From positions 85,966 to 149,965 of the forward strand of contig PVWP01000010.1 in the NCBI GenBank assembly GCA_003003925.1: a stretch of 64,000 nt of DNA, in the 5' to 3' direction. Of this stretch, positions 1 through 64,000 are shown in pieces. A program made the translations under genes and the position numbers. The stretch is from Aphanothece cf. minutissima CCALA 015. GTDB lineage: Bacteria > Cyanobacteriota > Cyanobacteriia > PCC-6307 > Cyanobiaceae. The notes beneath the pieces are model-generated. The model saw nothing but the letters and a program-made list of their open reading frames with translations, did not search any database and was not told the DNA's origin. Numbering within the stretch: position 1 is the stretch's first letter; each line of letters begins with the position of its first letter.

Positions 1-1440
1 GGCGAAGGAACCGCCGGCCCGGGCCGTGCCGAAGCGCGTCACCCCGGCGACCATGGCCGCCACCGCCGTCCAGATCGGCAGCAGCCGGCGCCGGCCGCAG
101 AGGCGCAGCAGCCAGGCGGGGGGCGGCGCCTGGCGCAGGATCGGAGCCAGGTCGCCCGGGTGGATGTGCTCCCCCTCGTGGCGCCAGTCCAGGCCCACCA
201 CCACCAGGGCCGCCTCACTGCGGGCCGCCAGGGCCGCGGCCCGGGCCGGATCACCGCCGTGGTCGTGGTGCAGGCACAGCTCCGGCGCCGCCGCCCGCAG
301 GCCGGCCAGGGGCGTCAGCACCGACCCCGGCGTCGGCCGGGTGTCGGAGGATCCCCGGTCCCCCAGGTTGACGGTGTCCGCCAGGGGGCCGATCACCGCC
401 AGCGATGCGATGCCCTTCAGGGGCAGCACATCGCCGTCGTTCCGAAGCAGCACGATCGAGCCGGCGGCGGCCGCCCGCGCCAGTTGCCGGTGGGCGCGGC
501 AGCCGCGCAGCGTCACCGGATAGGCGCCGGTGGGAATGGTGGCCTGGGCCAGCAGCATCCGCAGCACCGCCGCATCGATCAGGGTCTCCGGCACCCGCCC
601 TGCCGCCACCGCCTCCGGAAGCGTGGCCGCGAAGATCATCCGGAACGGCATCTCCAGGTCCTGGCCGGCCTGGAGGGCCGCCACGCCGTCGCGCAGGCCG
701 AAGATGAAATCGGTGAGCACGAAGCCGCGGAAGCCCCAGCGGTCCTTGAGGATCTCCCTCAGCAGGTGGGGATGCTGGCCGCACCAGGCCCCGTTGACGC
801 TGTTGTAGGCGCTCATCACCGCCAGGGCGCCGGCCTCCACGCCATCGCGGAACTGGGGCAGGTAGAGCTCCTGCAGCACCCGCTCGCCGGCGCTCACATC
901 GACCCGGAACCGGGCACTGTCGATCGAGTTGAGCGCAAAATGCTTGAGGCAGGCGATGGCATGGCGCCGCACGCCGCGGGTCGCCGCCGCCCCCATGGCG
1001 CCCACGTGCACAGGGTCCTCGCCGTAGGTCTCCTGGGCCCGGCCCCAGCCAGGATGCCGCAGCAGATTCACGCAGATGCCACCGAACAGGTTGGCCCCGA
1101 AGCTGCGGGCCTCGGCCCCCATGGCCTCGCCGATGCGCTCCTCCAGATCGACGTCCCAGCTGGCCCCGCGGCCGATGGGGGCCGGGAAGGTGGTGGCGCC
1201 GCCCTCCAGCACCACCCCGCGGGGGCCGTCGACGAAGTGCAGCCCGTCGATGCCCAGGCGCTCCACCACCCCGGCCGGCCAGGGGCGGCGGTGGGCGGCG
1301 TCGTGGAAGGCGATGGCCGCCAGCCCCCCCCAGAACGGCGTGTCGCCGTCGAGCATGGCGAGCTTCTCACCCAGGCTGAGCCGCTGCAGCTGGGTCCGGG
1401 CCTGCGTCTCCAGGCGACTCCAGTCGGGGCAGGTGGGCAC
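1..1440 (-). CDS. Glycoside hydrolase family 3 enzyme (beta-glucosidase/hexosaminidase-like), 3' end off the window
   Basis: About 480 codons are visible and the reading frame is still open at base 1, so the C-terminus is missing. The N-terminal part is a family 3 barrel: KHFALNS (the substrate-binding Lys-His element) is followed by GFVLTDFIFG, whose Asp is the expected nucleophile, and the second alpha/beta domain begins near residue 330 (GSIVLLRNDGDVLPLKG). Such enzymes release sugars from beta-glycosides or cell-wall glycans; the substrate cannot be read here. The start is taken as GTG at 1440, because an in-frame TAG lies only three codons upstream. No signal peptide is apparent, so a cytoplasmic location is likely. 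Confidence 0.88.
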   Translation of the reverse strand, partial: MPTCPDWSRLETQARTQLQRLSLGEKLAMLDGDTPFWGGLAAIAFHDAAHRRPWPAGVVERLGIDGLHFVDGPRGVVLEGGATTFPAPIGRGASWDVDLEERIGEAMGAEARSFGANLFGGICVNLLRHPGWGRAQETYGEDPVHVGAMGAAATRGVRRHAIACLKHFALNSIDSARFRVDVSAGERVLQELYLPQFRDGVEAGALAVMSAYNSVNGAWCGQHPHLLREILKDRWGFRGFVLTDFIFGLRDGVAALQAGQDLEMPFRMIFAATLPEAVAAGRVPETLIDAAVLRMLLAQATIPTGAYPVTLRGCRAHRQLARAAAAGSIVLLRNDGDVLPLKGIASLAVIGPLADTVNLGDRGSSDTRPTPGSVLTPLAGLRAAAPELCLHHDHGGDPARAAALAARSEAALVVVGLDWRHEGEHIHPGDLAPILRQAPPPAWLLRLCGRRRLLPIWTAVAAMVAGVTRFGTARAGGSFA

Positions 1441-1751
1441 GGATCCAGCCTAGGGGCGGGGCTGGCTGACGAGATTTCCGCCGCGATGTGTGGATCGCGG
1501 GACAGCTTGGGTGGCGTACGGGTTTCACCCTGATTGGCCCGCATCTGCTGCGTCTGATTGATCGGAAGGGTGGGTCATCCGCCCCAGGGCAGAATCAACC
1601 GGCTGCAGCTGATTGATGCCATGACGTTCTCCCTAGGTTGTGGAAAGGAAGGAGGTCTCTGGTCATTCCGGATCAGGCCAGAGTCGACAGCGCTGACAAC
1701 CTGCCTCAGCCTCCAACCCACACCAAAACCATTCCAATACGAGACATCACC
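1441..1751. other. Intergenic region between GH3 and Hlip genes
   Basis: The region holds no convincing gene. Short open frames exist but resemble no known family. It must contain the divergent GH3 and Hlip promoters. An AAGGAAGGAGG purine run near 1647-1656 resembles a strong ribosome binding site, but no good start codon and ORF follow it. Confidence 0.4.
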
Positions 1752-2045
1752 ATGCCCATTCCTGTAAGGATTCCGAAAAAGCTCCATGTCAACCACTTCG
1801 CGGAATCTGAAGGCGCACGTTGGGATTCCGAAGCGTCCCCGCTCCTCGATCCTCGGGTGATCGAGCCACGCATGTACCTGGCCAGCCCTGGCAGCGAGAG
1901 CGGCTGGGGTTTCCACGGCCGCGCCGAGCGGCTGAACGGCCGGCTGGCCATGCTCGGTTTCGGCATCGGTCTGACCATCGAGGCCCTCACCGGCTCGGGG
2001 ATCCTGGGGCAGATGGGGCTCGGGGCTCTGCTGCCCCAGGGTTGA
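1752..2045 (+). CDS. High-light-inducible protein (Hlip), long form
   Basis: This 97-residue protein ends in a single chlorophyll a/b-binding type helix: ERLNGRLAMLGFGIGL carries the conserved E..N.R chlorophyll-ligating pattern, followed by the usual EALTGSGILGQMG tail. Hlips sit in the thylakoid membrane, bind chlorophyll and carotenoid, and protect photosystem assembly under excess light. About 55 residues precede the helix, longer than the minimal Hlip at 21400. ATG at 1752 is chosen because it is the first ATG giving a compact protein; the open frame extends further upstream without similarity. Confidence 0.9.
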   Translation: MPIPVRIPKKLHVNHFAESEGARWDSEASPLLDPRVIEPRMYLASPGSESGWGFHGRAERLNGRLAMLGFGIGLTIEALTGSGILGQMGLGALLPQG

Positions 2046-2106
2046 ACCCGCCGGCGAGGCTGGATGGCCCCAAGGCTTGACTCTCCAGCCCAGGGGAGCC
2101 CATACG

Positions 2107-4238
<2,132 letters not shown>

Positions 4239-4242
<4 letters not shown>

Positions 4243-4664
4243 CACCCCACGAGGCGGCCGCCCCGCTGTGGCGATCGATCCCCCAGCCACTGGCCCTGCA
4301 GGTGCTGGTGGCGGCGGCCGGGCTGGCCCTGATCGCGGCGGAGCTGTGGTGGTTCCTTGGCCCCCATGGCGCCGGGGTGGCGGCCGATGAAGGGGAGCAG
4401 GGGATGCAGGAGATCACGATCACGGTTCAGGGCGGCTATCTGCCCTCCCGCATCCGGGTGAAGGCGGGCCGGCCGGTGCGCCTGCTGTTTCACCGCACCG
4501 ATCCCAGCGGCTGCGTGGCCCGGGTGATCTTCCCGGATTTCCAGCGCAGCCTCGACCTGCCCCTGGGGGCCACCACCAGCATCGAACTGCGGCCCGAGCG
4601 GCCGGGCTCCTACCCGTTCCACTGCGGCATGGCCATGGTGCGCGGCAGCCTGGAGGCGGAGTGA
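4239..4664 (+). CDS. Membrane-anchored cupredoxin-domain protein
   Basis: This 141-residue protein has one hydrophobic helix (about residues 18-40) and then a single cupredoxin-like beta domain. Probable copper ligands are a Cys in PSGCVARVIF and the cluster YPFHCGMAM near the C-terminus, matching the plastocyanin/EfeO-cupredoxin family. The domain should lie on the far side of the inner or thylakoid membrane. It overlaps the copper ATPase gene through ATGA, so it probably accepts or buffers copper exported by that pump (inference). Confidence 0.82.
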
Positions 4665-4819
4665 TGGGGAAAGGCTGGAGAGAGGCTTTCGAGCTGGCTT
4701 GTGATCACCAACCTTGACAATTCCTCTGCTTGGATGCTGCAGATGGCCAGAGAAAAAGGGTTCGAAAGACCAATCCTGGTATCGTTGATTCCAGTGCCTA
4801 CGAGCGAGTTACAGGTTTG

Positions 4820-5845
4820 ATGAACAGACGTTTCAGCGGACATCTCAGCCAGGCCTCCCTGCTGTTCGTCGCCTTGGCCGTGGTGGCGCCGCAGGCCCGG
4901 GCCCAGGGCAACCCCTGGGGGGCGCCGAACCAGCAGACCCCGGTGCAGACCACGCCCTGGGGGGGCGGGGGCGGCTCCGGGGGGCCCGGTTACGGCCAGC
5001 CCGGCAACAGGGCCCTGTCCTTTCCGGTGCAGGGGGTGATCTGCGACAGTTCCGTGAGCGTCTGCTTCAACGCCAGCGGCGCGGCCCTGGCCGAAACGGA
5101 ACGGGAATTCGGACGCCGGGCGCGCCGCACCCTGGAGAACAATCTGGTCAGCAATCCCATCGTCGACGTCACCTTCGCCGACGGCCGCTACTGCAATTTC
5201 AACCTGCGCGGCTGCTGGACCAACCGTCAGCGCACCCGCTTCGACCCCCGGCTGAACCCCTGGGTGTTCGGCGCCGCCGCCGGCACCCCGGGCGGCCAGG
5301 GCACGGTGATCGGCGGGGCCGGCTCCACCTGGGGGCCGGGCGGCGCCACGACCAATGGCCAGCTCCCCACCACCGGCTTCCAGCCGCCGTTCACCCGCAC
5401 CCGCCAGAGCGGCACTTGCGCCTGGACCAACGCCGGCATCTCCATCTACAACGGCACCTGCCGCTACGAGATCCTCCAGAACAACAGCAACGGCTCCAAG
5501 ACCCTGGCCTTCACCTTTGACAGGCTGCCGGCCTCCAACCCGCTGCGCACGCTCCGATTCACCGCCCAGGGCAACGGTCCGTGGAGCATCCAGATGCCCA
5601 ACGGCTCAGCGGCCGCCGTGCAGTCCAGGGTCAACGCCGACCAGTACCGCTCCGACATCCAGCTGGGCTGGGCCAGCGTCTTCAACCTGGGCTTCCGCAG
5701 CACGACGACGGCCACCACGGCCCAGCTCAACCAGGCCCTCCAGCCCGTGGATGCCAATGGGCAGGTGGTCCAGGGCGGCGACAGCGAAGCCCTGGGGCAG
5801 GCCCTTGGCGGGCTGCTGCAGCAGCTGTTCGGCGGCGGCCGCTGA
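4820..5845 (+). CDS. Secreted protein of unknown function
   Basis: A 341-residue protein with a clear signal peptide: a basic start, a hydrophobic core SLLFVALAVVAPQ and an ARAQ cleavage site near residue 29. The mature part is Gly/Pro/Thr-rich, with a pair of Cys-containing segments (VICDSSVSVCFN and CNFNLRGCW) suggesting disulfides in the periplasm. I recognise no domain. The frame is open upstream to 4730, but only ATG 4820 places the signal peptide at the N-terminus. Confidence 0.72.
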   Translation: MNRRFSGHLSQASLLFVALAVVAPQARAQGNPWGAPNQQTPVQTTPWGGGGGSGGPGYGQPGNRALSFPVQGVICDSSVSVCFNASGAALAETEREFGRRARRTLENNLVSNPIVDVTFADGRYCNFNLRGCWTNRQRTRFDPRLNPWVFGAAAGTPGGQGTVIGGAGSTWGPGGATTNGQLPTTGFQPPFTRTRQSGTCAWTNAGISIYNGTCRYEILQNNSNGSKTLAFTFDRLPASNPLRTLRFTAQGNGPWSIQMPNGSAAAVQSRVNADQYRSDIQLGWASVFNLGFRSTTTATTAQLNQALQPVDANGQVVQGGDSEALGQALGGLLQQLFGGGR

Positions 5846-5872
5846 GTCAGGGGTCACGGAGGGAGGGGCCGA

Positions 5873-6397
5873 TCAGCCCGCGACCGGTCCCAGACCCTCG
5901 CCGCCGTTGCTGAACAACCGGCGCAGGTTCACACCCGCCTCGTGGGCGGCGATCGTCACCTGCAGCTTCTGCTCGGCGTCGAGGCCATCCCAGAAGGCAT
6001 GGAACAGGTCCAGGGAGGCCTTGGCCGTGCCCACTGCCCCCAGCACGGCCATCGGTGCCGCCAGCCAGGGGAAGACCAGCAGCACCACCGAGAGCACGGC
6101 CCCCACGGCCACTCCGGTGCGGGCGGATTCCAGGCTCGTGGCCAGCACCAGCCTGACCTGGGTGAGCCGGTCGATCTCGCCCCGCCGGCGCAGCGCTTCG
6201 GTGCGCAGGGCGCTCAGCAGGGCCTGGTAGGTGGCGAAGAGCAGGACCCCACCGACGGTGGATTCCGAGACGAATTCACCGCCGCTGACGACACCGCCGT
6301 TGCGATTCAGATCCACCGAGGCCAGCCCCGCCAGGGGGGCCGCTTCCCAGCCGGCACGGGGAATGCGAAAGGGATCGTGCTCGCGGGTCATGGCCAT
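5873..6397 (-). CDS. Small membrane protein of unknown function
   Basis: A 174-residue protein with one strong hydrophobic hairpin in the middle (GVAVGAVLSVVLLVFPWLAA followed by PMAVLGAVGTA), a polar N-terminus with an Asp/Asn-rich segment, and an amphipathic C-terminal part. I do not recognise the family. It lies 54 bases downstream of the giant repeat protein gene on the same strand and may be cotranscribed with it. ATG 6397 is used; a second ATG lies two codons inside. Confidence 0.6.
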   Translation of the reverse strand: MAMTREHDPFRIPRAGWEAAPLAGLASVDLNRNGGVVSGGEFVSESTVGGVLLFATYQALLSALRTEALRRRGEIDRLTQVRLVLATSLESARTGVAVGAVLSVVLLVFPWLAAPMAVLGAVGTAKASLDLFHAFWDGLDAEQKLQVTIAAHEAGVNLRRLFSNGGEGLGPVAG

Positions 6398-6451
6398 CGG
6401 GACGAATGGCTTCCAGCCTGCCGTGAACGCCGGCAGCGGCGCAATGGCGCC

Positions 6452-9400
6452 TCACCCCGAGAGCTGCGGCAGCTGGCCGGAGGTGGAGAACTGGTAGTTC
6501 CAGCTGCGGCTGGCATCGAAGGTCTGGTTGGTGAACAGGTCGGTGTAGATGGCGTTCCAGTTGGAGATCCCCCCGTCGCCCATGCCGATCGCCAGCACGT
6601 TCACGTTGCTGGCACCCGCCCTGGCGGCCACGGTGTCCAGGGTGTTGTTGAGGGAGGCCTGGGCCTGGGCCCAGATGTCGACCCCCGCGGCCGTCGGCAC
6701 CCGGATCGGGGTGCCGCTGCTGGTGTAGCGCAGCCCCGAACTGAGGATCGGATCCCCATCCAGCCAGGAACTGGTGGGCAGGGCGACGTTGGTGCCAGTC
6801 CAGCCCTGGCCGAGGTCGGGGCGGTTGTCCCACCAGGGGCGCCGTTCGGGCCGGCCATCGGTGATCATCGCCACCGAGACGAGCGTGTCGAGGGCGACGT
6901 TGGGCAGCTCCTTCACGAGCAGCCGGTCGAGGGCCACCAGGGCCCCGAGCATCTCGGTGCCGCTGTAGCGGTTGCCGCTGGTGCCGGGGGCGGTGTAGGC
7001 ATCAAGGCTGTTCGGGGCCGGTAAGCCGCGGGCGATCCAGTCGGGGCTGGTGGTGGCCCCGTAGGTGATGTCGGGGGTCTGGGTGAGCAGCACATCCCGG
7101 GCCAGCAGCTCGCCGAAGTTGGGATTGCTGCCGCTGAAGGTGATCTCGCTGTGGGTGACGAGATAGCCGAAATCGACGGTATGGATCGTGATCGACCTGG
7201 CATTGGTGCTGCTGCCATCGGTGGGGTCATCCACCAGTTCGTAATTGAGGATGTCGGTGGCCAGGGTCTGGCTGCTGGTCAGATTCGTGTCATCGAGGAA
7301 GGGCTGGAAGGTGCTGCTGCCCTTGAGGGTGTAGCCGTAGCCGGCGGCGGCGAAGGCCGATTTGAGGGTTTCGAAGGCCAGCCGGTTCTGGGCCTCGATC
7401 CTGGAGACACCGCTGGGGTCGCCGCCCTTCATCGAGGTGGAGCTGTCGAGCAGCAGGTAGAGGTCGACGTGCCGTGGTGCCGGCACTGGAGGGGCGGGCG
7501 CGATGGCCAGGTTGTCGTAATCGATGGTCACCGTGGCCGGGTTGCTGAGGGCTCCCTGCAGGTCTCGGATCGTGTACTGGATCGGAGTGGGATCGCCGAT
7601 GAAGCCGCCCTGGGGGGTGAAGCTGATCTCCTGGGTGGCGCTGTTGACGCTCCAGGTGCCTTCCCCGGCCACCAGCAGCGGCTGGCCGGGACCGGCGCTG
7701 CCCGCGATCGTGATCGAAGCGGGAGCCAGGGGGGAATCGGGGTCGCTGTCGTTGTCGGTGACCTTGAGCGACGCGGTGGTGCCGGCGGCTGGTCGGATGG
7801 GCCCGCCGAAGACGTCGTCGGTGGCCACCGGCGGATCGTTGACCGGCGTGACGGTGATCGAAAGGGTGGAGGTGTCGTTGACACCGGAGCCGTCGGTGAC
7901 GACGTAGGAGATCAGCGGCACCGGGCCGTTGTAGTCGGCGGCTGGGGAGAAGCTGTAGGAGCCGTTGGCGGCGATGGTGAGGCTGCCGACACCAGCGATG
8001 GTGGTGGGGCTGCCGAGGGCGAAGGGACCGCTCTGGCCGGCGATGGAGAAAGAAGCGATCGAGACCGGGCCATCGGGGCTGGTGGTGCCGGCCAGGAGAT
8101 TGCCGGCGGTGGTGCCGCTGTCCTCGGCGATCGAGACGGTCTCGCTGGCGTCGCTGAAATCGTCGTTGACGGGGGTGACGGTCATCGAAAGGGTGGAGGT
8201 GTCGTTGGCCCCGGATCCGTCGGTGACGACGTAGGCGATCAGGGGAACCGGGCCGTTGTAGTTGGCGGCTGGAGTGAAGGAATAGGAGCCGTTGGCGGCG
8301 ATGGTGAGGCTGCCGACACCGGCGATGGTGGTCGGGCTGCCGAGGGGGAAGGGACCGCTCTGGCCGGCGATGGAGAAAGAAGCGATCGAGACCGGGCCAT
8401 CGGGGCTGGTGGTGCCGACCAGGAGATTGCCGTTGAGCAGAGCATCTTCTGGGGTCGTGACCGATTCATCGGCATCGGTGAAATCGTCGTTGACGGGTGT
8501 GACGGTGATCGAAAGGGTGGAGGTGTCGTTGACACCGGAGCCGTCGGTGACGACGTAGGAGATCAGGGGAACCGGGCCGTTGTAGTCGGCGGCTGGGGAG
8601 AAGCTGTAGGAGCCGTTGGCGGCGATGGTGAGGCTGCCGACGCCAGCGATCGAGACCGGAGAGCCGAGGGGGAAGGGACCGCTCTGGCCGGCGATGGAGA
8701 ACGAAGCGATCGAAACCGGCCCATCGGGGCTGGAGGTGCCGACAAGGAGATTGCCGGCGGCGGTGCCGCTGTCCTCGGCGATGGAGACGGTCTCGCTAGC
8801 GTCGCTGAAATCGTCGTTGACGGGGGTGACGGTGATCGAAAGGGTGGAGGTGTCGTTGACACCGGAGCCGTCGGTGACGACGTAGGAGATCAGCGGCACC
8901 GGGCCGTTGTAGTTGGCGGCTGGAGTGAAGGAATAGGAGCCGTTGGCGGCGATGGTGAGGCTGCCGACACCAGCGATGGTGGTGGGGCTGCCGATGGGGA
9001 AGGGGCCGCTCTGGCCGGCGATGGAGAAAGAAGCGATCGAGACCGGGCCATCGGGGCTGGTGGTGCCGGCCAGGAGATTCCCAGTGGTGGTGCTGCTGTC
9101 CTCGGCGATGGAGACGGTCTCGCTGGCGTCGCTGAAATCGTCGTTGACGGGGGTGACGGTTATCGCAAGGGTGGAGGTGTCGTTGGCCCCGGATCCGTCG
9201 GTGACGACGTAGGAGATCAGGGGAACCGGGCCGTTGTAGTTCGCGGCTGGAGTGAAGGAATAGGAGCCGTTGGCGGCGATGGTGAGGCTGCCGACGCCGG
9301 CGATCGAGACCGGAGAGCCGAGGGGGAAGGGGCCGCTCTGGCCGGCGATGGAGAACGAAGCGATCGAGACCGGGCCATCGGGGCTGGTGGTGCCGACCAG

Positions 9401-12400
9401 GAGATTGCCGGCGGTGGTGCCGCTGTCCTCGGCGATGGAGACGGTCTCGCTGGCGTCGCTGAAATCGTCGTTGACCGGTGTGACGGTGATCGCAAGGGTG
9501 GAGGTGTCGTTGGCCCCGGAGCCGTCGGTGACGACGTAGGAGATCAGGGGAACCGGGCCGTTGTAATTGGCGGCTGGGGTGAAGGAATAGGAGCCGTTGG
9601 CAGCGATGGTGAGGCTGCCGACGCCGGCGATCGAGACCGGAGAGCCGAGGGGGAAGGGGCCGCTCTGGCCGGCGATGGAGAAAGAAACGATCGAGACCGG
9701 GCCATCGGGGCTGGTGGTGCCGACCAGGAGATTGCCGGCGGTGGTGCCGCTGTCCTCGGCGATGGAGACGGTCTCGCTGGCGTCGCTGAAATCGTCGTTG
9801 ACCGGTGTGACGGTGATCGAAAGGGTGGAGGTGTCGTTGGCCCCGGAGCCGTCGGTGACGACGTAGGAGATCAGCGGAATCGGGCCGTTGTAGTTCGCGG
9901 CTGGGGAGAAGCTGTAGAAGCCGTTGGCGGCGATGGTGAGGCTGCCGACACCAGCGATCGAGACCGGAGAGCCGAGGGGGAAGGGGCCGCTCAGGCCGGC
10001 GATGGAGAACGAAGCGATCGAGACCGGGCCATCGGGGCTGGAGGTGCCGACAAGGAGATTGCCGGCGGCGGTGCCGCTGTCCTCGGCGATGGAGCGGGTT
10101 TCGTTGGCGTCGATGAAATCGTCGTTGACCGGCGTCACCGTGATCAGGAACGTCTGGATGGCGCTGGTGTCGACGCCGCCATTGGCGGTGCCGCCGCTGT
10201 CGCGAAGGCGCACGGAAACGGTGGCCGTGCCGCTGGCGTTGGCCGCCGGGGTGTAGGTGAGTCGCCCGCTGGCGTCGATGGTGGGTTGGACGCTGAACAG
10301 GGCGCTGTTGTTGTTGGTGACCAGGAAATTCAGGGCCTGGGCGGCTTCATCGCTGCCGCCGCCGCGGCTCAGGCCCGTGGCCCACCCGACCACGCTTTGG
10401 GCGCCGGCGTCCTCCAGCAGCACCTGATCCGCCCCCTTGCTGAAGGCCGGCACGTCGTTGACGGGGGTGACGGTGGTGGCCAGGGACGTGGGGTCCGAGT
10501 AGCGGCCGGTGGGCCCCAGCAGGGCCGTGAGGTTGGTGGCGGCGCTGAAGGCCAGGGGGGTGTCGGCGACGCGGAGGGTGAGGCCGCCCGGGGTGCCGTT
10601 GGCATTCGGGCTGCTGGGGAGGAAGCGGAGCGAGGCGGAGGTGGGCAGCAGCAGGGCGGCGCTGTCGGAGGGGGAGCCGATGGTGACCCAGCCGGAGCCG
10701 GTGTTGAGGTTGTACTGCCAGACGCCCTGGGTGGCGGTGGCGGCATTGCCGGTGATGGCGATGCCCCCGAAGGCGGTGGCGGCATTGGCGCCGCCGGTGA
10801 CGGCGCGCTGGTCGTCGGCCACATCCCTGAAGCCGAAGCCGAGGGCGGCGATGGTGGCGCCGGGCGGGTTGGGGTTGTCCTCGGTGGTGGCGGCGAGGCT
10901 GGCGGCGGTGGCCGTGGGCCGGTCGTTGATGTTGGTGACGCTGGTGCCGATGGTGCGGTTGACGGCGCTCCAGGCACCGGTGCTGGTGGTGCCGCCGGCC
11001 GTGGCGAGGTTGAAGCTGCTGGTGGCCGAAACGCTGGTGGTGAGGGGGGCGCTGGCATCAGCAAGACGCACCAGGAGGCGGCCGGGGGTGCCGTGGAAGT
11101 TGGCGGCAGGCAGGAACCGGATCCGGCTGGCGGCGCTGAAGACGAGGGCGGCGCTGGTGGAGAGACCGGCGCTGGGGAGGTTGATCCAGTCGCCGGGGAC
11201 GGCGGGGTTGGGCGTGGCGGAGGTGGAGATCTGCCAGACCCCCTGGGCGGCGGTGTAGCTCGTGGAGCCGACGACGGCAAGGAAGGAGAAGGGGGTGGCG
11301 GTGTTGCCGCCGCCGCGGGCGGTCTGGTTATCGGTGGCGTCGGTGTAGCCGAAGCCCAGGCTGCTGAGGGTGGTGCCGGCGATGGCGCCGGCGGCGACGT
11401 CTTCCGAAATGGCAGGCAGGACGACGTTGGTGCTGGCGACGGGCTGGTCGTTGAGCGGCGTCACCGTCAAGGCCACGGTCTTCACGTCCTGCCGGGCGCC
11501 GCCGCTGCCGGTGCTGCCCTGGTCATTGACGGTCACCGTCAGGGTGGCGCTGCCGTGGAAGTTGGCCGTGGGGGTGTAGGTGAGCGAGGCCAGGGCCGCG
11601 TTGAGGTTGGCCTTGGTGCCGGTCACCGTCAGCGAACCGGTGCCGTAATTTCCCGCTGTCCGGGTCAGTCCCGTGCGGCTGACCAGGTTGATGCTGCCGC
11701 GGTTGACGCTGAGGGTGAGTCGCTCGAGGGCGCCGAAGTCGTCGGGGTCGGTGAAGCTGATCAGGTTGGCGCCGCTGAAGGCGTTGGCGGAGCTGTCCTC
11801 GACCACGATGCGGGTGGCCGGCACCGTCAGCACCGGGGCCTCGTTGGTGGCCGACACGTTCACCGTGAAGGACGCGACGCTGGTGTTGTTGCCGGTCACC
11901 CCCACGCCCTCGGCCCCGTTGTCGACGTCGAAGGCGGTGGCGGTGATCGTCACCACCCGATCCACGTTGGGATTGGCCGGCGTGTAACGGAGGGTGTTCA
12001 GGGCCGCCTGCACCTGGGCCCGCGTCCCGCGCACCTGCAGGCTGGCCGTGCCGTTGCTGGTGAGGGTGGCGCCGTTGGCGTTCCGGATCAGCAGGGTGCC
12101 GTAGGCGCTGCCGGCGTCGGTGGCGCTCAGGGTCACCCGGATGTCATCGGTGGCCCCCTGGCTGGTGTCCCTGGTGTCCTGGACGGCGAAGCCGCTGCTG
12201 ATGTCGACGAAGGTGCCGCTGGCGATCACGGTGTTGGCGGGAACCGCCAGCACTGGCGCATCGTTGACCGGGGTGATGCGCACGCTGTTGTCGACGGTCA
12301 CCCGGTTGCCCGCCGGCACATTGGCGTGGCCGAAATCGGTGAGGCTGGTGCGCAGATACAGGTTCCCCAGGCCACCACCGGCACCGTTGAAGTCGGGGGC

Positions 12401-15400
12401 CCCCGCAAAGCGCAGCAGGTTGAGGGCGGTCTGCACCGCGCCCAGCGGGCCGGTGAGGGTGATCGTGTTGGTGCCATCGCCGCTGGCGGTGCTCAGGCCG
12501 GCGATGGCGCCCAGCAGCAGCCGCCCTTCGCTGGTGGCATTGGCCAGAACCGTTCGCGCGGCATCGCGGAACAGCTGCACCTGCACGGTCACGTTGCGAC
12601 CGAAGCTGTCGGCGTCGGCCAGCACGAAGCCGCCCAGGCTGACGCTGGCGTCCTCGTTGACGCTGAAGAGCGTGGGGTTGGTGATCGTGGGCAGATCGTT
12701 GAGGTTGGAGGCCGTCAGCGCGATGTCGCGGCTGATCCGGTTGCTGGCGGCGCCGATGGGCACCGGATTGCCGGCCCCATCGTTCTGGTTCACCGGTCCA
12801 CCATTGGCCCCCACCCCCAGGACGCCCGCGGCGCTGTAAAGGCGGTCGTCGACGCTGATCCGCAACTTGAGGCTGCTGGCGTCCAGGTCGGCGCCGAAGG
12901 CCACCGTGAGGCTGGTGAGCACCGCATGGATTTCGCTGCGGGTGCCCTGCACCACCAGGCTGTTGCTGCCCTTGCCGCTCAGGAAGGCTCTCGGCGATGC
13001 GGGGTTGGCGGAGGTGAAGGAGATCACTCCTGAGGGAATCGCCCCATTGGCACCATCGAGCAGCTGGGCCTCGATCCGCACGAAATCGGTTTCCCCGGCC
13101 CCGATCGTGTCCAGATCGGTGTCGGTGACCTGAAGCAGGCCGGCCGTGGCCACGGCCACCGGCGTGGCGCCGCTGCCGAAGACCTCCAGGGAAACCGGGG
13201 TGCTCGGGTTGGTCTGGTCGTTGGCCCTCGTGATCGTGATGGCATAGGTGCCGGGAACGTTGTTGGTGGCGCCGCTGATCGGGTTGTCACCACCGCCGTC
13301 GCTGACCGTGAAGGAGAAGGTGTCGGTGCTGGTCTCCGAGCCGTCGTGCAGGTAGGTGATCAGGTTGCTGTCGAGATCGACCTGGGTGAACACGCTGTCC
13401 ACTCCGAGGGCGCGGCCGTTGAGGAACAGCCGACCGTGGCTGGTGGGGGACGTGATCCGGTACTGACGCTGGAGCGGACTGTTGTCGGAATCGCTGAACA
13501 CCAGTCGGGGTTCGTTGCCACTGGTTCCGTTGCTTCCCTTGATCACGCCAAAGGAACCTTCCGCCACTGACAGGGGTACGTTTTCGATCGCAGCCGGCGG
13601 ATCGTTCAGGGGCGCGATCGTCAGGGGCACCGTCACCGGGGTGCCGGGGGCGTCGAAACGGTCGAGGGGGGTGAAGACGAAGCTGTCGGCCAGTTCCCCG
13701 GGCCCATCGTTGCCGTTGTGGCGATAGCGCAGGCGGCCCGCCGACAGCTGGCTCTGGCTGATGCGGAACGTGGCGCGATTGAGGCTGCCGCCGCTGCCAT
13801 CGCCGATCACGGTCCAGGCGCCGCTGCCGGTGGTGTCGAACTCGAGCACGCCGTTGGCCGGCAGGGTGTCGATCCGCAGCCGTCGCTGGTCGGCTGTGTC
13901 GGCCTGGGAGAAGCTGCCCGGATCCCAGAGGGCATCGGCGCCGGGGTTGGGGTTGCCTGGAGCTCCGGCGAGCACCTGCTGTCCCGAACCATCCACGTCG
14001 GCGATGGTGATGTCGCGGCGCTCCGCTGCCCCCAGCAGCGGTCCGGGGCTGGAACTGTTGAAGGTCAAGGTGCCCCCTTCCACCAGCAGGCTGGTGCTGC
14101 CACTGATGCTGCCGCTGGGGGCATCGTTGATCGGAGTGACCCGGATCGCGAAGCGGAAATCGCTGGCCCCGTTGCTCACGACGCTGCGGCCATCGCTGAT
14201 GTTGAAGCGGAAGCCGGAATCGAAGACTTCCCCTCCACCGTGCACGAAGGTGAGCCGCCCGTTGTTGATGTCGTCCTGCGTGAAGACGTCCAGGTTGTTG
14301 AGGGCCACACCGTTCAGCCGCAGGCTGCCTCCCGCCGGCGCGGCGGTGAGCCGGTAGACCCGCTCGGCCGGGTTGCTGTCGCTGTCGCTGATGGCCAGAT
14401 CCGTGGCCCGGATCGTCACCGTGGCAGCTTCGCTGGTGCGCAGCAGGTTGTTGGTGGCCAGGCTGGGGGCGGCATTGGCTGGCAGGGAGGTGGGGGCATT
14501 GCCGCCGCCGCTGCTGCTGGTGCCCAGGGGATTGAGGTAGGTGAGGCGGAAGCTGATCGGCGTCAGCGGATCCCCCGGCAGGGGCTGGGGCGTGCTGTTG
14601 GTGTGGATGCCGCCGTCGCGGGTCTGGGTGAAGCCGCCGGGCAGCAGGCCGATGGCGCCGTCCTCCACCGTGAATGTGAAGTCCGCCGTGCTGCCCGATG
14701 GGGTGCCGTTGACGAAGTTGAACCGCAGCCGCCCGGTGTCGATGTCGTCCTGGCTGAAGCTGCCGCCGCTGAGCAGGCCCACCCAGGTGCCGCCACGGAA
14801 CACCTGCAGCTGCCCCCGGGCCGGATCCGCTGCCGCCGTGAGGGTGTAGGTGAGGTTGGAGGACGGCGAATCCGCATCGCTGACCCTCAGGGCGGCGGCC
14901 GTGATCGCCGTGCTGCCGGTGGGGGTGACGATCGGGTTGTTGGCGCTGAGGGTGGGGTCATCGTTGACCCGCTGGACCGCCAGGGTGATGACGGTGTTGG
15001 TGCTGAGCACCCCGCCGGCTCCCTGGCCGCCGCCGTCGTCGCTGACGCGGACACCGAAGCTCTCGTTCGGGGGGAAGCCGCCGTTGAGGTCGTTGCCGTC
15101 GTGGTCGTAGGTGAGCCCTGCCAGGGAGGGAAGGGTGAACGGTGCCGTGATCGGGGTGCCGTTGTAGCGGAGCGTGCCGCGCAGGGGCAGGGAGGTGATC
15201 ACGACCGTGTGGGCCACGCCCGCGGCCTGGTCGGCATCACTGATGCTGAGGGTGACCGGCACCCCCCGCTGGCCTTCGAAGACGGCAACCGAGCCACTCA
15301 CGGCCGGTGCCTGGTTGACGGGGGTGAGGCTGATCGGAACGGTCGCCGATGCGATCCGCCCGCCGGCACCATCGTCCACGGAGACGGTGACGGCATCACT

Positions 15401-16711
15401 GTCGCTGCCGGCGATCACCCCGGGCATCACCTGGGAGCCGTCATGGGTGTAGGTGAAACTCCCCCTGAAGCTGCTGGAGAAGCTGGAGCCCACCACCAGG
15501 GGATTGCCATTGAGCCTGATGGTCCCTTTGCCCGGCAGGGAGGTGATCCGGTAGATCACCTGCTCGGGCAGGTTGTCCACATCCGAGAGGGTGAAGTTCG
15601 CCAATGTGAAATTGGCTGTGGCCCCTTCCGCCACCACCAGGGGTCTGGTCACCAGGGTGGGGGCATCGTTGACCGGGGTGACCTGGATCGGCCCGGTGGA
15701 GAGGCTGATGGGGCCGTCGCCGTTGGTGAGGTCCGTGGCCGTCAGGGTGAGGCTGGGGGCCAGCGGTGTGTTGACGCTGTTGGCATCGGCCGCCGGCGTG
15801 AACAGGAGGCTGGCGATCGCCGCATTGATGGCGGCCAGGCTGCCTTGCAGGGTGAGATCGGCGCTGCCGTTGCTGCCGCTGGTGATCAGGGCGGCGCTGG
15901 CCAGGGTGGCCGTGCCCCCCGTGGTGGCGATCCGCAGCCGCAGCGTGATCGGCGCCCCACCGTTGTCGCTGTCGGCCACGCTCAGGCCGGTGATGGCCAG
16001 GGGGGTGTCCTCGGCGGTGATGCGGGTGCCGACGAAGCTGTCGTTCAGCACCGGTGCGCTGGCGAATTCCGCGGCCAGCCAGCGGCCATCGATCAGGAGC
16101 TGGTGCTGGTCGTTGTCGGCCAGGATCGCCGCCCGCTGCGCCTCATCCAGGGGCGCACCAGTGACCAGGGCGGCGAACAGGGCGCCCTCATCCCCCCGGG
16201 CATCGAGGGGGCCGTTCAGCCACTGATCGATGGCGTGGCCCACTTCCTCCAGCAGGACGCGCTGGATGGCCTCCACGGAGGTGGCCAGGGACAGCCAGTC
16301 GGCATTGATGTAGATCCTCGGCCGCCCCTCGGGATCACTGGCGGTGTAGGCACCTCGGGCGCCTGGGAGCTCCCCGCCGCTGCGCCGTTCGATCGCCAGC
16401 TGAAGGCCTGGCCCCCGCAACACCTGAGCAAGGGCCATCACCCGGGACTTGAACTGATCAGGATCGCCGCCCGCGCTGGCGAACGCATCACTCAGCAGAT
16501 CCGCATAATCATCCTGGACGGGCAGGTCTTCGAGGATTCTGTTGACGTTCGACAGGGCGCTGGTCCAGAGCCGCTCGATGTCTCCCGGCAGGGTCAGATC
16601 GAGAGATTGTTGCGGCACGAACTGTCGATACAGGGGTTCGCTCCAGGCCGCAGCGGAAAGACTGACTTGACCCGAAAGTCCTGCCAGGAGCTCAAACCTG
16701 AGGATATTCAT
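6452..16711 (-). CDS. Giant cadherin-like repeat protein with C-terminal von Willebrand A domain
   Basis: This is a 3,419-residue protein. Residues about 1-210 form a distinct head containing LLEEVGHAIDQWLN (His159, Asp162) followed by an acidic DEGALFAALV segment. From about 300 to 1130 come CSPG/FREM-type cadherin-like repeats recognisable by HDG and by FTQDDINNGRL-like motifs. Assorted Ig/cadherin-like repeats ending in TPVND follow, then seven near-identical 109-residue repeats (about 2190-2950). From about 3080 there is a von Willebrand A domain with a metal-ion site DSSTS starting at Asp3089. No Sec signal peptide and no GGxGxD (RTX) nonapeptides are seen, so the export route is unclear. 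Such architecture is typical of cell-surface adhesins. It is read through without any frame break. Confidence 0.88.
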   Translation of the reverse strand: MNILRFELLAGLSGQVSLSAAAWSEPLYRQFVPQQSLDLTLPGDIERLWTSALSNVNRILEDLPVQDDYADLLSDAFASAGGDPDQFKSRVMALAQVLRGPGLQLAIERRSGGELPGARGAYTASDPEGRPRIYINADWLSLATSVEAIQRVLLEEVGHAIDQWLNGPLDARGDEGALFAALVTGAPLDEAQRAAILADNDQHQLLIDGRWLAAEFASAPVLNDSFVGTRITAEDTPLAITGLSVADSDNGGAPITLRLRIATTGGTATLASAALITSGSNGSADLTLQGSLAAINAAIASLLFTPAADANSVNTPLAPSLTLTATDLTNGDGPISLSTGPIQVTPVNDAPTLVTRPLVVAEGATANFTLANFTLSDVDNLPEQVIYRITSLPGKGTIRLNGNPLVVGSSFSSSFRGSFTYTHDGSQVMPGVIAGSDSDAVTVSVDDGAGGRIASATVPISLTPVNQAPAVSGSVAVFEGQRGVPVTLSISDADQAAGVAHTVVITSLPLRGTLRYNGTPITAPFTLPSLAGLTYDHDGNDLNGGFPPNESFGVRVSDDGGGQGAGGVLSTNTVITLAVQRVNDDPTLSANNPIVTPTGSTAITAAALRVSDADSPSSNLTYTLTAAADPARGQLQVFRGGTWVGLLSGGSFSQDDIDTGRLRFNFVNGTPSGSTADFTFTVEDGAIGLLPGGFTQTRDGGIHTNSTPQPLPGDPLTPISFRLTYLNPLGTSSSGGGNAPTSLPANAAPSLATNNLLRTSEAATVTIRATDLAISDSDSNPAERVYRLTAAPAGGSLRLNGVALNNLDVFTQDDINNGRLTFVHGGGEVFDSGFRFNISDGRSVVSNGASDFRFAIRVTPINDAPSGSISGSTSLLVEGGTLTFNSSSPGPLLGAAERRDITIADVDGSGQQVLAGAPGNPNPGADALWDPGSFSQADTADQRRLRIDTLPANGVLEFDTTGSGAWTVIGDGSGGSLNRATFRISQSQLSAGRLRYRHNGNDGPGELADSFVFTPLDRFDAPGTPVTVPLTIAPLNDPPAAIENVPLSVAEGSFGVIKGSNGTSGNEPRLVFSDSDNSPLQRQYRITSPTSHGRLFLNGRALGVDSVFTQVDLDSNLITYLHDGSETSTDTFSFTVSDGGGDNPISGATNNVPGTYAITITRANDQTNPSTPVSLEVFGSGATPVAVATAGLLQVTDTDLDTIGAGETDFVRIEAQLLDGANGAIPSGVISFTSANPASPRAFLSGKGSNSLVVQGTRSEIHAVLTSLTVAFGADLDASSLKLRISVDDRLYSAAGVLGVGANGGPVNQNDGAGNPVPIGAASNRISRDIALTASNLNDLPTITNPTLFSVNEDASVSLGGFVLADADSFGRNVTVQVQLFRDAARTVLANATSEGRLLLGAIAGLSTASGDGTNTITLTGPLGAVQTALNLLRFAGAPDFNGAGGGLGNLYLRTSLTDFGHANVPAGNRVTVDNSVRITPVNDAPVLAVPANTVIASGTFVDISSGFAVQDTRDTSQGATDDIRVTLSATDAGSAYGTLLIRNANGATLTSNGTASLQVRGTRAQVQAALNTLRYTPANPNVDRVVTITATAFDVDNGAEGVGVTGNNTSVASFTVNVSATNEAPVLTVPATRIVVEDSSANAFSGANLISFTDPDDFGALERLTLSVNRGSINLVSRTGLTRTAGNYGTGSLTVTGTKANLNAALASLTYTPTANFHGSATLTVTVNDQGSTGSGGARQDVKTVALTVTPLNDQPVASTNVVLPAISEDVAAGAIAGTTLSSLGFGYTDATDNQTARGGGNTATPFSFLAVVGSTSYTAAQGVWQISTSATPNPAVPGDWINLPSAGLSTSAALVFSAASRIRFLPAANFHGTPGRLLVRLADASAPLTTSVSATSSFNLATAGGTTSTGAWSAVNRTIGTSVTNINDRPTATAASLAATTEDNPNPPGATIAALGFGFRDVADDQRAVTGGANAATAFGGIAITGNAATATQGVWQYNLNTGSGWVTIGSPSDSAALLLPTSASLRFLPSSPNANGTPGGLTLRVADTPLAFSAATNLTALLGPTGRYSDPTSLATTVTPVNDVPAFSKGADQVLLEDAGAQSVVGWATGLSRGGGSDEAAQALNFLVTNNNSALFSVQPTIDASGRLTYTPAANASGTATVSVRLRDSGGTANGGVDTSAIQTFLITVTPVNDDFIDANETRSIAEDSGTAAGNLLVGTSSPDGPVSIASFSIAGLSGPFPLGSPVSIAGVGSLTIAANGFYSFSPAANYNGPIPLISYVVTDGSGANDTSTLSITVTPVNDDFSDASETVSIAEDSGTTAGNLLVGTTSPDGPVSIVSFSIAGQSGPFPLGSPVSIAGVGSLTIAANGSYSFTPAANYNGPVPLISYVVTDGSGANDTSTLAITVTPVNDDFSDASETVSIAEDSGTTAGNLLVGTTSPDGPVSIASFSIAGQSGPFPLGSPVSIAGVGSLTIAANGSYSFTPAANYNGPVPLISYVVTDGSGANDTSTLAITVTPVNDDFSDASETVSIAEDSSTTTGNLLAGTTSPDGPVSIASFSIAGQSGPFPIGSPTTIAGVGSLTIAANGSYSFTPAANYNGPVPLISYVVTDGSGVNDTSTLSITVTPVNDDFSDASETVSIAEDSGTAAGNLLVGTSSPDGPVSIASFSIAGQSGPFPLGSPVSIAGVGSLTIAANGSYSFSPAADYNGPVPLISYVVTDGSGVNDTSTLSITVTPVNDDFTDADESVTTPEDALLNGNLLVGTTSPDGPVSIASFSIAGQSGPFPLGSPTTIAGVGSLTIAANGSYSFTPAANYNGPVPLIAYVVTDGSGANDTSTLSMTVTPVNDDFSDASETVSIAEDSGTTAGNLLAGTTSPDGPVSIASFSIAGQSGPFALGSPTTIAGVGSLTIAANGSYSFSPAADYNGPVPLISYVVTDGSGVNDTSTLSITVTPVNDPPVATDDVFGGPIRPAAGTTASLKVTDNDSDPDSPLAPASITIAGSAGPGQPLLVAGEGTWSVNSATQEISFTPQGGFIGDPTPIQYTIRDLQGALSNPATVTIDYDNLAIAPAPPVPAPRHVDLYLLLDSSTSMKGGDPSGVSRIEAQNRLAFETLKSAFAAAGYGYTLKGSSTFQPFLDDTNLTSSQTLATDILNYELVDDPTDGSSTNARSITIHTVDFGYLVTHSEITFSGSNPNFGELLARDVLLTQTPDITYGATTSPDWIARGLPAPNSLDAYTAPGTSGNRYSGTEMLGALVALDRLLVKELPNVALDTLVSVAMITDGRPERRPWWDNRPDLGQGWTGTNVALPTSSWLDGDPILSSGLRYTSSGTPIRVPTAAGVDIWAQAQASLNNTLDTVAARAGASNVNVLAIGMGDGGISNWNAIYTDLFTNQTFDASRSWNYQFSTSGQLPQLSG
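7856..10141 (-). repeat. Seven tandem 327-bp coding repeats
   Basis: Equivalent positions recur at 7965, 8292, 8616, 8943, 9270, 9597 and 9924, a 327-base period with one 324-base step. Each unit encodes about 109 residues running from VTPVNDDFSDASE to TDGSGANDTSTL. The one short unit has a variant (DADESVTTPEDALLNG) in place of the SIAEDSGTTAGN segment. DNA identity between units looks very high, including synonymous sites, implying recent duplication or gene conversion. Confidence 0.95.
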
Positions 16712-16935
16712 GCCTTGATCTGGCCAACAGTTCGCGTTGTCGGGATCTTATTCCACCGACCTCACTTGTCAGGAGCATGAACAGGAGATGGGCTGTTTCG
16801 ATGTCACGGGGAAGTTCTAGAACTCACAGGTTAAGAACATTAAAGCTGTCGTAGAAAATCTTTATAGCGCCCCAAGAAAACACGTTTTCAGCCACGACAT
16901 ACGCGGTTTATCGCTAGGAAATCGAAAACAAAAGT
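16712..16935. promoter_or_regulatory. AT-rich divergent intergenic region
   Basis: This 224-base gap separates the giant protein gene (minus) from the secreted barrel-like gene (plus) and is markedly more AT-rich than the surrounding sequence, with stretches such as TTAAGAACATTAAAG and CTTTATAGC. It most probably carries both promoters. No specific -35/-10 pair is certain. Confidence 0.4.
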
Positions 16936-18363
16936 GTGATCAGAAACTTGCTTCGGTGTCTCTCTGGCCTTGAATCCCCGGTCTCGCTGTCCCCCGCTTC
17001 CGCCCGGTCTTCGAAGTCCATCGGAGGTTCCCTCTCCCTCCTTCCTTGCTTCGTCCTCGCAGCGGCCGTCGCCATCGGCCCGGCCCGCGCGGCGACCTGC
17101 CCCGATGGAACCGAGGCGGAGTTCTGCCTGCCCCCCGTCACTCCACTGCCCCCGACGCCTTCGCCGTCCACCCCGTCGCCTTCGCCGGCGGCCTCGGTGG
17201 CGCCAGGCCCCGCCGCGCCGATCCTCCCCCTGCGGGTCGATGTCGACCGACTCGATGCACGGCTGCTTCCCCTGGGGATGGGCATGGGCTGGCGCAGCTT
17301 CAGCCGTGATCTGCTGGAGCCCCTGCCCCAGAAGGTGCGTGAGTCCTCCCCCCTGGCCGCCCCGGAGGCCGAGGGGCCTTCCGCCTCAGCCTTCCGCTTC
17401 AGTGTTCAGCCGGGGGGCTACTTCGGTGCGCGGGACGGCTGGCGGTTTCAGGTGTTCGCCAATGGCTTCGGCGGTCCCCTCCTGGGCGGTGTCACCGGCG
17501 GCCCCTCATCGGCGGGCGGGGCCCAGACGGGTCTGCGTCTCGACTACGCCCTGGGCGATCTGGTGATCGGCGCCTTCGGTCGCTTCGGATCGCTTCAGGC
17601 GGAGGCAGGCGCTGTCAGTGATGTCGGTGTCCCCTTCGAGGGCCGCTCCGCCAACGGCACCCTGGCTGGTGGCGGGGTGCTGATGCAGTTCTCCAAACCC
17701 CGTTGGTTCGTCGGGGCGGCCCTGGGAGGCGATGCGCTGACGACCGATCAACCGTTCGGCATCAGCAGCTCCAACGCCATCGGTGCCCGCTACAGCACGG
17801 CCTCGGTCGGCGGCAGCGCTCTCCATCTGGCCACCCATGTCGGTGGCAGGATCCGGCTGTCCGATCGTCAGGTTCTCGAACCCAGCGCTCTGCTCACCCT
17901 GACCAGCCTCTCGCTGGGGGGTGCGACGGTCTTCGACGGGTTCACCAACCGCTTCTGGAGTGTGCCCGCCTCCAGCAGCACCGTCGGCACCGCCGACATC
18001 GGTGTCACCTGGAGGGCCCCCCTGCCCCAGGGCAGGAATCTGCTCACGACCTCGGTGCGCCTGAGCTGGCTGGGGGCAGGATTTCTGGGCCAGGTCCCTC
18101 CCAATGGGGTCACGGACGGGACCGCCCTGGCCACCACGCTGCCCGCGGGCCCCATCAGCCAGAGCGGTGGACTGGGACTGCAGGCGGGCCTGGCCTACAC
18201 CCTGAAGGACAACACCACGTTCTTCATCCGAGGCGGCGCCGGGTTCTATGGCGCCGGCACCGCCTGGGATGTCGGGGGCGGGGTGCAGCTCCGCTGGGGG
18301 GGAGCACCCCGGCTGTCCGCAGGCAAGGCGAGGGGATCCGAGCCATCCACGGCCAATCCCTGA
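16936..18363 (+). CDS. Secreted, probably outer-membrane beta-barrel protein
   Basis: A 475-residue protein with a long N-terminal signal region (hydrophobic LLPCFVLAAAVAIG, cleavage probably after ARA), a Pro/Ser/Thr linker at about residues 65-95, and then a 330-residue segment of alternating polar and hydrophobic strands rich in Gly and aromatics, as in autotransporter-like or porin-like barrels. No passenger or specific family is recognised. It is divergent from the giant adhesin-like gene, so a role in displaying or exporting that protein is conceivable but unproven. The GTG start at 16936 follows an A-rich stretch. Confidence 0.65.
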   Translation: MIRNLLRCLSGLESPVSLSPASARSSKSIGGSLSLLPCFVLAAAVAIGPARAATCPDGTEAEFCLPPVTPLPPTPSPSTPSPSPAASVAPGPAAPILPLRVDVDRLDARLLPLGMGMGWRSFSRDLLEPLPQKVRESSPLAAPEAEGPSASAFRFSVQPGGYFGARDGWRFQVFANGFGGPLLGGVTGGPSSAGGAQTGLRLDYALGDLVIGAFGRFGSLQAEAGAVSDVGVPFEGRSANGTLAGGGVLMQFSKPRWFVGAALGGDALTTDQPFGISSSNAIGARYSTASVGGSALHLATHVGGRIRLSDRQVLEPSALLTLTSLSLGGATVFDGFTNRFWSVPASSSTVGTADIGVTWRAPLPQGRNLLTTSVRLSWLGAGFLGQVPPNGVTDGTALATTLPAGPISQSGGLGLQAGLAYTLKDNTTFFIRGGAGFYGAGTAWDVGGGVQLRWGGAPRLSAGKARGSEPSTANP

Positions 18364-18405
18364 ACGCTCCCACCGGACCTGGTCAGGACGGTGGCTGGAG
18401 GGCCC

Positions 18406-19077
18406 TCAGGCCCCTTCCCCCATCAGTCCGTAGGCCGGGGTCTCTTCCGTTGCGACGTCCTCGACAGCGCGGGAATCGCCGGTGTCCTCCAGCAGCCCAG
18501 CGACGATGCCGGCATCGAACGAGTAGCGGCCCGGGCCGACCAGCAGCAGGGCCAGGCTGCCGCCCAGATAGAGCACCACCAGCTCCAGAACGTAGATGTT
18601 GAAACCGCTGGTGAGGATGTGGTGGTAAGCGGCCACGGCCATCGTGCCGGTGAGGGCCAGGGCCCCGAGAGGGGACAGCAGACCGAGAATCAGCAGCCAG
18701 CTGCCGAAGATTTCCGAGTAGCCCGCCACGTGGGCGAGGACCAGGGGGAAGGGCAGGTGCAGGGGGACCACGTAGTTGGTGGCGAAGGCCTGCGGGTCGG
18801 CCAGCTTGTCCTGGCCGTGGTGGATCATCATCGCCCCGATCGCCAGTCGCAGGATCAGCAGTCCGAGGTTGGCCAGCCGTCCCTCCCGCAGGACGTAGGC
18901 CTTCAGGGCCTGACGCACCGTGGCGGCGATGGGGGTGGCAGGGGCCGGATCCGCACGCTCCTCCAGGCTGCTGGGCACGAGTGCGGCGGCCGTCGGACGG
19001 TTGAGCGCCAGCACCCACAGGGCGATGAAGGCGGTGAAGAAGCCTGCGAAGAGCTCGAGCAGGAGCGTGGTGGTCAT
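18406..19077 (-). CDS. DoxX family membrane protein
   Basis: This 223-residue protein has a short N-terminal hydrophobic helix and then the four-helix DoxX core from LGLLILRLAIGAMMIHHGQDK to about residue 195, including a GYSEIFGSWLLILGLL segment typical of the family. DoxX proteins are small quinone-interacting or redox-related membrane proteins; the substrate here is unknown. ATG 19077 is chosen because it starts just before the first helix and leaves a 32-base gap after the photolyase gene, consistent with one operon. Confidence 0.8.
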   Translation of the reverse strand: MTTTLLLELFAGFFTAFIALWVLALNRPTAAALVPSSLEERADPAPATPIAATVRQALKAYVLREGRLANLGLLILRLAIGAMMIHHGQDKLADPQAFATNYVVPLHLPFPLVLAHVAGYSEIFGSWLLILGLLSPLGALALTGTMAVAAYHHILTSGFNIYVLELVVLYLGGSLALLLVGPGRYSFDAGIVAGLLEDTGDSRAVEDVATEETPAYGLMGEGA

Positions 19078-19109
19078 GGCACCGGGAGATTTATGAAGAT
19101 TCTGGCGAT

Positions 19110-20705
19110 TCAGGTAAAGGAACGTGAAGCACCCCCCAGGTCCAGGCCCAGGTCCAGGCTGAGCTGGCCCGCGGCCACCGGCGGCTGCCGGCGACGGCTG
19201 CCGCCGCTTCTCCTCCTGGCGGAGGGGGGTAGGCCCGAGCGGCGCGAGCCGTGCCGTTCCTGGATCGCATCGGCGGCGTCGCCGAAGCCGGGCTGGCGGC
19301 GCAGGCCCCAGAGCCGTTCCCGGGCCTCCCGGGCGGCGGCGGCCACCTCCACGATCGGGGCCGGGTAGTCGAGGCCGATGCGGCAGCCGCTGGCGGCCTG
19401 GGTGGCCGGATCCATCCGCCATGGCTCGTGGCGCCAGATCGCGGGCACCCCGGCCAGTTCCGGCAGCCAGCGCCCCAGAAACGCACCCTCGGGGTCGTGG
19501 TCGCGGCCCTGCTTGATGGGGTTGTAGATCCGGATCGTGTTGATGCCCGTGGTGCCGCTCTGCATCTGGCACTGGCTCCAGTGGATGCCGGGTTCGTAGT
19601 CCACGAACTGGCGGGCCAGGTGCAGGCCGCTGTCGCGCCAGTCGATCCAGAGGTGATGGCTGGCGAACGACAGCAGCATCGCCCGCATGCGGAAGTTGAT
19701 CCAGCCGCTGGCCCGCAGGGCGCGCATGCAGGCATCCACGAATGGCACCCCGGTGCGCCCCTCACTCCAGGCCGCCAGCCGCCCGGGGTCGGTGACGCGC
19801 AGGTGGCGGGTGGCGGGGTGGAGCTCCAGGACCTCGATCGAGGGCTCGCTCTCCAGCTTCTGGATGAAGTGGCAGTGCCAGTGCAGGCGTGACAGGAAGG
19901 CGTCGAGGGCCCGGGGCCAGCCCGCGGCGGCCTCCGGGGCCAGCGCCGCCAGCGCCGCCCGCCGGGCCCGGGTGGTCTGGGTCACCTCCCCCATCGACAG
20001 GGTGCCCCAGGCCAGGTGGGGCGAGAGCCGCGAGCAGCCCTCGAAGGCGGTCAGGGGACTGGAGAGCCGGCGGTGGTAGCTCCGCCCCCGCTGGTGCAGG
20101 AAGCCATCCAGCAGCTCAAGGCCGGCCTGCCGACCACCCCGCTGCCGGGCCGGACAGGGGTCCGCCGCCAGGCCCAGATCGGCGGCGCTGGGCAGCTCCC
20201 GGGGGGCGATCCCCGCCAGGGGTGGCAGGGCGACGGGCGCCTCCAGCAGCGGTTCGGCCATGCGCCGCTCCCAGTCCCGGGCCCAGCCGCGGCGATCCCG
20301 TCGTCCCCGGGTCACCCCGAAGCTGGCCACCTCCTGCCAGGGGATCCCCCGTTCGCGGGCCCAGGCGGCCACCCGCCGGTCCCGGGCATAGGTCCAGAGG
20401 TTGCCGGTCTCCTGGTGGCTCCAGAGGCCGGCGATACCAAGGCGGCGGTGGGCGGCCTCCAGCACGGCCACCACCTCGCCGACCCGCACCACCAGCGGCT
20501 GCCCCCGTTCGGCCAGCGCCTGCCGCAGCTCCTCCAGCGCCTCCCGGCAGAAGCTCCACTGGCGGCCCGAGCTGTCCGGTTGGCGCCACAGCTCCGGTTC
20601 GACCACGTAGAGGGGCAGCACCGGTCCGCGCCGGGCCGCTTCCACCAGGGGGCGGTGGTCGGCGAGGCGCAGATCGCGCTTGAACCAGACCACCTGAAGC
20701 ACCAT
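19110..20705 (-). CDS. DNA photolyase/cryptochrome family protein
   Basis: A 531-residue protein. The N-terminal antenna-binding Rossmann domain opens with VVWFKRDLRLADH. The C-terminal FAD-binding domain contains the conserved TAFEGCSRLSPHLAWGTLS, TGVPFVDACMRAL, WINFRMRAMLLSF and FVDYEPGIHWSQCQMQSG motifs. These enzymes use blue light to reverse pyrimidine dimers or act as photoreceptors; lesion specificity cannot be decided here. The last 60 residues are a basic low-complexity tail absent from classical enzymes. Two GTG codons precede ATG 20705 in frame. It lies upstream of the doxX-like gene on the same strand. Confidence 0.9.
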   Translation of the reverse strand: MVLQVVWFKRDLRLADHRPLVEAARRGPVLPLYVVEPELWRQPDSSGRQWSFCREALEELRQALAERGQPLVVRVGEVVAVLEAAHRRLGIAGLWSHQETGNLWTYARDRRVAAWARERGIPWQEVASFGVTRGRRDRRGWARDWERRMAEPLLEAPVALPPLAGIAPRELPSAADLGLAADPCPARQRGGRQAGLELLDGFLHQRGRSYHRRLSSPLTAFEGCSRLSPHLAWGTLSMGEVTQTTRARRAALAALAPEAAAGWPRALDAFLSRLHWHCHFIQKLESEPSIEVLELHPATRHLRVTDPGRLAAWSEGRTGVPFVDACMRALRASGWINFRMRAMLLSFASHHLWIDWRDSGLHLARQFVDYEPGIHWSQCQMQSGTTGINTIRIYNPIKQGRDHDPEGAFLGRWLPELAGVPAIWRHEPWRMDPATQAASGCRIGLDYPAPIVEVAAAAREARERLWGLRRQPGFGDAADAIQERHGSRRSGLPPSARRRSGGSRRRQPPVAAGQLSLDLGLDLGGASRSFT

Positions 20706-20727
20706 CACCACAGCCCAGGAGTCCGTT

Positions 20728-20838
20728 TCAGCGTTTCGGCAGGTCGCTGGGCCGCAGCACCACCACCACCACGCCCACCACCACCATCACGATCAGCACC
20801 GCCGCCCCGGCCAGGGGCAGCACCGTTTCCGTCTCCAT
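20728..20838 (-). CDS. Possible single-pass small membrane protein
   Basis: A 36-residue ORF starting at an ATG encodes METETVLPLAG, then a solid hydrophobic helix rich in Val, then a basic C-terminus (SDLPKR). It ends 22 bases before the photolyase start on the same strand. It resembles the many tiny one-helix proteins of cyanobacterial membranes but matches none I can name. A chance ORF is possible. Confidence 0.45.
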   Translation of the reverse strand: METETVLPLAGAAVLIVMVVVGVVVVVLRPSDLPKR

Positions 20839-21065
20839 CCGCCCGGCCGCCGACTGCCCCCCCATCCTGGTGCGGCCACCCGGGCAGCGCGCCAAAAAAA
20901 AGGACAGGTCAGCCAGACCCGCCCCCGATGAACGTCTTAAGAATTGTAAAGCTTGTGTTGTGTCGGCCGTGAGCGGCCCTCCAGCCGCAGCCTCTGGCGC
21001 GTTCCGCCGCGGTCCGCGGTTGCCCGGAAGCCGCGCCACAATCTTCACGTTCCGTTACATCAGCC

Positions 21066-21338
21066 ATGACGGTCGGCGAGCTCTACCTCGAATCCCTGTC
21101 CACTGGTGTCATCACCCCCGCCGAGCTCTCCTGGCTCACCCACGGCCAGGACCGCTTCTCCCGGCTGGAGGAGGCCACGGCCCTGCGGCTGGGCCGCCTG
21201 CTTGACCAGGGGGACATCCAGCTGGGCTGTCGCCTGGCCCCCACGGCCGACGCCTCCGAAGCCATCGCGTCGCCGGCCCCGGCCGCCGGGGTGCTGGAGG
21301 AGTGGATCGAGCCCCTGGGTCGCCGACGGCATCGTTGA
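21066..21338 (+). CDS. Conserved cyanobacterial protein of unknown function
   Basis: A 90-residue soluble protein beginning MTVGELYLESLSTGVITPAE, with a predicted helical first half (WLTHGQDRFSRLEEATALRLG, RLLDQGDIQLGCRL). I recall close relatives in marine and freshwater Synechococcus, all unassigned. The last 30 residues are low-complexity. It precedes the short Hlip gene by 61 bases on the same strand. Confidence 0.75.
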   Translation: MTVGELYLESLSTGVITPAELSWLTHGQDRFSRLEEATALRLGRLLDQGDIQLGCRLAPTADASEAIASPAPAAGVLEEWIEPLGRRRHR

Positions 21339-21399
21339 CGACAGTCACAACGCTTCACGATCGTTTACACTCCCTTCAAGTTTCGCAACGAACCCACCC

Positions 21400-21543
21400 A
21401 TGTCTGACTCCACCACCCGCTTCGGCTTCGTCGCCTTCGCTGAAACCTGGAATGGCCGCCTCGCCATGCTCGGCTTCGTGATCGGCCTCGGCACCGAAAT
21501 CCTCACCGGCCAGGGCATCCTTGCCCAGATCGGCCTCGGCTGA
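21400..21543 (+). CDS. High-light-inducible protein, short form
   Basis: A 47-residue Hlip: ETWNGRLAMLGFVIGLGTEI is the single thylakoid helix with the E..N.R chlorophyll ligands, followed by LTGQGILAQIGLG. Its helix and tail closely parallel the longer Hlip at 1752. Such proteins are induced by high light and other stress and protect chlorophyll proteins during assembly and repair. The preceding gap is relatively AT-rich (for example CGATCGTTTACAC) and probably holds its promoter. Confidence 0.92.
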   Translation: MSDSTTRFGFVAFAETWNGRLAMLGFVIGLGTEILTGQGILAQIGLG

Positions 21544-21627
21544 GTCCGGCTCCTGCCTTCGTCCGCATCGGCCCGGGTGGTTCTGCCATCCGGGCTTTGA
21601 TGTCTGCGGCGTTCCCCCCGCTTCCCC

Positions 21628-22425
21628 ATGGCGCACGCTCTCGTCTTCGTACTGGCTCCCGAGGGAGGCCTTCCCGGTGACGGCGCCGCCTGGGAGGACC
21701 TACTGGCGGCCCAGCGTCTCGGCGTCCGCAGCGGCATTGCCCTGCGCATGTTCCGGGTGCCCGGCGAGACATCCCTCAACCTGGACGACCTGGTGAGCGC
21801 CGGCCAGGCCAACGTCAGTGGGGCCGACCCCTTCGAGCCCCTGCGCCCCTCCCCCTGCCCCGAGGAGCCGGCGGTCCCGCCTGCAGATCCGGTGCCGCCT
21901 GCAGATCCGGTTCCGGCGCGGCGGCTGATCTGCGATGCGGTGGTGCCCCACCTCGAGCCCCGCGCCCTCTGGCTTGGCGCCTACGAGCTCAGCGGCCCGG
22001 TGCGGCCGCCGAACGGAGGCCATCCGGCCGAGGGCCTGGCGATCGCGTCGGTCCGCTGTCTCGACCAGTTCTCCCTGAGGGAAGCGGACAACGAGACCTG
22101 CTGGTTCTACCCCACGGAGAACGGCGACTATCTCTGCTGGGAAAATCAACGCGCCCTCGAGCTCTCCCCTGGCTACCCCGCCGATTCCTGCCTGCAGGAG
22201 GGGCCGGTCGCCTATCAGCGCAGCGACCTGCAGCTGCTCTGGTCCCTGATGGCTGACGACCAGGCCCTGACCTGTGTGGGGCTCACGTATCAGAAGCGGC
22301 GCATCGAATGGCCGGTGGCCGCCAGTGGTCCGGAACCCTTCGCCACCTGGACCGCGTTCCGGGTGGATGCCATGGCCGATGACACCTACCGGGAGATGGC
22401 GAACATCACTGTTTTCCCGGCCTGA
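21628..22425 (+). CDS. Protein of unknown function
   Basis: A 265-residue soluble protein without recognised domains. It has two parts: an N-terminal region of about 75 residues, then a Pro-rich linker with a short duplication (ADPVPPADPVP), then a region containing several Trp and Cys residues (ETCWFYPTENGDYLCWENQ). No signal peptide or membrane helix is evident. The ATG start and continuous GC3-rich codon use support a real gene. Confidence 0.65.
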   Translation: MAHALVFVLAPEGGLPGDGAAWEDLLAAQRLGVRSGIALRMFRVPGETSLNLDDLVSAGQANVSGADPFEPLRPSPCPEEPAVPPADPVPPADPVPARRLICDAVVPHLEPRALWLGAYELSGPVRPPNGGHPAEGLAIASVRCLDQFSLREADNETCWFYPTENGDYLCWENQRALELSPGYPADSCLQEGPVAYQRSDLQLLWSLMADDQALTCVGLTYQKRRIEWPVAASGPEPFATWTAFRVDAMADDTYREMANITVFPA

Positions 22426-22434
22426 GCGGCGCCC

Positions 22435-22647
22435 TCAGCCGGCCTGCTCGTAGAGCTTCTCGAGCCGCTCTCGGCTGAGGTCGACGTAGAGCACCTCCTC
22501 GCCCTGGGCCGGTGCTTCCGGGTGGCGCTGCCGTGGCGAGGGGGTGGAGGCGGCGCTGCGCAGGTTCTGGGTCATCAGGGCGAAGGCCCCGCCGGCGATC
22601 ACCGCGAAGCTCACCATGTAGACGATGGGAAACAGGGCATCCAGCAT
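22435..22647 (-). CDS. DUF2973-like small membrane protein
   Basis: A 70-residue protein with one N-terminal membrane helix (FPIVYMVSFAVIAGGAFALM), a short linker with RHPEAPAQGEE, and an acidic end LYVDLSRERLEKLYEQ. This plan matches the cyanobacterial DUF2973 family (N-terminal helix, HPE element), whose function is unknown. ATG 22647 puts the helix at the start; a GTG at 22668 is an alternative. Confidence 0.7.
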   Translation of the reverse strand: MLDALFPIVYMVSFAVIAGGAFALMTQNLRSAASTPSPRQRHPEAPAQGEEVLYVDLSRERLEKLYEQAG

Positions 22648-22756
22648 GGGTCGCTCGCTTTCCCCCACAGTAATGTAACGATCTGTTAACTGTGGCTGCC
22701 GCGGCGGCGGGGCAAGCTCCCGGGCTCAGCTCAAGGACGCGATTCAGGGAACCAGT

Positions 22757-23350
22757 TCAGGGATTGAGCCACTCCTCCTGCCAGCCGTCGTCGGCCCGCC
22801 AGTGGCGGCGCCGGTGCGGGTGACCGCTCAGTTCCAGCAGCTCCACCCGCTGCAGCCGCACCCGCAGCAGCTCGAAGTGCTCCGGACGCGGGGTGTCCTC
22901 CCCCAGTTCCCGCGGGAACGGGCCCTCGCTCTGGAGGGGTTCCCCCGGCGCCGGCCAGCCCCACAGGGCCCGGCCCCGGGGGGTGAGGGCCTGCCAGTGG
23001 AAGGTCAGGGCCCGTTGCTCCTCGTCGCCATCGAGCGGCAGCCGCTGGCCCCGCAGACGGAACTGGCTGCGGGCCCTGGGCAGCAGCCAGCAAAGCTCCA
23101 CAGGGGCGGTGCCGGCGAGCTCGCCACTCTTGGCGCTGCGACGGTCGGTGAGCAGGTCGAGGCAGGCCGCGCCGGCCCAGCAGCGGAACACCAGGGTGCG
23201 CACCCGCGGGGTGCCGTCCGCCGCCACGGACGCCAGCTGCAGCCAGCGGGCCTGGGGGGAGCGGCCCTGCCGCTCCAGGGCGCCGCGCAGCAGCGCTCGC
23301 CAGGGGGGCAGCGGCTCCACTGGTTTCGGTGACGGGAGGGATTCGGACAT
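22757..23350 (-). CDS. PPOX-type FMN-binding flavoprotein (Alr4036 family)
   Basis: This 197-residue protein has the split-barrel fold of pyridoxamine-5'-phosphate oxidase relatives: PPWRALLRGALER, RWLQLASVAADGTPRVRTLVFR and LDLLTDRRSAKSGEL form the FMN-binding half, and a WxxL-rich C-terminal half follows. The subgroup is common in cyanobacteria; its substrate is not known and a role in vitamin B6 synthesis should not be assumed. It lies 9 bases after the methyltransferase gene, suggesting cotranscription. Confidence 0.85.
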   Translation of the reverse strand: MSESLPSPKPVEPLPPWRALLRGALERQGRSPQARWLQLASVAADGTPRVRTLVFRCWAGAACLDLLTDRRSAKSGELAGTAPVELCWLLPRARSQFRLRGQRLPLDGDEEQRALTFHWQALTPRGRALWGWPAPGEPLQSEGPFPRELGEDTPRPEHFELLRVRLQRVELLELSGHPHRRRHWRADDGWQEEWLNP

Positions 23351-23359
23351 CGGCAGGAC

Positions 23360-24013
23360 CTATGGCGTCGGTTTTTCCGCCACCACGGCGAAGAAGGGAT
23401 CCCCCTGCCCCCCCAGCCAGCCCATGGGCCCCTCGGCCCGGGTCGGCTCGGCGATCAGCTGGGGCGCCGGCCAGCCCTGGGCCTGCAGCACCCGGCTCAC
23501 ATAGGCCAGGTGATCCCGGTCGCTGCCGTCGGTCCAGATCTGGGGGGCCTTCTGGAAGAACATCCGGTTCGAGAAGGCCACGATCACCTGGCCGCCGGGG
23601 CGCACCACCCGCAGCAGTTCGGCCGCCACCGGCTCGGGCCGCTGCAGGTACTGCCAGCCCGCCACCATCAGCACCGCATCGACGCTGGCGTCCGCCAGGG
23701 GCAGGTGCTGGTCCTGGTTGAGGTTCTGCAACCAGTGCCGATCGAGACGGGGATTGGCGGCCAGTTCGGCCCCGTTGAGGCCATGGCCGATCACCTCTTC
23801 ATAGGTGATGTCCTCCGGCAGGTGGCTCACCCAGCTGCTCATCAGATCCAGCACCACCGCGCAGGGGGGGATCCGCTCCCGGTAGAGCGCCGTCAGCCGG
23901 CGGCGGAAGGCACCATCGAGGTGCTGCACGAAGCGGGGTTCGGCATAGAAGAGGGCGTCATCGGAGCTGTCCAGCTTGCGCCGCTCCGCCTCGTTCAGCA
24001 CCTGCACCGCCAT
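23360..24013 (-). CDS. Class I SAM-dependent methyltransferase
   Basis: A 217-residue protein with a Rossmann-type methyltransferase core: VVLDLMSSWVSHLP occupies the motif I position (atypical, lacking the GxGxG loop), LPLADASVDAVLMV is the motif IV region, and LLRVVRPGGQVIVAFSNRMF is the following strand. This pattern matches methyltransferase family 11 relatives in cyanobacteria. The substrate is unknown. Its degenerate glycine loop may reflect a divergent SAM pocket. It is divergent from the VOC gene and heads a two-gene unit with the PPOX protein. Confidence 0.8.
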   Translation of the reverse strand: MAVQVLNEAERRKLDSSDDALFYAEPRFVQHLDGAFRRRLTALYRERIPPCAVVLDLMSSWVSHLPEDITYEEVIGHGLNGAELAANPRLDRHWLQNLNQDQHLPLADASVDAVLMVAGWQYLQRPEPVAAELLRVVRPGGQVIVAFSNRMFFQKAPQIWTDGSDRDHLAYVSRVLQAQGWPAPQLIAEPTRAEGPMGWLGGQGDPFFAVVAEKPTP

Positions 24014-24067
24014 GGCCACCGGGGATCCGTTCTGCTGCCATGGTGGCGAGCCCCGGCTGCTTCCGTC

Positions 24068-24460
24068 ATGACGCCCCCCGCCCCGGCGCCCTTCCTGGTG
24101 CTGGCCGCCGATGACCCCGAGCGGCTGGCCGCCTTCTATGGCGCCCTGCTGGGGACGGACCCCCTGAGGGGCTTCAGCTCCAGCCACTGGCGTCTGCCCT
24201 GGCCGGGAGGGGGCCATCTGGAGATCTACGCCCCCTCTCGGCAGCGTCCCCGCCCCCGCGCCGAAGGCCGGCTGGCCCTCTGTTTCTCCCGCCTGGCGGG
24301 TGAGGCCCCTCCCCTGCAGGTGCTCCACGACTGGCTCGCCGTGGTGCTGGCCCTGGGGGCGGTGCCGGTGGAGCCGCCGCGGCAGGAACCCTTCGGGGCC
24401 GAGGCCTGGCTGACCGACCCCGAGGGCAACCGCCTGCTGCTGCTGGTCAGCGGCGGCTGA
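24068..24460 (+). CDS. VOC (glyoxalase/bleomycin resistance) superfamily protein
   Basis: This 130-residue protein shows the paired beta-alpha-beta-beta-beta modules of the vicinal oxygen chelate fold: FLVLAADDPERLAAFYGALLG opens module one and EAWLTDPEGNRLLLLV closes module two. VOC proteins are metal-dependent lyases, dioxygenases or binding proteins; no specific substrate can be assigned. Its 3' end overlaps the convergent pfkB-type gene by 14 bases. Confidence 0.8.
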   Translation: MTPPAPAPFLVLAADDPERLAAFYGALLGTDPLRGFSSSHWRLPWPGGGHLEIYAPSRQRPRPRAEGRLALCFSRLAGEAPPLQVLHDWLAVVLALGAVPVEPPRQEPFGAEAWLTDPEGNRLLLLVSGG

Positions 24461-25322
24461 GCCGCAGCTGGCTGGCGTAGGGCCCGCGGCCATCAAGGCA
24501 GGCCGCCCCGCAGTGGGCGCCGAGGCTGATCGCCTGCCGCAGATCCCAGCCGGCGGCAAGGGCGGTGGTGACGCCGGCGGCGAAGCTGTCGCCGGCGCCG
24601 TAGGCATCCAGCACGGGGCCTTGGCGCGGCACGGCGGCGTAGCGGCCGCCGGGAACCAGCACCCCGCCCCGCTCGGCCTCGGTGCCGATGCGCAGCCGTG
24701 GCGGCGGATCGAGATCCTCGGGCCGGTAGGCCTCGCCGGGGTCGGTGGCGCTGCCGATCAGGGCGTCGAGGGTCACACCCGCCTGCCGCAGGGCCGCCAG
24801 CCGCACGCGCGGCGTCGCGGCCAGCACCCGGGCCCGCCGCGCCAGCCGCAGGCCGCCGGCATCGGTGGCGGTGACGAAGACGCCGTCGGTCTGAGCCAGC
24901 CGGTCCCAGGGCAGTCCATCGGCGGCGGTGGGCATCAGCCGCTCGCCGATCACCGTGATCGTGCGCTCGCCGGCGGCGTCGATGAAGGTGAGGCCCCGCC
25001 GGGTCGGGGCCGCCCGCCAGGCGATGTGCAGCTCCAGTCCCAGGGCCTCGAGCTCCTCGGCGGCCCGGCGCCCTAGGGCGTCCTCGCCCAGGGCGGTGAA
25101 GAAAGGAACCCGCGCTCCCGTGAGCCGGGCCATCTGCACGGCCACCACGGCACCGCCACCGGCGGGCAGCTCACAGAAATCCTCGGCATGGAGGATCTCG
25201 CCGGCCGCCGGCAGATGGTCCACGCCGATGAAGCTCACCATCTCCACGTGGCCCATCACCGCCAGGGCCAGCGGGGGAAGCTCCGGCAGTTCCTCCAGTG
25301 GCAGGGGGACGAGGGGCTCCAT
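24447..25322 (-). CDS. PfkB/ribokinase family sugar kinase
   Basis: A 291-residue carbohydrate kinase. LPAGGGAVVAVQMARL is the N-terminal substrate-binding Gly-rich element, and DAYGAGDSFAAGVTTALA is the C-terminal family signature with the catalytic Asp of GAGDSF. It phosphorylates a sugar or nucleoside using ATP; the specific substrate is unclear. Its ATG abuts the TGA of the ABC permease gene with no gap, making it the last gene of a four-gene operon. Confidence 0.87.
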   Translation of the reverse strand: MEPLVPLPLEELPELPPLALAVMGHVEMVSFIGVDHLPAAGEILHAEDFCELPAGGGAVVAVQMARLTGARVPFFTALGEDALGRRAAEELEALGLELHIAWRAAPTRRGLTFIDAAGERTITVIGERLMPTAADGLPWDRLAQTDGVFVTATDAGGLRLARRARVLAATPRVRLAALRQAGVTLDALIGSATDPGEAYRPEDLDPPPRLRIGTEAERGGVLVPGGRYAAVPRQGPVLDAYGAGDSFAAGVTTALAAGWDLRQAISLGAHCGAACLDGRGPYASQLRLSRR

Positions 25323-26111
25323 TCAGCTGGAGGCGGAGGTGTAGAAGCGCAGGGCGAACTGCCAGAAGCGGCGGCTCACCAGCACCGAGGCGATGGCCAC
25401 CGCGCCACCGGCCAGCAGCCAGGGGCCGGAGGCCCGTCCCAGGATCGCCTCGGCCGGCACGGTGGTGAGGAAGGCCACCGGCACGATGAAGGTGAAGAAG
25501 GCCCGCAGGCCGGCCGGGAAGGCGCTCACCGGAAAGCGGCCCGCCACCAGCACGCTGCGCAGCACTTCGGTGGCGTTCCAGATCTTCACGAACCAGATGC
25601 TGCTGGCCGCCAGCACGAACCAGAGGCTGTACAGGATCATCAGGCTGGCCACCAGCATCAGGGCCGCCCCCAGCAGGGTGAGGGGCGCCGGGGTGGCGCC
25701 GGCCTTCCAGGCGGCGTAGCCGATCAGGCCGGCCCCCAGGGCGATGCCGGGCAGCCCCCAGGGGGAGAAGGTGCGGGCCGAGAGCCAGAACTGGCTGTCG
25801 ATCGGCTTGAGCAGGACGAAATCCAGGCTGCCCGTGCGCACGTGGGCCACGATCGTGCTGAGATTCGGCTGCAGCAGGGTGCTGGTGATCCCCTCCAGCA
25901 GGGTGTAGACCCCCAGCACCACCAGGGCCCCCTCCCAGCTCCAGCCCCCCAGCGACTGGCCGCGCCCGTAGAACAGCGACAGCACGAAGATGCTGCCCAC
26001 CAGATTGCCGGCCGTGGCCACCAGCTCGATCAGGAAATTGGCCTGGTACTCCAGTTCGGCCGTCAGCGAGGCGATCCAGAACACCCGCAGGGTGGTGAGA
26101 TAGCGGCCCAT
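25323..26111 (-). CDS. ABC-2 type transporter permease
   Basis: A 262-residue protein with about six membrane helices, from LIELVATAGNLVGSIFVLSLFYG to the C-terminal LLAGGAVAIASVLVSRRFW. Charged loop features (TLLQPNLSTIVAHVRTGSLDFVLLKP) match the ABC-2 permease subfamily exemplified by COG3694. ATG 26111 is preferred because it overlaps the upstream stop (TGATG). It pairs with the other permease and the ATPase to form an exporter of unknown cargo. Confidence 0.85.
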   Translation of the reverse strand: MGRYLTTLRVFWIASLTAELEYQANFLIELVATAGNLVGSIFVLSLFYGRGQSLGGWSWEGALVVLGVYTLLEGITSTLLQPNLSTIVAHVRTGSLDFVLLKPIDSQFWLSARTFSPWGLPGIALGAGLIGYAAWKAGATPAPLTLLGAALMLVASLMILYSLWFVLAASSIWFVKIWNATEVLRSVLVAGRFPVSAFPAGLRAFFTFIVPVAFLTTVPAEAILGRASGPWLLAGGAVAIASVLVSRRFWQFALRFYTSASS

Positions 26112-26941
26112 CACGCCCCCATGGCCGAATAGTGGCGCAGGCCCCGCCGCCACAGCAGCAGGTTGATCGGCAGAAGCAGGGCGGCCCAGGCGGCCATGGC
26201 CGCGAAACTCTGGAGCACCGGCACGGTTTCACCGGCCAGGATCCTGGCGGGCACATCCACCATGTACGGAAAGGGGGTCCAGAAGGCGAAGTTGCGCACC
26301 CCCTCGGGATAGAGGGCCAGGGGGGCCACCAGGCCGGAGAGATAGAGGTAGGGCAGATAGAGGAGGCGCTCCAGGGCGCTGGCCTTCTCGCTCCAGAAGC
26401 ACACCATCGTCAGGGTGAACTGCATCAGGAAGCGCAGGGCGAAGGCCGCCAGGGTGGCCAGCAGCGTCAGCAGCAGCGATGGCAGCGAGGGCCACCAGAA
26501 GGCGGCGGGATAGAGCAGGAAAAACAGTCCCACCAGCAGCGCCACGAAGGGGAGCCGGGTGGCCTGCTCCGAGAGGTGGGCGGCCACGTAGCGCCACACC
26601 AGGGGCAGGGGCTGGAGCAGATACGGGGACAGGCGGCCGTTGAGGTTGTCCTCCTCGAAGGTGTACATCACCCACACGATCGTGAACTGGCGCACCACGA
26701 AGGCCGAGAGGAAGTAGCGGGCCAGCTGCAGGGAGCTCATCCCCAGCCCGCCGCCGGCATCCACGGCGCTCCACAGGCCCAGCATGATGAACGGCAGCAC
26801 CCCCGAGAGGGCCCACAGCACGATCTCGGCCCGGTACTCGAGCATGTAGGCGTACTGGCTGGAGAGCAGCACGGCGGCGATGCGGCGGGCGTGGCCCAGC
26901 CGCTGGCGCAGGGGGCGGCGCAGGCCAGGGACCCCGCTCAT
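26111..26941 (-). CDS. ABC-2 type transporter permease, second subunit
   Basis: A 276-residue permease with six predicted helices and the family-type loop FEEDNLNGRLSPYLLQPLPLVW, as in the partner permease group (COG4587). The ATG at 26941 overlaps the ATPase stop by four bases (ATGA) and the stop overlaps the next gene, so translation of the three transporter genes is tightly coupled. Transported substrate unknown. Confidence 0.86.
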   Translation of the reverse strand: MSGVPGLRRPLRQRLGHARRIAAVLLSSQYAYMLEYRAEIVLWALSGVLPFIMLGLWSAVDAGGGLGMSSLQLARYFLSAFVVRQFTIVWVMYTFEEDNLNGRLSPYLLQPLPLVWRYVAAHLSEQATRLPFVALLVGLFFLLYPAAFWWPSLPSLLLTLLATLAAFALRFLMQFTLTMVCFWSEKASALERLLYLPYLYLSGLVAPLALYPEGVRNFAFWTPFPYMVDVPARILAGETVPVLQSFAAMAAWAALLLPINLLLWRRGLRHYSAMGA

Positions 26942-27936
26942 GCCAGGGCCCCCTGATGGAACAGCCGGCCGATGATGTCCTCGATCGGTGGGTCGGACAC
27001 CGACAGGTCGACCACGGCCAGGTCGGCCAGCAGGCGACCCACCTGCTCGGTGAGCCGCTCCCGCGGGATCAGCAGCCGCACCTCCCGGCCCTCGATGGCC
27101 TCGACCTCGCCGTAGCTGGCGAAGGCCTCGGCCCCCATGGGTGCATGCAGCTCCAGGCGCACCTCCCGGCAGGGCGCCAGCCGCTGGGTGAGCGTCTCGA
27201 GGCTGCCGTCGTAGAAGAGGTGGCCCTCGTGGATCAGCAGCACCCGGGGGCACAGGGCGGTGATGTCGGCCATGTAGTGGCTGGTGAGCAGCACGGTGGC
27301 GCCGAAGCGGCGGTTGTAGTCGGCCAGAAAGGTGCGCACCCGGGCCTGGGCGTTCACATCCAGCCCCAGGGTGGGTTCATCCAGGAACAGCACCGAGGGG
27401 CGGTGCAGCAGGGCCGCCAGCAGCTCCGCCTTCATCCGCTGGCCGAGGGAGAGCTTGCGTACCGGCCGGCGCAGTTCGTCCCCCAGTTCGAGCATCTCCG
27501 CCAGCTCGGCGATGCGGCGGCGGCTTTCCGCCGGAGGGATGCCGTAGACGGCCGCGTTGACCCGCAGGGAATCGAGCGGCGGCAGATCCCAGATCAGCTG
27601 CTGCTTCTGGCCCATCACCAGGGTGATCTGACCGAGAAACGCCGCCTCGCGGCGGTGGGGCTGGCAGCCCGCCACCTCAACCGTGCCGCTGGTGGGGTGG
27701 ATCAACCCCGTGAGCATCTTGAGGGTGGTGGTCTTGCCGGCGCCGTTGGCCCCCAGGAAACCGACGAACTCCCCCGGCTCGATCGAGAAGCTCACGTCCT
27801 GCACGGCCGCGATCAGGCGCTCGCGTCGGTTCACGAAGTGACGCAGGGTGCCGGCCAGTCCGGGTTGCTTGTCGGCCACCCGGTAGGTCTTGCCGAGGCC
27901 CTGCGCGCGGACGATGGCCATGCGGTCGGGGGCCAT
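26938..27936 (-). CDS. ABC transporter ATP-binding protein (ABC-2 exporter)
   Basis: This 332-residue ATPase has Walker A GANGAGKTT, a Q-loop around MGQKQQLIWDLP, signature LSLGQRMKAEL, Walker B VLFLDEPTLGLD and switch His in LLTSHYM. About 80 residues after the ATPase core form the C-terminal domain typical of this exporter class. It energises the two downstream permeases. ATG 27936 is used; a second in-frame ATG lies five codons inside. It is the first gene of the operon that ends with the PfkB kinase. Confidence 0.92.
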   Translation of the reverse strand: MAPDRMAIVRAQGLGKTYRVADKQPGLAGTLRHFVNRRERLIAAVQDVSFSIEPGEFVGFLGANGAGKTTTLKMLTGLIHPTSGTVEVAGCQPHRREAAFLGQITLVMGQKQQLIWDLPPLDSLRVNAAVYGIPPAESRRRIAELAEMLELGDELRRPVRKLSLGQRMKAELLAALLHRPSVLFLDEPTLGLDVNAQARVRTFLADYNRRFGATVLLTSHYMADITALCPRVLLIHEGHLFYDGSLETLTQRLAPCREVRLELHAPMGAEAFASYGEVEAIEGREVRLLIPRERLTEQVGRLLADLAVVDLSVSDPPIEDIIGRLFHQGALA

Positions 27937-27996
27937 GCGGACGGGATCGGGCAGGGCTCACCCTAATGAGGGCCCCGCCTCCTCCGGAGGATGACC

Positions 27997-28305
27997 TCAG
28001 GCGGCCTCCGGGCACCAGCCGGAGCTTCGCTGCCGGGGCTCGAGCCAGCTCGGACAGCGCTGGGTGAGATGGTCGCCGTGGCAGATCAGGGCCTGATGCC
28101 ACTGGCAGCTCAGCAGGGGGACGTCGTCGGCGCCGGCGTGGTGACGGAACCACTGGCAGGTGAGGCAGACGTGCCGGCTGCGGCTGGGGAGCAGCTGCTC
28201 GGGCCCCAGATAGGGCCAGGCGTCGCGGTGCGAAGCGGGGTGCGGTGCGTGGTGCGGTGCGGGATCTGGAGCGGGATCCGGAGCGGGGACTGGGAAGGAG
28301 GCCAT
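27997..28305 (-). CDS. Cys/His-rich small protein, probable SOS-regulated gene
   Basis: A 102-residue protein. The first 25 residues are a low-complexity run of Asp-Pro-Ala and His-Pro. The core has CLTCQWFRHH, then LLSCQWHQALICHGDHL and TQRCPSW, a spacing of Cys and His suggesting zinc binding. I do not recognise a named family, though the pattern of a Cys pair followed by HxxLIxHGxHL looks like a conserved cyanobacterial small protein. A LexA-type palindrome sits 14-27 bases before the ATG. The gene ends 60 bases upstream of the ABC operon. Confidence 0.65.
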   Translation of the reverse strand: MASFPVPAPDPAPDPAPHHAPHPASHRDAWPYLGPEQLLPSRSRHVCLTCQWFRHHAGADDVPLLSCQWHQALICHGDHLTQRCPSWLEPRQRSSGWCPEAA

Positions 28306-28318
28306 GGCCGCGGAAAAA

Positions 28319-28332
28319 GTACATCCGTACTA
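28319..28332 (-). promoter_or_regulatory. LexA-type SOS box
   Basis: Read on the minus strand the site is AGTACGGATGTACT, which fits the cyanobacterial LexA consensus RGTACNNNDGTWCB at every position. It ends 14 bases before the start codon of the Cys/His-rich gene, where LexA would block the promoter or early transcript. It differs at one base from the box near the umuD-like gene at 62670. Confidence 0.72.
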
Positions 28333-28599
28333 GCAGGAATCGGTCCTGGAGGCCAGCGCCGCGGCCAGTGCCGCCACGGGGGAGCGGCTGTCGAGGGGCT
28401 GCGGCGCTGGCCGCCGCCGTGGCGCTGCAGTTCCCCCGCGCTGCCGCCGCCGTTCCGCTGCCGTTCCCTCCCCGGCGACGTCGCCACGGCCACCGCACCG
28501 ATCCGGGCCACGGATCCCGGCGCGGAGTGCCGCCACGGAACCCCGCCCGGGGGGCGACAATCGACCGCTGGGGCCGCCCCCGTTCGCCATGCCCTTTCC

Positions 28600-29427
28600 A
28601 TGCTGATCCGGCTCGGTTGCGAACTGACCCTCTCCTGCTGGGCGCCGACGCCGGTGCTGGCCCTGGTCCACCCCCATGGCAGTCGCCTGGACGACCGGCG
28701 CGGTCCCGAGCGGCTGCGGCTGAGCCCCGACCGGATCGCCGAGGTGCTCACCGATGCCGACGGCAACCGGGCCTGCCGCTTCGTGGCCTCCACGGGCAGC
28801 ACCACCCTGGGATTCGAAGTGGTGGTGGCCGACCCCGGCCTGCCCGATCCGGTGGCGCCGGAGGTGGGGGAGTGCCCTGTGGGGGCCCTGCCGATCGTGA
28901 CCTACCCCTACCTCAACCCCAGCCGTTACTGCGACACCGATCGCCTCGCCCAGGTCGCCTGGGGACGCTTCGGTGGGGTCCGGCCTGGCTGGTCGCGGGT
29001 GCAGGCCATCTGCGACTGGGTGCACGAGCAGCTCCGCTTTGACTACGGCGCCGCCCGCAGCGACAAGACCGCCCACGACGCCCTGCGGGAGGGGCGCGGC
29101 GTCTGCCGCGATTTCGCCCATCTGGCCATCAGCCTCTGCCGCTGCCTCAACATCCCCGCCCGCTACTGCACCGGCTACCTGGGTTACACGGGCACGGCGC
29201 CCCTGCCCGAACCGGTGGACTACTCGGCCTGGTTCGAGGCGTTCCTCGAGGATCGCTGGCATGTCTTCGACCCTCGCCACAACCGGCCCCGCATCGGGCG
29301 GGTGCTGATCGCCCGGGGTCGGGATGCGGCGGATGTGCCCTTCCTGCGCTCCTTCGGCGACCACCAGCTCACCGGCTTCCGCGTCATCACCGAGGAGCTG
29401 GCCGGCCCCGAGTCGCCCCGCCCCTGA
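28600..29427 (+). CDS. Transglutaminase-like cysteine protease superfamily protein
   Basis: A 275-residue protein with an N-terminal beta domain and a C-terminal transglutaminase-like core: the nucleophile Cys is in GRGVCRDFAHL, and DYSAWFEAFL followed by RWHVFDPRHN supplies the remaining catalytic region. The subgroup carries Ser-Ala-Trp where most members have His-Ala-Trp, as I recall also for relatives. A following GRVLIARGRDAADV segment is characteristic. It is probably cytoplasmic and may be a protease or peptide-modifying enzyme. ATG 28600 is the first good start after the SOS-box region. Confidence 0.85.
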   Translation: MLIRLGCELTLSCWAPTPVLALVHPHGSRLDDRRGPERLRLSPDRIAEVLTDADGNRACRFVASTGSTTLGFEVVVADPGLPDPVAPEVGECPVGALPIVTYPYLNPSRYCDTDRLAQVAWGRFGGVRPGWSRVQAICDWVHEQLRFDYGAARSDKTAHDALREGRGVCRDFAHLAISLCRCLNIPARYCTGYLGYTGTAPLPEPVDYSAWFEAFLEDRWHVFDPRHNRPRIGRVLIARGRDAADVPFLRSFGDHQLTGFRVITEELAGPESPRP

Positions 29428-29708
29428 CCGCGGCGGCGCCGATCCGGCCGGGCCCGGGCGCCGGCGAAGTGTGGAGAATTCATGCGCTGGGCCAGCCTGG
29501 TGGGCTTCGGGGGCAGAATCGCCCTGAGCTCAGGCGCCATCGAGCCCGTCGAACGGTTCCTGATCGCAACCCCTGACACCAGGCGGCCGGGTCCGCCTTC
29601 TGCCCCCTGCAGCCCCTGGGGCCCACCCATGGGGTCGGGTTTGGTGCCCCTGTTCAGCCTGCCCACTTCAGCCTTGGGTTTTTCTCCCTGACTCCCGCGG
29701 ATAAACCA
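29428..29708. other. Gene-free region before the DUF723-like gene
   Basis: This 281-base stretch has no convincing gene; one 69-codon frame (29482-29691) lacks similarity and looks like chance. It contains partial inverted repeats rich in CCCC and GGGG (about 29610-29655) and ends with a TTGGGTTTTTCTCCC stretch. A small RNA cannot be excluded, but none of the common ones (tmRNA, SRP RNA, RNase P RNA) is recognisable. Confidence 0.35.
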
Positions 29709-30023
29709 ATGGGTTTACGGATCGATGAAGCCACGTTTCTGGAGCGAGCCCTGTCCCGATTCGGCGGGAAATATGATTATTCGCAGATCAACTACAAGAG
29801 CTATCGAAGCCCAGTCAAGATACGTTGTCTGGAGCATCCTGTCCGGGAGATTGTGATCACACCGGAACGCCATCTCCAGACCACCGGAGGTTGCAAGTAC
29901 TGCCTCAGAAACTATCGCAACCAGACCCTCGAGCGGGTCCTGAGGCTGGACTGCGAGCCCACCGAGCGCCCTGCACCCCTGCAGGGGTCCCCTTTGGCGA
30001 CCCCGAAAAGTAAAGCTGTGTGA
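29709..30023 (+). CDS. DUF723-like domain protein, possible mobile-element remnant
   Basis: A 104-residue protein whose first 70 residues fit the phage/homing-endonuclease associated DUF723 pattern: [44 protein letters not shown] and GCKYC, i.e. a repeat ending with a zinc-knuckle-like CxxC. Family members bind DNA next to nuclease domains. Here no nuclease follows; the tail is unrelated low-complexity sequence. Codons near the start are more AT-rich than in neighbours, hinting at transfer. Confidence 0.6.
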
Positions 30024-30096
30024 GGGATCCGGCCGGTCGACCAAGGCCACTTTTGTTCACGGTTATCTTTCCGGGTCATTCACCCTGACTCCCTCC

Positions 30097-30864
30097 ATGG
30101 CCCTTCCTCTGCTCGCCGCCCGACCCTCGAGCCTCAATGCCAGGGTGCCGAGTTTCGCGATCGCCAGTGAGGAATCCCCCCGCCAGGCCGTCGCCACCCT
30201 GGAGACCCGCAAGGCCTCCGGAGATCGCCTCAGCCTCGACGTCCAGATCGAGCAGGCCTACCGCCAGATCTTCTTTCACGCCTTCAAGGTGGATCGTGAA
30301 GTGGTGCTGGAATCCCAGCTGCGCAGCGGACAGATCACCATGAGGGATTTCATCCGTGGTCTGCTGCTGTCCCGGCGATTCCGCGAAGGTTTCTATGAAT
30401 GCAACAGCAACTATCGCCTGGTTGAACAACTGGTGGGCCGGGTGCTGGGGCGGCCGGTGTATGGCGACCAGGAACGGATCCGCTATTCGATTCTGATCGC
30501 CGAGCACGGGCTCGTGGCCCTGGTCGATGCCCTGCTCGATTCGCCCGAGTATCTCGAAGCCTTCGGGTACGACACCGTTCCCTACCAGCGCTCGCGGGTG
30601 CTGCCCGGGCGGGCCCAGGGGGAGCGTCCCTTCAACCAGCAGGCGCCCCGCTACGACGGCCGCTGGCGTGACGTCATCGCCAGCAGGGCCCCCCGCGGCT
30701 CCAGCCCCTGGTCCCCCGGCACGCCCCGTCCCGCCTGGCTCGGGGAGCAGCCCTCGCCCCTGGCCCGCCAGATCTGGCAGGGTCTGGTCACCGCCGGTGG
30801 CTTCGCCATCACCGGGCTGGTGCTCTGGACGGCGGCCGCCATGCTCAGCACCGGGGCGCCCTGA
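30097..30864 (+). CDS. cpcL: CpcL-type phycobilisome rod linker with C-terminal membrane helix
   Basis: A 255-residue linker. It starts [20 protein letters not shown] like CpcG proteins, followed by a phycobilisome linker domain at about residues 45-185 ([48 protein letters not shown]). Residues about 225-250 form a hydrophobic helix ([20 protein letters not shown]), the hallmark of CpcL (CpcG2), which anchors phycocyanin rods to thylakoids and directs energy mainly to photosystem I. It lies just upstream of the OCP genes on the same strand. Confidence 0.85.
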
Positions 30865-30887
30865 GCGTCGCCCGCCGTCAGGAATCA

Positions 30888-30906
30888 GCGGAGCGTTCCG
30901 CTCCGC
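30888..30906 (+). other. Perfect hairpin after the cpcL-like gene
   Basis: GCGGAGCG and CGCTCCGC flank a 3-base TTC loop, an 8-bp perfect stem 24 bases after the stop codon. No T-run follows, so it is not a standard terminator; it could stabilise the 3' end or attenuate read-through into the OCP genes. Confidence 0.5.
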
Positions 30907-31055
30907 AGCACGGTGATGGGGATGGGTGTCTGTCTTGCTGTGCTGATGGACACAAAATCGTGCTTCCCTTGACGTCAGGCGGTGGCAGCGCCCTCGCCGC
31001 CACCGCCATGCATTAGGATTTGTAAAGATTTCTTGACCTTCCGGAGGTGCCTGTC

Positions 31056-32012
31056 ATGTTCACGCTCGAAAAAGCGACCCAGATCTTTCCGGACACCCTT
31101 TCGGCCGATGTGGTGCCGGCCCTCACCGCCCGCTTCAGCCTCCTGAGCGCCGAGGACCAGCTGGCCCTGATCTGGTTCGCCTATCTCGAGATGGGCAAGA
31201 CCATCACCATCGCCGCCCCCGGCGCGGCCCGCATGCAGTTCGCCGAGCCGGTGCTCAACCGGATCAAGGCGATGACCTTCGCCGAGCAGAGCCAGGTGAT
31301 GGTCGACCTGGCCAACCGCTCGGACACCGAGATCTGCCGCACCTACGCCATCTGGTCGGTCAACATCAAGCTCGGCTTCTGGTACCGCCTGGGTGAGTGG
31401 ATGGAGGAGGGCATCGTCGCCCCCATCCCCGAGGGCTACCAGCTCTCCGCCAATGCCGCTGCGGTTCTGTCCTCCCTCAAGGGCATCGACGCAGGGCAGC
31501 AGATCACCGTGCTGCGCAACTTCGTCGTCGACATGGGCTTCGACCCCAGCAAGGTGGACGGCAGCGAGCGCATCGCCGAGCCGATCGTGCTGCCGACGGC
31601 GCCCGAGCAGCGCACCAAGGTCTCGATCGCCGGCGTCGACAACGCCACGATCCTCTCCTATATGGATCTGCTGAATGCCAACGACTTCGACCAGCTGATC
31701 CAGCTGTTCCTCCCCGATGGCGCCCTGCAGCCCCCCTTCCAGCGGCCCATCGTCGGCACCGACGCCATCCTGCGCTTCTTCCGCGAGGACTGCCAGAACC
31801 TCAAGCTGCTGCCCGAAACCGGCGTGAGCGAGCCCTCCGATGGCGGTTTCACCCAGATCAAGGTGACCGGAAAGGTGCAGACCCCCTGGTTCGGGGCCGG
31901 CGTCGGCATGAACGTGGCCTGGCGTTTCCTGCTCGATCCCGAGAACAAGATCTACTTCGTGGCGATCGACCTGCTGGCCTCCCCCGCCGAACTGCTCAAG
32001 TTCGCCCGCTGA
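31056..32012 (+). CDS. ocp: Orange carotenoid protein
   Basis: A 318-residue protein of full OCP length. The all-helical N-terminal carotenoid-binding domain (about 1-165: FTLEKATQIFPDT, SDTEICRTYAIWSVNIKLGFWYRL) joins a C-terminal NTF2-like domain (about 190-315) that contains the Tyr of SYMDLLNANDF and the Trp of GMNVAWRFLL expected to hydrogen-bond the keto-carotenoid. Blue light converts it to a red form that quenches phycobilisomes. ATG 31056 is preceded by CCGGAGGTG, a strong ribosome binding site. It forms a cassette with crtW and frp. Confidence 0.96.
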   Translation: MFTLEKATQIFPDTLSADVVPALTARFSLLSAEDQLALIWFAYLEMGKTITIAAPGAARMQFAEPVLNRIKAMTFAEQSQVMVDLANRSDTEICRTYAIWSVNIKLGFWYRLGEWMEEGIVAPIPEGYQLSANAAAVLSSLKGIDAGQQITVLRNFVVDMGFDPSKVDGSERIAEPIVLPTAPEQRTKVSIAGVDNATILSYMDLLNANDFDQLIQLFLPDGALQPPFQRPIVGTDAILRFFREDCQNLKLLPETGVSEPSDGGFTQIKVTGKVQTPWFGAGVGMNVAWRFLLDPENKIYFVAIDLLASPAELLKFAR

Positions 32013-32032
32013 GCCGTCCATCCATCCTCCCC

Positions 32033-32896
32033 ATGCCGGCGGGTCCCGTGACCGGGGAGGCGATGGCCTCTCCGGTTTCTCTGGCAGGGGGAGGTACGGG
32101 TCTGCTGCTCGGCACCGTCATCTTCGCGGCCTGGCTCGCCACCCTGGTGCTGGCCCTGCTGGCCGATCCCGCGGGCTGGACGCCGTTGACGCTCGCGCTG
32201 GCCATTGCCCTGCGCACCTACCTGCAGACGGGCCTGTTCATCCTTGGCCACGATGCGATGCATCGCACCCTGGTGCCCGGCAGTTCCCGGCTGAATGATG
32301 GACTGGGCCGGCTGGCTCTGCTCCTCTACGCCGGCCTTCCCTATGCCCGCTGCCGCCGCCAGCATCTGCGCCATCACCGGGTCCCCGGCAGCCGCCGCGA
32401 CCCCGACTTCCGTCGAGCCAGCGGGGATGGGCCCCTGAGCTGGTACGCACGTTTCATGGGCAACTATCTGTGCCTGGGGCAGCTGGTGCTGCTGCTGGCC
32501 AGCTGGCTGGCCGTGGGCGGAGGCCTGATGCTGCTGGAACCGGGACGGGCGCTGGCGGTCCCCACCTTCTGGGTGCTGCCGCTGGTTCTCAGCTCGTTCC
32601 AGCTGTTTCTGTTCGGCACCTATCTACCCCATCGCAGTGGGGGATTCACTGCGGACGGCCGCCATGCCGTTCGCACGCTGGGGTACCCCCACCTGCTTTC
32701 ACTGCTGGCCTGTTACCACTTCGGGTACCACCGGGAGCACCATGCCCACCCGACGGTGCCCTGGTTCCGACTGCCGGAATTGCGGCAGCGGCTGTCCGGC
32801 CGTCACGGCCCAGGTCGTGGCCACCCTGATGACCAGGGTGATGGGCTGGGTCCTGGCCCAGTTGACAGCTCGCGGGCGCTCCGGCCCGGGCGTTAA
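32033..32896 (+). CDS. crtW: Beta-carotene ketolase, CrtW type
   Basis: A 287-residue integral-membrane di-iron enzyme with three His motifs: GHDAMH, RRQHLRHH and HREHHAHP, separated by hydrophobic helices. It adds keto groups to beta-carotene to make echinenone or canthaxanthin, the pigments OCP needs. It starts 20 bases after the ocp stop. The C-terminal 30 residues after the last His motif are low-complexity. A second ATG 10 codons downstream is an alternative start. Confidence 0.9.
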   Translation: MPAGPVTGEAMASPVSLAGGGTGLLLGTVIFAAWLATLVLALLADPAGWTPLTLALAIALRTYLQTGLFILGHDAMHRTLVPGSSRLNDGLGRLALLLYAGLPYARCRRQHLRHHRVPGSRRDPDFRRASGDGPLSWYARFMGNYLCLGQLVLLLASWLAVGGGLMLLEPGRALAVPTFWVLPLVLSSFQLFLFGTYLPHRSGGFTADGRHAVRTLGYPHLLSLLACYHFGYHREHHAHPTVPWFRLPELRQRLSGRHGPGRGHPDDQGDGLGPGPVDSSRALRPGR

Positions 32897-32921
32897 GGTC
32901 CGAATTCAGCTGTTGAGACCC

Positions 32922-33248
32922 ATGGTGAGTGCGGTGCTGGAGTGGACGGATCAGGAGCAGCAGGTGGCACGCCGCGCCTTCGACAAGGCCCACTCCAGAG
33001 CCGCCATCGGCATCATCCGGGCCGTCCAGGACCATGCCGACCGCATGGATACGGTGGAGGACTGCTGGAAACTGCATGACTTCCTCAGCATTCAGCGCCA
33101 TGAGATCGAAGGACGTTTTGATTTCCGCCTCCCTGGCCTGCTGTTCGTCTTTGCCAGCCTGGTGAAGGATGGCCTGCTGCAGGTCGAGGAACTGGAAGGA
33201 CTCGAGCGGGACAAGCTCAACAAGATCACGGCGATGTCCCGCATGTGA
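32922..33248 (+). CDS. frp: Fluorescence recovery protein
   Basis: A 108-residue helical protein closely matching FRP, which binds red OCP and speeds its return to the inactive orange form, detaching it from the phycobilisome. The conserved patch CWKLHDFLSIQRHEIEGRFD holds Trp49, His52, Asp53 and Arg59, equivalent to the functional Trp50, His53, Asp54 and Arg60 of the Synechocystis protein. LLFVFASLVKDGLLQVEEL forms the hydrophobic C-terminal helix. It begins 25 bases after crtW. Confidence 0.93.
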   Translation: MVSAVLEWTDQEQQVARRAFDKAHSRAAIGIIRAVQDHADRMDTVEDCWKLHDFLSIQRHEIEGRFDFRLPGLLFVFASLVKDGLLQVEELEGLERDKLNKITAMSRM

Positions 33249-33469
33249 GGGGGACGCTGCAGATCTGCTGCACCCCCCGGGCGGGATCCCAGTCACCGGC
33301 GCCCTGGGGCCGGTGCCCGCCTTTCCAGACGGTTCCCCCGACCCGGGCCCCCCGGGGTTGGGGGCCGCGGGGGCTGTAGGGTAAGGAAGATTCCAAGATT
33401 TCTCTCCAGCGAGCTCATCACTTTCGAAAAGGGCTGTCGAAGGATCGGTTCATAGTTTTTTTCAGGTTC

Positions 33470-33808
33470 ATGACCATTTACATCGGAAATCTTTCCTTCG
33501 ACGCCGAAGTGGAAGACGTGAAGAATCTTTTCGCTCAGTACGGCGAACTTCGCCAGTGCACCCTGCCCCTTGATCGCGACACGGGTCGTAAGCGCGGTTT
33601 TGCGTTCGTCGAGATGACCAACGACGCCGACGAGACCAAGGCCATCGATGACCTCCAGGATGTCGAGTGGATGGGCCGCAGCATCCGGGTGAACAAGGCC
33701 GAGCCCCGCACCGGCGGCGGCGGTGGCGGTGGTCGCTCCGGCGGCGGCGGCGGTTACGGCGGTGGTGGTGGCGGCTATGGCGGCGGCGGTGGCCGCAGCC
33801 GCTACTGA
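33470..33808 (+). CDS. RNA-binding protein with RRM and Gly-rich tail (Rbp type)
   Basis: A 112-residue protein: one RRM (about 1-80) with RNP2 IYIGNL and RNP1 KRGFAFVEM, then a Gly-rich tail with Tyr and Arg (GGYGGGGGGYGG). Cyanobacterial Rbp proteins bind mRNA, respond to cold, and help locate thylakoid mRNAs. The preceding 220-base leader is AT-rich near its 3' end. Two terminator hairpins follow. Confidence 0.95.
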   Translation: MTIYIGNLSFDAEVEDVKNLFAQYGELRQCTLPLDRDTGRKRGFAFVEMTNDADETKAIDDLQDVEWMGRSIRVNKAEPRTGGGGGGGRSGGGGGYGGGGGGYGGGGGRSRY

Positions 33809-33825
33809 GTCATTCCCGGCTGATC

Positions 33826-33849
33826 GGCCCCTTGCGGGGGCCTTCTTTT
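33826..33849 (+). terminator. Rho-independent terminator after the RRM gene
   Basis: Stem GGCCCC/GGGGCC with a 5-base TTGCG loop, immediately followed by TTCTTTT. It lies 17 bases after the stop codon. Confidence 0.88.
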
Positions 33850-33850
33850 C

Positions 33851-33880
33851 ACCGCTCCCGGTTCTCCGGGGGCGGTTTTC
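33851..33880 (+). terminator. Second tandem terminator
   Basis: ACCGCTCCCGG pairs with CCGGGGGCGGT (one G-T wobble) around a TTCT loop, followed by a T-rich tail TTTTC. It directly follows the first terminator, giving a double stop. Confidence 0.75.
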
Positions 33881-34013
33881 TGTTTTCCGGGGTGGTTCCC
33901 GGCCCGTTGGTCCCCCCGCCCGCCGCCGGCGCCCCGTGTGGGGAGTCCGGCACGGATCGAAAGACACTCTGCTGCTGGGGCCGCTTGGGGTGGTCGGGGA
34001 GCAGATTGGGCGC

Positions 34014-34226
34014 ATGAGTGATGCAAGCCCTCGCGGCCGTTACCGGGTCCGACCCGCTGACCAGAACGAGACCACCGTGCCCAGCGAGGTGACCGGCCCC
34101 ACCTTCGACCACCGCGACGAGGCTGAGCGGTACGCCCACAACCTGGTGCTCACCCACCGGGCCCCGGTGGTGGTCGAGAAGCTGGCGCCCGCCGGCTGCT
34201 GGCTTCAGCTCGGGATCATCGGCTGA
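34014..34226 (+). CDS. Small protein of unknown function
   Basis: A 70-residue soluble protein starting MSDASPRGRYRVRPADQNE; the central RDEAERYAHNLVLTHRAPVVVEKL suggests a helix then a strand. No family recognised. Its 3' end overlaps the convergent transglutaminase gene by 22 bases. The ATG follows a G-rich stretch (GGGGAGCAGATTGGGCGC). Confidence 0.6.
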   Translation: MSDASPRGRYRVRPADQNETTVPSEVTGPTFDHRDEAERYAHNLVLTHRAPVVVEKLAPAGCWLQLGIIG

Positions 34227-35098
34227 GGCGGAACCCCCAGCTCCCCGAGCTCCTCGGCGGCCTGCAGGCGGATCAGGTAGGCCAGGCTGGAGCCCACACC
34301 GGTGCCCCGGTAGCGACCGCTGACCGGCGCCGCCAGGTGATGATCGGGCGCGGCAGCCAGGATGACGTGGCCGTCGGCCACCGCCAGGCCCAGGCTGGGG
34401 TCGAAGCCCCTCCACCCGCCTCCGGGCAGATAGACCTCCGCCCAGGCATGCAGTTCGTGCTCGCTCACCTCGGGGGGATGGTGCATCGAGTAGCCGCTCA
34501 CGAACCGGGCCGCCAGTCCCTGGCTGCGGCAGGCCGCCACGAAGAGCATGGCGGTGTCCCGGCAGGCTCCCGTGCGCGTGCGCAGCGTCTCGGCCGCATC
34601 GGTGGGTTCCCCTTCCAGCCGGCCGACATGGTGAAACCCGTGGTGGATCCCATCGGCGAGGGCGCTGAGGAAGGCGGTGGCCGACCCGTCGACACCGTCG
34701 GCGATGGCCTGGGCCCAGTCGCGCACGCTGGAGTCGGTCCGATCCTGCAGGCAGCCCGCCAGGGAGCGGGCCTCCGCCTCCGGGTAGGTCACCGGCAGCT
34801 GCTGGGCCCCTCGGTGGGTGACGATCCAGTCGAAGGGGTTGCAGCGCAGGGTCTCCACCAGCATGTCCACCGTGATCGTGAGCTGGTCGCGCTCCTGCTG
34901 GAACCAGGCCACCATCGCGTCGGTGCCATCGGGCTCCAGCACCCGGCTCAGGCCCGCAGGAGCCTCCTCCAGCCGCAGATGGTGCTCAAGGATCCTCTGG
35001 CTGCCGTCCTGCCGGGGGGTGAGCCGCAGGGCCATCGGCTCCAGGAAGACGGGCCGCTCGTAGGTGTAGCTGAGACGGTGGTGGATGCGGAAGAACAT
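34205..35098 (-). CDS. Transglutaminase-like protein with classical triad
   Basis: A 297-residue protein with an N-terminal beta domain (IHHRLSYTYERPVFLEPMAL, typical of bacterial transglutaminase N-terminal regions) and the catalytic core with Cys in RTGACRDTAMLF, His in ELHAWAEVYLPGG and Asp in GFDPSLG. It is probably a cytoplasmic cysteine protease or amide-modifying enzyme. It differs from the 28600 protein, which lacks His-Ala-Trp. It starts 3 bases after the preceding gene on its strand, implying one operon. Confidence 0.88.
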   Translation of the reverse strand: MFFRIHHRLSYTYERPVFLEPMALRLTPRQDGSQRILEHHLRLEEAPAGLSRVLEPDGTDAMVAWFQQERDQLTITVDMLVETLRCNPFDWIVTHRGAQQLPVTYPEAEARSLAGCLQDRTDSSVRDWAQAIADGVDGSATAFLSALADGIHHGFHHVGRLEGEPTDAAETLRTRTGACRDTAMLFVAACRSQGLAARFVSGYSMHHPPEVSEHELHAWAEVYLPGGGWRGFDPSLGLAVADGHVILAAAPDHHLAAPVSGRYRGTGVGSSLAYLIRLQAAEELGELGVPPQPMIPS

Positions 35099-35101
35099 CG
35101 C

Positions 35102-35476
35102 TCAGCCCATGGCCTCGCGCAGGACGTCCTGGAGGTCGTCATCGATGACGTAGGTGTGCAGCGGTTCCGTGTCCAGGTCCTCGACGAGGGGGAAGAAGCG
35201 CACGGAAAACCAGGCCTCGAAGAGTTCCAGGCTGCGGGGGTGGGGCCAGCGGCTGCGGTCGCGGCACCAGAGGTCGAGCTCGGCGGCGAAGATGTCCCCG
35301 TAGCTGTCGAGCAGCCGGTCCTGGGCCTCGAGCTCGCTGTCGTAGGTGGGGATCAGGTAGAGGCTGTGGTCCTCCCCCAGCCCTTCCATGTCCTCCCGGG
35401 TCCAGAAGGGCCGGGTCCAGTCCACCATCGGCTGCCGGGGGGCCACCGCGATCGCGCAGCGGTTGAGAACGGCCAT
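35102..35476 (-). CDS. Conserved protein of unknown function
   Basis: A 124-residue acidic protein: MAVLNRCAIAVAPRQPMVDW, a middle SLYLIPTYDSELEAQDRLL, and an aromatic ELFEAWFSVRFFPLVEDL segment. Relatives occur in several bacterial groups without assigned function, to my recollection. ATG 35476 is chosen because similarity begins there, although the frame is open to 35581. It is the first gene of a unit with the transglutaminase. Confidence 0.72.
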   Translation of the reverse strand: MAVLNRCAIAVAPRQPMVDWTRPFWTREDMEGLGEDHSLYLIPTYDSELEAQDRLLDSYGDIFAAELDLWCRDRSRWPHPRSLELFEAWFSVRFFPLVEDLDTEPLHTYVIDDDLQDVLREAMG

Positions 35477-35677
35477 CGATGGGTTGTCTGTGGCTGCTTC
35501 AACGCTAGCGAGGTCGGGCCTGGCGAGCAGCGACCGTCGATCAGGCATCGGCCAGGCATCGATCAGGGATCCGCCAGGCATCGGCCGGCCTTCGATGGTT
35601 GCCAGCCCGGACCCCCCATGGCCACGATGTGTTCATCGCTACCCAGCCATCGGCGCCTGCCGCTGCCCGCCCGTCCC

Positions 35678-36244
35678 ATGCCTCTCCGCCGGAACCCCCT
35701 TCGCGCCAGCGCCCACCCCACAGGCCGCCGAGCCCGGTGCCCGATCCCGGCGGGGGTCAGCCCTGCGGCCGGCCTGATGGCCGCAGGGCTGCTGGCTGTG
35801 GCGCCGGCGAGCCTGGCCCAGCAGGATCCCTCCGCCACGGTGCTCTACACCCTGGCGACCCAGTGCGCGCTGAAGGGCGCGGCCCCTGTGCCCTGCACCG
35901 TGGAGGCGGTGGACAGCGGCGGCGCCACCCTCTACCGCCATCGCATCGGCACCGGCGTCGAAACGGTCCGCATCACCTCGGAGCCGGTGACCATGGCGAT
36001 CTGGGCCCACGACGCCCGCAGCTGGCGGCCCCTGCGGGGGGCCTCGGCCCGTTTCTCCACCAACACGGTCTGCTTCAACGGCCAGGACCTCTGCGTGGTC
36101 AACCCCAATTACCTCAACAGCGTCCGGCAGGATCGCGCCAACACCCGCCTCCAGGGCCGTGATCTGGTGATGGTGCATTTCGGCGCTGACGGCCGGGTGG
36201 ACGCCAGCTGTTACGACGACGCCTGCGCCCTGTTGCTGAAATGA
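35678..36244 (+). CDS. Secreted protein of unknown function
   Basis: A 188-residue protein with a long basic N-terminal region and a hydrophobic core (GLMAAGLLAVAPASLAQ) ending in a plausible cleavage site. The mature portion contains four conserved-looking Cys residues (TQCALKG, VPCTVEA, VCFNGQDLC, SCYDDAC) and is probably disulfide bonded in the periplasm. Stop and next start overlap as ATGA, so it is coupled to the Gly-rich protein. Confidence 0.7.
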   Translation: MPLRRNPLRASAHPTGRRARCPIPAGVSPAAGLMAAGLLAVAPASLAQQDPSATVLYTLATQCALKGAAPVPCTVEAVDSGGATLYRHRIGTGVETVRITSEPVTMAIWAHDARSWRPLRGASARFSTNTVCFNGQDLCVVNPNYLNSVRQDRANTRLQGRDLVMVHFGADGRVDASCYDDACALLLK

Positions 36245-37203
36245 AGAACCTCAGCGGATTCGCCCTGTTGGTGGCCGGTGTGATCGCCTCCCCGGTCGGG
36301 GCTGGCCTGGCCCTGGAGCTTTCCTCCCCCCACGGCGGTGAGTTGATCGCCCGCGGCGGCGGCGGTGGCGCCCGCGGCGGTGGTGGCGCCCGCGGCGGTG
36401 GTGGCGCCCGGATGGGCGGCGGTGGTGGCGGCGCGAGAGTCGGGGGCGGTGGCGGTGGTCTCGGCCGGGCCGGTGGTGGCGGATCCCTGGGCCGCAGCGG
36501 CTTCCAGGGATCCGGCGGGGCCGGAGGTCTCAACCGGGGCGTCACCCGGCCCGCCGGAGGCTGGAGCAGCGGCGTCGCCGGCGGTGGCCTGGGCGGCCCC
36601 TCGTTGAATCGTCCTGCGGCGCGCCCCGGCGGCGTGGTCGGCAACCCGGGCCTCAACAGGCCCGCCGGAACCGGAACCCTCAACCGCAACGTCAACGCCA
36701 ACCTGAACCGGAACGTCAACGTCAACCGGAACATCAACCGCAGCGTCAACGTCAACCGCAACTGGAACCGTGCCGTCAACGTCAACGCCATCGGCGTGCG
36801 GCCCGGCTGGGCCCGTCCGGGCTGGGGCGTGGCCCGGCCCTGGAACCACGGCTGGTACGGCGGCTGGGCCACCCCGTCCTGGGGCTGGTGGGGGGCCAGC
36901 GCCGCCGCCTGGGGGGTGGGTGCCCTGGCGACGGCTTCGATCATCAACAGCGCGGTGGATGCGGCGGTGGCCAGCAACCAGACCGTGATCGTGGTGCCCA
37001 ACACCCAGTACCAGCTGCTGTTCGGCACGGTCCAGCCGACCGGCACCAGCACGGTGGCCTTTGATGTCAGCGCCAACGGCAGCGTCTACCAGCTGTCGGC
37101 CGACTGTCAGTCGGGGCTGCTGAACGGCCAGGTGCCGGGCAATGCCCAGGAAGCGGAACTCCTCAATGCCGCCTGTCAGGTGGCCTTCGGAACCGCTTCC
37201 TGA
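36241..37203 (+). CDS. Secreted Gly-rich and Asn-Val-Asn repeat protein
   Basis: A 320-residue protein with signal peptide MKNLSGFALLVAGVIAS, a Gly-rich region (about 40-110) built from 18-base tandem DNA repeats, an Asn-rich block (LNRNVNANLNRNVNVNRN and similar, about 135-175), a Trp/Gly segment, a membrane-like helix (AWGVGALATASIINSAVDAA), and a C-terminal domain with two Cys. It probably acts at the cell surface or in the periplasm. Function unknown; similar Gly/Asn-rich proteins occur in cyanobacteria. Confidence 0.75.
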   Translation: MKNLSGFALLVAGVIASPVGAGLALELSSPHGGELIARGGGGGARGGGGARGGGGARMGGGGGGARVGGGGGGLGRAGGGGSLGRSGFQGSGGAGGLNRGVTRPAGGWSSGVAGGGLGGPSLNRPAARPGGVVGNPGLNRPAGTGTLNRNVNANLNRNVNVNRNINRSVNVNRNWNRAVNVNAIGVRPGWARPGWGVARPWNHGWYGGWATPSWGWWGASAAAWGVGALATASIINSAVDAAVASNQTVIVVPNTQYQLLFGTVQPTGTSTVAFDVSANGSVYQLSADCQSGLLNGQVPGNAQEAELLNAACQVAFGTAS

Positions 37204-37212
37204 GCCGGGGGC

Positions 37213-37665
37213 TCACCAGGGCAGGGGAGCCCGCTGGGAGCCGATGCTGCAGCCCATCTGCTGACCCAGCAGGGCCCCGAGCGGCACGGCCCAGGTGCGG
37301 CCGTCCTGGCGGGAGGCCGCGTAGCCCAGGCCACCGCCGATAATGCCGCCCACCAGCCGACCCACGTTGCAGCGCTGGGCCGTCTGGGCCTGGATGTAGT
37401 CGGGGGCCACCGGCAGGTTGGCCCGGTAGCGGTCGACGTCATAGTCGGCCCGGTAGCCGCCGCCGTAGCCGTCGCCGTAGGAGGAGGGGCTGGGGAGGGT
37501 CGGCACGGGGTAGGGAACGCGGCGGCTGTCGACCTGACGGGTGGCGCCGGACGGGCCCCAGGGACCGGCCCAGGCCTCCAGGGGAGCGGCGAGAAGGGCC
37601 AGGACGCCGGTGGTGCCCAGCAGGCCCGCGACGCGGCGGGACGCCTGGCGAAGGACGGTGTTCAT
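37213..37665 (-). CDS. Glycine-zipper outer-membrane-type protein
   Basis: A 150-residue protein with a signal peptide (GTTGVLALLAAPLEAWA) and a C-terminal Gly-zipper hairpin, LVGGIIGGGLGYAASR and WAVPLGALLGQQMGC, as found in SlyB/Rcp-like envelope proteins. Two Cys in the zipper region could pair. It is convergent with the secreted pair upstream and ends 9 bases from it. Confidence 0.75.
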   Translation of the reverse strand: MNTVLRQASRRVAGLLGTTGVLALLAAPLEAWAGPWGPSGATRQVDSRRVPYPVPTLPSPSSYGDGYGGGYRADYDVDRYRANLPVAPDYIQAQTAQRCNVGRLVGGIIGGGLGYAASRQDGRTWAVPLGALLGQQMGCSIGSQRAPLPW

Positions 37666-37891
37666 GGTGTTCGCGTTGTGAGGAGCGACCCCTGAGGTGG
37701 GGCTGACATCAATCAAGCGAAGCGATGTGACCGATCCATGAACGGCTGGCGGCCGATGTCCGACAGGATGCGACTCCGGCCCCAGCCATGGCCTCTGCCC
37801 CGCTGGCGGGGTCCAGTGCATCGCTTGTTTGACGACCCCTGGCCGGATCGCTCCGCCGTTGCCAGCGTGAACGGGAGGGTGGGAGAACCCG

Positions 37892-38116
37892 ATGAGCTGG
37901 AGCGAACTGGAGCGCCTCGTCGATGAGGCCGAGACGGATGAGGTGATCCGCCGCGGGTTGCGCCATTGCCGCTCCTGCCCGGAGCTGATCCTGGCCGCCC
38001 GCCGGCTGGGTTACCACGTCACGCGGGTGGATCTGCAGCGGGCCTGGCAGCTGCACCGGCTGGCGGCACCGTCCCGGTCCGTTCCGGCGCAACGGCGGCC
38101 GGCTCCAGGAGGCTGA
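37892..38116 (+). CDS. Nif11-like domain small protein
   Basis: A 74-residue [42 protein letters not shown] follows the Nif11 pattern (short helix, LxxA, GYxVTxxDL). Nif11 domains act as leader peptides of ribosomally made peptides or occur alone in cyanobacteria. No core peptide or biosynthesis enzyme is nearby and the C-terminal 25 residues are low complexity. The 3' 98 bases overlap the CoA ligase gene on the other strand, which lowers confidence. Confidence 0.5.
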
Positions 38117-40916
38117 TCTCGGCGTGCACGCACTCGGCCGTGGGCCGGAGCTGGAAGCCCAGCTTCTGGCACACGTGCTGCATGCCCCGGTTCTCGTGCA
38201 GGATCTCGGCGCTGATGCGCTCGAGCCCCTCGGATCGGCCGATCTCCAGCAGCAGACCCAGCAGGGCCGTGCCCAGCCCCTGCCGCTGCCACGGATCGGC
38301 GATCAGCATGGCGAACTCGGCCGCGTTCTCGTCGTGGATCCGGCTGAGCCGGCCCACCCCCAGCAGCTCGGCCGCCGCCCCGTTCTCCCCCGCCCGCTCC
38401 GCCACCAGGGCCATCTCCCGGTCGTAGTCGGTGAAGCAGATGCGGGTGAGCCGCTCGTGGGCGATCCGGTGGCCCAGGGTCATCAGATGGAAGTAGCGGA
38501 AGTAGACGCTCTGCTCCGAGAGGGTGCGATGGAACGCCACCACCAGGGGTTCGTCCTCCGGCCGGATCGGCCGCAGCGTCACCGGGGAGCCGTCGGGCAG
38601 GCGCCAGTCGCGGACGTAGGCGCTGGGGTAGGGCCGGATCGCCGGCCTGGGGGTGAAGCAGCTGGCTCCGGAGGAGGCCTGCAGCAGCACGCGGGCGTCG
38701 AGGGCCACCAGGGCGCCGTCCCCGCCCCCCGGCGCCACCCGCAGCGGATTGATGTCGAGTTCGAGGATGGCGGGGTGCTCCAGCACCAGCCGGCTCAGGC
38801 GAACCAGCAGCCGTTCGAGCGCCGCCAGATCCACCGGCGGTCGTCCGCGCACCCCCTGCAGCGCCGCATAGATCCGGGTGCGCTCCATCAGCCGCCGGGC
38901 CAGGGTGGTGTTCAGCGGCGGCAGGGCCACGGCACTGTCCTGGAACACCTCCACCAGCAGGCCGCCGGTGCCGAACAGGATCACCGGTCCGAACTGGGGA
39001 TCGATGCTGCTGCCGACGATCAGTTCGTAGGTTCCGGTCAGGTCCAGCATCGGCTGGACGGTCACCCCGCCGAAGGCGCTCGCCCCGTGCCGGGCGACGA
39101 TCGCGCGCTCCATGGTCCGGTAGGCCCGGGCCACCGCCTCCCCGTCGGGCAGGTTCAGCTGCACCCCGCCGACGTCACTCTTGTGGGTGAGCTCCGCGGA
39201 GAGCAGTTTCACCACCACCGGGTAGCCCATGGCCTCGGCGGCGGCGCTGGCCGCCTCGGCGCTGAGGGCCATGTGGGTGGGGAGCGTGGGAATGCCGTAG
39301 GCCGTCAGCACCTGCTTGGCTTCCCATTCGTTGAGCAGGGTGCGCCCTTCGGCCTTCACAGCGCCCAGCAGCTCCTCCACCCGCCGGCGGTCGACGTGGG
39401 GCTCGTCGGCACCGGCCGCCACCGCGGCGTCCGTGGTGGCGGCCGGCTCCATTTCCGGCACCAGGGCCGGCGTTTCGTAGAGGGCGCGCAGGTTGTCGCT
39501 GTAGCGCCACATGGCATCGAACAGCCGCACGGCCGCGTCCGGGTAGCGGTAGGTGGCGATGCCGGCGGCATTGAGCAGGCGCTCCCCCGGCTCCACGTCC
39601 CGGCCCCCCATCCAGCTGGCCAGCAGGGGCTTGGTGGTCGTGGCCGCCAGGGCCACCAGCCGTTCGGCCGTGGCGGTCGGGTCGGTCATGGCCTGGGGGG
39701 TGAGCACCACCAGCAGCCCGTCGCTGTCGGGGTTCTCCAGGGCCAGGCGGATGGCCCGCCCGTAGCGCTCCGGATCGGCGTCCCCGAGGATGTCGATCGG
39801 GTTGGCCCGGCTCCAGTGCTCCGGCAGCACGGCATCGAGGGCCGTCAGGGTCGCCTCCGGGAGCCTGGCCAGGGCGCCCCCGTGGCGCACCAGGGCGTCG
39901 GTGGCGAGCACGCCCGGGCCGCCGGCATTGGTGAGGATCGTCAGCCGCGGCCCCAGGGGACGGCGGCGCTGCTTGGAGAGCACCTCGGCCAGGTCGAAGA
40001 GGTCGGCGATGCTGTCCACCCGCAGCACGCCGCAGCGCCGGAAGGCGGCATCGAGCACGGCGTCGCTGCCGGTCAGGGCGCCGGTGTGGGAGGCCGCCGC
40101 CTGGGCCGCCTCCGCCGTGCGCCCGGCCTTGATCACCACGATCGGCTTGGTGAGGGCCACCTCCCGCGCCGCCGAGAGGAACGAGCGGGGATCCCCGATC
40201 GACTCCATGTAGATGACGATGCTGTGGGTCTGGGGGTCGTCCCCCAGGTAGGTGATCAGATCCCCCCAGTCCACATCGAGCATCGAGCCCATCGAGACGA
40301 AGGCGCTGAAGCCCACGTTCTCCTGCAGGCTCCAGTCGAGGACCGCGGTGCAGATCGCCCCCGACTGGCTCAGGAAGCCCACATGGCCGGGGCGGGCGAA
40401 GGTGCCGGCGAAGGTGGCGTTGAGGCCGGTGCGGGGATTCATCAGCCCCAGGCAGTTGGGGCCCACCAGCCGCATGCCGGAGCGGCGCAGACCATCGCGG
40501 ATGCGGGCCTCCAGGGCGATGCCGGCGGCGCCGATCTCGCGGAAGCCCGCGGAGAGCACGATCACCCCCTTCACCCCCGCCGCCGCACAGGCCTCGATCA
40601 GGGCCGGCACCGTGGCGGCCGGGGTGGCGATCACCGCCAGATCCACCGCCTCGGGCACCTCCGCCACCGTGGCGTAGGCCCGGATCCCCAGCACACTGGA
40701 ACGCTTCGGGTTGACGGGGTAGACGGTGCCGCCGAAGGGATGGCTGATCAGGTTCCACAGCACCCCCCGGCCGACGCTGCCCGGCCGGTCGGAGGCGCCG
40801 ATCACCGCCACGCTGCGGGGGGAGAAGAGCGCCGCCAGCGGCTGGTGCTGGGAGCGCAGGATGTCGTAGGCCCGATCGGAGGCGCCGTCGCCCCCTGCGG
40901 AGGCGAGAGCGCTCAT
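38019..40916 (-). CDS. ADP-forming acyl/acetate-CoA ligase fused to GNAT acetyltransferase
   Basis: A 965-residue multidomain protein. An N-terminal CoA-binding domain (about 25-155, [15 protein letters not shown]) is followed by a succinyl-CoA-ligase-like domain with the phosphohistidine loop [11 protein letters not shown], an ATP-grasp domain (about 515-735, [22 protein letters not shown]), and a C-terminal GNAT domain (about 780-930, [19 protein letters not shown]). This is the Pat/YfiQ (PatZ) architecture of protein-lysine acetyltransferases; here ligase motifs look intact, so true CoA-ligase activity is possible. Its ATG overlaps the stop of the stress-protein gene. Confidence 0.9.
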
Positions 40917-41359
40917 CGGTACACCAGGACCGGACAGGGGGACTGGACCAGCACCCGCTGGGTCTCGCTGCCGATCAGCATCCCCACCAGGCCGCGGCGG
41001 CCGTGGGAGGCCATCAGGATCAGATCACATCCCAGCCGGGTGGCGGCCTCGACGATGGCCTGGTGGGGCAGGTCGCTCATCACCTTCTCGCCGGTGGCGC
41101 TGACGCCGGCCTGCTTCGCCACCGCCAGGGACTCCTCCAGGATCCGCTCCACGTCCTTGCGGCTGGCACGCATCAGGGCCTCCATCGTGGTGGCATCGAG
41201 CATCTCGCCGAGCCCCACCACCTGCACCGGCACGCTGGCCTGGGCATGGAAGAAGGTGATGCGGGCCCCCAGGGCCGCGGCCAGGGCCACGGCATGGCGC
41301 ACGGCCTGCATCGAGAGCTCGGAGCCGTCGCTGGGAACCAGGAGGTGGCTGTAGGGCAT
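40913..41359 (-). CDS. Universal stress protein (UspA family)
   Basis: A 148-residue single-domain UspA protein: [20 protein letters not shown] opens the fold and [25 protein letters not shown] is the ATP-binding GxxxxG...GS motif. Such proteins bind ATP and respond to stress. Its stop overlaps the ligase-GNAT start by four bases, so the two are coupled. It lies 53 bases after the antiporter gene, which itself carries stress domains. Confidence 0.92.
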
Positions 41360-41412
41360 GGGAGCTGGGGTTCTCCCCTCTGTCTACTCATGGCCCCGGA
41401 TCAGTGCCGGGG

Positions 41413-43554
41413 TCAGTGGAGTGGATCGCTGATCACCAGAACCGAGCAGGCCAGCCGCCGCAGCAGCCCGGTGGCCTGGTCGCTGGCGGGAATCGGCAGG
41501 CCCTCCACCAGGCGCCGCAGGGAGCGCAGGATCACCAGATCGTGGCTCTCGCTGCTGCGCTCGATCGCATCGGCCACGTTCGGATCGGCCAGGAGTTCCA
41601 CCGCCACCGGCACGGCCCCACCGGTACCGGGCGGGGACGGGATCCAGGCCTGGAGCTGGCGGGTCAGCCGCTCCCGCTCCGCCTGGGGCAGCCAGGGCTC
41701 GTGCACGTGCAGCAGGGTGATGGCGGCCCCCTCTCCGGACGGGCAGCCCCTCAGCAGCCGCTCCGCCAGCTGGAACTGCTCCAGGGCGCCGGCGGAAAGG
41801 TCCTTCACCGGCACGAGCAGCCGCCGGAAGCCGGCCGGATCCTCCCCCAGCCGGGCCATCACCACCGGACAGTGGGCCTGGCGGCAGATGGCGGCCACCA
41901 GATCGCCGAACAGCCAGCGTCCCAGGCGGGGGCCCCTCGCCACCCCGACCAGCACCAGATCGGCGCCCTGCTCCAGGGCCGTCCGGGCAATGCCGCCCGG
42001 GATGTCGTTGTCGACCCGCAGCAGGGAGCGGCTGGGCACCCCCGCCGCCGCCGTGCAGGCATCGGCCTGCTCCAGCCGCTGCCGCCCCTCCGCCAGGGCC
42101 CGGTGCACCACGGGAGGATGGGGGCCGCGGCCCGCCCCGGCCTGGCGGGGGGACACCACCGCCAGGGGCAGCACCAGGCCCTGGCGGCCCGCCTCGCCGT
42201 CGATCAGACGGCCGGCCAGCGCCAGCAGGAACCCCTCGCTGCGGGCGTCGCTGACGGGCACCAGCACTCGCAGGGCCCGTCGCACCAGGGCCAGCTGGCC
42301 GGTCTCCTGCAGGCTGAGCTCCCGGGAGCGGCGGCTGGCCATCCGGGTCATCGCCACCGTGGTCAGGATCGGCCCCAGGGTCGCCGTCACCACCATCAGG
42401 GCCAGCACACTGTTGAGCATCCGCTCATCCAGCAGCCCCTGGCGGAACCCCACGTAGGTGGCGGCCAGGGTGGCCGCCACCTGGGGGATCGACAGTGACC
42501 AGAGGGTGAGCATCTGGGGCCCGTCGTAGCGGTACAGCAGACCCGACCACCAGGAGGCCAGCCCCTTGCTGGCGATCAGGGTCAGGATCAGGGCGACGGC
42601 GAAGACCGAGCCCGTCATGGTGCTCAGGAACACCGGCACATCGAGCAGCAGGCCCAGATCGATGAAGAACAGGGGGATGAACAGGCTCGCCCCCACCACC
42701 ACCACCAGCTCCTTGACGCGGCCGTCCGGCAGCACACCGTTCACGGCCAGGCCGGCGAGGAAGGCACCGACGATCTTCTCCACACCGGCCAGTTCCGCGC
42801 CCACCGCCGCCAGGAACAGGGCCAGCAGCACCGCGACGAACAGGCGGCTGTCGCCATCAACGCTGCGGCGGATCAGCCCCCGGCCCAGCCAGCGGATCAG
42901 CAGCAGCACGGCGGCGGCATACACGGCCACCTTGAGCAGCAGCCCCACCACCCCCTCGGTGCTCAGCTGGCCCTGCCCCAGGCTGACGCAGAGGGCCAGC
43001 ACCACCAGGGCGGCGATATCGGTGAAGATCGTGCCACCGATCGCCACCGTGACGCACTCCTCCCGCATGGCGCCGAAGCTGCGCACGATCGGGTACCCCA
43101 GGGGGGTGTGGGAGGCCAGGATCGAGCCGATCAGCACGGCGCTCACGGCCGGGTAGCCGTAAACGAACCCCAGCACCGTGCCGGCCAGCATCGGCAGGGT
43201 GAAGGTGAGCAGCCCGAAGCGGAAGGAACGGGCCCGGATGCGCTGGAACTCCCCCAGGTCGATCTCCAGCCCGGCGATGAACAGCAGGTAGATCACCCCC
43301 ACATCCGAGAGCAGCCGCACGGTCTCGCTGGTCGACACCAGCCAGCCCAGGCCGTGGGGACCGATCGCCACCCCCGCCGCCAGCAGCCCCACCAGATCGG
43401 GCAGCCGCAGCGGCCGCACCAGGGGGGGCACCACCACGCTCAGCACCAGCAGCAGGGCGAAGATCGCCAGGGGATTGCCAGCCAGGAAGGTGCCCACGGG
43501 GGATCGGGAGGGTCGGCAGGGGAGTCCTCCAGGCCGTCCTAGGAGCGCCGCCAC
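41413..43554 (-). CDS. Cation/proton antiporter (CPA2 type) fused to universal stress domains
   Basis: A 713-residue protein. The first 410 residues form a Na+/H+ exchanger domain with about 12 helices; LVGLLAAGVAIGPHGLG, IYLLFIAGLEIDLGE and SILASHTPLGYPIVRSF are its hallmarks. The last 290 residues hold two UspA-like domains (RVLVPVSDARSEG, RRLLVPVKDLSAG). It exchanges Na+ or K+ for protons, with the stress domains probably regulating it by nucleotide binding. The GTG at 43554 follows GGGGAGGGGA about 9 bases upstream, deciding the start; GTG 43497 is an alternative. Confidence 0.9.
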   Translation of the reverse strand: MAALLGRPGGLPCRPSRSPVGTFLAGNPLAIFALLLVLSVVVPPLVRPLRLPDLVGLLAAGVAIGPHGLGWLVSTSETVRLLSDVGVIYLLFIAGLEIDLGEFQRIRARSFRFGLLTFTLPMLAGTVLGFVYGYPAVSAVLIGSILASHTPLGYPIVRSFGAMREECVTVAIGGTIFTDIAALVVLALCVSLGQGQLSTEGVVGLLLKVAVYAAAVLLLIRWLGRGLIRRSVDGDSRLFVAVLLALFLAAVGAELAGVEKIVGAFLAGLAVNGVLPDGRVKELVVVVGASLFIPLFFIDLGLLLDVPVFLSTMTGSVFAVALILTLIASKGLASWWSGLLYRYDGPQMLTLWSLSIPQVAATLAATYVGFRQGLLDERMLNSVLALMVVTATLGPILTTVAMTRMASRRSRELSLQETGQLALVRRALRVLVPVSDARSEGFLLALAGRLIDGEAGRQGLVLPLAVVSPRQAGAGRGPHPPVVHRALAEGRQRLEQADACTAAAGVPSRSLLRVDNDIPGGIARTALEQGADLVLVGVARGPRLGRWLFGDLVAAICRQAHCPVVMARLGEDPAGFRRLLVPVKDLSAGALEQFQLAERLLRGCPSGEGAAITLLHVHEPWLPQAERERLTRQLQAWIPSPPGTGGAVPVAVELLADPNVADAIERSSESHDLVILRSLRRLVEGLPIPASDQATGLLRRLACSVLVISDPLH

Positions 43555-43625
43555 CGGCGGTCCCCTCCCCGCCTCGTCTCGTAACGGGTCCGCACCCGTC
43601 CGCGCCCCCCACCAGAATCGGCACC

Positions 43626-44933
43626 ATGACGCAGTCCGCCTGGCACCAGCACTGGTATCCGGTGTCCTACCTGCGGGATCTCGATCCCGCCAGGCCCACC
43701 GCCTTCACCCTCCTGGGTGAGGACCTGGTCCTCTGGTGGGACCGGGCCGGCCAGCTCTGGCGCGCCTTCGCCGATGTCTGCCCGCATCGGCTGGTGCCCC
43801 TGAGCCAGGGGCGGATCAATGCCGGCGGCGAGCTGGAGTGCCCTTACCACGGCTGGAGTTTCGCCGGTGACGGCCACTGCACCGCCATTCCCCAGGCCGA
43901 GCCGGGGGCGAGCCCCAGCGCCGTGCGCTCCCGCTGCCGGGCCTACGCCACCGCCGAGGCCCAGGGCCTGCTGTTCGTCTTCGCCGGTGAGGCGGCCGAC
44001 GCCGCGGCGGTGCCCCTGCCGCTGGTGCCGGTGCTGGAGGAGCCGGGCTGGTTCGTGCAGGACACCTTCCGGGACCTGCCGATGGATGCCCTCACCCTGC
44101 TGGAGAACGTGCTCGATGTGAGCCACGTGCCCTTCACCCACCACCGCACCGTGGGCAAGCGGGAGAACGCCGCCCCGGTGGTGGCGACGATCACCGGCTC
44201 CGGTCCGGAAGGCTTCACGGCCCTGTGGGAGGAGGGCCCCCGCAAAGGCAAGCTCGGCAGCCAGCGCACCACCTACGCCGCCCCCGGCCTGATGTGGCAC
44301 GACCTCACGGCGCCCGGCTTCGCCCGCATCCTCACGGTGGTCTACGCGACGCCGATCCGCCGCGGCGAGTGCCGCCTGTTCGCCCGCTTCCCCTTCCAGT
44401 TCCAGTCACGGCTGCCTCCCCTGCTGCTGGGGCTGCGGCCCCGCTGGCTGCAGCACATCGCCAACCACACCGTGCTCGAGGACGACCAGGTGTTCCTGCA
44501 CTGGCAGGAGCGGGTGCTGGAGCAGCGGGGCCGCAGCGGCGGGGCCGAGCGGGCGTTCTTCCTGGCCACCGGCGCCGATGTCTATGTGAAGGCCCTGCAC
44601 GACTGGGTCAACGACCACGACGGCGACCCCTTCCCCGGCCAGCCCCTGCCCCCCCGCCTCGATCGGGCGGCCCTGATGGACCGCTGGACCAGCCACGGGC
44701 AGCACTGCGCCTCCTGCCGCGGCGCCCTGGAGGGACTGCGGCGCTGGCGGCCGCTGGTGCAGGCCATCCCCTGGCTGGCCCTGCTGGCGATCGCCTGGTG
44801 GCGGACCCCCCCGGTGCTGGTCGCGGGCCTGCTGCTGGCGGCGGCCGCGGTGCTGCTGGGGCGGCGCTTCGATCGCTGGGAGCGGCTGCTGCTGGCCGGG
44901 GATGGCGAACCGCCCCGCAACCGTCCCGACTGA
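43626..44933 (+). CDS. Rieske non-heme iron oxygenase, pheophorbide a oxygenase-like
   Basis: This 435-residue protein has a Rieske [2Fe-2S] site, CPHRLVPLSQG and CPYHGWSF, a mononuclear iron site in NVLDVSHVPFTHH, and a C-terminal HCASCRGAL motif of the PaO/Tic55 family, followed by a hydrophobic hairpin (residues about 375-405). In plants such enzymes act on chlorophyll breakdown products or act as translocon redox partners; cyanobacterial substrates are mostly unknown. It diverges from the antiporter gene. Confidence 0.88.
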   Translation: MTQSAWHQHWYPVSYLRDLDPARPTAFTLLGEDLVLWWDRAGQLWRAFADVCPHRLVPLSQGRINAGGELECPYHGWSFAGDGHCTAIPQAEPGASPSAVRSRCRAYATAEAQGLLFVFAGEAADAAAVPLPLVPVLEEPGWFVQDTFRDLPMDALTLLENVLDVSHVPFTHHRTVGKRENAAPVVATITGSGPEGFTALWEEGPRKGKLGSQRTTYAAPGLMWHDLTAPGFARILTVVYATPIRRGECRLFARFPFQFQSRLPPLLLGLRPRWLQHIANHTVLEDDQVFLHWQERVLEQRGRSGGAERAFFLATGADVYVKALHDWVNDHDGDPFPGQPLPPRLDRAALMDRWTSHGQHCASCRGALEGLRRWRPLVQAIPWLALLAIAWWRTPPVLVAGLLLAAAAVLLGRRFDRWERLLLAGDGEPPRNRPD

Positions 44934-44952
44934 GCGGGTCGGACCTGCCGGT

Positions 44953-45603
44953 TCAGCCTTTCCAGCCGGCCAGGTGGGAGGCGGCCCTGGAGCGCACCAG
45001 GGAACGGGCGGCCGCCAGGGCCGGCGCCAGATTGGCCGAGCTGAAGGGGGGCAGGGGGCGGCTGCGCAGCCAGGCTCCCCAGCGGAATTCGTGGAAGGGG
45101 ATCAGGGGGGCCGGATCGATCATGCCCTCCTTCTTCAACCGCCAGACCAGGGAGCGGTAGGGGTCGTCCTGCAGCTCGGGCAGGCGCTGCGGCAGGGCCG
45201 TGGGCACCAACGGGCCGTGGCCGCGGCCGTCGTAGAGGTACAGCCAGCCCCGGGCCTGCAGTTCGGCGAGCACCGCCTGGGGCGGATCGGCGGGCCGATC
45301 GAGCACCAGGTAGCCGTAGGCCATGGCGCCGGGATCCAGCTCGATCAGCCCCCGCAGGCGGTGATGGCGGTCGACCATCCAGAGCGCGTCACCCGCTCCG
45401 CGCACGAGGGGAACGGGTTTGCCGCGCAGGTAGCGCAGGCGCTGCTCCGCCGTCTCCAGGGAGAAGTCCTGCTGGCGGCTGCGCACCTCGGCCAGGCCCA
45501 CGCACATCTGGGTGGGCCGCAGGTCGGCGATGGCGACGCTGAGCAGGTCCGCCTTCGGACCCGGAGGGGGCAGGGGCCGGTAGGGGGGCAGGTGCAGGCT
45601 CAT
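44953..45603 (-). CDS. ParB/sulfiredoxin-fold-like protein (ParBc_2 type)
   Basis: This 216-residue protein has a ParB-type nuclease-like domain: IADLRPTQMCVGLAEVRSR and LWMVDRHHRLRGLIEL correspond to the family's first strand and conserved DxHHR loop. The chromosome-partitioning helix-turn-helix domain is absent, so it is not a segregation ParB; this stand-alone group is uncharacterised. Convergent with the Rieske gene. Confidence 0.78.
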   Translation of the reverse strand: MSLHLPPYRPLPPPGPKADLLSVAIADLRPTQMCVGLAEVRSRQQDFSLETAEQRLRYLRGKPVPLVRGAGDALWMVDRHHRLRGLIELDPGAMAYGYLVLDRPADPPQAVLAELQARGWLYLYDGRGHGPLVPTALPQRLPELQDDPYRSLVWRLKKEGMIDPAPLIPFHEFRWGAWLRSRPLPPFSSANLAPALAAARSLVRSRAASHLAGWKG

Positions 45604-45694
45604 GGGTGCCGGTGGCTGACCCCCATCCTGACCGCTCCGCGCCGGACCTCACCGCCGCGGTTCAGCCCCGGGAATAGGGTCAGGCCAGCCACGG

Positions 45695-46822
45695 ATGTGC
45701 ATGACCACCGCCCCTGACCGAGCCATCGCTCCGGAGGGACCCCACGGCCCGATCGGGGTGCTGGTCTGTGGCCACGGCAGCCGCAACCGTCTGGCGGTGG
45801 CCGAATTCGCCTCCCTGGCCCACCAGCTCCAGCACCACCTCGCCCCGGTACCCGTGGACCACGGCTACTTGGAGTTCGCCCGGCCGATCCTGCGCGACGG
45901 CCTGGACGCCCTGCGCCAGCGCGGGGTGCGGCACGTGCTGGCCGTGCCGGCGATGCTGTTCGCCGCCGGCCACGCCAAGAACGACATCCCCTCGGTGCTC
46001 AACACCTACGCCGCCGAGACCGGGCTGCGCATCGACTACGGCCGGGAGCTTGGGGTGGACCTCAAGATGATCCAGGCCGCGGCCGCCCGCATCCGCGCTG
46101 CCCTCGAGAGCGCCGACGCCGACGCCCTCGCGGCCGGCCGCAGCCCGGTGCCGCTGCATGACACCCTGCTGGCGGTGGTGGGGCGTGGCTCCTCCGATCC
46201 GGACGCCAACTCCAACGTGGCCAAGGTGACCCGGATGCTGGTGGAGGGCTTCGGCTTCGGCTGGGGGGAGACCCTCTATTCCGGGGTCACCTTTCCCCTG
46301 GTGGAGCCGGGCCTGCGCCAGGCCGTCAAGCTCGGCTTCCGGCGCATCGTCGTCTTCCCGTACTTCCTGTTCTCCGGGGTGCTGGTGAGTCGGATCCGCC
46401 AGCACAGCGAGCGGGTGGCCGCCGACCATCCCGAGCTGGAGATGGTTCAGGCCGGCTACCTGGGCGACCATCCCCTGGTGCTGGACACCTTCCGGGAGCG
46501 GGTCGCCGAGGTGCTCGGCGGCGATGTGGCCATGAACTGCTCGCTCTGCAAGTACCGGGCCCAGGTGCTCGGGTTCGAGCGGGAGGTGGGGGCGCCCCAG
46601 CACAGCCACCACCACCATGTCGAGGGGCTGGTGGAGAGCTGCACCCTCTGCGAGCGGGAATGCACCGGGGCCTGTCAACCCGACGGCGTGCCCGTTCCGC
46701 TGGGGGGCACGGGGGCTGGCCATGGCCACGGCGAGGAGGCCCATCATCACCACCACCATCCCGTCTATCCCCATGCCGACCACCCGCTGGGTCCCCGCAC
46801 CCTGCGGCGGTCGACCGACTGA
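45695..46822 (+). CDS. cbiX: Sirohydrochlorin cobalt/ferro-chelatase, CbiX long form with metal-rich tail
   Basis: A 375-residue two-half chelatase: VLVCGHGSRNRLAVAEF begins the N-terminal half, and PAMLFAAGHAKNDIPS bears the metal-site His. The second half contains VVGRGSSDPDANSN. It inserts cobalt (or iron) into sirohydrochlorin for cobalamin or siroheme. The tail has CSLCKYR, CTLCERECTGAC, and His clusters (HSHHHH, then HHHHHH), potential metal storage or Fe-S sites. ATG 45695 and 45701 are equivalent possibilities. Confidence 0.9.
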   Translation: MCMTTAPDRAIAPEGPHGPIGVLVCGHGSRNRLAVAEFASLAHQLQHHLAPVPVDHGYLEFARPILRDGLDALRQRGVRHVLAVPAMLFAAGHAKNDIPSVLNTYAAETGLRIDYGRELGVDLKMIQAAAARIRAALESADADALAAGRSPVPLHDTLLAVVGRGSSDPDANSNVAKVTRMLVEGFGFGWGETLYSGVTFPLVEPGLRQAVKLGFRRIVVFPYFLFSGVLVSRIRQHSERVAADHPELEMVQAGYLGDHPLVLDTFRERVAEVLGGDVAMNCSLCKYRAQVLGFEREVGAPQHSHHHHVEGLVESCTLCERECTGACQPDGVPVPLGGTGAGHGHGEEAHHHHHHPVYPHADHPLGPRTLRRSTD

Positions 46823-47217
46823 CCTGCAGGGCGGCCAGGCCAGGGGGCCATCCTCGCCGGTCTCATCTCTCTCTGGGTCCAGAGAGACTGAGTTCTGATC
46901 ACTTGTTCCGATGGTTCGGGGGTTTCCCCCACGGCGGTGCCGTTTTCCCCCGATTTGCGGCACTTTTCCACAGATCTCGGCCTTCCGGCCGCTTCAGGAC
47001 GTCAGGGCTGGGGAAAGTCATGGATGGCTTGGAACAGCCTTGACAGGGTCCGCCGCCGGCGGTCCGCTGCTCCCGTGTTCTGCAACACCTCGCCGGCAGC
47101 CCAGCCGGGGCCGCGAGTCTCATCCTCTGCGCCCAACGGGGCCTCGCCACGACCGGATTTTGACGCCGGCCATCCCCTGTGGCGTACTTGGAGCGAACTC
47201 AGTGGAATCCCAGCAGC
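46823..47217. other. 395-base gene-free region with a perfect inverted repeat
   Basis: No credible gene is visible between cbiX and the DUF2811 gene. A near-perfect hairpin lies at 46868-46887 (TCTCTCTGG, 2-base spacer, CCAGAGAGA). A single TTTTCCACA (about 46964-46972) resembles a DnaA box but stands alone. The rest is mixed sequence, probably the promoter region of the next gene. Confidence 0.5.
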
Positions 47218-47451
47218 ATGGCCATGGATCCTGAGCACCCGGGGTGCGGCGGCGAAGAGGCGAGTGTGAGCCTGGAAGCCGAGGTGCCTGAGGTGCTCTA
47301 CGCCGGCATGCGGGAGTTCATCGACGCCCATCCGCACTGGGACCAGTACAGCGTCATCACCTCCGCCCTGGCCGGCTTCCTGTTCCAGAACGGCTGCCAG
47401 GAGCCCGTGGTTTCCCAGCACTACCTCGACGGGCTGTTCCAGAAGCCCTGA
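47218..47451 (+). CDS. DUF2811 family protein
   Basis: A 77-residue cyanobacterial protein: VSLEAEVPEVLYAGMREFI, HPHWDQYSVITSALAGFLF and VSQHYLDGLF fit DUF2811, a small cyanobacterial family of unknown function. ATG 47218 or 47224 could start it; the open frame extends upstream to 47179. Confidence 0.85.
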   Translation: MAMDPEHPGCGGEEASVSLEAEVPEVLYAGMREFIDAHPHWDQYSVITSALAGFLFQNGCQEPVVSQHYLDGLFQKP

Positions 47452-47528
47452 CCCGGGGGCTGAGGCTTGGGCAGGCCAGGCGCATCGAACGGGCCAGGCG
47501 GACGTCCGGGCCAGGCCGACAGCAGGCC

Positions 47529-47556
47529 AAAAAAAAGCGGAGGTGCCAACCCCCGC
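47529..47556 (-). terminator. Rho-independent terminator (minus strand)
   Basis: On the minus strand GCGGGGG pairs with CCTCCGC (one G-T wobble) around TTGGCA, followed by eight T. It ends transcription about 130 bases beyond the GMC oxidoreductase stop. Confidence 0.8.
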
Positions 47557-47685
47557 CGATGGTTTTCTCCCTTGCCCGACCCTTTGGAGGTCGCCCCGTC
47601 ATTGTGCGCATGGGGGGCCGCCAAGATTGTGGTGATCGACACCAGCTGTGCCCTGCTGTGACGGCTCCCTGACCGGACCGTCCGT

Positions 47686-49383
47686 TCAGTGGCGCCGCAT
47701 CCCGGCGGCGGCGGCGGCGCAGGCCCGCCAGGTGATCGCCATTTCGGTGAGGGTGGGGCTCTGCCAGCCGGCGCTGGGCCAGCAGGCCCCATCGGTGACC
47801 AGCACATTGGCGGCCCCCCAGCAGCGGTTCCAGGGGTCGACGACCCCCTCCTCGGGGCTCTCGGCCATGCGGGCCCCGCCCAGTTCGTGGATGTAGTAGC
47901 CCGGTGGCGGCGGCTCCGGACGCACCGCCAGGCTGTTGCGGATCAGGGGTTCGAGCACCGGCAGCACGAACAGCTCCTCGATCGGCCGGATGCGGCCGCC
48001 CGCCGCGGCCACCACGGCTGCCATGCGCGCCTGCATGTGGGCCACCATCGCGGCCTCGTTGGTTCCCCAGCGGCAGTCGATGTGGGGGATGGGCAGGTCC
48101 CAGGCGTCGGTGCGGGAACCATCCAGGCTCACCCGGTTCCCGGCCCGGGGCAGCACCTCCCCATGGCCGATCAGGAAGCCCACCGCTTCCCCGGGCCGGC
48201 GCCGCAGCAGGGCGGGGGGATCGAAGCGCTGCAGGGCGGCCCAGATGCCGTAGCCGCGCAGGAAGGCCTCCGAGCTGCCTTCCTCGAGGTTCACGGTGTT
48301 GGGGATGAAACAGCTGCCGGCCCCGGAGAGCTCGGCCGGTTCGGGGGGCGCCCCGATCGCGGGGATCGAGAAGAAGCGGCTGGTAGAGATGTGGTCCATC
48401 AGGTAGCGGCCCAGGCTGCCCGAGGGGTCGCTCAGGCCGCCGCTGCGCACGGCGTCGCTCGAGTGCAGCAGCAGCCGGACCGTTTCGATCGTGGAGGCGC
48501 AGAGCACCACCAGGGGGGCGGCGAGGCGCTCCCGCCCGCCGCTGGCCGCGTCCACCAGCACCACCGCCTCGGCCCGCCGCCCGCTCCGGTCCATCTCCAG
48601 ATGGCTCACCACCGCACCGCTGCGCAGCTGCACCCGGCCCGTCGCCAGGGCCCGGGCCAGGCTGCGGCCCTGGGCGCTGGAGGGGGGCCAGGGTGCCGCC
48701 GGGGTGGGCCGGTGCAGGCGGAAGCCGCGGGAGTGGATCAGGGGCAGCCCCAGCTCGCGACCGATCGCCGTCTGCAGGTGTTTCTCCCCCGGAGTGAAGG
48801 GCAGGGGCGGCAGGTATCGTCCGTCCGGCAGCTGGGGCAGCCCGTCCCGCTGGCCGTGCACCCCCAGCAGGGTCTCGAGCCGGTCATAGAAGGGCGCCAG
48901 CTCGGCGGTGCCGATCGGCCAGGCGGGGCCATGGCCGTCCCGCCGGCCCGCCTGGAACTCGGCCTCCGACAGGCGCAGGGTGATGCCCCCCCAGGTGAGG
49001 CTCTTGCCGCCCACCTGGCGCCCCCGGGTCCAGAGGAAGGGGGCGTCCGGTGGGGTGCTGTAGGGGTTCTGCCGTTCGTCGACGAACAGCTCGGGGTTGT
49101 GCTTCCAGAAGCCCGGATGGTGCCGCTGCAGGCGCTGGCGGCCGCTGCTCAGGTGGGCGAGACGGCGCAGGCTGTTGAGCGGTTCGCTGCCCAGGGCGCG
49201 ACTGGCGGAGAGGTCCGGCCCCGCCTCGAGCACCAGCACCCGCAGCCCCGCCTCCGCCAGCACCATGGCGGCCACCGACCCGTTGGCCCCTGCCCCCACC
49301 ACCACGGCATCCCACGGCAGGTCACTGCCGGCGGTGGGGGATGGCACAGCGGACATCGGCAGGCGGACCGGTCCCGGCATCAT
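47686..49383 (-). CDS. GMC-type FAD-dependent oxidoreductase
   Basis: A 565-residue flavoenzyme. DAVVVGAGANGSVAAMVLAEAG is the FAD-binding GxGxxG region, LWTRGRQVGGKSLTWGG is the GMC substrate signature, and YYIHELGGARM together with WQSPTLTEMAI contains the likely catalytic His pair region. Members oxidise alcohols or sugars. The substrate here is unknown. Start is ATG 49383, with ATG 49356 as an alternative. Confidence 0.87.
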   Translation of the reverse strand: MMPGPVRLPMSAVPSPTAGSDLPWDAVVVGAGANGSVAAMVLAEAGLRVLVLEAGPDLSASRALGSEPLNSLRRLAHLSSGRQRLQRHHPGFWKHNPELFVDERQNPYSTPPDAPFLWTRGRQVGGKSLTWGGITLRLSEAEFQAGRRDGHGPAWPIGTAELAPFYDRLETLLGVHGQRDGLPQLPDGRYLPPLPFTPGEKHLQTAIGRELGLPLIHSRGFRLHRPTPAAPWPPSSAQGRSLARALATGRVQLRSGAVVSHLEMDRSGRRAEAVVLVDAASGGRERLAAPLVVLCASTIETVRLLLHSSDAVRSGGLSDPSGSLGRYLMDHISTSRFFSIPAIGAPPEPAELSGAGSCFIPNTVNLEEGSSEAFLRGYGIWAALQRFDPPALLRRRPGEAVGFLIGHGEVLPRAGNRVSLDGSRTDAWDLPIPHIDCRWGTNEAAMVAHMQARMAAVVAAAGGRIRPIEELFVLPVLEPLIRNSLAVRPEPPPPGYYIHELGGARMAESPEEGVVDPWNRCWGAANVLVTDGACWPSAGWQSPTLTEMAITWRACAAAAAGMRRH

Positions 49384-49426
49384 GCAGGAGCGGCTGGTGA
49401 GCCTCCGCCCCCCGGGGGCACCGGTG

Positions 49427-50341
49427 TCAGCCGTTGAGCAGGTGGCGCATCACCCGCGGGTTGGCCCGCAGCGATCTGGCCAGCAGAGAGAAGCCGGACT
49501 CCCTGCCCTGGCTGGTGCGACAGCTGTGGAGCACCGTGGCCGACGCCAGGATCATCAGATCCAGCAGGGTGTGCACGTTGGTCTCGTGTCGATCCAGAGC
49601 ATTGGTGAAATGGAGGGGCCGGCCACCGGTATCCGGCACCCCATGGACGACGATCAGCCGGTCCTTCCAGAACTCCCGCGCATAGGCGAGGCAACGATGG
49701 TCATCGGTGCAGACGATGACCTTGTGGGATGGGAGGACCTGGATGGTCCGGAAGAAAGAAACGTAGTCGGTTGTCAGATCCGTGTTTCGAATGTGGATCG
49801 CCTCGTAGGTCCCCAGTTCGCCCAGGAGTCTTCGGATCTTGGCCTGCAGTTCAGGAAGAAGGCGCAGATGCCGGAGAGCCTTGATCGCGTCGAGCCCGCC
49901 GCCGCACTGCTCGTGGACAAGAATCTCCTCGGGATGACTGCAGCTGAAATCGAAGGACAGGGGCTCCTGCGTCTGCCTGTCGACGAAATTGTTGATGGTC
50001 CGGCTGTAGGCGGCCTCGTAGGTGTCAAGGCGACCCAGGAGGCAGGCCGGCAGGCACGAGCGGCCGGAAAGAGCCTGGGGCGGCCAGCCGAAAATGAAAT
50101 GGCCGTCGGTCCGAAACCAGTGGCTCATGCAGTCGTGCCACCCCGAACGTCGCGTGTCGACCCACAGGTCTCTGTCGTGGAAGAAAGAGTAGATGCGACA
50201 CCGATGGATCTGGCAGAGGATGTCGTTGAGCCCGCCCCGGGGTCGGCAGAGCAGCAACTTGCGATGGCGAACTCTCCAGGGTCGACCCAGGATGACCCGG
50301 GCAATGGCATCCTTTACTTTGTATCTATAAGGTATACGCAT
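49427..50341 (-). CDS. Fucosyltransferase-like (NodZ/GT23-like) glycosyltransferase
   Basis: A 304-residue protein with GGLNDILCQI near the N-terminus, resembling the GGxxN acceptor-donor loop, and AIHIRNTDLT, the HxR motif that binds the GDP-fucose phosphate in GT11/GT23/O-fucosyltransferase relatives. SFFHDRDLWVDT and HTLLDLMILASATVLH fit the fold. The first codons are distinctly AT-rich and the gene has lower GC than its surroundings, suggesting transfer. It could modify lipopolysaccharide or exopolysaccharide. Confidence 0.72.
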   Translation of the reverse strand: MRIPYRYKVKDAIARVILGRPWRVRHRKLLLCRPRGGLNDILCQIHRCRIYSFFHDRDLWVDTRRSGWHDCMSHWFRTDGHFIFGWPPQALSGRSCLPACLLGRLDTYEAAYSRTINNFVDRQTQEPLSFDFSCSHPEEILVHEQCGGGLDAIKALRHLRLLPELQAKIRRLLGELGTYEAIHIRNTDLTTDYVSFFRTIQVLPSHKVIVCTDDHRCLAYAREFWKDRLIVVHGVPDTGGRPLHFTNALDRHETNVHTLLDLMILASATVLHSCRTSQGRESGFSLLARSLRANPRVMRHLLNG

Positions 50342-50605
50342 GACGGCATTCCCGTGCTTGCAAGCTAGCAGCCATGGCTGTTGCCAGTCATCCTGAAGGC
50401 GGCATGGCCTGACTGTCGTTGTGCCTCACCGGAGTACGTCCTTCTCGCAGTCCGTGCTGATTCCCGAATGTTCGGACCGCCGCAATGCCTGACCAGGGAA
50501 TGCCTGCGTCTGGGACTGCGGCACGGTGGGGGCGCCGGCCGAAGCCGTCCAGGGCCCGGGCCGCCTACCTCAGGTCAGACCCCAGGACGCCGACAACAAC
50601 GTGTC
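50342..50605. other. Gene-free region between the glycosyltransferase and the initiator tRNA
   Basis: I see no convincing gene in this stretch. Reading frames here are random and lack similarity. It probably contains the promoter of the glycosyltransferase gene, which points away from the tRNA. Confidence 0.4.
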
Positions 50606-50640
50606 AAAAACACAACCCCCCAGCCAAGGACTGGGGGGTT
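50606..50640 (-). terminator. Terminator downstream of the initiator tRNA
   Basis: On the minus strand AACCCCCCAG and CTGGGGGGTT form a 10-bp perfect stem with a 7-base loop, followed by GTGTTTTT. It lies just beyond the tRNA 3' end. Confidence 0.85.
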
Positions 50641-50671
50641 GGTGGGGAACCCTCGGGAGGGTCACCGGAGT

Positions 50672-50748
<77 letters not shown>

Positions 50749-50812
50749 TCGCACACGTGGTCGGCGGATGTCCGCGTCGCACCTATGAATTGTATCAGTC
50801 GATGCCCCCGCC

Positions 50813-51796
50813 TCAGGGGCGGGCCCCGTCGAAGCGCAGCTCACCGATCACCTCCAGGCGCAGGTGGTCGGCCGGTGCCAGATAGCGCTGGCGCAGCTCC
50901 ACCAGGGTGGTGGGGGTGAGCCACTCAAGCTGCTCGAGCAGGTGCAGGGCCACGGCCTGCTTGGCCCGCCGGGCTCCGTCGTCCACCTTGATGGCCACCC
51001 CCATGCCCTCGCCCACCCGGCTGAGGCACTGGATGCCTTCGGCGCCCCCCTTGCTCAGCACCTGGCCGTGGGCCAGGCGCATCAGCTCGGTGTCGAACTG
51101 CCCGTCCCCGGCGATCAGATCCGGGTGGGCGAGCATCGCCCGGCTGAGCCGCTCCAGGTCGGCCTGCTCCCCGCTGCCGAGGTGGGCGAACAGCAGGGCC
51201 ATCTGGGCCAGCTGCAGCTGCAGGGTGGGGGCGCCGCAGTCGTCGCGGGCGCTGATCAGTTCGGCCCCCGGCAGCCCCAGCAGCTCACCGACCCGCTTGA
51301 GGACCGCCTGCTGCAGGGGATGGTCGGCCTGGAGGTAGCTCTCGAGCGGCCAGTGCATCTGCCGACAGGCGGCCAGGAAGGCCGCGTGCTTGCCCGAGCA
51401 GTTGTGCTCCAACGGACTGCTGGCGCCGGCGGGGGTGGGGCACTGGAGGTCCTCGGTGTCGAGTTCCGCACCCCAGAGCAGCTTGAACGCCTCCCGGGCA
51501 TGCAGGGCGGTGCCGGCATGGGAGGCGCAGGCGATCGCCAGGCCCCGCTCGCCGGCCCCCATCCGGTCGGCGGCGCCGCTGCCCACGAACACGGTGGCCT
51601 GGAAGGGCTTGAGGGCGGAACGCACGAAGCTCAGCTGCTGGGGGTCGCCGGCGCGCATCAGCACCCGGCCCCGCTGGTCGCAGACCACCGCGTGCACCCG
51701 GTGCCGCGACTCGACGATGCCGTTGCGCAGCAGGCGGACCTCCAGGGGGGGAATGCCGGGGCGGCCCGGGCCGGCGAAGCTGGAGGACAGGGTCAT
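50813..51796 (-). CDS. L-asparaginase II (class 3, Rhizobium etli AII type)
   Basis: A 327-residue protein: VRSALKPFQATVFVGSGAAD, LEHNCSGKHAAFLAAC and SARDDCGAPTLQLQL are conserved motifs of this asparaginase class, with SxxK near Ser60 and Lys63 acting as the catalytic pair. It hydrolyses asparagine to aspartate and ammonia. It lies 31 bases after the CGLD27 gene in a five-gene run that includes rsfS. Confidence 0.88.
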   Translation of the reverse strand: MTLSSSFAGPGRPGIPPLEVRLLRNGIVESRHRVHAVVCDQRGRVLMRAGDPQQLSFVRSALKPFQATVFVGSGAADRMGAGERGLAIACASHAGTALHAREAFKLLWGAELDTEDLQCPTPAGASSPLEHNCSGKHAAFLAACRQMHWPLESYLQADHPLQQAVLKRVGELLGLPGAELISARDDCGAPTLQLQLAQMALLFAHLGSGEQADLERLSRAMLAHPDLIAGDGQFDTELMRLAHGQVLSKGGAEGIQCLSRVGEGMGVAIKVDDGARRAKQAVALHLLEQLEWLTPTTLVELRQRYLAPADHLRLEVIGELRFDGARP

Positions 51797-51827
51797 GGGG
51801 GAGGAAGCGGATCCGCGGAGGCCGACC

Positions 51828-52346
51828 TCAGAGAGCCTGGCAGAGCCCCGACCCGAGCAGCATCAGGGTGATGGCGATGGCGACCGCCTGGCGCAGGCGG
51901 GTCAGCACCGGCTGCACCTGGTGGCGGGCCACCAGCAGATCCTGCTGGCGCCAGGTGATCGGTTTCTCCCACACCTGGCCGTCGTACCAGCCCGATTCCT
52001 CGTACTCCACCTGCTCCGAGACCAGTCGCTTCTGCACGTAGGTCCAGCCGAGCCACTGGCGCAGCAGCAGCACCATGGGCAGCAGCACGGCGGCGGTGGC
52101 CGCGGCGATCACCAGCCGGACGGGCTCATGGCGGAGCGTCAGGCTGCCGCTGGCCACCAGCAGCGCCGGGGGGAAGGAGAGCAGCCAGGCAAGGCCCAGG
52201 GCCCGCCACAGACCCGTCGGGCCATGGGCGGGCCAGTGGAAGAACCAGGAGCGGCTGAGCTGGTCGTACTCCTGCAGCGGCCGCTGGGCCGGCGGCACCG
52301 GGCAGGGAGTGTCCTGGCTGGGCAGGCTCGGAACGCCGGCGGCCAT
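51828..52346 (-). CDS. CGLD27/DUF1230 family membrane protein
   Basis: A 172-residue protein with two membrane helices (ALGLAWLLSFPPALLVASG, LVIAAATAAVLLPMVLLL) and the family segment GWTYVQKRLVSEQVEYEESGWYDGQ, a sequence signature of CGLD27 (conserved in green lineage and diatoms). Plant and algal homologues are linked to photosynthesis or iron deficiency; the exact role is unknown. A third helix closes the C-terminus. It follows rsfS by 11 bases. Confidence 0.88.
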   Translation of the reverse strand: MAAGVPSLPSQDTPCPVPPAQRPLQEYDQLSRSWFFHWPAHGPTGLWRALGLAWLLSFPPALLVASGSLTLRHEPVRLVIAAATAAVLLPMVLLLRQWLGWTYVQKRLVSEQVEYEESGWYDGQVWEKPITWRQQDLLVARHQVQPVLTRLRQAVAIAITLMLLGSGLCQAL

Positions 52347-52357
52347 CGCTGCGCCCC

Positions 52358-52744
52358 TCAGCCGGCGACCGGGCCGGCGCCGCCCACCTCAAGGGGGGCA
52401 CCGACGTAACGCTCCTGCTCTCCGTGGCCCCAGAAGGACTCGAGGTCGTAGTAGCTGCGCTCCTGGGGGGTGAGCACGTGCACGATCAGCTCGCCGTAAT
52501 CCAGCAGCACCCAGCGGCCCTCGCTCTGGCCCTCGCGCCGCAGGGGCAGGCGCGAAGCGTCGGTTTCCAGCCGGTCTTCGACGGAGCGGGCGATGGCCCG
52601 CACCTGCACGTCGCTGAGGCCGCTGCAGATCACGAACCAGTCGGCCAGAGAGGACACCTCATCGACCCGGATCAGGCGGATGTCGACGGCCTTGCGGTCG
52701 TCACAGGCTTCGGCGGCCAGCAGGGCCAGGTCGCGGCTATCCAT
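52358..52744 (-). CDS. rsfS: Ribosome silencing factor RsfS
   Basis: This 128-residue protein contains the RsfS/Iojap signature: IRLIRVDEVSSLADWFVICSG and WVLLDYGELIVHVLTPQERSYYDLE. It binds ribosomal protein uL14 and stops subunit joining during starvation. Start overlaps the DUF3318 gene by 8 bases, indicating coupling. Confidence 0.94.
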   Translation of the reverse strand: MDSRDLALLAAEACDDRKAVDIRLIRVDEVSSLADWFVICSGLSDVQVRAIARSVEDRLETDASRLPLRREGQSEGRWVLLDYGELIVHVLTPQERSYYDLESFWGHGEQERYVGAPLEVGGAGPVAG

Positions 52745-53372
52745 AGACGTTCTCGCTGGTGACCGACTGGCGCGAGCCCTGCTGCTGGGCCATTTCGGCC
52801 CGGGCCTTGCCGGCGCTCTTGCGCAGGGCCTCGAGGCGGTCCTCGTAGAAGGTGCGGCGGCGCTTCTTGCGGGTCTGCTCCACCAGCTCCTTGAGGGCTC
52901 CCCCCAGGCTCTTGTAGGCGTTGGGCAGGCTGTAGCCGAAGCGACAGGCCAGATCGATGGCCCGCTCGTCGGCCAGGATCGCGTCCTGGAGACGCTTCTC
53001 GGAGTTGTTCTTGAGGTAGAGGCGGTAGCCGGCGAAGCCTGAGAGCCCCAGGGCCATCACCAGCAGCAGGCCGTCCTGCACCCACAGCTCGCCGATGGCA
53101 CCGCCCAGGCCGATGGCCAGGGCGGCCATCTCCCAGCCGTCCCGGGGGATGGCGTCGTTCTGGATGCGGCCCACCTCGTGCCAGAAGAGCAGGTTGCGGT
53201 GATCCAGGGCGAGGGCGTCCCATTTCTCCAGATCGACCTGGATCTCCACCTCATCGCGGCCGATCTCCTCGATGGTGATCAGGGGCGGATCGACGGAGGC
53301 AGCCGCTTCCACGAACACCCAGCTCTGCATCTCAGGGGGCAGCAACCCCTTCAGGCGCTGGAGTTCGCTCAT
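52737..53372 (-). CDS. DUF3318 family protein
   Basis: A 211-residue cyanobacterial protein with a central hydrophobic hairpin ([32 protein letters not shown]) and the conserved [21 protein letters not shown] just before it; the C-terminal third is helical, basic and rich in Arg and Lys. Function unknown. It heads the conserved order DUF3318, rsfS, CGLD27, asparaginase and is divergent from carB. Confidence 0.88.
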
Positions 53373-53494
53373 CGGCGGCGTCTCGGGCGAAGGTATGCCG
53401 TCAGATTAGCGATTGCCTGCGGTGGAAGCGGCGCCGGCAGGCCGGTCGGGACGGCGACCGTGAGAGGCTGGGCGGGTTTGCCCGACCACGCCCT

Positions 53495-56818
<3,324 letters not shown>

Positions 56819-56840
56819 TCGCCCGATCGCCTGTGACCCT

Positions 56841-57518
56841 GTGACCAGCACCCTGGCCGCCCAGCCCATCGCCCCCGGCACCGACCTGCGCGAGGCCTTC
56901 CGCGCCGCCTACGAGAACCGCTACACCTGGGAGCCGGGCTTCGGCGGCTATGGCGGCCGTTGCGTCTGGGAGCAGGACGACCGGCGCTTCGAGGGCACCT
57001 TCCAGGTGGGCGCCGATCTCAAGGCGACGGTGGAGGGCATCGCCGACGAGGAACTGCACAAGGCGGTCGCCTCCCAGCTGTGGGAGGTGGCGATCCACCG
57101 GGTGCGGCGTCCCTTCGAGCAGACCCACGGCGCCAACACCTTCACCGCCGGCGGGACCGATGCGGTGGGAACCGAGGTGATCATGGGCGGCAAGGCCGAG
57201 GGCGACCGCTACCGCATCAAAGACAACGTGGTGACGATGGTGCACCGCCACATCCACGGCACCGTGGTGACGATCTTCACCGAGAGCGTCACCGACACCG
57301 GCAGCGGCTACCTCAGCCACACCTACACGAGCCGCTACAGCGACCCCGCCACCGGCGAGGCCCGCGGCGGCACCAGCCGGTTCACCGACACCTTCGTGCC
57401 CCTGGCGGGCAAGGGCCCCTGGGTGCTGAGCGAGCGGGTGGTGGAGACGGAGGCCCATGGCGACACGCCGGCCGGCCGCCAGGTGTTCCGCTTCGAGGAT
57501 CTGGCGCCCCTGGGCTGA
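56841..57518 (+). CDS. DUF3386 family protein
   Basis: This 225-residue protein matches a cyanobacterial/plastid family of unknown role: AAYENRYTWEPGFGGYGG, DEELHKAVASQLWEVAIHRV and VHRHIHGTVVTIFTESVTDTG. The beta-rich profile suggests a lipocalin-like fold. It starts at GTG 56841, 22 bases after carB, probably in the same transcript. Confidence 0.85.
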   Translation: MTSTLAAQPIAPGTDLREAFRAAYENRYTWEPGFGGYGGRCVWEQDDRRFEGTFQVGADLKATVEGIADEELHKAVASQLWEVAIHRVRRPFEQTHGANTFTAGGTDAVGTEVIMGGKAEGDRYRIKDNVVTMVHRHIHGTVVTIFTESVTDTGSGYLSHTYTSRYSDPATGEARGGTSRFTDTFVPLAGKGPWVLSERVVETEAHGDTPAGRQVFRFEDLAPLG

Positions 57519-57530
57519 CCCCCGGCGGCC

Positions 57531-57761
57531 TCAGGCCGGCTCCTCCAGGGTGGGGATGCCCTGGAGGCGCTCGTTCAGCTGCATGGCCATGGCCTGGCGG
57601 CCCACCGCCAGCACCTTGAGGGTGTCTTCATGCATGCGCAGCTGGGCATCGGCCACCTGCATCCCCCGCACCATCTCCTTGACGTCGTCGGGCAGGCCGT
57701 TGAGGTCGTAACGCTTGCCTTCGAAGGTCAGCACGGGGGGCTGCTGGCTGGGGGTCTGCAA
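57531..57761 (-). CDS. DUF6447 family small protein
   Basis: A 76-residue protein: VLTFEGKRYDLNGLPDDVKE, MVRGMQVADAQLRMHEDTLK and LAVGRQAMAMQLNERLQ fit the small DUF6447 family found in cyanobacteria and their phages. Function unknown. The start is TTG 57761, since no ATG precedes the conserved region. Confidence 0.75.
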   Translation of the reverse strand: MQTPSQQPPVLTFEGKRYDLNGLPDDVKEMVRGMQVADAQLRMHEDTLKVLAVGRQAMAMQLNERLQGIPTLEEPA

Positions 57762-57832
57762 GGCTCTGGACTCGGTGCGGAGCCAGCGTAGGTGGCAGGA
57801 CCGCCGGCTCCCAGCGGGGACGACGCCTGCCT

Positions 57833-59572
57833 TCAGGCTTCCAGGCGGATGAACTGACGTTCGCAGAGCTCGCGGTAGCGGCCGCCGCTGGCCATCAGTT
57901 CGTCGTGGCTGCCCTGCTGGACGATGCGGCCGCCGTCCAGCACCACGATCAGATCGGCCTCCTGCACCGTGGCGAGGCGGTGGGCGATCACCAGCACGGT
58001 GCGGCCCGCCATGGCCTGCTGCAGGCCCTGCTGCACGGCCTCCTCGGCCTCCGCATCCAGGGCGCTGGTGGCCTCATCGAGGAGCATCACCGCCGGGTTT
58101 CCCAGCACGGCCCGGGCGATCGCCAGGCGCTGCAGCTGGCCACCGGAGAAGTTGCTGCCCCGTTCCTCGAGGCGGCTGTCGTAGCCGCCCGGCAGGCTCT
58201 CGATGAAGTCGGCCGCATTGGCCAGCCGGGCCGCCTGGCGGATCTGCTCGGCGCTGGCGGGACGCCCGAAGGCGATCGCCTCGGCCACCGTGCCGGAGAA
58301 GACGCTGCTCTGCTGGGGCACCAGGGCCACGGCCCGACGCAGGTCCCGGGCCCGCAGGTCGGCCAGGTTCTGGCCATCCAGCAGCACCTGGCCGCTCTGG
58401 GCGGTGTTGAAGCGCAGCAGCAGGGAGAACAGGGTGCTCTTGCCGGCGCCGGAGGGCCCCACCAGGGCCACCACCTGGCCCGGACGGATGTGGAGATCCA
58501 GCTGGCGCAGCACCGGACTGCCGCTCTGGTAGCCGAAGCTCACCCCGTCCAGCACCAGCTCCCCGGACACGCGCACCAGGGGCCTGGCATCGGGGTGGTC
58601 GGGCGGTTCAACCGGCTCGTTCTCGATCGCCCGCAGCCGCCGCAGCGAGGCCTGGCCCTGCTGGAACTCGTTGAAGTTGGTGGTCAGGTGGGAGATCGGG
58701 TCGATCAGCATCAGCAGCGCCGCCACATAGCTGCTGAAGCCCTGGCTGTCGAGGCCGCCGGCCTTGATCCGGGCCGCCCCGATCAGCAGCACCGAGAGGA
58801 TCCCGGCCGCTTCGATGAAGCCCACCACCGGATGCTGCAGGGCCAGCAGCTCGAGGGTGCGGTAGCGGGCGCGGCGGTGCAGGTCGATCTCGGTGTCGAA
58901 GCGCTCCTGCAGCCAGGGTTCGGCGGCGAAGGCCCGCACCAGGGGCAGGCCGCCGATCGCCTCGCCCAGCAGGGCCGCCAGGTCGCTCACCTGCTTCTGG
59001 CTGCGCTCGGCGGCGGTCATCACCCGCGCCCCGAAGGCGCTCACCATCAGCGCCACCAGCGGCGCCAGCAGCAGGGTGGCCAGGGCCAGGGGCCAGTCGA
59101 GCCAGATCATGTAGCCCAGCACCACCACCAGCTGCAGGGCGCTGGGGGTGGTGTCCTGGATCGTCTTGTAGATCACCTCACCGACCCGGTCGGCGTCCTC
59201 GGTGAGGCGGTAGGTGAGATCGCCGGCGGAGAGTTTCTCCAGGGCGCCGAAATCGAGCCGCTGCAGGCGGGCGAACAGCTGGCGGCGCAGCTCCTGGCTG
59301 ACCCGCAGGGCCGGGCCCGCCAGCAGGGTGTCCTGGCCGAACTGGGCAATCTTCTGCACCAGGAACACCGCCAGGGCCGCCGCCACGCTGCGCAGCACCT
59401 TGCTGAAGTCGCCGGCGCCGATGGCCGGGATCAGCTGGCCGGCGAGCCAGGCCAGCAGGGGCCAGCAGCCCACGAACACCAGCATGCACAACCCCCCGAG
59501 CAGCAGGGGTCGCCGGTGGGGCTTCAGCAGCGGCCAGAGCCTGCGGAAGCCGGCCGGCGAGGGTGCAAGCAT
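57833..59572 (-). CDS. Type I ABC exporter (half-transporter, MsbA-like)
   Basis: A 579-residue half-transporter: six helices in the first 310 residues (LLLGGLCMLVFVGCWPLLAWL onward), then an ATPase domain with Walker A GPSGAGKSTL, signature NFSGGQLQRLAIARA, Walker B VMLLDEATSALD and switch His in VIAHRLATV. It works as a homodimer and exports lipids or hydrophobic compounds; specificity cannot be predicted. It diverges from the S4 protein gene. Confidence 0.92.
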   Translation of the reverse strand: MLAPSPAGFRRLWPLLKPHRRPLLLGGLCMLVFVGCWPLLAWLAGQLIPAIGAGDFSKVLRSVAAALAVFLVQKIAQFGQDTLLAGPALRVSQELRRQLFARLQRLDFGALEKLSAGDLTYRLTEDADRVGEVIYKTIQDTTPSALQLVVVLGYMIWLDWPLALATLLLAPLVALMVSAFGARVMTAAERSQKQVSDLAALLGEAIGGLPLVRAFAAEPWLQERFDTEIDLHRRARYRTLELLALQHPVVGFIEAAGILSVLLIGAARIKAGGLDSQGFSSYVAALLMLIDPISHLTTNFNEFQQGQASLRRLRAIENEPVEPPDHPDARPLVRVSGELVLDGVSFGYQSGSPVLRQLDLHIRPGQVVALVGPSGAGKSTLFSLLLRFNTAQSGQVLLDGQNLADLRARDLRRAVALVPQQSSVFSGTVAEAIAFGRPASAEQIRQAARLANAADFIESLPGGYDSRLEERGSNFSGGQLQRLAIARAVLGNPAVMLLDEATSALDAEAEEAVQQGLQQAMAGRTVLVIAHRLATVQEADLIVVLDGGRIVQQGSHDELMASGGRYRELCERQFIRLEA

Positions 59573-59612
59573 CGACGAACCCTATCAGCGCTCTCCGGGC
59601 GCCCCCCCGACG

Positions 59613-59831
59613 GTGAAGCTGGATCAGTTCCTCAAATGGCAGGGCCTCGTCGGCACCGGCGGCGAGGCCAAGCAGCGCATCCAGCGGGGGGACGTGAGCG
59701 TGAACGGTGCCATCGAGACCCGGCGCGGTCGCCAGCTGGCTCCCGGGGATGCGGTGGCGATCGACGGCCGGGAGGTGCTGATGCTCTCCCCGCGGCTGGA
59801 GCGCGGGGGAGGCGGCGGCCCAACGCCTTAA
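59613..59831 (+). CDS. S4-domain RNA-binding protein (YaaA/YbcJ type)
   Basis: A 72-residue protein that is almost only an S4 domain: [39 protein letters not shown] and [15 protein letters not shown]4 domains bind structured RNA, often rRNA. GTG 59613 is chosen because family members begin MKLDQFLKW; the frame is open upstream. It is 10 bases before tpiA. Confidence 0.87.
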
Positions 59832-59841
59832 CCTGCCTCGA

Positions 59842-60603
59842 ATGTCGCTGCCGGGAGACCACGTGCGCAAGGCCGTCATCGCAGGCAACTGGAAGATGCA
59901 CATGACCTGCGCCGAGGCGCGGGCGTTTGCGGCCAGCTTCCGGCCCCTGATCGCCGATCTGCCCGACGACCGTGAGGTGGTGCTGGCCCCGCCGTTCACG
60001 GCGATCCCCACCCTCTGCCGTCACCTGGCCGGCGCCGGTGTCGCCATCGCCGGCCAGAACGTGCACTGGGAGGAGAGCGGCGCCTACACCGGCATGATCT
60101 CGGCGCCGATGCTGCTCGAGCATGGCGTCACCCACGCGATCGTGGGCCACAGCGAGCCGCGCAAGTATTTCAGCGAAACCGACGAGCAGATCAACCTGCG
60201 GGCCCGCACGGCCCAGAAGTCGGGGCTGATCCCAATCCTGTGCGTGGGCGAGAGCGATGACCAGCGCGAGGCCCGCGAGACCGAGCGGGTGATCCACCGC
60301 CAGGTGGAGCAGGGGCTGGAGGGCATCGACCCCCTGCGCCTGATCGTGGCCTACGAGCCCATCTGGGCCATCGGCACCGGCAAGACCTGCGCCGCCGAGG
60401 AGGCCAACCGCATCTGCGGCCTGATCCGCGGCTGGGTGGGCCATCCCGAGGTGGTCGTGCAGTACGGCGGTTCGGTCAACCCCGCCACCATCGACATGCT
60501 GATGGCCCAGAGCGACATCGACGGCGTGCTGGTGGGGGGTGCCTCCCTCGATCCGGTCAGCTTCGCCCGCATCGCCAACTACCAGGTGCCGGTGGCGGCC
60601 TGA
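59842..60603 (+). CDS. tpiA: Triosephosphate isomerase
   Basis: A 253-residue TIM barrel: AGNWKMHMT (active-site Lys), [14 protein letters not shown] (His), [13 protein letters not shown] (Glu), and [12 protein letters not shown]. It interconverts dihydroxyacetone phosphate and glyceraldehyde 3-phosphate in the Calvin cycle and glycolysis. ATG 59842 is used, though the conserved part begins at GTG 59863. Confidence 0.98.
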
Positions 60604-60628
60604 GCCCCCGCCCCCCGTTCCGATCGCC

Positions 60629-61492
60629 GTGAGCCCCGCCGGCCCCGCCGCCGTCCCGCCCGGTTTCCGCTGGGGGGATCGCACCCTGGTGATGGGGGTC
60701 CTCAACCTCACCCCCGATTCCTTCAGCGACGGGGGCCGTTACGAGACCCCCGAAGCGGCCCTGCGCCAGGCCCGGCGGCTGCACCGCCAGGGGGCCGACC
60801 TGCTCGACCTGGGGGGGCAGAGCACCCGCCCCGGGGCGGCCGAGATCGATGCGGAGGCCGAGAAGGCCCGGGTGCTGCCCGCCCTGCGGCGGATCCTGGC
60901 CGCCCTGCCGCCCCCGGAAGCCGGCGGCCCCCTGCTCTCGATCGACACCTTCCGCGCCCCGGTGGCCGAAGCCGCCCTGGCCGCCGGAGCCCACTGGATC
61001 AACGATGTCAGCGCCGGCCGGCGCGATCCCGATCTGCTGGCGGTGGTGGCGGCGGCGGACTGCCCCTGCGTGCTGATGCACAGCCGCGGCGACAGCCGCA
61101 CCATGGACGGCCTGGCCCGCTACGGCGACGTGGTCGCCGAGGTGCGGCAGGAGCTGCTGCGGGTCACCGACCGGGCCCTGGCGGCGGGGGTGCGTGCGGA
61201 GCGGATCCTCTGGGATCCGGGGCTGGGCTTCGCCAAGACCACCGCCCACAACCTCGCCCTGCTGCGGGGCCTGGACCTGCTGCGGGCCGAGGGGTTCCCC
61301 CTGCTGGTGGGGCCCTCCCGCAAGCGCTTCATCGGCGAGGTGCTGGCCGAGCCCCGCCCCCGGGCCCGCCTCTGGGGCACGGCGGCGGTCTGCGGCCAGG
61401 CCATCGCCGCCGGGGCCGATGTGCTGCGGGTGCACGACGTGGCGCCGATCGTGCAGACGGCCCGCATGGCCGATGCCCTCTGCCGCGCCTGA
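60629..61492 (+). CDS. folP: Dihydropteroate synthase
   Basis: A 287-residue enzyme: MGVLNLTPDSFSDGGRY, DLLDLGGQSTRPGA, LLSIDTFRAPVAEAAL, HWINDVSAGRRDPDLL and FPLLVGPSRKRFIGEVL cover the DHPS pterin- and pABA-binding motifs. It joins pABA to pterin pyrophosphate for folate. GTG 60629 gives the right length; a region of 25 bases separates it from tpiA, and such tpiA-folP order is common in cyanobacteria. Confidence 0.95.
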   Translation: MSPAGPAAVPPGFRWGDRTLVMGVLNLTPDSFSDGGRYETPEAALRQARRLHRQGADLLDLGGQSTRPGAAEIDAEAEKARVLPALRRILAALPPPEAGGPLLSIDTFRAPVAEAALAAGAHWINDVSAGRRDPDLLAVVAAADCPCVLMHSRGDSRTMDGLARYGDVVAEVRQELLRVTDRALAAGVRAERILWDPGLGFAKTTAHNLALLRGLDLLRAEGFPLLVGPSRKRFIGEVLAEPRPRARLWGTAAVCGQAIAAGADVLRVHDVAPIVQTARMADALCRA

Positions 61493-61517
61493 TCCGTCCG
61501 GCCGATCCGGCGCTCCA

Positions 61518-61799
61518 TCAGGCCGGCGGTTCCTCCTGGCGCCCCGTCAGCAGGGTCTGGACCATCAGCCGCAGGGTCGCCCGGTTGCCGCCGGCGGCCC
61601 GCCAGCTCTCCAGCCACTGGAGCAGGGGGGAGGGGCTGCCCCCGTCGTCGCCCTGCTGGCCGATGCCCAGCCGTTCCAGGAAGGCGCTGGCGTCATCCAG
61701 GCAGGAGCCCCCTTCGCCGAAGCCGTCCAGGAGCGGGTCGAGGGCCGCCAGCAGGGTCTCCAGTTCGGCGGTGCTCAGCTCCGGCAGGGGCTCGATCAT
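61518..61799 (-). CDS. Small acidic protein of unknown function
   Basis: A 93-residue acidic helical protein beginning MIEPLPELSTAELETLLAALD, with a Gly/Asp-rich middle and a C-terminal NRATLRLMVQTLLTGRQ helix. No family recognised. Convergent with folP, 25 bases away. Confidence 0.55.
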   Translation of the reverse strand: MIEPLPELSTAELETLLAALDPLLDGFGEGGSCLDDASAFLERLGIGQQGDDGGSPSPLLQWLESWRAAGGNRATLRLMVQTLLTGRQEEPPA

Positions 61800-61936
61800 C
61801 GAGGCAGGTCACGGCGGCGTTGCCGCCCACCGACCCAGCATGACGCCTGGACGGCCCGTTTCCGCCGTTCCGGTGCGGCCGGCCGTCGCCGGCGCCCCTA
61901 GGCTGACCCCAGCACAGCGCCGCACCTGCCTCCACC

Positions 61937-62140
61937 GTGCTGAAACTCTGCCTGCAGGTGCTCGTCTGCGTCACCATCGCCCTGCGCTGCATGGTGATCT
62001 TCGGCCACCTGCGCAAGCTCTGGATGGCGGACGGACTGGCCGGTGAGTTCCGCCGCGAGCTGCGCCGCCGCGGCCTGCTGATGGCCCCGCCCGCCCTGCC
62101 CGTCGACCCGCGCGCCCTGCCCCGCCGCACCGACCCCTGA
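61937..62140 (+). CDS. Small membrane protein of unknown function
   Basis: A 67-residue protein with one N-terminal helix (LCLQVLVCVTIALRCMVIF), then a basic amphipathic part (LAGEFRRELRRRGLLM) and a Pro-rich tail. GTG start at 61937. No recognised family. It ends 19 bases from the convergent umuD-like gene. Confidence 0.5.
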   Translation: MLKLCLQVLVCVTIALRCMVIFGHLRKLWMADGLAGEFRRELRRRGLLMAPPALPVDPRALPRRTDP

Positions 62141-62159
62141 CGCCGCTGCGGGACGCCGA

Positions 62160-62651
62160 TCAATGACGCCGGGAGGGGGCGCCCGCCAGGTGATGCACGG
62201 CGTGGATCACGACCCCCCACAGCTCGGCACCACCGCCGTCGCTTCCCTCCGCGCCGCCCCCCTCGTCGCCGGTGAGCCGCAGGGGCGGACTGGTGCCGTC
62301 GCTGGCCACCAGCCACAGCGCACCGCCACGCCGGGCCAGCCGGCGCAGCAGGAAGGCGCCGGCATGCACCGCCACCACCACCATGCCGGGCCGGGGATCG
62401 ACGCTGCGGTCGATCACCAGCAGGTCGCCGTCGACGATGCCGTCGCCCCGCATGGCATCGCCGCTGACGCGCATGAAGAAGGTGGACAGCGGGCGGGGGA
62501 TCAGCTCCAGATTGAGGTCGATGCGGGCCTCCACGTAGTCGTCGGCGGGGCTGGGGAAACCGGCGCTGACCGCCTCCGTGGCCAGCAGGCAGAAGAGGGC
62601 CTCCGCCCCCTCCCGCAGGGGCAGCGGTGACTGGAGAGGCAGGGGACGCAT
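62160..62651 (-). CDS. UmuD-like protein lacking the catalytic Ser-Lys dyad
   Basis: This 163-residue protein matches UmuD: the cleavage-site context AGFPSPADDYVEARIDLN (Ala30-Gly31) and GIVDGDLLVIDRS are preserved. UmuD Ser60 lies in SGDSM, but here the sequence is SGDAM with Ala66 (codon GCC). UmuD Lys97 corresponds to Arg103 (FLLRRL). Spacing of 37 residues is the same, so both catalytic residues are replaced. The final third is Gly/Asp-rich. No umuC is next to it in this window. ATG 62651 is used; TTG 62666 is possible but abuts the LexA box. Confidence 0.87.
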   Translation of the reverse strand: MRPLPLQSPLPLREGAEALFCLLATEAVSAGFPSPADDYVEARIDLNLELIPRPLSTFFMRVSGDAMRGDGIVDGDLLVIDRSVDPRPGMVVVAVHAGAFLLRRLARRGGALWLVASDGTSPPLRLTGDEGGGAEGSDGGGAELWGVVIHAVHHLAGAPSRRH

Positions 62652-62669
62652 CGGCCCGGGAGTCAAAGC

Positions 62670-62683
62670 AGTACGGATGTTCT
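62670..62683 (+). promoter_or_regulatory. LexA-type SOS box
   Basis: AGTACGGATGTTCT matches the cyanobacterial LexA consensus RGTACNNNDGTWCB fully. It starts 19 bases upstream of the ATG of the umuD-like gene, on the opposite strand from that gene. It shares AGTACGGATGT with the box at 28319. Confidence 0.8.
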
Positions 62684-62742
62684 ACTCCGATGGGCCGTCG
62701 CCGCGGGATCATCGGCAGCGACCCTCTCGCGCCCGCCCGGCC

Positions 62743-63273
62743 ATGCGTTCCACTCCGGAGGCGCTGATCGCCCGCCTCGACCTGCGGCCCCACCCGGAGG
62801 GGGGCTGGTACCGGGAGCTGCACCGCTCACCCGGCCAGGTGCACCGGGCCGGGGACGGACGGCAGCGCGCCGGACTCACGGTGATCGCCTTCCTGCTGGC
62901 CGAGGGCCAGCTCAGCCGCTGGCATCAGGTGGCGGGGGCGGATGAGGTCTGGCACCACGCCGGCGGCGACCCCCTCGACCTCTGGCGGCTGCCGCCGCAG
63001 GGCGGCACGGCCGAGCGGCTGTGGCTGGGCCCGCTCGCCGCCACGGACGCCGCGGCTGACACGGCCGGTGACGCCGCCGCTGCGGCGGGGGATCCGGGCG
63101 CCGGCCCCCTGCAGATCGTGCCGGCCCTCTGGTGGCAGGCGGCCCGAAGCCGGGGGCGGTGGAGTCTGGTGCACTGCTGCGTGGGGCCGGGCTTCGCGTT
63201 CGAGGACTTCCGTCTGATGGCCGATCTCCCGCCGGCCGAGCGGCCCGCCGGCGCCGATCCGACGCTGCTCTAG
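62743..63273 (+). CDS. Cupin DUF985 family protein
   Basis: A 176-residue cupin: LDLRPHPEGGWYRELHRS, TVIAFLLAEGQLSRWHQVAGADEVWHHAGG and LVHCCVGPGFAFEDFRLM are the typical DUF985 segments. These proteins have a double-stranded beta-helix fold and are often annotated as possible sugar-binding enzymes. A low-complexity Ala/Asp-rich insert sits near residues 103-120. Confidence 0.85.
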   Translation: MRSTPEALIARLDLRPHPEGGWYRELHRSPGQVHRAGDGRQRAGLTVIAFLLAEGQLSRWHQVAGADEVWHHAGGDPLDLWRLPPQGGTAERLWLGPLAATDAAADTAGDAAAAAGDPGAGPLQIVPALWWQAARSRGRWSLVHCCVGPGFAFEDFRLMADLPPAERPAGADPTLL

Positions 63274-63314
63274 GCCATTCCGTCACCATGGGGGCCTGAT
63301 GGATCGGGTGAGGG

Positions 63315-63662
63315 ATGGGCTGTCCGAGGTGCGGCAGTTGGGCCGTGCGGGCCGACCGCAGCCTGGCGGGTCGCATGGTCTGTGCCCGTTGCGGAGAGCC
63401 GCTGGGCATCGGCAGGGCCCGCCGGGCCGCTGACGGCACGCGCCGCCGGGGGCAGGGGGGCCGCAGCGCCCTGGTCCTGCCGCGTCGCTGGCGCCTCTGG
63501 CTGCTGGTGGGGGGACTGCTGGCGGTCTCGGCCGTGCTGGCGTCCGTGCCGGAACGCCCGACCCGGCCCCCGGAGCGGCGGGGTGCCGAACCCATGCGGG
63601 GGGTGGTGCTGCTGCCGCCGCCGGCGGATCCGGCCCGTTCCGGGGGTGTTGCGATCCGCTGA
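63315..63662 (+). CDS. Zinc-ribbon protein with one membrane helix
   Basis: A 115-residue protein with MGCPRCGSWAVR and MVCARCGEPLG, two CxxC pairs forming a zinc ribbon at residues 3-27, followed by a basic linker and one membrane helix (WLLVGGLLAVSAVLASV). The C-terminus is Pro-rich. Function unknown; the ribbon is probably cytoplasmic. Confidence 0.7.
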   Translation: MGCPRCGSWAVRADRSLAGRMVCARCGEPLGIGRARRAADGTRRRGQGGRSALVLPRRWRLWLLVGGLLAVSAVLASVPERPTRPPERRGAEPMRGVVLLPPPADPARSGGVAIR

Positions 63663-63723
63663 CAGGACTGATCCCGCCCAGATCCCATCGGCGATCATGG
63701 GCTGTAACGATTCTTGAAATAGC

Positions 63724-64000
63724 ATGGCCAGGACCAACCCGCTCGCGAACCTGGCCAGCCTCAGCATGCGCCAGCTGCGCGAGCTCGCCAGAACCCTGGG
63801 GATCCAGCGCTACAGCGCCCAGGACAGGGACGCGCTGGCCGAGTCCATCGCCGATCGCTCCGGTGAGGACGTCGCAACGGCGGCGGCGGTGAGGCCCGCG
63901 GCCGATCTGCGGCCGGTGGCCGCCATCGAGGCCGAGATGGCTCCGGCGCCGCGGCCGGCGGCCGAAACCCGCGTCGTCTTCCTGCCCCGCGATCCCCAGT
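63724..64000 (+). CDS. Rho_N domain protein, probably DUF4912-containing, 3' end off the window
   Basis: At least 92 residues: NPLANLASLSMRQLRELARTL is a Rho N-terminal-like SAP/LEM helix pair, followed by a low-complexity Ala/Pro linker and ETRVVFLPRDPQ, the start of the DUF4912 domain seen in cyanobacterial homologues. The gene runs past base 64000. Function unknown; Rho_N domains bind nucleic acids. Confidence 0.75.
   Translation, partial: MARTNPLANLASLSMRQLRELARTLGIQRYSAQDRDALAESIADRSGEDVATAAAVRPAADLRPVAAIEAEMAPAPRPAAETRVVFLPRDPQ

Follow-up and report, generated by a model that had tools for sequence, protein, structure and literature searches.

A UmuD paralogue without its catalytic dyad and a second without its arm: a very probable complementary split of a self-cleaving SOS protein in cyanobacteria

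Cleavage of UmuD is a textbook self-processing switch. What, then, is the role of a UmuD that has kept the bond to be cut and lost both of the residues that do the cutting? The question is raised by one gene in the window (the whole stretch of 64,000 nucleotides that was analysed), for whose product a sequence-only reading had offered three options: that it is held in an uncleaved form, that it is cleaved in trans, or that it acts as a decoy. Trans cleavage has emerged as the best supported of these, since the same genome encodes a second UmuD that is the mirror image of the first, with an active dyad and neither arm nor cleavage site. The uncleaved and decoy options keep lesser shares of the probability because some lineages have lost the active partner and kept the inactive copy. 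Below, the window protein and its orthologues are termed dead UmuD and the second protein armless UmuD, with residues of both numbered as in Escherichia coli UmuD unless the window protein itself is meant.

The window gene

The open frame (Table 1) runs from an ATG at 62651 to a stop at 62162-62160. A TTG opens the same frame 15 bases further 5′, at 62666, and the ATG is the likelier start since the closest relatives, read by eye, have an ATG at the same place. Assignment to UmuD comes from several directions: Pfam PF00717 (Peptidase_S24; 3e-20, 72.5 bits against a cut-off of 23.3), NCBIfam NF007621 (the Pol V autoproteolytic subunit; 110.3 bits, just above the cut-off of 110), a phmmer search of PDB chains in which E. 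coli UmuD and UmuD′ are the best sequence match, and a fold search giving 1umu with a TM-score of 0.81 by target length. The protein is not HumD, the model for which (NF051876) gives 64.5 bits, under its cut-off of 120, nor is it LexA, whose model (TIGR00498) gives 53.6 against a cut-off of 110.95 and matches the C-terminal part alone. An Rfam scan of the DNA found tRNA alone.

Table 1. Features of the dead umuD locus in the window
Feature	Position	Strand	Evidence
Dead, predicted cleavable UmuD paralogue, 163 aa	62160..62651	-	Open reading frame; PF00717; NF007621; E. coli UmuD as best PDB match
Codons of Ala30-Gly31, predicted cleavage bond (P1-P1′)	62559..62564	-	Sequence; Gly in 60/60 and Ala in 56/60 dead copies
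GCC, Ala66, in place of the catalytic Ser (E. coli Ser60)	62454..62456	-	PDB alignment; Ala in 60/60 dead copies
CGC, Arg103, in place of the catalytic Lys (E. coli Lys97)	62343..62345	-	PDB alignment; Arg in 60/60 dead copies
LexA box AGTACGGATGTTCT, just 5′ of dead umuD	62670..62683	.	Exact consensus match; box with at most 1 mismatch at 55/60 dead copies

That both catalytic residues have been replaced, as the sequence-only reading had it, is borne out by alignment, with numbering from the ATG. phmmer pairs ‘sgdam’ of the window protein with ‘sgdsm’ of E. coli UmuD (8gmt and 1umu) and ‘fllrrl’ with the region of E. coli Lys97 (the 8gmt chain is itself altered at Lys97 and 1umu is unaltered), and the 37 residues from Ala66 to Arg103 are the same spacing as in E. 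coli UmuD. In the PDB alignment neither Ser nor Lys stands at either of the catalytic positions, and the wider alignment of homologues that had been recommended has Ala and Arg there in every one of the 60 cellular orthologues (a viral row being left out of this count). Misalignment of the catalytic residues is ruled out by the two alignments, and self-cleavage of the window protein is not to be expected since the Ser-Lys dyad is absent.

The remainder of the earlier description also holds. The Ala-Gly cleavage site is intact within VSAGFPSPADDYVE, and the box 5′ of the gene matches exactly the consensus RGTACNNNDGTWCB, as given in passages of PMC3091678. There are four exact matches to that consensus in the 64-kb window against 0.07 expected by chance, and the dead umuD is predicted to be under LexA control. 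No umuC adjoins it: a search of the whole genome found one umuC, on a different contig (C4, the window being in C16), and it is the armless copy, not the window gene, that lies beside it. Elsewhere in the window, at 27997-28331, a 102-aa open frame bearing Cys and His residues lies just behind a consensus LexA box (28318-28331); the open frame has no Pfam match at E 0.01 and no PHROG match at E 0.001, and is a candidate unknown SOS gene.

The likeness of the window protein to E. coli UmuD/UmuD′, the S24 manager of Pol V, thus extends to its fold, GFPSPA arm, apparent LexA control and the spacing of its catalytic positions. However, E. coli UmuD has both halves of the cleavage reaction in one chain, whereas the window protein has substitutes for Ser and Lys and is encoded apart from umuC.

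The armless gene and the spread of the pair

A PF00717 search of the source genome finds three S24 proteins: LexA, which keeps its Ser and Lys, the window UmuD and the armless UmuD. The gene for the last directly precedes umuC, behind a LexA box of its own, so that the second umuD and the umuC for which a search of the rest of the genome had been proposed do exist. Its product has GDSM and TLKRL, that is an intact dyad, and AGFPSPADDYVE is absent from its open frame, as are the arm and the cleavage site. Could the arm be missing merely because the start was called wrongly? The position of the LexA box and the available start codons rule this out. In nine armless genes from nine relatives the box lies just 106-108 bases 5′ of the codon equivalent to E. 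coli Gly58, a distance that leaves no room for an arm, and in eight of them the single start between box and codon is an ATG 22 codons before Gly58; the ninth (G009) offers a GTG as well, 30 codons upstream of Gly58. Taken together, the two observations mean that the armless copies have neither the piece that is removed in E. coli nor the arm that UmuD′ keeps. No relic of FPSP was seen in the same frame 5′ of the 115-codon armless frames, with stops in view.

How widespread is the pair? Searches covered 99 relatives and then, with the window protein as query, 400 genomes of the family, 339 of which gave a match; the S24 domain was sought in a selection of 49 genomes and in each of the 42 available from the source's own genus (g1). 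The thresholds of the first-look searches were such that divergent copies may have been missed. Sequence was inspected for 152 fetched regions (one a repeat) and for the loci that searches returned, which, among the matches listed, amounts to 10 of 16 genomes in genus g75, 5 of 12 in g60, 3 of 6 in g77 and 2 of 3 in g89. Dead and armless UmuD occur together in 51 genomes of these five genera: 34 of the 42 in the own genus and, of the genomes read, 10/10 in g75, 3/5 in g60 (a part of that genus), 3/3 in g77 and 1/2 in g89. The 51 include G028, where a contig end cuts the armless gene with its Ser visible and its Lys beyond, and G007 (L065), inspected by eye and found to have Ser and Lys. Not one of the genomes read has the armless copy without the dead one, or a canonical UmuD together with either.

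Canonical UmuD with both site and Ser is encoded by 28 genomes of the same family, with Lys in 27 of them and with Ser or Thr as the residue before the cleavage bond (P1) in two. The exception to Lys, a umuC-linked UmuD in genus g16 (L088, G056), combines Ser60 and a Ser-Gly site with Arg in place of Lys97. For two genomes, G048 and G127, neither a UmuD was recognised nor a UmuC match found, and the weak S24 matches in these and in G139, G107 and G109 do not match the UmuD profile. Spread outside the family was judged from 38 genomes of other families, with sequence inspected for 10; other families of the class contain umuC-linked UmuDs lacking both Ser and Lys, with GDRM and VVRRI in L104 (G065) and GDMV and LVLRV in L107 (G071).

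The reciprocal losses are accompanied by strong conservation of what each copy has kept. LexA rows, fragments and the truncated rows L101, L155, L165 and L065 were dropped before residues were counted and the tree was built. In the arm of the dead copies Gly25, Phe26, Pro27, Ser28, Ala30, Asp32 and Tyr33 are present in 60/60 and Pro29 in 59/60, irrespective of whether the genome has an armless partner, and the armless copies have Ser60 and Lys97 in all 50 tabulated. Just as the dead genes mostly have a LexA box (Table 1), 48 of the 50 armless genes have one 5′ with no more than one mismatch. Nei-Gojobori dN/dS is 0.09-0.37 for the dead and 0.08-0.49 for the armless genes (16 close pairs of each, with few differences per pair), and both are under purifying selection. 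Within the own genus at least one of six window neighbours accompanies the dead gene at 40/40 loci, and in other genera at 0/20. At the g77 loci (L137-L139) the dead gene precedes the armless umuD-umuC pair by ~0.7-1.7 kb on the same strand, with a small open frame of opposite strand between the two umuD genes, an arrangement that fits what a tandem duplication could leave.

A UmuD tree from the core columns, leaving aside the arm and columns 60 and 97, unites the armless copies in one clade (SH-aLRT 99) beside the ordinary UmuDs of the family, and the cellular dead copies together with a third paralogue in another (SH-aLRT 98), so that few origins are needed, even if this was a quick search on 100 columns that left many forks open. 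The UmuC tree agrees with it in outline. The history is not fully clean in that two g60 genomes with canonical UmuD, G108 and G214, group among the split genomes on the UmuC tree. The third UmuD-like paralogue (L034 in G013, L036 in G040, L039 in G030, and L119, L179, L180 and L181 in g75) has neither site nor dyad, with GHGL, GHRL, GNGL, GNRL or GNGM at the one catalytic position and L[LM]RPL at the other; its place on the tree is in the dead clade or next to it, and a LexA-like box with one mismatch or none precedes it at 7/7 loci. That UmuD has undergone a complementary split is a conclusion of which we are very confident.

Substrate, protease and the genomes that lost the partner

What would the two halves do? 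In the scheme that we propose, duplication of an ancestral umuD was followed by the loss of a different half of the self-cleavage reaction from each copy: arm and cleavage site survive in the window copy at the expense of the Ser/Lys dyad, and the dyad survives in the umuC-linked copy at the expense of the arm. With LexA boxes before both genes, both should be made on DNA damage. The dead and armless proteins would then form a heterodimer with UmuC; on RecA-ssDNA the armless subunit would cleave its dead partner in trans, within the arm, and the Gly-Phe-Pro-Ser-Pro end so exposed on the dead subunit would enter UmuC beside the active site of the polymerase. The armless copy would thus be protease and tail-binder, and the dead copy substrate and arm donor. 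We infer the heterodimer, the trans cleavage and the division of roles on UmuC from the sequences and from the behaviour of the E. coli proteins, and do not hold the components with equal firmness. Membership of the dead protein in Pol V is probable, and cleavage of its arm by the armless subunit within a heterodimer is somewhat favoured. It is a more tentative suggestion that the UmuD dimer has become an obligate heterodimer, one gene serving as protease and partner of the UmuC tail and the other supplying the arm that is cut and inserted into UmuC.

Work on E. coli makes the components of trans cleavage plausible. According to passages of PMC5342242, an active UmuD with a shortened arm cuts the arm of UmuD S60A in trans, efficiently, in heterodimers with RecA-ssDNA in vitro. 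In the Pol V model as presented in parts of PMC11791011 and PMC12926913, one UmuD′ binds the UmuC tail and the other puts its arm beside the UmuC active site, and the former source also has it that an armless E. coli UmuD′ dimerises and cannot support mutagenesis. That the dead copies conserve their arm, with partner or without, is consistent with a need for it to enter UmuC. AlphaFold monomers have low confidence in the arm and are uninformative on its docking.

Against the scheme stand nine genomes with a umuC that no umuD adjoins (L157-L164 and L191; G001, G005, G018, G030, G031, G033, G036, G039 and G137). Eight are among the 42 of the own genus and G137 belongs to g89, and on the UmuC tree they fall into three or more lineages; the solo umuC begins ~70-120 bases after a LexA-like box with 0 or 1 mismatch. 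A complete dead UmuD is kept in seven of the nine; G036 has part of one, cut by a contig end, and G005, whose assembly is 84% complete, yielded none. Since it is kept in lineages that lost the armless copy, the dead protein has a role without that partner. The C-terminal tail of UmuC, which is reported to bind UmuD in E. coli, is retained in the split genomes and in all eight of the nine solo genomes that were aligned, which suggests that the dead protein is there a Pol V subunit by itself.

These seven dead copies also count against trans cleavage by an armless subunit, as three of them keep the Ala-Gly site, and the invariance of Ala60 and Arg97 in the dead copy itself is a warning that invariance need not mean catalysis. 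P1 is Ser or Thr in the other four, as against Ala in 52/52 dead copies with an armless partner (G100, with P1 Ala, 62% complete and with no umuC found, is omitted from this comparison). The difference is suggestive and no more, since only some two independent changes across three solo groups on the UmuC tree are involved, and Ser or Thr occurs in two canonical copies as well. LexA has been considered as a candidate protease for the dead copy in the solo genomes.

The chief rival of trans cleavage dispenses with proteolysis altogether: the dead copy would be a permanently uncleaved UmuD, serving as a checkpoint or brake, the armless copy a ready-made UmuD′-like subunit, and the ratio of the two products would replace the switch. 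That the dead copy outlasts the armless one in some genomes, and that its arm is conserved whether the partner is present or absent, sits comfortably with such fixed forms, as do partial accounts that in E. coli UmuD/UmuD′ heterodimers are preferred and their UmuD′ is degraded by ClpXP, with attenuation of mutagenesis. It is harder to see why 50/50 armless copies would then hold on to Ser60 and Lys97 with no site of their own to cut, or why P1 should be uniformly Ala where there is a partner; besides, even the stretch of arm still present in UmuD′ is missing from the armless copy, and UmuD′ without that stretch is reported to be mutagenesis-defective in E. coli. We regard fixed forms as unlikely, though the best placed of the rivals.

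A decoy or inhibitor that acts by poisoning UmuD dimers or by competition for RecA or UmuC, in place of a working Pol V subunit, is a poorer prospect still. A catalytically dead protein behind a LexA box could be of this sort, and a UmuD with the same two replacements is encoded on viral contigs, as a protein interfering with its host might be. Yet the UmuC tail persists in the eight aligned solo genomes, in which no arm-bearing UmuD was found besides the dead copy, and a protein whose sole function was to inhibit UmuD dimers would lack a target there (G030 also has a siteless third paralogue). As to a decaying pseudogene or neutral relic, loss of both catalytic residues is what might be expected of one, but the low dN/dS in 16 pairs, the open frame and conserved arm in 60/60 copies, the LexA boxes at 55/60 and the retained neighbour at 40/40 own-genus loci contradict it, and we give it almost no credence.

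Parallels and meaning

Phage P1 HumD is UmuD′-like. The alignment of the two opens with residue 31 of the window protein, which is the Gly immediately following the cleavage bond, and so HumD appears to keep the GFPSP arm, unlike the armless copy. The dead copy has counterparts in the UmuDs of four viral contigs (L115/L192, L116/L193, L194 and L195), two of which encode identical proteins: all four have Ser replaced by Ala and Lys by Arg together with an intact SAGFPSP. The gene in L115 (1544-2044) is followed by a SRAP gene (identified with Pfam), as are those in L116 and L194; none was seen in L195. The L115 protein has a long branch on the tree, at a distance from the cyanobacterial dead clade, and a dead but cleavable UmuD may have arisen twice.

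The engineered pair of PMC5342242, the arm-shortened UmuD 18 and UmuD S60A, is in the passages concerned a case of a subunit that hardly cuts itself cutting a dead one, and the natural pair is a candidate parallel, with the difference that the E. coli proteins are laboratory mutants whereas the natural states are fixed in separate genes across genera. Another parallel is provided by the duplicated PPB2 of PolB2 mutasome operons, of which, in the account excerpted from PMC11791011, likewise one copy alone keeps an N-terminal arm that enters the polymerase; it is, however, a different protein, and that account brings in no protease activity. The survey PMC5101192 mentions that umuD is duplicated in Cyanobium gracile PCC6307, in passages that do not speak of reciprocal states, and no report of a natural dead/armless pair was found in a literature search from whose reach subscription papers were mostly excluded.

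That the two UmuD′ of Pol V have different jobs rests, in those parts of PMC11791011, on a model set against published data. In the cyanobacteria considered here enzyme and substrate appear to have been parted in the course of evolution, as do arm-bearing and arm-free subunit, and the asymmetry of Pol V and trans cleavage would then be testable with wild-type proteins in place of mutants. The split is, besides, a clear example of how a single active site can undergo complementary degeneration. That a self-cleaving S24 switch was in this way turned into a two-gene pair of enzyme and substrate, by complementary loss after one duplication, is a proposition that we advance with slightly less than even confidence.
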